From positions 1-20,788 of the IMG/VR virus record IMGVR_UViG_3300008012_000250: 20,788 nt of DNA, one strand, 5' to 3'. Positions 1 through 20,788 of this stretch are shown piece by piece. Position numbers and translations under genes: made by a program. The DNA is from a virus. How positions within the stretch are numbered: position 1 is the stretch's first letter; the number at the start of each line of letters is the position of its first letter. The notes under the pieces are model-generated. The model was not told where the DNA came from. It did no database searches and worked only from the letters and a program-made list of their open reading frames with translations.

Positions 1-135
<135 letters not shown>

Positions 136-158
136 GTTAAACAAAAGAGGGCAACACA

Positions 159-332
159 ATGTGGAAAAGATTTTACAAAATTACAGTTACTAACGAAGCT
201 GGAGTTGTTGTTCATAAAGGAGAAGAATATTCTGGTTATGCAACTTCAGAAGAACTTCGCTATCTTGACCGTAAATATCCTAACTGCAAAGTAGAAGCAG
301 AGTTTATTGAACACGAATTAGAAATGGAATAA
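159..332 (+). CDS. small hypothetical protein, 57 aa
   Basis: An ATG at 159 is preceded by an AGAGGG Shine-Dalgarno at normal spacing. The ORF runs 57 codons to TAA at 330-332. The product begins MWKRFYKITVTNEAG and is charged, with an acidic C-terminal end (EHELEME). There is no signal peptide, membrane segment or motif I recognise. It lies on the plus strand between the guaC remnant and the end of the late cluster, convergent with gene 23. The good ribosome-binding site, codon use like its neighbours and a stop immediately before the shared hairpin support a real gene. Small accessory ORFs of this kind are common in T4-like genomes. Function unknown. Confidence 0.6.
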   Translation: MWKRFYKITVTNEAGVVVHKGEEYSGYATSEELRYLDRKYPNCKVEAEFIEHELEME

Positions 333-336
333 AAAA

Positions 337-356
337 GGGGAGCTAAAAAGCTCCCC
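337..356 (-). terminator. Rho-independent terminator of the late structural cluster
   Basis: This is a perfect 8-bp stem, GGGGAGCT with AGCTCCCC, around a 4-base loop. Read on the minus strand it is followed by TTTTTTATT (complement of 328-336), a classic intrinsic terminator 31 bases past the gene 23 stop. Read on the plus strand the hairpin also follows the 57-aa ORF, but its downstream tract is poor in T. A weaker 4-bp stem (365-377) followed by CTTCTTTTTA may help terminate plus-strand transcription. Confidence 0.88.
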
Positions 357-387
357 AGTTTCGTTCGGTTGACCCGACTTCTTTTTA

Positions 388-1713
388 TTAGAACAAGTTT
401 GTGACTCGTACTGCACGGTAGTACTCGTTTGATTGGGCTGTAAGAGCACCCAAGCCTTTAGTTATACCTTGTGCGAATGGGTTTGCAACCATGCCGTAGC
501 GAGTTTTGAACCCGATTTTTGGCTGGAAGCTGTTCTCACCAACTGCACGTACCATCTGTAGTGGAACGTATGGGCAGTAGAACAAGCCTGCGTCGAATGC
601 GCTTGAACCTTTGTAACCAACAACCATATAGTTGCTGCCTGCATATGGGTCAATGTACACTCTGTAACGGCCATTAAGAACACCTGCGAAAGTGTTTCCT
701 GTGTCGTCTACTTCTAGTGAGTTACCTGCAATCGCTGGTGTGTAGTCAAGAACACCGGCCATCTGCAATGCTGAAGCAACGTCTGAAGAACAGATAACCA
801 TGTTACCTTTACCGCGACGTGTACCTTTTGCGATAGCATTCGCTTCTTGTTCGATTTGGAACATAAGCCCTTTGAATTTCTCAACTGACCAACGACCATT
901 TGCATCGACGTCAAGATCGAATACACCAGTAGCAGCTGTGCCCACCGCGCCTGTTTTAGCTGTTGCGTAAATTGTACGAACCAATTCACGGTTGATTTCC
1001 ACGAGGATCTCAGACTGTAGAATGTTCGCCAATTCTGTTTCAGCGTCAAGACCGTGAACTGCTTTCAAGTCTTGTGCCAATTCAGTTGTGTACTCAGCTT
1101 TTAGCGCTCTTGATTTCGCAGTTACTGATACTTTCTCGATTGAGAACGCCATCTCTGCGAAGTTTGTACCGCCACCGTCGCCTAGAGCTTCAGCAGCTGT
1201 AGTTGCCATACCTGCGCCTGTTTCGAACAACGAAGTGTTAGCAGAATCAGTTGCTGGGATAGTACCTGTTTGTGTACCTGTACCTGAGAATGTAGTGTCT
1301 GCTTCATTGTAGAATGTTTCAGCACCAGCTTGTGATGTCTGACGTGAACGCATTGCAAAGATAAGACCTGTTGGTCCTGTCATTGGCTGAACGCCAGCAA
1401 TGTCGTACGCGATCAAGTTTGGCATTGCGCGACGTACAAGTGAAATCAGTACCGGATCATAACCAGCTGTTGGACCACCTGGTGTTGAATCCGCACCGAA
1501 GCCGCCTGTGCCTGCGGCGTTTGCAGGTGCCTCAGTTAGTAAAGAGCTCATGCCCATCTGACGGTCGCCAGATTCTAGCAATGCTCTCTCTGTGTTTTCA
1601 AGAATAGTGGCAGTTACCGCTTTCTTGTGGTTGTCTTTGATAGGTGAAAAAGATTCGTGCTCAAGGATTGGGCCCCACTTTTCCACAAGTGCTTGATAGT
1701 TTGACTGTGCCAT
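388..1713 (-). CDS. 23: Major capsid protein gp23 (precursor)
   Basis: This 441-aa protein matches T4 gp23 along its length. The N-terminus (LVEKWGPILE) resembles the cleaved T4 head-targeting segment. Conserved stretches include RRAMPNLIAYDIAGVQPM, LKAEYTTELAQDLKAVHG, FAGVLNGRYRVYIDPYA and the C-terminal GFKTRYGMVANPFA. It forms the hexamers of the capsid with an HK97-type fold. An LLTE|A site at residues 58-62 matches the T4 maturation cut (FLTE|A), so gp21 should remove the first 61 residues. At 441 aa it is about 80 residues shorter than T4 gp23, the gap falling largely in the region of the T4 insertion domain. The ATG has a strong AAGGAGAT ribosome-binding site and its own late promoter at 1752-1759. 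It is the last gene of the minus-strand cluster. Assignment is near certain; the shortened insertion domain is inferred from length. Confidence 0.97.
   Translation of the reverse strand: MAQSNYQALVEKWGPILEHESFSPIKDNHKKAVTATILENTERALLESGDRQMGMSSLLTEAPANAAGTGGFGADSTPGGPTAGYDPVLISLVRRAMPNLIAYDIAGVQPMTGPTGLIFAMRSRQTSQAGAETFYNEADTTFSGTGTQTGTIPATDSANTSLFETGAGMATTAAEALGDGGGTNFAEMAFSIEKVSVTAKSRALKAEYTTELAQDLKAVHGLDAETELANILQSEILVEINRELVRTIYATAKTGAVGTAATGVFDLDVDANGRWSVEKFKGLMFQIEQEANAIAKGTRRGKGNMVICSSDVASALQMAGVLDYTPAIAGNSLEVDDTGNTFAGVLNGRYRVYIDPYAGSNYMVVGYKGSSAFDAGLFYCPYVPLQMVRAVGENSFQPKIGFKTRYGMVANPFAQGITKGLGALTAQSNEYYRAVRVTNLF
1522..1542 (-). other. gp21 cleavage site in gp23
   Basis: Residues 58-64 of gp23 read LLTEAPA. 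The T4 prohead protease recognises (L/I)-x-E and cuts after Glu. T4 gp23 is cut in the equivalent FLTE|A after Glu65; here the cut would follow Glu61, leaving a mature protein of about 380 residues. Confidence 0.8.
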
Positions 1714-1751
1714 CGATTTCTATCTCCTTGTTTTAATAAAGTCTCTGGATG

Positions 1752-1759
1752 TATTTATA
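1752..1759 (-). promoter_or_regulatory. T4-type late promoter for gene 23
   Basis: The minus strand reads TATAAATAC here, 39 bases before the gene 23 start and in the gap after gene 22. T4 late promoters consist of just this TATAAATA box, read by the phage sigma gp55 with gp33 and the gp45 clamp. Confidence 0.85.
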
Positions 1760-1777
1760 AAAGTTAAAGTTTCATTA

Positions 1778-2773
1778 CTATTTTGATGATCTTGCGTTAA
1801 GAGCCTCAACTAGAGCATTTACAGAAGAATAGTCAGAAACTGGTTTCTTAACTTCTGTTTCTTCTGTGATAATCTCTTCTTCATCTTCGCTAGCAACTTC
1901 TTCTACAACCGGAGTCTTCTTCTTGAAGAATGATTCCTTAAGTGTAGACAGATTGCTTGAGTACTCTTCGATATCAGAAACATCTAGCTTTTCTGACAAA
2001 ACTTTGAATCTTTCTTTTTCTGTGAGTGTAAGATCCTCAGTAACTTCGTCGAAGATGCGCTCTGCTTTGAGAGAAGCGATTTCTTTTGACAACTCTACGT
2101 TCTCATTGATTGCTTTGTTAGCAGAGTCTTTTGCTTCAGCAACTTCTGCTTCCAAGCCTTCAACGACATTGATTGTTTCGTCATCAACTTCGATGTTGTG
2201 CTCTTCAAACAATCCACGTAGGCCTGCCATTAATGATTCTGCCATCTCAACTTTAATACCAGCTTCGATTGCAACCTCATTCTCTTTCATCCACTCTTCT
2301 ACTACGTAGTCGAGGTATGAGTCAAGATTTTCAACAATGTTGTTTACTGAAGTTTCAACAGACTCGTTCATTTCTGTTTCAAGTCTTTCAACATGCTCAG
2401 CAACTGCCGCTTCAGTTTTCTTTGTAGCAGCTTCGTTAACAGCCGCTTCGAACACCAAAGTTACTTTATTTTTGAATTCTTCAGTTAGGTCCATGCCTTC
2501 GAAGATAGCTTCAATTGATTCTTCAATCTCGATAACTTCTTCTACTACTTCTTCAGCTTCCACTGATTCAGCTGCAGTTTCAGTTTCTTCTTTCATACCT
2601 GGTGTAGGTGTAGAAATTTTCTCAGCGGACGCATCGACAGTTTTCTTTACGTCTGCTTTCTTCTTTTTAACCGCGCCGCCGGCTCCAGTGACTGCGTCCG
2701 CAACTTCTGCTGCAGGAACACCTTCACCACCTGAGTGGTCGGCAACGAACTTTTCGTCTAGCTCATTTGACAT
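1778..2773 (-). CDS. 22: Prohead core scaffolding protein gp22
   Basis: A 331-aa, very acidic (Glu/Asp-rich), largely helical protein with long coiled-coil-like stretches. It sits between the protease gene 21 and capsid gene 23, exactly as in T4. gp22 is the main internal scaffold around which gp23 assembles; it is then destroyed by gp21. Recognisable parts are a low-complexity N-terminal third (KKKKADVKK, then a VEAEEVVEEVIEIEES run), a central helical region ending near LTLTEKERFKVLSEKLDVSD, and a basic-tipped C-terminus. Several (L/I)xE sites could serve gp21. The frame is open 7 codons further upstream (to 2794), but the AGGAG ribosome site lies inside that extension and points to the ATG at 2773. 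Own late promoter at 2815-2822. Assignment rests on position, composition and the conserved LTEKERF-type segment. Confidence 0.88.
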   Translation of the reverse strand: MSNELDEKFVADHSGGEGVPAAEVADAVTGAGGAVKKKKADVKKTVDASAEKISTPTPGMKEETETAAESVEAEEVVEEVIEIEESIEAIFEGMDLTEEFKNKVTLVFEAAVNEAATKKTEAAVAEHVERLETEMNESVETSVNNIVENLDSYLDYVVEEWMKENEVAIEAGIKVEMAESLMAGLRGLFEEHNIEVDDETINVVEGLEAEVAEAKDSANKAINENVELSKEIASLKAERIFDEVTEDLTLTEKERFKVLSEKLDVSDIEEYSSNLSTLKESFFKKKTPVVEEVASEDEEEIITEETEVKKPVSDYSSVNALVEALNARSSK

Positions 2774-2780
2774 ATGTTCT

Positions 2781-2785
2781 CTCCT
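2781..2785 (-). promoter_or_regulatory. Ribosome-binding site fixing the gene 22 start
   Basis: AGGAG on the minus strand lies 7 bases before the ATG at 2773. It rules out the upstream in-frame ATG at 2794, which would place this motif inside the coding sequence. Confidence 0.8.
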
Positions 2786-2814
2786 CTTTTTCATTGGATT
2801 ATCTATATGAGTAT

Positions 2815-2822
2815 TATTTATA
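2815..2822 (-). promoter_or_regulatory. T4-type late promoter for gene 22
   Basis: A perfect TATAAATA on the minus strand, 42 bases before the gene 22 ATG, just upstream of the gene 21 stop codon position in the gap between the two genes. Confidence 0.83.
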
Positions 2823-2828
2823 CAATTC

Positions 2829-3518
2829 TCAACTTCTAAGTGAATTCACAAAGCGTTCGAACAGTCGTGCTGCCGTAGATTCGTCAACGCGATGGACAAC
2901 CCTTCTTACTTGTTTTTCTACTTCTTCCTGGATCTCTTCAATTACTTGCTCGATTGGTTCTTGAACTCTCCAGTGGCCAGAAGCAATATCATAGTAATAT
3001 TCAGTATTTTCCATAATGCCGTTAACAAAGCAGTTAGGGCCGGAAGGATCAGTTACAATATCTACAGTTGCAAGGTGGAAATCGTCTTGTACTTCCATAA
3101 TACCATCTTTAGTTGGTTTTACAGAACCAAGGCCACGAGTTGAAACTCCGATTTTTACGCCTTCATCCATAAATTCTTTTACAATGTTACCCATTGGTGT
3201 GCCAAGAACTTTAGCTTTACCGATAAAGTTTGATCCATCTCTTTTCATCTCAGTGATAAGATGTGATACTCTATCGCCATTGATTGTAGGACCATCTGGG
3301 TGTCCAAGTTCTCCAAGCGCACGCTTAGTGTCAATAAAATCTGTTTGGTAACGAACCATCTCTTTTTCAAGAGTCTGTGTAGGATAGATACGCCCGTTAC
3401 GGTTTTTGATATCACCTTGCATAAAGATACCTTCGATGAAGTAAGACTTTTTACCAGTCTCTTCATTCAACTCGACGGCAACTTGTGCTTCTTCGGTAAC
3501 TTCAGTAATCAGTCTCAT
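2829..3518 (-). CDS. 21: Prohead core protein and maturation protease gp21
   Basis: A 229-aa serine protease of the T4 gp21 family (212 aa in T4). It is built into the prohead core, activated on assembly, degrades the scaffold and trims gp23. Likely catalytic residues are His73 in GELGHPDGP and Ser126 in IGVSTRGLGS, both in the family's signature settings. The NRNGRIYP segment (residues 39-46) and VDIVTDPSGP (152-161) are also typical. The C-terminal ~60 residues are charged and helical, probably the part removed by self-cleavage. The frame is open upstream to 3746, but the family homology starts at MRLITEV, an AAGGA site precedes 3518, and the extension would cover most of the 74-aa gene, so the 3518 start is preferred. 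Late promoter at 3548-3555. Confidence 0.95.
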   Translation of the reverse strand: MRLITEVTEEAQVAVELNEETGKKSYFIEGIFMQGDIKNRNGRIYPTQTLEKEMVRYQTDFIDTKRALGELGHPDGPTINGDRVSHLITEMKRDGSNFIGKAKVLGTPMGNIVKEFMDEGVKIGVSTRGLGSVKPTKDGIMEVQDDFHLATVDIVTDPSGPNCFVNGIMENTEYYYDIASGHWRVQEPIEQVIEEIQEEVEKQVRRVVHRVDESTAARLFERFVNSLRS

Positions 3519-3527
3519 CTTTTTATA

Positions 3528-3532
3528 TCCTT
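3528..3532 (-). promoter_or_regulatory. Ribosome-binding site fixing the gene 21 start
   Basis: AAGGA on the minus strand lies 9 bases before the ATG at 3518. Together with the late promoter 16 bases further upstream it supports the 229-aa form over the longer open frame. Confidence 0.75.
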
Positions 3533-3547
3533 TATATCTTCTTGTTT

Positions 3548-3555
3548 TATTTATA
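3548..3555 (-). promoter_or_regulatory. T4-type late promoter for gene 21
   Basis: A perfect TATAAATA on the minus strand, in the gap between the 74-aa gene stop (3562) and the gene 21 start, 30 bases before the ATG. Confidence 0.83.
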
Positions 3556-3561
3556 AAAAAA

Positions 3562-3786
3562 CTACTGGGCGTCATAATAGTTCTTGGAAAGCTCACCTCT
3601 GACTGTGGTTTCACCCACTTTCCTACACTTAATGTAGGTATATTGAGTGTTGCCGCCAGGAGGTGTGAAAGCTCTAACACCTGCAGTAACCGTACCATTT
3701 GCATCGTTATATGTATCCGAATCGGATGCAGTAGCAGCATTATCATACTGCCAAACGGTTGAATTTGTTACGGCTACCCATGCCAT
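3562..3786 (-). CDS. Small protein of unknown function, 74 aa, in the head-assembly cluster
   Basis: The ATG shares its A with the TAA of the upstream 342-aa gene (TAATG), a layout that favours translational coupling. The protein starts MAWVAVTNSTVWQYDN and contains TYNDANGTVTAGVRAF, TYIKCRKVG and a C-terminal GELSKNYYDAQ. It looks like a small all-beta domain, with no membrane segment or signal. It occupies the place where T4 has the small prohead-core genes 67 and 68, but its sequence is not like the basic or acidic core peptides, so I do not assign either name. Being in the late cluster, it is probably a small virion or head-associated protein. Function inferred only from position. Confidence 0.75.
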   Translation of the reverse strand: MAWVAVTNSTVWQYDNAATASDSDTYNDANGTVTAGVRAFTPPGGNTQYTYIKCRKVGETTVRGELSKNYYDAQ

Positions 3787-4814
3787 TAAAGAGCTTCCCT
3801 CGCAAATCCTACAATTTCTTCGAATCCTGCTTTATCAGTCATCATAACTTTTTCCATCTTACGACGATTTGCAGGGTTCAGGTCTTTCATCATTTGATTA
3901 ATAAGACCTGCATCTTGTTTTGAAACTTTAACTGAAGAGCCATCTCTCAGTTTCATGTTTCCTTGTTTAACAGCTTCTTCAAGCTCTACTGACTCAGTTT
4001 TTTGCTTTTTTTTTCTAAGCATTTTGAAATCATGAGCATCGATCTTGCCATTTTTATTATGGTCAAGTTTGTGCTGATCGCCTTTGAGTTCTTCGTCAGT
4101 CTTTGCTTCACCCATAGCCATTGTTTCAGCTGTCGCATAACCGTAAAGTGTTTGCATTTCTTTTGCAACACCTGCTAGCTTATTTTGGAACCACTCTTCT
4201 GGATCGGGTGTCTTAGAAACATAAGCAGCGATACCTTGCATATTATGTGACATAGTACGCAGAGCATTCATCATCATTGGCTTTTCTTCCATAGGATTTT
4301 CTGAAAGCTCAACTTCTTCTCTTGCCGGAACTCTTGCTGTTCCTGTTAATTTAGCAACAGCATCTCTTGTTCCTACACGACGACGAATGAGCTTAGCAAT
4401 ACCTTTTTTGCGTTGCTTTTCATAACCTTTTTTAACATCAGGAGATGCACCTGCTTGTCCCATACTTCCTGTAGCAATTTGATCACCAGCATGTGCTGTA
4501 TCCATTTGCGCCTTTTTAATATAGCGACCTGCTAAAGCTTTTGAGATCTCATCAATTTGCTTGACATCCTCTTCTACAGATTCAAGCTTGGCCTTGCCAT
4601 CTTTTCTTTGAGAATAGGCTTGGTCATAATCCGCATCACCTTCTTGGTCGGCGAGACGCTTTTGCTTTGTTTTACCAGTGATTTCACCAGTAAATTGGCT
4701 ATCTTCTGCAGCCGGATGATCGAATTTTTGAATGACATGCTGGTCCTTAAAGCGCTTTTCTTCTGGGCTTTTTGGCTCTGCTACCTCTGCCATCATCTGT
4801 TTAAAGGATTTCAT
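3786..4814 (-). CDS. Putative prohead core / head structural protein with EF-hand-like loop
   Basis: A 342-aa hydrophilic, mostly helical protein between portal gene 20 and protease gene 21, where T4 encodes core proteins gp67 and gp68. Residues ~88-160 (ISKALAGRYIKKA through RKKGIAKLIRR to DAVAKLTG) are of a type I associate with core/scaffold proteins of T4-like and other large myoviruses. Residues 251-262 form a near-perfect 12-residue EF-hand loop (D-x-N-x-N-G-K-I-D-x-x-D). The C-terminal ~40 residues (MMKDLNPANRRKMEKVMM, then FEEIVGFAREAL) look like a separate short conserved module. Several (V/L)xE sites could serve gp21. The ATG follows an AGGAG-type site in a late-promoter context (4848-4855). 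It may be a fusion of modules that are separate elsewhere. The role in the core is inferred from context. Confidence 0.72.
   Translation of the reverse strand: MKSFKQMMAEVAEPKSPEEKRFKDQHVIQKFDHPAAEDSQFTGEITGKTKQKRLADQEGDADYDQAYSQRKDGKAKLESVEEDVKQIDEISKALAGRYIKKAQMDTAHAGDQIATGSMGQAGASPDVKKGYEKQRKKGIAKLIRRRVGTRDAVAKLTGTARVPAREEVELSENPMEEKPMMMNALRTMSHNMQGIAAYVSKTPDPEEWFQNKLAGVAKEMQTLYGYATAETMAMGEAKTDEELKGDQHKLDHNKNGKIDAHDFKMLRKKKQKTESVELEEAVKQGNMKLRDGSSVKVSKQDAGLINQMMKDLNPANRRKMEKVMMTDKAGFEEIVGFAREAL
4029..4064 (-). other. EF-hand/dockerin-like calcium-binding loop in the 342-aa protein
   Basis: Residues 251-262 read DHNKNGKIDAHD: Asp1, Asn3, Asn5, Gly6, Ile8, Asp9 and Asp12 fit the EF-hand pattern, with Asp at position 12 as in dockerin-type loops. 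Helix-forming residues flank it (EELKGDQHKL before, FKMLRKKK after). Only one loop is present; EF-hands usually work in pairs, so a homodimer or a dockerin-like half-site is possible. Confidence 0.7.
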
Positions 4815-4847
4815 TTCTGTTCTCCTGGTTTTAATTTATTTGTAATA

Positions 4848-4855
4848 TATTTATC
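4848..4855 (-). promoter_or_regulatory. Variant late promoter for the 342-aa gene
   Basis: The minus strand reads GATAAATA, one mismatch from TATAAATA, 34 bases before the ATG at 4814. It overlaps the gene 20 stop codon (4851-4853). Confidence 0.55.
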
Positions 4856-6410
4856 CAATTATGTTATTCGAGGACTTGACTGATTCTTGAGGCTCTTCTG
4901 GTACTTCTTCAGGTGCTTCTTTTGCCTCTTGGTCGATCTGTTCTTTCATTTCTTTCATTTCTTCTTCAGACATCATAAGAACGTTACGAATTACCCACTC
5001 GCGAGAATAGTAAACACCCACATGATCCTCAACATCGCGAAGTGTTGCCATACGCTCTTTAATAATCTCAGCTTGTTTTAGTTCTTCAAAATAGTTGTCT
5101 TGAACAAAGTCATAACGAATGAAGTTCTTAATCTCAGCAAATTCTTCAGGAGTCATAAGTCCTTTTAGAACTACTTGCTTCTCAAGAACGTGAGTAAATA
5201 GAGTTGCAAAGCGAGCTCTCAAGCGCTTCACGAACTTAGAAAATTTCAATTCATCACGAGTAATTTCTGAAACACGACCAAACGAGTACATTGTTTCTGG
5301 CTCAAGACGAGATAGCGGAACCTTCAACGCCTTATAAAGCTTACGTTGGAAGTACTGAAGATTCTCATCTGTGCTCAGTGCTTGAGCAGTACCGCCCGCT
5401 AATGTATCAACTTCAGTAGATCTTTCGCCACCACGACGTGGGAACCAGAAATCTTCAGTCATAGTCATCATTTTACGAGAATCGCTGATCTCACCAGTTG
5501 CTGAGTTATATTGCAACTTATTCTTGTGGCGGATCATCATATCTCTTAAGTATTGTTCAGCCTTCGATTTAGGTAAGTTACCAACATCAATATAGAAGAT
5601 TCGTCTTTCAGGAGCTCTCGTAAGAGTATAAATGATTGTCGCATCTTCAAGCATCCTTAGCTGGTTAAGAGGCTTAATAGCAGTATGCAGGTGTGAAAGA
5701 ACAAGCGAATTGTTTTCATTCATTAGTCCGGAAGTAACTCTTGCAATAGAATCTTTTGAGATTTTGTAGCCTTGAGTACCGGAACCATTAGGTGCATTTG
5801 CTTCTGAAGTAAAGCCATTTTCTGAGTACATATAGTACTCGTTCTTTACTTTCTTAACAGGAATACCAGAGTGCTCGTCTTTACCTTTCTTATCAACTTC
5901 TCTGATAAGCTTTAGTTTGCGAGGATCTACATAGCGTAGCTCTTGAATTCCATCTTTTAAATTTTCTTTATCGATGATAACATGATAGTTTAGTCTACCA
6001 TCGACATAAAATCTTTGGAAAATGTCGTAAGAGTTAGCACTGAAATCGAAAAGAGTAAGGATCTCTTCAAATTGCTCGATAAGTCTATCTTTTACTTTAT
6101 CAGGTAGGTCTGTATCGTCAAGAACAATTTGAACGACATCATCGTCAGTATCAACCGCAATTGCTTCGTTTACAATCTCATCAACTGCTTGAGCAAGCTC
6201 AGGTTGTGCTGCGACATTTCTATATCTTGTTATGAGTTCTGATTCACTTTTAGCAGCACCTTCCATATCAAGAAGTGTGCTATAGAACCCGCCCATAGCA
6301 TTGCCGACGGTAATCGCACCGTCGGTGTTAATAGGTTCGGCGAAGGAGACGGGTTGCTTTACGTCGTCCTCTTCGCCTTCTCTTTTGATTTCAAAGCCAA
6401 ATATCTTCAC
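4851..6410 (-). CDS. 20: Portal vertex protein gp20
   Basis: A 519-aa protein matching T4 gp20 (524 aa). It forms the dodecameric portal ring at one capsid vertex, starts prohead assembly, docks the terminase and later binds the neck. Conserved stretches include ELAQAVDEIVNEAI (71-84), FYVDGRLNYHVIID (134-147), ELRYVDPRKLKLIRE (157-171), TLTRAPERRIFYIDVGNLP (262-280) and EDFWFPRRGGERSTEVDTL (319-337), the last two in regions widely used for gp20 phylogeny. The C-terminal tail is acidic (EEAPEEVPEEPQES). The start codon is GTG (6408-6410) with AAGGA eight bases upstream; no in-frame ATG lies between it and the preceding stop. Gene 19 ends only 24 bases upstream and no good late promoter lies between, so 19 and 20 are probably co-transcribed. 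Confidence 0.97.
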   Translation of the reverse strand: MKIFGFEIKREGEEDDVKQPVSFAEPINTDGAITVGNAMGGFYSTLLDMEGAAKSESELITRYRNVAAQPELAQAVDEIVNEAIAVDTDDDVVQIVLDDTDLPDKVKDRLIEQFEEILTLFDFSANSYDIFQRFYVDGRLNYHVIIDKENLKDGIQELRYVDPRKLKLIREVDKKGKDEHSGIPVKKVKNEYYMYSENGFTSEANAPNGSGTQGYKISKDSIARVTSGLMNENNSLVLSHLHTAIKPLNQLRMLEDATIIYTLTRAPERRIFYIDVGNLPKSKAEQYLRDMMIRHKNKLQYNSATGEISDSRKMMTMTEDFWFPRRGGERSTEVDTLAGGTAQALSTDENLQYFQRKLYKALKVPLSRLEPETMYSFGRVSEITRDELKFSKFVKRLRARFATLFTHVLEKQVVLKGLMTPEEFAEIKNFIRYDFVQDNYFEELKQAEIIKERMATLRDVEDHVGVYYSREWVIRNVLMMSEEEMKEMKEQIDQEAKEAPEEVPEEPQESVKSSNNIIG

Positions 6411-6418
6411 AAGGTTAT

Positions 6419-6423
6419 TCCTT
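6419..6423 (-). promoter_or_regulatory. Ribosome-binding site supporting a GTG start for gene 20
   Basis: AAGGA on the minus strand lies 8 bases before the GTG at 6408-6410. It is the only plausible initiation signal ahead of the conserved KIFGFEIK N-terminus. Confidence 0.75.
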
Positions 6424-6434
6424 CATTATATAAA

Positions 6435-6968
6435 TTAAGTAGTGGGGATGCCGGTATTGCCTTCAACTCTCCACAAATCATACTGGAATGTAACATTAAA
6501 TTCTTCGATTGAGTCAGTTTGCTGCCAATCCATCGCGATACCATCAATTGTAATTGGATACATGCCTTCGAAGATATAAGTACGTAGAGGGCTACCGTCT
6601 TTACTGAACTGAGTAATCTGTCCAGTTGATTTGTAGTCCTGTGGCAATGCCCTAGTATTTGAATCGTGCGAGTTGATTGCGTTAGACCAAGCTTCCATTG
6701 CGTTTCTGATAGCAAAGTCTTCATCGTTAATGACCGTGACTGTCCAATCCGCGAATACTCTATCACCTGCGTATTTAACTTGGCGTCCAAAGTATGGTAC
6801 GACAAATTGGCCTACAACTGATTCCGGAATCCCAGCAGCTCGTACCATGAATGGTACTTTAATATCTGCTGCTGGAGAAATCGGGTTAGTGATTTGGCAT
6901 TGGAAAAGCGTAGGACGTGCACCGCCACCGACGAGTTCTGATTTGAACTGGTTGATATTGAATGCCAT
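6435..6968 (-). CDS. 19: Tail tube protein gp19
   Basis: A 177-aa homologue of T4 gp19 (163 aa), which stacks as hexameric rings to form the inner tail tube through which DNA passes. Family features are the N-terminal FNINQFKSELVGGGARPTLF, the KVPFMVRAAGIPES segment, FADWTVTVINDEDF and the C-terminal GIAMDWQQTDSIEEFNVTF followed by YDLWRV. Start at the ATG with an AAGGAG site; preceded by the sheath gene 18 as in T4, with a weak late-promoter variant (6991-6998). Nothing unusual was seen. Confidence 0.96.
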   Translation of the reverse strand: MAFNINQFKSELVGGGARPTLFQCQITNPISPAADIKVPFMVRAAGIPESVVGQFVVPYFGRQVKYAGDRVFADWTVTVINDEDFAIRNAMEAWSNAINSHDSNTRALPQDYKSTGQITQFSKDGSPLRTYIFEGMYPITIDGIAMDWQQTDSIEEFNVTFQYDLWRVEGNTGIPTT

Positions 6969-6990
6969 TATCTTTTCTCCTTTTTAAATC

Positions 6991-6998
6991 TATTTATT
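6991..6998 (-). promoter_or_regulatory. Possible variant late promoter for gene 19
   Basis: The minus strand reads AATAAATA, one mismatch from TATAAATA, 23 bases before the gene 19 ATG and overlapping the gene 18 stop. The spacing is shorter than for the other promoters here. Confidence 0.4.
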
Positions 6999-8958
6999 AC
7001 GTTAACTGACCAACAATCTCATCAAACTCGACACCTGTTCTTGTTGCTACAAATGTTAGTTCGATAACATTGATAGAACGCGCTGGTTTGATGAAGATGC
7101 TTGCGCGGAATTTGTTTTGGTCAATCACTTCAGGAGTGTTCACTCTCGAGTCAGAAATAACTCTAAAGTCGATAATACCTCTACGCCCTTGGATGTCACG
7201 TAAGAATGGATCGACAATATTTCTAAACTGAGTTTGCGTAAACTCATCATTTAGTTCGAACAAGAAGCTTTCAGCTGCAGTAGCAATAGACTTCTCAACC
7301 GCAATAAATAGACGACGTACGTTGATACGATCGAATGCTGATGCTTGACCAAGCATTGTTTTATCTCCGAAGAGCATAATGCCTGAACCAGCCTGAGCCA
7401 TTACTGGGTTGATGTCTGCTGAGTAAAGCTGATCTCTTTGTGGTTTGCTTGGGTTAAATGCTAGTTTAATAACATTCTTAATCAAACCTTTGCGGAAGCC
7501 CGCAGGTGATTCCCAAGTTTCTACACGAGATGCTAGACCTGCCATATCGCCACAAAGTGGTGTATAACGATATACGTCATTATACTTATCGTAACGATAT
7601 TTATAACCAGAATCCATAAATGCGTATGAGCTGTTTTGAATCTTGTTTCTGTGTGCAATTACGTTTGTAAGCTTAGTATTTGTTTTAAGTTCATCAACCA
7701 CTGCTTCTTTAGAAGGAGATACGTACATCACGCAGTCTTTTCTAGTTTCTACAACGTTTGACAGAATGTAGTTTGCTCTTTGTGCAGAGTCATCGCTCTT
7801 ACCTACGATTACTGAGCTGATGTCAATCTCGTTTGCATTCTTAAGAGTATCTACTGCAAAACCATATGCAGCCAATGAAGCAGTTGACTCTGTCTGTGCA
7901 TCTGTACCTACAGTACCGGTTGCAGTTTGACCTAGTCTTTCATATTTAGCAATGCTAGTGCTTGCTGTTCCAATTACAGCAGTGTTAGCAACATCTACCC
8001 ACTTTGAGAAGTTGTCGATAACTGTTTTGTAGTAGTTTGATGTACCCTGTGGAAGTGTAGCGCTTGTTGATGTTGAAACGTTTTCAAATCTTTCAAGAAC
8101 TGTACCAGCAGTTCCTGTAATTCCGCCACCCGCATCCATTACTGCAATGTGTATATTACCTGTATCAGGAGCTTTACCAAATAGGTTTGCGTGCTTCCAC
8201 TTTTTAACAAAGCTTACCTTGTTAAGGTTTTCTTCAGCAAGTGGATATCTGTTGCTAAATGTAATTGTGTATCGATAGTATTCTACAAAATCATCATCTG
8301 TAGCAGCTGGGTCGGTGTTTGCACCTGCATTTGTGATTGCTTCTTCTGTGAATGTAGCAACTTTCATTTCTGCATAACCTACAGAAGCATTACCCACTGT
8401 AAGAACATCACCGGCCGCAATAGCAGTGATCTGATCAGTGTTTGCAACCTCAATCACAACACTATTAGAGTTAAAGCTAAACTCTTGAGCGATTTGTGTA
8501 TTTGAAGGTCTGTTTGCTGTAATATCACCCACATCTGCAATATCTGTTTCATATCCAGTTGCGCTGACGTATGCAACTTCTAGGTTGTTACCTCGCTCAC
8601 CAACATAGGCAGCTTGAAATGCACCGTAATTTGTTTGATCTACGATAACGTCATTGTTACCGTCGAGAACTATTTTTGTGTGATCCGCTTTAGTTGAACC
8701 ATTATCTGCACGAACAACAAACAATGCATTTGAATATGAAAGAAAGTCTGCAGCAGCAAACCATGTTTCATAGTTATCGTCAGTAGGCGCTCCAAAGCGG
8801 TCTACTAGTTCATCTTCTGTTGTAATTAGAATTGGGTCGTTTACTGGGCCCCATTGGAAGACTCCAGTAATTGCCGCAGGTGGTGTTGCGATGGCTGGTA
8901 CCGCCGCACTCGCATCCACTTCGCGAACAATAACGGAAGGACTTACGGAAAAAGCCAT
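6997..8958 (-). CDS. 18: Contractile tail sheath protein gp18
   Basis: A 653-aa protein, nearly the length of T4 gp18 (659 aa). Sheath subunits form hexamer rings around the tube and contract on infection. The N-terminus (VSPSVIVREVDASA, then ITGVFQWGPVNDP and LVDRFGAP) and the C-terminal domain (FRNIVDPFLRDIQGRRGI, then RVNTPEVIDQNKF and KPARSINVIELTFVATRTG) are characteristic; these ends carry the beta strands that link neighbouring subunits. The middle (~residues 130-350) is the variable, surface-exposed part, rich in Thr, Ser and Ala. ATG with an AAAGGAG site; late promoter at 9017-9024. Confidence 0.97.
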   Translation of the reverse strand: MAFSVSPSVIVREVDASAAVPAIATPPAAITGVFQWGPVNDPILITTEDELVDRFGAPTDDNYETWFAAADFLSYSNALFVVRADNGSTKADHTKIVLDGNNDVIVDQTNYGAFQAAYVGERGNNLEVAYVSATGYETDIADVGDITANRPSNTQIAQEFSFNSNSVVIEVANTDQITAIAAGDVLTVGNASVGYAEMKVATFTEEAITNAGANTDPAATDDDFVEYYRYTITFSNRYPLAEENLNKVSFVKKWKHANLFGKAPDTGNIHIAVMDAGGGITGTAGTVLERFENVSTSTSATLPQGTSNYYKTVIDNFSKWVDVANTAVIGTASTSIAKYERLGQTATGTVGTDAQTESTASLAAYGFAVDTLKNANEIDISSVIVGKSDDSAQRANYILSNVVETRKDCVMYVSPSKEAVVDELKTNTKLTNVIAHRNKIQNSSYAFMDSGYKYRYDKYNDVYRYTPLCGDMAGLASRVETWESPAGFRKGLIKNVIKLAFNPSKPQRDQLYSADINPVMAQAGSGIMLFGDKTMLGQASAFDRINVRRLFIAVEKSIATAAESFLFELNDEFTQTQFRNIVDPFLRDIQGRRGIIDFRVISDSRVNTPEVIDQNKFRASIFIKPARSINVIELTFVATRTGVEFDEIVGQLT

Positions 8959-9016
8959 ATTTTTCTCCTTTATGTATTTAGAAACGCGTTTTTGTTTTTT
9001 CGTATATCACTGTTTC

Positions 9017-9024
9017 TATTTATA
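9017..9024 (-). promoter_or_regulatory. T4-type late promoter for gene 18
   Basis: A perfect TATAAATA on the minus strand, 59 bases before the gene 18 ATG in the 89-base gap after gene 17. It allows strong late expression of the abundant sheath and tube proteins independently of the packaging operon. Confidence 0.83.
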
Positions 9025-9047
9025 AAAATGACTATTTGATTAAGAGC

Positions 9048-10652
9048 TCATAATCTGAGGCCGTCGTCATCCCACAAACCTGGTGTGCTATCACCATCAT
9101 CAACAAATCCAAACGGTAACATTTCTTCTTCAATTTGCTCGTCTGTTTTTTCTCTAAGTTTGATTAAAGTATTTATGTCCGTTAAGTCTTTGAAATAAGG
9201 CTGTTCGGTCATCCATGCAAAAATAACTAGATTCATAACGAGGTCGTCGTGAAATCCAGGCTCTGCTTGGAATGTATTAGCTTTCTTAGAAAAACGGTTC
9301 AATTCTTGAATGGTATCATAATCTCTAATAATAAGTTGGTTTTGTTCGATCAGCATCTTGACCATTGAACAACCTGTTCCTTTTACAAGTTTTGTAGTTC
9401 TAATTCCATTATCGACCCGTTTACCGAATCCCCCAGTTAGAACTTTTCCGCTTCTTCCATTATTTGCGGTATAAAGCAAATTCTCATATCCGTAATCAAG
9501 TAAGAGGACATCAGACACTTGTTCTCCGATGTCATTTATTTCAATTAGAATTGCAGCTTCATTATAAAGCTTACCAATTCTAAACAAGACCGAAGCATAA
9601 TCAATCGGTCCAATTAAGTTATCTCTAAAGACGCCTACTTGTTGATAAGGCATTTCTGTAGTATCTATAACATTAAATGTAGAATAGTCTAGCCCTTTTC
9701 CTCTTGCAACGTCAGCAGTGATAACATAGTTTCTACCTTCTTCAGGCCTTTTGTATTGTATGAATCCCTCGCTCTTCATAATAGGCTGCTCTGGAAACAG
9801 CTCTTTAAGTTTAGATCCTGAGATCAAAGTACCAGAAGAACCTAAGAATTCACAGCAATATTCTTGATTGAATTTTTCTTCATCATGATCAAGAGATTCA
9901 ATAGTTTCTTTGCGCCATTTTTCATCTCGTCCTGGTACATCATACCACATTACTTTAACGAATTCATATCCGTTTGTGCCTTCTTCTGCACCTTTACATG
10001 TTTTCCAAAAGTGGTTCAAACCATTGGGTGTAGAGGTCATCAGAAGCTTAGTGGATTCACCAGATGAAATTGTTGGGTACACTGAAGCAAAAAATTCATC
10101 GTAACCCTCGATGAACGCAACCTCATCTAGATATAGGAAGTTAACAGATTTACCACGAATTGCGCTAGAAGATGTAGTACCAGCAAGTACCTGGCACCCG
10201 TTTTCTAATGCAATATTACCCTTATTCCACTCTTCTATCCCTTGCTGCAGCCACTTAGGTAAGGCTTCATAAGCTAACTTAACTCTCGCCATAACCTCTC
10301 TGGAGGCATCTCCTTTGTTTGCAAGGATGGCTACAGTCTTGTATTCATTAAACAATATGTAATGAAGGATAACAGCAACAGCTGTTGTTGTTTTACCAGA
10401 CTGGCGGGCTGTAAGAACTGCAACTCTACGATTGTTAAAGATCTTGTCTGCAATCTTTTTTTGATAGTCATACATTTCAAAAGGAACTAATCCTTTATCA
10501 ACGTGAACAATCTTAATGTATTCTCTTGCAAAGTAGATAGGATCATCTGCACACTTCATATACTCTTTGAGAAGATCGGGTGTCCACTCAATTTGTTCTC
10601 CAACCCGTTTTAGATTAGTGTTACCTAGGTAACCCTTCATCATCTCAAACAT
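9048..10652 (-). CDS. 17: Terminase large subunit gp17 (packaging ATPase and nuclease)
   Basis: A 534-aa terminase motor that docks on the gp20 portal, pumps DNA into the prohead and cuts the concatemer. The ATPase half has a Walker A-type loop TARQSGKTT (81-89), Walker B LYLDE (173-177) with catalytic Glu177, and coupling motif TSTPNG (206-211). The RNase H-like nuclease half has the acidic triad Asp314 (ITADVARGKG), Glu371 (ILIEINDIGE) and Asp469/470 (FHDDLVM). T4 gp17 has 610 residues; the shortfall is mostly at the N-terminus, where Walker A sits at 81-89 versus about 161 in T4. The start overlaps the end of gene 16 by 8 bases, so the two are translationally coupled. All key residues are present. 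Confidence 0.97.
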   Translation of the reverse strand: MFEMMKGYLGNTNLKRVGEQIEWTPDLLKEYMKCADDPIYFAREYIKIVHVDKGLVPFEMYDYQKKIADKIFNNRRVAVLTARQSGKTTTAVAVILHYILFNEYKTVAILANKGDASREVMARVKLAYEALPKWLQQGIEEWNKGNIALENGCQVLAGTTSSSAIRGKSVNFLYLDEVAFIEGYDEFFASVYPTISSGESTKLLMTSTPNGLNHFWKTCKGAEEGTNGYEFVKVMWYDVPGRDEKWRKETIESLDHDEEKFNQEYCCEFLGSSGTLISGSKLKELFPEQPIMKSEGFIQYKRPEEGRNYVITADVARGKGLDYSTFNVIDTTEMPYQQVGVFRDNLIGPIDYASVLFRIGKLYNEAAILIEINDIGEQVSDVLLLDYGYENLLYTANNGRSGKVLTGGFGKRVDNGIRTTKLVKGTGCSMVKMLIEQNQLIIRDYDTIQELNRFSKKANTFQAEPGFHDDLVMNLVIFAWMTEQPYFKDLTDINTLIKLREKTDEQIEEEMLPFGFVDDGDSTPGLWDDDGLRL

Positions 10653-11085
10653 CGTTATCGCCTTTAATCATTTTTAGAAGATCTGCCGTTGATACTATTA
10701 GATTGTTATTTGTAATGTTTGTTTCTTGCTGCTTAGGTGCATCTAATTCTTCTTTTGCGAACTTCTTCTTAGTTGAAATATCTGCAAAATCTTTGTTAGC
10801 GTCTAGCATAGTTTTCATTAATGTAGAAACAACTTCGAATGCTCTTGGCTGTTCTGATTGTTTTGCAATCTCAAGCATCTCTCTCATTGCTTCTTCACCC
10901 GTTGCCATAACACCTTGAATGTTTTGACGTACTTGCTCTAGATCACGAAGGTTCTCGTCATCGCCCTCACTAACAATCGCAGGAGGTGCTGGTTCTTCGA
11001 TTATCGCAGGAGCGGTGATTTCTTCCTCTTTAATTTCTTTTAGAGGAGTTAACCCTAGGCTTTGAGCAATTCTATCATCTGACAT
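10645..11085 (-). CDS. 16: Terminase small subunit gp16
   Basis: A 146-aa acidic helical protein immediately before gene 17, as in T4 (164 aa). gp16 forms rings that recognise viral DNA and stimulate gp17. The N-terminus MSDDRIAQSLGLTPL is typical of marine T4-like gp16. An acidic Pro/Glu/Ala linker (ITAPAIIEEPAPPA) leads to the central helical core (residues ~48-117, with the DLEQVRQNIQGVMATGEEA and FEVVSTLMKTMLDANKD helices) that oligomerises. The C-terminus is polar, with an asparagine run. The gene 15 stop lies 3 bases upstream and its GAGGA codons double as the ribosome site. Confidence 0.92.
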   Translation of the reverse strand: MSDDRIAQSLGLTPLKEIKEEEITAPAIIEEPAPPAIVSEGDDENLRDLEQVRQNIQGVMATGEEAMREMLEIAKQSEQPRAFEVVSTLMKTMLDANKDFADISTKKKFAKEELDAPKQQETNITNNNLIVSTADLLKMIKGDNDV

Positions 11086-11088
11086 TCT

Positions 11089-13194
11089 TTATTCCTCATA
11101 ATCAACCACTACACTAATGACACCCCAGTCGTCGTCTTCTTCAATATCTTGATACCAAATAGTGTTGTTTGCTGGAGCGTCAACCGTAACTGATGGAACA
11201 GTAAGGTAACCCTTACCAGCATTTGTTATTGTAATACTACTTATATTTCCGTTAACATCGACAGCAGCAGTCGCTGTAGCAGTATTAGATGTTGGAGGAT
11301 CTATAGTAATTACTGGATCCACATAAAACTTACCAGGATCAGTAACAATTATGCTGTCAACCAAACCATTGTTAATCGTAGCAGTTGCGCTAGCAGAATA
11401 GTCACTTGGGTTTCCTGTTGCTGCACTGAATGATATGGCAGGAGCAGAATTATAATTTGAACCGCCGTTTATGAGGTTAATTGCAGTAACTTCACCGTCT
11501 GTTACAGTAGCATTTGCTGTTGCGATATCTTTATCAAAATTGTACTCTGCAAAGCTACCTGTAGAAGCAACAGTTGGTATAGTAGTATTTGCAGTAATTT
11601 CTGTAATGGCATTAAAAGTAACATTATCTATAGCCCCGTAAAAACTATCATTTACGTTTGTTTGTGCAATAGAACTTGAAGGAACTGGATCTGCTCCTGC
11701 TCTGATTACTTGGTAAGTTCTATTAACAGCACCACCGCCCGGACTCTGTAGATTACTTACATTTCCATTTACTGTAATTCTTGCTGAAACGTTAACATGC
11801 TCAATACGAATATGATTCCATTGATTTAGATTTAAAGATTCGTTTAATGAAATATTATTTGGCCCAAATGAGTAAATTACTGCAGATGAATTATACCATA
11901 ACTTCCACCTGTCACTCCATAGAATGACTCTGTTCCCAATTGCGTTGAATGGATAGAACCAAAGCTCAAGAGCATAACCGTCATCTGGCCCAGTATCTAT
12001 GTCTGCGCTTGGATTCCCAAGTATTGTAGTTGTATTAGGATTTCCCGAATGAAAAAGAGCGTCATCTCCAAACTTAAATACAGGTGCAATTGATGGCGGT
12101 GGAGCAATAGTAACCGTTGGAGGCAAAGAATAATATCTACCGCCTTCGGTAAGTGTAATTGAATCAACCACGCCAGCAATTACGTTAGCAGTAGCTGCTG
12201 GTAGTTGAGCAGGTCCGTCTGGATTTGAAATGGAAACATTTGGAACTGTTGAATAATATCCACCAGCATTAGTCAAGTCAATAGAAGTAATAAGCTCGTT
12301 TACAACCGTTGCGGCCGCCGTTGCCGTTACGATAGAAGGAGGTGTGATTGTAACTCCCGGAACATTATTAGCATCATAGCCTTCACCATCACTTACAACT
12401 GAAACGCTAGAAACTCCTCCGTTTGCAATTGATGCAATAGCGCTAGCAGTAGCCACTGGTTGTGTAACTGGATTTCCGTCAGGACTCAAGCCTGGATATA
12501 CTTGCACTTGTTCTTGGAACGCTGCATTTGTAGCAGTATCAGAAGATAGATTAGCTTCAACAAATTTAATAACTTTCTTCTCTTTGATTGGCCCAAAGTA
12601 CCAACCTTTAAGAGTAAAAGAAAGAGTATGAAGAACAGATTGACGGGTTTCAAAGTCACCTTCATATAGTTCTTCTACTGTAATGCCATTTAGAACGACA
12701 GGAATATCAATTGGATCAATATCATCCATCATTCTTGCAGTTACGGTCCAATCTGGTGTAAAGAATGGAATAATTTGCTCAAGAAGCTTTGTGGCGTCTT
12801 CTGAATACTTTGTCATAATATACAAAGAGAAGTCTAAGTTATATGGAACTGGAGAATAAAGAATGTTTCTATTATCTTCATTATCTTCTGCAGTTGTCGT
12901 ATAGACTTTTCTTGTAGTGCTTATCTTACGAGCAGGATCGTAGAACATGTTTGTAATTTCAAAAGACATACGAGGCAATTGAATCGCAGCTCTTCTACTA
13001 TTAAGAAGGTTTGCATCCTGCTGCACCCTTGCCAACACTTTCTGGAATGGAGCATAGGAAAGAGGTACAATAATATCTTGTGATACGGTTCCATCATTGG
13101 TTGTTCGTTTAATCTTTAACTGATTAAAGAGTGTACCAAACAGGGCAACATATTTTCTTGTTGTTTGATTATAGAAGTAATTTGCTATTGCCAT
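11089..13194 (-). CDS. 15: Tail completion / sheath-stabilising protein gp15 with large insertion
   Basis: A 701-aa protein, against 272 aa for T4 gp15, which forms the ring capping tail tube and sheath and joining tail to head. Residues 1-~233 match gp15 in register: YFYNQTTRKYVALFGTLFNQ, IIVPLSYAPFQK, RMSFEITNMFYDPARK, TKLLEQIIPFFTPDWT and LSFTLKGWYFGPI. The last ~24 residues (YQDIEEDDDWGVISVV) resemble the T4 gp15 C-terminal DIDPEDWDG segment. Between them lie about 430 extra residues: three beta-repeats (248-368), a LamG/concanavalin A-like domain (371-~557) and three more repeats (559-674). The reading frame is intact, so this is a true domain insertion. The gene lies between 14 (3-base gap) and 16, with an AGGA ribosome site. 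The gp15 assignment is firm; adhesion by the insert is inference. Confidence 0.93.
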   Translation of the reverse strand: MAIANYFYNQTTRKYVALFGTLFNQLKIKRTTNDGTVSQDIIVPLSYAPFQKVLARVQQDANLLNSRRAAIQLPRMSFEITNMFYDPARKISTTRKVYTTTAEDNEDNRNILYSPVPYNLDFSLYIMTKYSEDATKLLEQIIPFFTPDWTVTARMMDDIDPIDIPVVLNGITVEELYEGDFETRQSVLHTLSFTLKGWYFGPIKEKKVIKFVEANLSSDTATNAAFQEQVQVYPGLSPDGNPVTQPVATASAIASIANGGVSSVSVVSDGEGYDANNVPGVTITPPSIVTATAAATVVNELITSIDLTNAGGYYSTVPNVSISNPDGPAQLPAATANVIAGVVDSITLTEGGRYYSLPPTVTIAPPPSIAPVFKFGDDALFHSGNPNTTTILGNPSADIDTGPDDGYALELWFYPFNAIGNRVILWSDRWKLWYNSSAVIYSFGPNNISLNESLNLNQWNHIRIEHVNVSARITVNGNVSNLQSPGGGAVNRTYQVIRAGADPVPSSSIAQTNVNDSFYGAIDNVTFNAITEITANTTIPTVASTGSFAEYNFDKDIATANATVTDGEVTAINLINGGSNYNSAPAISFSAATGNPSDYSASATATINNGLVDSIIVTDPGKFYVDPVITIDPPTSNTATATAAVDVNGNISSITITNAGKGYLTVPSVTVDAPANNTIWYQDIEEDDDWGVISVVVDYEE
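11170..11523 (-). repeat. Three ~36-aa beta-repeats after the lectin-like domain of gp15
   Basis: Units at residues 559-594, 600-635 and 638-674 follow the pattern ATAxAxVxxGxVxSIxVTxxGxxYxxxPxVTIxPP. Examples are DGEVTAINLINGGSNY, NGLVDSIIVTDPGKFY and NGNISSITITNAGKGY. The repeat is familiar from phage and bacterial surface proteins. Confidence 0.85.
11524..12084 (-). other. LamG / concanavalin A-like lectin domain in gp15
   Basis: Residues 371-557 show jelly-roll laminin-G hallmarks: ELWFYP (410-415), WNHIRI (459-464), an ITVNG strand with its NG turn (473-477) and the closing FYGAIDNVTF (518-527). Such domains commonly bind glycans. Called from pattern only. Confidence 0.75.
12088..12453 (-). 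repeat. Three ~36-40-aa beta-repeats before the lectin-like domain of gp15
   Basis: Units at residues 248-287, 290-327 and 334-368 share the GxVxSIxVTxGGxYYxxPxVxIxPP pattern of the downstream set. Examples are GGVSSVSVVSDGEGY, NELITSIDLTNAGGYY and AGVVDSITLTEGGRYY. Confidence 0.85.
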
Positions 13195-13196
13195 TG

Positions 13197-13886
13197 TTAT
13201 GAATCCTGAATATCAAGTACTTCACTGAACGGGTCTGTTTCAGAGAAGTCTAGAATATCGTCTGCAGCCTGTTCAATGAATAGGTTATCAGCGAATGAGT
13301 TTGATGTATTGGAAACGGCTGTAAGAGTAGATCTAGAGGCTGTTGTAACATCCATATTATTAAGTGTAAAGTATTCATCAATATCAGGAATACCCGTGTC
13401 GAATCTTTGACCTGATGCTTCGATTAATTCACAACGTAGGTCGTATACTTGTAATGCGCCTGATTGATAGAATACGCTCTCGTGCTCAACATATTTGATC
13501 TCATACATCTTCTGATTAAGTGGGAAGAATATGATATCACCTTCAAGAGGTCGTACTTTATTTTGATCTTCTTTAGTAACAAATCTTTCAAATGTGCGAA
13601 TTGCAACAGTAAAGGTGACAGAATCTCTAATCTCAAGACCAAACTTAGATAGGAAGTCTCCTTCGCCTTCAAATCCATCAACATTTTTAACATAAGCTTC
13701 AAAGTTAAATGTTTCATCATACAGCGGCATATCGTCTTCATTAAAGATACTATCCTCACCTTGGATAGATCTCGTAACATAGATAACATCAAGACCATAG
13801 ATCTGAATCGATTCGATCACCAGATCGTCGATTAAGTTCTGTTCGTTGAAGTTATCGTAGTTTCTGAAGAAAACATTGGTGGCCAT
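13197..13886 (-). CDS. 14: Neck protein gp14
   Basis: A 229-aa homologue of T4 gp14 (256 aa). With gp13 it forms the neck that seals the filled head and accepts the tail. Matching features are the N-terminal FFRNYDNFNEQ region, LVIESIQIYGLDVIYV, FEAYVKNVDGFEGEGDFLSKFG, GDIIFFPLNQKMYEIKYVE and the acidic C-terminal FSETDPFSEV, which mirrors the T4 SSPFDNDF end. It starts 3 bases after the gene 13 stop and ends 2 bases before gene 15, so the neck genes are tightly coupled. The ribosome site is weak (TTGGAT), which fits coupling. Confidence 0.93.
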   Translation of the reverse strand: MATNVFFRNYDNFNEQNLIDDLVIESIQIYGLDVIYVTRSIQGEDSIFNEDDMPLYDETFNFEAYVKNVDGFEGEGDFLSKFGLEIRDSVTFTVAIRTFERFVTKEDQNKVRPLEGDIIFFPLNQKMYEIKYVEHESVFYQSGALQVYDLRCELIEASGQRFDTGIPDIDEYFTLNNMDVTTASRSTLTAVSNTSNSFADNLFIEQAADDILDFSETDPFSEVLDIQDS

Positions 13887-13889
13887 GAT

Positions 13890-14633
13890 TTATCCAATAA
13901 AATTGTACGTTAGTGGTTGAAGCGAGGAAATAGCATCTTCTTCCATCGCTCTTCTTTCTTCTCGTGCCTCCGCTAGAATTTGCTCTCCATTAAATGAAAC
14001 ACCACCAACAAGTTGCATGTTATTAAATTTAGTAAGATTCAAACCCCATTGCTCTCTTACAAGAACAGCAGAATAGTTTTGTAGCCAACGATCTGACCAG
14101 ACTTCTTCATAGAAATCTTCATCTATTACGTCGTAAGCTTCGATAATGATATAGTTTCCTACAGCAGTTCTGCTTTCGTCCGCATCAATATACAATCTGT
14201 TTACGTGTTTATTATATCTAATAAGAGGTCTACCTACTAGAATCTCAGCCATAAATTCAATATGAGACATAGTCATGTAATACGATGAAACGTCGTATCC
14301 AGTGATGTCTTTTACGTTATTAAGCACAAACTGATAATTAACATTAAACATGCCTGTGCCAGAAGAAATAGATGATCCAAGATCAAATACTTTCTGAATC
14401 CCTAGCAATTTCTGAGGTAGTGTAACATATCCGTTGTCTTTGTCTTCTTGAGTAATCTGGTGCTTAAGATAAACTAATTGGCTTCCATTGTAATGGTAAT
14501 CTCTCCAAAAAGAAATAGCCTCGTCGATTCTATCTTCTACCTGTTCATCAGACACGTTAATTTGGATGACCGGCGCACCAATTTTTCTTAGGACATATTC
14601 TGTGAATTCTTCTCTTGATGTTGGCTGTGCCAT
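13890..14633 (-). CDS. 13: Neck protein gp13
   Basis: A 247-aa homologue of T4 gp13 (309 aa), the portal-side neck protein. Signature segments are EYVLRKIGAPVIQINVSDEQ (residues 11-30), VEDRIDEAISFWRDYHYNG, LPQKLLGIQKVF, and the C-terminal region DRWLQNYSAVLVREQWGLNL followed by an FNGEQI motif. It is the first gene of the compact 13-14-15-16-17 operon. GGGGA lies before the ATG, and the preceding gene ends 11 bases upstream. In T4 the preceding gene is the whisker gene wac; here it is a short BppU-like gene. Confidence 0.93.
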   Translation of the reverse strand: MAQPTSREEFTEYVLRKIGAPVIQINVSDEQVEDRIDEAISFWRDYHYNGSQLVYLKHQITQEDKDNGYVTLPQKLLGIQKVFDLGSSISSGTGMFNVNYQFVLNNVKDITGYDVSSYYMTMSHIEFMAEILVGRPLIRYNKHVNRLYIDADESRTAVGNYIIIEAYDVIDEDFYEEVWSDRWLQNYSAVLVREQWGLNLTKFNNMQLVGGVSFNGEQILAEAREERRAMEEDAISSLQPLTYNFIG

Positions 14634-14644
14634 ATTTAATCCCC

Positions 14645-14977
14645 TTACGCCAACTCGCCTTTAACAATTATCTTGATATAGCTTGAGTTGGGAAATGTTT
14701 CGATCTGCCCGTTTGAATACTCAATTTCAAACTCTGCAGTATGTGAACCAACATTTGCTGTATCACCGGACTGCCATTCATACTTTACAATTCCTTTTGA
14801 AGCGTTCACGATAGAGCCGGCTCCTGATGATATCACAGCAGTGCCGTTTTCTTTTTTCATGTGAAATCTAACTGCAGATGCTGTTGCCAGTGATCTAGCT
14901 CTACCGTTTGAGTCGGTTAGGACAGCTTCAATCGATGGTGCCGTATCATTCTGCTTTATATAAAAAGTAGCCGCCAT
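14645..14977 (-). CDS. BppU-N-like small virion protein, 110 aa
   Basis: A compact all-beta protein: FYIKQNDTAPSIEAVLTDSN, then VRFHMKKENGTAVISSGA, VKYEWQSGDTANVGSHTAEF and FPNSSYIKIIV. The pattern (ligand-free beta sandwich with a YxWxxGDT turn and an EF strand ending in a hydrophobic edge) resembles the N-terminal domain of the BppU baseplate upper protein of siphophages, which anchors receptor-binding proteins. It stands alone here, upstream of neck gene 13, where T4 has wac. It may be a small structural or decoration protein of the tail module. ATG with CGGAGA site; variant late promoter at 15005-15012. The fold assignment is by eye; its role in this phage is inference. Confidence 0.7.
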   Translation of the reverse strand: MAATFYIKQNDTAPSIEAVLTDSNGRARSLATASAVRFHMKKENGTAVISSGAGSIVNASKGIVKYEWQSGDTANVGSHTAEFEIEYSNGQIETFPNSSYIKIIVKGELA

Positions 14978-15004
14978 TGCGCTTTTCTCCGAGTATTTTA
15001 CTTT

Positions 15005-15012
15005 TATTTATT
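15005..15012 (-). promoter_or_regulatory. Possible variant late promoter before the 110-aa gene and neck operon
   Basis: The minus strand reads AATAAATA, one mismatch from the late consensus, 28 bases before the ATG at 14977. It is the only candidate start of transcription ahead of the 13-17 operon in the gap after the 387-aa gene. Confidence 0.45.
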
Positions 15013-15018
15013 AAACTA

Positions 15019-16182
15019 CTAACGTAGTAGTTTTACATCAGTAGTGCCATTGGCTAACAATTTAACACCGTTATCAGGTTGGTTTATGATAACACCGTTG
15101 TATCCGTTTCCAATAAACGACAATCCGTTTACACCATCTCTACTGTATACGTGTTCTGTAACATTAACACCTTTACTTTTAAAGGTAAATCCAATAGTAC
15201 CGGCTCCTTCGCCATCACTAAACTGGGCAAGTCTACCTGAGAAATCAAATGAGTATGAAAGATTTAATCTACCACGGTTTGATAGTAGACCGGTTGAAGC
15301 TACTGTAAATGATATTGCACTATTAGCTTCAGGGAACTGAGGATAAACATGTCTGCCCGCGAATTCATTTGTAATATTAAATGTACCTGCTGCAGCCCCC
15401 GTAACGATTACATCGCCTTCACCGTTAAGAGTAAATCCAACAGAAGCTCCAGCTCCCGTATCGCTTACTAGAACATCACCTTCAGTATTATTATTTGTAG
15501 TAACGTTAAATGTTACATCACCAACACCTTTAACAACAACTTCACCTGTAGAAGATGCTGTAAATTCAGTAGTGACAGAATTTGGAGATGGGATCGATTG
15601 AGATATTGCGCTAACAAGAACTCCTGCCGATGCGGCAACTCCAAATGTAATGATTCCTGCTGGGACTGCTTCGGCTTCGACAATAACATCGCCTTCAGTA
15701 TCATCTGAAGAGAAACTAAGAAGATTATTAGCAACACCAGCAATAATTACCTGGCCGATAGAGTTGGCTGTGTAGTCTACTGTGCCTGCAAAATTACCAA
15801 CACGTTTCTTAGATTCCGCATAAAGGTCAAAGCTTAAATTGCTATTAAGCTGGCCATCTATGATATTGATTGCTGATGATTGTAAAGTAGGTGTGATTGG
15901 ATATACAACTGCGCCGAATGATTCTGCTATAATCTTTACATCGCCTTCAGCACTTAATGAGAACCCAACCTCACCTTCAGGATAAGTAACAGTACCTACA
16001 ATATCTACTTCACCAGCGGTAGGCTGAGTTGTCTCGAACGAGAGGGTAGCATTCATCTGCCCCCAAATTTCTTTGAGACCTTCAGATTCTAATGTAAATG
16101 CCAGCGTTTTTTCTAAAGAAGCTTCGATGCCAGGTTGATCCTGAGCTGAAGGTGCTGCCGCTGGAGGAATAAATCCTAACAT
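15019..16182 (-). CDS. Beta-repeat tail/adhesion protein, 387 aa, function unknown
   Basis: I recognise no named family. After a Pro/Ala N-terminus (MLGFIPPAAAPSAQDQPG) the protein is mostly degenerate short beta units of about 20-25 residues, roughly [V/I]-x-F-[T/S]-x(4-6)-G-[D/E]-V-x-[V/I]. Examples are VGFSLSAEGDVKII (72-85), EFTASSTGEVVVKG (206-219) and VGFTLNGEGDVIVTG (248-262). The C-terminus has a different doublet (NGVKLLANGTTDVKLL). No signal, membrane segment or catalytic motif is visible. It lies between the glycine-rich adhesin gene (13-base gap) and the 110-aa gene, in the T4 fibre/baseplate position; AGAGGT precedes the ATG. It is most likely a fibrous tail component. Confidence 0.75.
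   Translation of the reverse strand: MLGFIPPAAAPSAQDQPGIEASLEKTLAFTLESEGLKEIWGQMNATLSFETTQPTAGEVDIVGTVTYPEGEVGFSLSAEGDVKIIAESFGAVVYPITPTLQSSAINIIDGQLNSNLSFDLYAESKKRVGNFAGTVDYTANSIGQVIIAGVANNLLSFSSDDTEGDVIVEAEAVPAGIITFGVAASAGVLVSAISQSIPSPNSVTTEFTASSTGEVVVKGVGDVTFNVTTNNNTEGDVLVSDTGAGASVGFTLNGEGDVIVTGAAAGTFNITNEFAGRHVYPQFPEANSAISFTVASTGLLSNRGRLNLSYSFDFSGRLAQFSDGEGAGTIGFTFKSKGVNVTEHVYSRDGVNGLSFIGNGYNGVIINQPDNGVKLLANGTTDVKLLR
15150..16110 (-). repeat. About a dozen degenerate ~20-25-aa beta units in the 387-aa protein
   Basis: Units of the form hydrophobic-x-F-x(5-7)-G-x-V-x-V recur from about residue 25 to 315, several with a GEGDV or TEGDV turn. They are divergent at the DNA level, so this is an old duplication rather than a recent tandem expansion. 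Borders are approximate. Confidence 0.65.
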
Positions 16183-16195
16183 CTGTTTTTACCTC

Positions 16196-17215
16196 TTAGA
16201 CGCTTCCATAAACTGTTCCTGTCCATATTCCTTGAGTAAAAGTTGCACCTCCAGTTCGTAGGACAGCAGCACCACCGGTGCCACCAACACCACCACCGCC
16301 GTTTCCTCCAGCTGCACCCCAGCCGCCACCAGATCCTGCTGCTGTAGTAGAACTACGAGAATCTGATCCGCCGGTAGCGCCTGGATTTCCTGCAGAACCG
16401 CCTGCAGCGCCAGAAATATTATTACTTGAGCCAGATCCAGAATTGCTTAAGAAACCACCAGTACCTCCAGTGCCTGGCAAAATACGTCCGCCTGCGCCCC
16501 CGCCACCATTAAAGCTCGTGCCTTCATCCCAGAATGTTACTCCAGAACCACCACCTGCGCCACCGCCGTGACCGCCCTCCGTACCTCTAGTGCCGTTAGG
16601 ACCATCTGTTCCTACATTTCCAACTGATCCACCAGCATTACCAGAAGGTCCTCCAGATCCGCCACCTGCACCACCGCCGCCACCTGCTCTCCATCCATAG
16701 GCCGCACTAGAGCTTGCTCCGCCACCACCGCCACCTGCGATGAAGGCACCTGATAAATTATTAATAGTAACAGAATCAGACGTAGAAATCGAAATCGCAG
16801 CACCACCGTTGCCGCCATTACCGGCACCACCGCCGGCACCACCTTTACCTATAATATAGCCTTCATTATTAATAATAACACCGTTTGGGAAGGATCCAGA
16901 AATAGTCAATCCTGCGCCATTAATATCATTAGACCAAACATAAACTCCAGAAGATATATTTAAGGTTACGGCAGAAGTTCCATCCCAGCCTTGCGCAGTA
17001 GCATAAGTTGCAAGATCCATCTCTTGAGTGTTTGTAGAAACAGTGAAGCCAGCAGATGCACCATAAAACTGGTTGAAACTAGATGCAGCGCCAGAAGCTT
17101 TATCTATCAGACCTCTAATATCTTCATCATTAAGTGTACACAACGTTCCACTGGTACCTCCAGCTTCTATGTGCAGGTCATTGATAGAAATTGCACCTGA
17201 TGCTTGTAGAGCCAT
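16196..17215 (-). CDS. Glycine-rich tail adhesin-like protein, 339 aa
   Basis: The N-terminal ~55 residues (SGAISINDLHIEAGG, then LNDEDIRGLIDKASGAASSF and FYGAS) are a module common at the start of phage tail proteins. A middle segment (~60-120) is beta-rich. From ~123 to 326 the protein is dominated by glycine, with runs such as GGGGGGASSS, GGGGGAGGGSGGPSGNAGG and GGWGAAGGNGGGGVGG, interrupted by short non-glycine segments. This composition resembles distal adhesins of T-even-like phages (gp38 type), where glycine-rich strands pack as polyglycine II helices and the intervening loops bind the receptor. The start overlaps the fibre gene stop by one base (TAATG), so the two are coupled. Adhesin function and fold are inference. 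Confidence 0.75.
   Translation of the reverse strand: MALQASGAISINDLHIEAGGTSGTLCTLNDEDIRGLIDKASGAASSFNQFYGASAGFTVSTNTQEMDLATYATAQGWDGTSAVTLNISSGVYVWSNDINGAGLTISGSFPNGVIINNEGYIIGKGGAGGGAGNGGNGGAAISISTSDSVTINNLSGAFIAGGGGGGASSSAAYGWRAGGGGGAGGGSGGPSGNAGGSVGNVGTDGPNGTRGTEGGHGGGAGGGSGVTFWDEGTSFNGGGGAGGRILPGTGGTGGFLSNSGSGSSNNISGAAGGSAGNPGATGGSDSRSSTTAAGSGGGWGAAGGNGGGGVGGTGGAAVLRTGGATFTQGIWTGTVYGSV
16238..16849 (-). repeat. Glycine-rich low-complexity segment of the 339-aa protein
   Basis: About 200 residues with many GGx and GGGG stretches, encoded by repetitive GGN codons that appear as CCN on the plus strand. The short breaks (SSSAAYGWRA, VTFWDEGTSF, FLSNSGSGSSNN) are candidate surface loops. Confidence 0.85.
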
Positions 17216-20208
17216 TAGACTGTTCCATAACCGGTCACGTTACCTGTCACTGTTAGATTACCGTTGGAATCTATTTTCATTTTATTAGAACCACTGTGAG
17301 CGAATATAAGCTCAGTACCAGAAGACGTTATAGTCCAGTCACCCATGCTAACCTGCATCTCACCAGTTGACGAGATCACTTGATACCCGGCCACATCCGT
17401 ATTAATTTGGAGTGTATCAGTGCCATTTGTTAATCTAACATTGCCGGCAGAGCCAGTACTAGTTTTGAGTTCAACGCCTGAAGATTTTGTAGCAAATCTT
17501 TGCGTTCCGTAATGGAAAAGCTGAGCCTCACCAGTAGATCCATCAGCTTTGAAATATTCTGTGCCACCATATGAATTATCAGATTTAGATCCTAAGATTC
17601 TTACATCATGAGAAGCTCCAACTCCTGCTGCCCACAATACAAGATCTCCGTGCCAACTTCTAACATAGCCATTGCTATTTAAATGTTGAATCTCTAAATC
17701 AGGACATTGAGTGTTTGTTCCAAGAATATTAACAAGGCCGCCGGCTCCCACATTAATAGAAGATGAATCACTGAAGTTAGCATCTACGTTAGCACCAAAA
17801 TCTAGATTAGCATCAACATTCGTTCCACTACTATTAGTTCTTAATCTCCAGCTACCTGCATAGCTAATTATAGCTTGACCTGTAGAGTTTGCTCTAATTA
17901 TTTCTTGACTAGATGCATTTTGAATATAAAAATCTTGAGCTTGAAGATATAATGTTTCATTGAGCGATCTAATAAAGTTGGCTCCGCCGTAGTTTGACTC
18001 GTGCGCGATTTCCATGTCGCTATCAGCGCCAAAATAGATATAATCATAGTCTCCCATGCGGATATGCTTGTTATTTGAATCTAAATCACCACCAAGTTGT
18101 GGTGTTGTATCTTGTACAAGACTTGTAAATGATTCAGACGTTAGATAACCTGCTGTAGAGTGATCTCCCCAGCCATATGCTGTATTCCAGTTAGAACTGT
18201 TGTTGGTCGTAATACTATAGGTTCCTGAACCATTAGTGGTCATAAGACCCGCAGTAGAAAAATCACCGTCTACAAGAACATCAGCATGAGATGTTTGTGA
18301 CGTTAGATATCCAGCAGCCGAATGGTCTCCCCAGCCATATGCCGTGTTCCAGTTTGCGCTATTGTCCGTAACAATAGAGTAAGAACCTGCAGTTGCGCCT
18401 CGTTTCATAAGACCTTGCGATGTAAAATCACCATCAACAACTACATCAGCGTGTGAAGTTTGGGATGTAAGATAACGACCATCTAAATCCACAGTTAAAG
18501 CTGTTAAGCCAGATCTATTAACAGTTAATATTCCGTTTGTAGTATTAAATGATAGACTTGACGCATAGTTGTTTGTATAGCTCGTGAGATAACCCGCAGA
18601 TGCATGGTCTCCCCAGCTATATGCAGTATTCCAGTTAGCACTATTATCGGTAACAATAGAGTAGGAACCAGCCGAAGCTCCTCTTTTCATAAGTCCTTGA
18701 GAACCAAAGTCGCCGTCAACAACTACGTCGGCGTGAGATGTTTGGCTTGTTAAGTAACCAACCAGCGCATGATCGCCCCAGCCATGTGCCGTGTCTGCCT
18801 TAGTGCCTTGGGCAGATGTTGCATAATCTGTAGATGCGGTAGTTGCAGCAGTTCCTAAACCTAAGTTAGTTCTTGCTGTCGCAGCATTAGTTAGATCTGA
18901 TAGGTTTGAAGCTTTAGCAAGTTTTGTGCCAATATTAGTTGCAGTCGTAGTTGCAAAGTTTGCATCGTCACCTAAAGCAGCAGCCAACTCATTAAGAGTA
19001 TTAAGCGCTGCTGGTGCTGAATCGACTACACCCGCTACTGCTGTATCTACATATGAAGTTGTTGCGTATCCTTCAACACCATGATCTCCCCAACTATAAG
19101 CTGCATCCCAGTTTGATGAATTCGTAACAGCAGCGTTTAGAGCAGTCGTTGTAGCATATCCTTGTGAAGCATGATTACCCCAGCTGTATGCAGTGTCCCA
19201 ATTGGCTGAGTTTGCGGTCTTAGTGTTTACATATGTGATTGTTGAATAACCTTCAACACCGTGATCGCCCCAGCTAAATGCTGTATCAGCACTAGTACCT
19301 TGAGCTGCTGATGCATAGTTTCCAAGATCTGTAATCTGACTCTCAGTAATTCTAAGATCAGTTTGGTGCTGTGTAACACTCGTATTAGATACGTAAGCAT
19401 CAGGAACTATGTCCCATGTTACTACAGATGAAAGATCGTTTGTTTCTGGAGGATAATTAATGTCACTTAAAAGAGCAAATGTTCCAGAACCAGCTGGAAT
19501 AGTATGAGAGTTAAGTGTACCTGTAAGAGTAATACCACCACTTACTGTAGAAATTACCTCAGATCCATCATACATAATTTTAGCAGAACCTGAAGCACCT
19601 TCAGCTTTAAAGTAAGTTGCTAATCCATTATCTGCTGAGTTTCTAGCTCTAATATTGACATCGCCATGCGTACCTGCAGAAAAACTACCAGTCTGGTTAA
19701 GATTCATATCTCCATTATTGGTAAGGATTCCAAAACCAGAACCAGTTGTAAACATATGAGCGTCAGGTATTGATGTATTAGCACCAAATTGCAAACGGTT
19801 ATTTTCATCTATGGTCATCCACCCAGTGGATCCATCGATTTTAACCCAGCTAGTATTTGTTGCTGTCCAAGTTTGCTCACCTGTCCATGCAATATCATCT
19901 TCAGGTTGCAAGATATTACCTGCTAAAATTGTAGCAAATACTTGTGCATTACCTGTAAGATTAAGAGCAGTACCGCCGTCAGAGCTTTCTGTTACGACGC
20001 GCGTAAGTGTGATGGAACCCACATCCGAATAGACGCCGGAACCAATTTCCCAATCGTTGCCATCCTCAATTACGTAACTAATAGTGTCGCCGTTCGTAAC
20101 ACCTGCGGCAGCGAAACTTTGATACGAACCGGCAGCTCCGTCTAATGTAAGAGTACCTGTGCCGGTGGTAGAGGTGGTCTCCTTTGCTCGGTTGACCAAC
20201 TTTACCAT
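17215..20208 (-). CDS. Tail fibre protein with WGDH repeats, 997 aa
   Basis: This long fibrous protein is the largest gene in the window. The N-terminal ~100 residues (VNRAKETTSTTGTGTLTLDG, SYQSFAAAGVTNGDTISYVI, FATILAG) form a virion-attachment-type domain found at the start of many phage fibre proteins. Residues ~120-250 are beta-rich. Residues ~308-690 carry seven WG(D/N)H...GY units and three longer HADVVVDGDF...SYSI units, with a linker (AALNTLNELAAALGDDANF, then ARTNLGLGTAA) familiar from fibres. The rest is beta-rich, with DTTPQLGGDLD at 700-710 and a final MKIDSNGNLTVTGNV. No S74-type self-cleaving chaperone is seen at the C-terminus. It is probably a trimeric host-recognition fibre, coupled to the glycine-rich adhesin gene. 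Confidence 0.85.
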   Translation of the reverse strand: MVKLVNRAKETTSTTGTGTLTLDGAAGSYQSFAAAGVTNGDTISYVIEDGNDWEIGSGVYSDVGSITLTRVVTESSDGGTALNLTGNAQVFATILAGNILQPEDDIAWTGEQTWTATNTSWVKIDGSTGWMTIDENNRLQFGANTSIPDAHMFTTGSGFGILTNNGDMNLNQTGSFSAGTHGDVNIRARNSADNGLATYFKAEGASGSAKIMYDGSEVISTVSGGITLTGTLNSHTIPAGSGTFALLSDINYPPETNDLSSVVTWDIVPDAYVSNTSVTQHQTDLRITESQITDLGNYASAAQGTSADTAFSWGDHGVEGYSTITYVNTKTANSANWDTAYSWGNHASQGYATTTALNAAVTNSSNWDAAYSWGDHGVEGYATTSYVDTAVAGVVDSAPAALNTLNELAAALGDDANFATTTATNIGTKLAKASNLSDLTNAATARTNLGLGTAATTASTDYATSAQGTKADTAHGWGDHALVGYLTSQTSHADVVVDGDFGSQGLMKRGASAGSYSIVTDNSANWNTAYSWGDHASAGYLTSYTNNYASSLSFNTTNGILTVNRSGLTALTVDLDGRYLTSQTSHADVVVDGDFTSQGLMKRGATAGSYSIVTDNSANWNTAYGWGDHSAAGYLTSQTSHADVLVDGDFSTAGLMTTNGSGTYSITTNNSSNWNTAYGWGDHSTAGYLTSESFTSLVQDTTPQLGGDLDSNNKHIRMGDYDYIYFGADSDMEIAHESNYGGANFIRSLNETLYLQAQDFYIQNASSQEIIRANSTGQAIISYAGSWRLRTNSSGTNVDANLDFGANVDANFSDSSSINVGAGGLVNILGTNTQCPDLEIQHLNSNGYVRSWHGDLVLWAAGVGASHDVRILGSKSDNSYGGTEYFKADGSTGEAQLFHYGTQRFATKSSGVELKTSTGSAGNVRLTNGTDTLQINTDVAGYQVISSTGEMQVSMGDWTITSSGTELIFAHSGSNKMKIDSNGNLTVTGNVTGYGTV
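18139..19287 (-). repeat. WGDH repeat array in the tail fibre gene
   Basis: Seven copies of a W-G-(D/N)-H-x(3)-G-Y motif, usually preceded by NWNTAY or NWDTAY, start near residues 313, 343, 373, 477, 532, 626 and 680. The later copies are joined by three SHADVVVDGDF-type segments. DNA copies remain similar (plus-strand CCCCAGC cores recur), which would favour recombination. Confidence 0.88.
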
Positions 20209-20214
20209 TTTGTA

Positions 20215-20622
20215 TTATGCTCCGCCGGCTGTAATCGTAAACGCTGTAATTTGGATCTGCTGCCCGATTGCGATGTTTGTGTTGTCAAGCTCCATGTCAC
20301 CGCCGCCTGAAGTAGCTGTGATAGTACCCTGCATGTGACACGTAGTGCCTGTGCTGTCAAAAACTCTGAAGTGCCCTGCTGTACCACTTGCATCTGCAGA
20401 AAGATCCTGCCACGTGCCTGAGAGTTGCACCACACCACCCGCTGGAGCCTGCATAAAGTCAGAAGGTAGAGTCATTGAAGCTAGAACTGTGCCTGTGTTT
20501 GCTGTGGCACAGTCTGTAGGTGGGTTGTTCGTTGAGATAGTTAGAATGGGTGATGTTCCCACAGTAGTCTCAATAGCGGCCAATGTAGCGTTTCTTACCG
20601 CAGTAGATAATTGAAAAGCCAT
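20215..20622 (-). CDS. Small virion-type protein, 135 aa, function unknown
   Basis: The pattern MAFQLSTAVRNATLAAIETT, then GTVLASMTLPSDFM, GTAGHFRVFDSTGTTCHMQG and a C-terminal IQITAFTITAGGA belongs to a small beta-rich protein family that I recall as widespread among tailed-phage structural clusters and without a settled function. The protein is small and polar, with two conserved-looking cysteines (Cys38 and one in TTCHMQG) and no signal or membrane segment. It opens the adhesion module and is followed after 6 bases by the fibre gene. A strong AAGGAG site and a perfect late promoter at 20666-20673 indicate high late expression. It is probably a minor virion protein. Confidence 0.75.
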   Translation of the reverse strand: MAFQLSTAVRNATLAAIETTVGTSPILTISTNNPPTDCATANTGTVLASMTLPSDFMQAPAGGVVQLSGTWQDLSADASGTAGHFRVFDSTGTTCHMQGTITATSGGGDMELDNTNIAIGQQIQITAFTITAGGA

Positions 20623-20665
20623 TCGCTTTCTCCTTGTTTTTTTGGGATTAAAGACATTTCATTGT

Positions 20666-20673
20666 TATTTATA
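20666..20673 (-). promoter_or_regulatory. T4-type late promoter for the adhesion module
   Basis: A perfect TATAAATA on the minus strand, 44 bases before the ATG at 20622 and just after the stop of the cupin-like gene. Confidence 0.83.
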
Positions 20674-20684
20674 AAGAAACGTGA

Positions 20685-20788
20685 TTATCTTCTTTCAATA
20701 TCTTCTTCAGATAGTGTATCACCCATCCAAACTTCAATTACTTTACAAGCATTTTCACCTACATTAGTAGCTTTGTGCCAAGTATTAA
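20685..20788 (-). CDS. Cupin-domain protein, mannose-6-phosphate isomerase-like (C-terminal end only)
   Basis: The frame is open from the right window edge to TAA at 20685-20687, giving 33 residues including NTWHKATNVGENACKVIEVW and ending MGDTLSEEDIERR. The layout H-K/R...N-x-G...IEV-x-x-G-x-x-L-x-E-x-D-I-x-R matches the last strands of type II mannose-6-phosphate isomerase / GDP-mannose pyrophosphorylase cupins (ManC C-terminus) and of small stand-alone cupins built like them. These enzymes act in nucleotide-sugar and surface glycan synthesis; stand-alone copies are often of unknown function. Start and metal-binding residues lie outside the window, so activity cannot be judged. Confidence 0.65.
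   Translation of the reverse strand, partial: NTWHKATNVGENACKVIEVWMGDTLSEEDIERR

Follow-up and report, generated by a model that had tools for sequence, protein, structure and literature searches.

The tail terminator is a small conserved ring protein, and the question raised by the present locus is why its gene should code for a product of 701 aa, and what role the additional residues, referred to below as the cassette, may play in the virion. The window analysed is the whole stretch of 20,788 nucleotides of the IMG/VR record IMGVR_UViG_3300008012_000250, the minus strand of which carries genes 23, 22, 21, 20, 19, 18, 17, 16, 15, 14 and 13 in the order of a T4-like structural cluster, and beyond gene 13 two small structural genes, then a Gp38-type adhesin and then a tail fibre. 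Genes 17-23 were named from sequence and order, only some of them having been checked by profile; genes 14 and 16 flank gene 15, as expected for T4 gp15. The features on which the analysis is built are as follows.

11089-13194, minus strand: gene 15, tail terminator/sheath stabiliser, one unbroken open reading frame of 701 aa with the cassette (PF16724, E 6e-66; T4 gp15 structures 9mkb_AB and 4hud)
12490-13194, minus strand: gp15 core, residues 1-235 (PF16724; aligned with T4, phiM19 and the relative L029)
12082-12453, minus strand: N-terminal arm, repeats R1-R3, residues 248-371 (AlphaFold2 and repeat comparison)
11527-12081, minus strand: LamG/pentraxin-like jelly roll, residues 372-556 (profile and fold matches)
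11467-12066, minus strand: most likely swapped LamG allele, 57-71% nucleotide identity to the relative L003 (identity island in an otherwise mostly 95-100% identical locus)
11167-11523, minus strand: C-terminal arm, repeats R4-R6, residues 558-676 (AlphaFold2 and repeat comparison; PHROG repeat matches)
11092-11166, minus strand: conserved acidic gp15 C-tail (WYQDIEEDDDWGVI...), aligning with RDIDPEDW of T4 gp15 (T4 residue 240)
13197-13886, minus strand: gene 14, head closure Hc2, plain, 229 aa with an acidic C-tail, homologue of the cassette-bearing gp14 of S-SSM7
13890-14633, minus strand: gene 13, head-tail adaptor without the T4 fibritin-binding domain III (alignment; PMC12270204)

The assignment of the gene itself is well founded, as the T4-gp15 family PF16724 matches residues 6-230 in the profile search (E 6.1e-66), and in the PDB search with the predicted gp15, the core of which has low pLDDT, T4 gp15 was the top match (9mkb_AB, E 8.8e-9; 4hud, E 3.4e-8). 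The initial annotation had held that the core and the acidic tail are intact around an insertion, and both parts of this statement agree with the PF16724 match and with the alignment of the tail to T4 gp15; the coordinates it had given, 11164-12459, correspond exactly to residues 246-677, the segment missing from the 270-aa allele of L029. These extra residues (~246-677), located directly ahead of the conserved acidic D-W tail, form a LamG/concanavalin-type jelly roll flanked on each side by three ~40-aa repeats, the six repeats covering residues 248-289, 290-332, 333-371, 558-600, 601-637 and 638-676. All 15 pairs of repeats scored at z 5-13 over shuffles, and a strand-strand-short-strand pattern recurs in them in the AlphaFold2 model (mean pLDDT 91 and pTM 0.69 for the cassette alone), while the whole-cassette PDB searches gave matches mostly of jelly-roll type, so that the build proposed from the letters alone, three repeats on either side of a LamG domain between core and tail, was borne out by profile, fold and repeat comparison.

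The central domain was recognised both by profile and by fold, which supplies the LamG/concanavalin match proposed earlier as a check. In the window gp15, the LamG profile PF02210 matches residues 403-529 with 27.3 bits (cut-off 22.9), and PF13385 reaches 26.0 bits, just under its cut-off of 27.6; the latter exceeds the cut-off in most relatives tested and matches the cassettes of 30 out of 30 aligned relatives at E<=0.01 (best 1.6e-17). The predicted residues 370-555 superimpose on PTX3 (Z 18.6, rmsd 3.1, 175 residues) and laminin LG4 (Z 16.5, rmsd 2.3, 152 residues), and in sequence comparison a profile built from 30 cassettes also finds LG domains of neurexin (E 6e-7). The botulinum-toxin matches in the fold lists, at 8-12% identity, were set aside as a reflection of the shared jelly-roll fold. 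That a real LamG cassette sits in the neck ring is, accordingly, practically certain.

The gp15 core was used for scanning IMG/VR, and 80 relatives were kept, 64 of them with a complete gene. The cassette stands at the same place in 56 of the 64, with gp15 of 695-703 aa, which rules out a separate gene fused by sequencing or assembly error, a possibility raised with the initial annotation; in five long relatives' contigs the cassette-bearing gene is the only gp15. The remaining eight complete relatives carry a cassette-free gp15 of 270-304 aa. The empty site is seen in L029 (270 aa), where the core passes directly into the acidic tail IPYLDIEFNDDWDTITIIEEI, and L262 provides another cassette-free allele (271 aa), in which the acidic tail is kept. 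The presence and absence of the cassette require at least three changes on the core tree, and gp14 in the clade of the window is plain (225-229 aa). Seven loci (L023, L024, L025, L046, L051, L052 and L067) have a gp15 of 301-304 aa with another C-terminal extension, ending like NIDLDSGYGIEDLN, which stands where the cassette and the usual end of the tail would be. The 221-kb record IMGVR_UViG_3300022921_000002, the ends of which are L261 and L262, contains two distinct sets of T4-like genes 13-15: in one, gp15 has cassette repeats and is cut at the contig end; in the other, it is the plain one of 271 aa. Two related phages were probably joined in this chimeric assembly.

The cassette is not confined to the terminator. 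A search of 50,697 phage records with the LamG domain (E 1e-5) matched only gp14 of S-SSM7, S-SSM6a and Sf-FS3, proteins of 762-763 aa annotated as neck protein or head closure Hc2, which have a genuine N-terminal gp14 domain (PF11649, E 1e-23 to 6e-26) and, downstream of the insert, a normal acidic tail (e.g. DEILDFTERNPFGE). The S-SSM7 cassette aligns with that of the window type at an hhalign probability of 99.8% (E 2.4e-29, 359 columns), and both are a homologous repeat-LamG-repeat placed between a ring core and a conserved acidic C-tail; the S-SSM7 type differs in its carrier, in the extra repeats after LamG and in a gp15 of 360 aa without LamG. In each of the 80 S-SSM7-type loci fetched, gp14 is either long or present as a truncated fragment of the long form, with LamG in all except two cut ahead of the domain, the match in L212 being partial; no LamG was seen in gp15 of these 80 loci. 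In Pelagibacter phage Mosig EXVC030M, gp15 (532 aa) resembles that of the window in having the gp15 core and then repeats and a LamG-like domain, but stops one repeat after this domain and has no acidic tail; this extension is related to the cassette by hhalign (97.7%, E 1.8e-12), although its LamG-like part is diverged below detection by Pfam, which gave no LamG call. No LamG was found in 80 IMG/VR loci with Mosig-like gp15 cores, where the complete gp15 genes are of 255-269 aa. The top ranks of a viral fold search were taken by proteins of 762 aa and 532 aa, lengths that fit gp14 of S-SSM6a/SSM7 and gp15 of Mosig. In no locus examined does the cassette occur in gp14 and gp15 together. Thus, the earlier description of the cassette as a gp15 insert holds in the clade of the window, while its being specific to gp15 does not, since the S-SSM7 lineage has it in gp14. 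Two proteins of ~2400 aa in metaG-MbCM1 (L264, 365-7567 and 20957-28186) are also annotated as gp14 neck protein, probably by way of the repeats common to S-SSM7 gp14; they lie outside the gene 13-15 interval and were, therefore, left out of the tally of neck cassettes.

The two insertion sites appear to belong to one joint. In the T4 virion, the C-terminal region of gp14 (178-256) contacts gp15 203-245 (PMC12270204); the gp15 insertion maps by alignment to T4 residues ~230-239, just ahead of RDIDPEDW at 240, and the S-SSM7-type insertion maps to the gp14 C-terminal region, so that both would share the same interface. As gp15 is a hexamer in T4 (PMC3004832), the neck location in six copies, expected from the outset, would follow by analogy, the six cassettes emerging at the gp14-gp15 joint. 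At such an interface (PMC12270204) the cassette might act as a structural clamp bracing the head-tail joint across gp14 and gp15 with no outside ligand, comparable with the decoration proteins of Staphylococcus phage 812, which are thought to reinforce such joints (PMC12886913). The strict conservation of length and the low dN/dS are in line with bracing, but close relatives manage with the plain gp15 of 270-304 aa, the arms evolve faster than LamG, opposite to the expectation for a brace built of arms, and a swap of the LamG allele leaves the ring unchanged; a clamp is, on this evidence, considered unlikely.

The rates mentioned are as follows: the median pairwise dN/dS was lowest in the core (0.07), a little higher in LamG (0.10) and highest in the arms (0.21-0.23), hence the head of the cassette is kept and its arms are looser. 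LamG is under purifying selection. It is not generally hypervariable: besides its low dN/dS, LamG in the S-SSM7 clade is as conserved as the gp14 core, and this conservation would suit an unchanging ligand or a structural role better than a shift of host range. Within the window's own population, the window and L003 are mostly 95-100% identical over 7.6 kb save for a 600-bp island on LamG, where dS is 2.77 versus 0.115 in the core and 30 of 50 fourfold sites differ versus 8 of 102 (Fisher p 1e-11); against the more distant L001, however, the dS values of LamG (0.66) and core (0.48) agree. From this contrast with L003 and agreement with L001, one of the two LamG alleles, that of the window or that of L003, was most likely imported. 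The AU topology test of the LamG against the core grouping gave p 0.075 with the LamG data, which is not significant, and 0.25 with the core data, and the swap, therefore, rests on the dS contrast together with the sharp identity island. A recombination-prone repeat-LamG cassette might also drift among virion genes as a neutral or selfish element with no function at the neck, for the viral fold search met similar repeat and LamG modules elsewhere in the virion, baseplate wedge initiators included, and the cassette changed its presence on the core tree repeatedly, as given above; the low LamG dN/dS, seen over 83 pairs, and the cassette in nearly all S-SSM7-type loci make such a drift very improbable.

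The initial annotation had further suggested that the cassette replaces the whiskers of T4, having noticed no wac homologue upstream of gene 13. The latter observation stands, in that Fibritin_C (PF07921) is absent from the window gp15, the upstream ORFs scanned and the relatives' contigs, the T4 control being positive, and the T4 gp13 domain III (~190-239) has no counterpart in the window gp13 by alignment. The replacement itself fares worse: among the phages searched, T4 alone had a member of the fibritin family, and phiM19, which is cassette-free, equally lacks fibritin and gp13 domain III, so that whisker absence does not track the cassette. It might still be supposed that the LamG heads hold retracted tail fibres at the neck and control their deployment, as T4 fibritin does, given the neck position, the missing fibritin and domain III, and the part taken by T4 whiskers in the retraction of long tail fibres (PMC3004832). 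Such a function is, however, distinctly doubtful, since, as phiM19 shows, whisker loss does not go with the cassette, and in L015, where the tail-fibre/adhesin region upstream of gene 13 (15.9-20.2 kb of the window) is replaced and the rest is ~90-95% identical, LamG keeps 84% nucleotide identity, with no obvious co-variation of LamG and fibre. The replacement in L015 fits a variable host-recognition cluster. In the window, the Gp38 tail-fibre adhesin family PF05268 matches a glycine-rich 339-aa protein (16196-17215, minus strand; 28.1 bits, cut-off 25), the gene of which adjoins that of the 997-aa tail fibre; the two are likely the primary host-recognition pair, which makes primary host recognition by the cassette unlikely.

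The reading preferred here, at somewhat better than even chances, is that the cassette is a virion decoration of the neck ring, in which six LamG heads bind a ligand, perhaps a glycan. Its parts are not equally firm: an outward-facing decoration is quite probable; LamG as the putative ligand-binding head is moderately so; and a glycan as the ligand has a chance slightly below even. The two repeat arms would run out and back as a stalk with LamG at the tip, and the ligand would most likely be a glycan of a surface or of the environment, the phage's own tail fibres in their folded-back state being another possibility. Binding would help attachment or retention, the tail fibres performing primary recognition, and the heads would be exchanged by homologous recombination, by which the ligand may change. 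Against the decoration count some close relatives that do without the cassette, the conservation of LamG in the S-SSM7 lineage described above and a neck-fibre carbohydrate-binding module, that of the Anabaena phage A-1(L), which did not bind the host (PMC10966104). More tentatively, and with a probability of about one third, marine T4-like phages may have acquired such modules repeatedly at the gp14-gp15 joint, where exchangeable lectin heads in a six-fold ring would form a second receptor system, borne by the neck and with heads swapped independently of the tail fibres; there would then have been at least three separate gains, in gp15 of the window clade, in gp14 of the S-SSM7 clade and in gp15 of Mosig.

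LamG domains in phage structural proteins are known, and so are neck appendages. However, the open-licence literature searched yielded no paper in which gp14 or gp15 has a LamG domain, nor any account of a terminator ring with a built-in lectin-like cassette that is exchanged as alleles and recurs in the gp14 ring next to it. In the pelagimyophage structural operons, concanavalin-type domains were ascribed to fibres or baseplate (PMC7029224). The T4 collar and whiskers of fibritin (wac) are likewise appendages round the neck, but fibritin is a separate trimeric coiled-coil protein docked via gp13 domain III (PMC12270204), and neither is present in the window. The neck fibres of A-1(L) (gp82-gp81-gp80) are neck-borne with the carbohydrate-binding module at the end, but are encoded by separate genes, as five fibres on gp5 (PMC10966104). 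The decoration proteins of phage 812 are placed on the stopper-terminator joint, but are separate small dimeric proteins, with no lectin domain reported in the available excerpt (PMC12886913).

Since the same cassette occurs in gp15 of one family of marine T4-like phages and in gp14 of other marine phages, the phage neck seems to be a place where binding domains are mounted repeatedly. The recurrence of the cassette in these two rings across separate marine lineages indicates that the neck too, besides fibres, baseplate and capsid, serves to display binding domains, which flags the genes now annotated merely as neck protein or sheath stabiliser and suggests a testable way for marine phages to cling to cells or particles.
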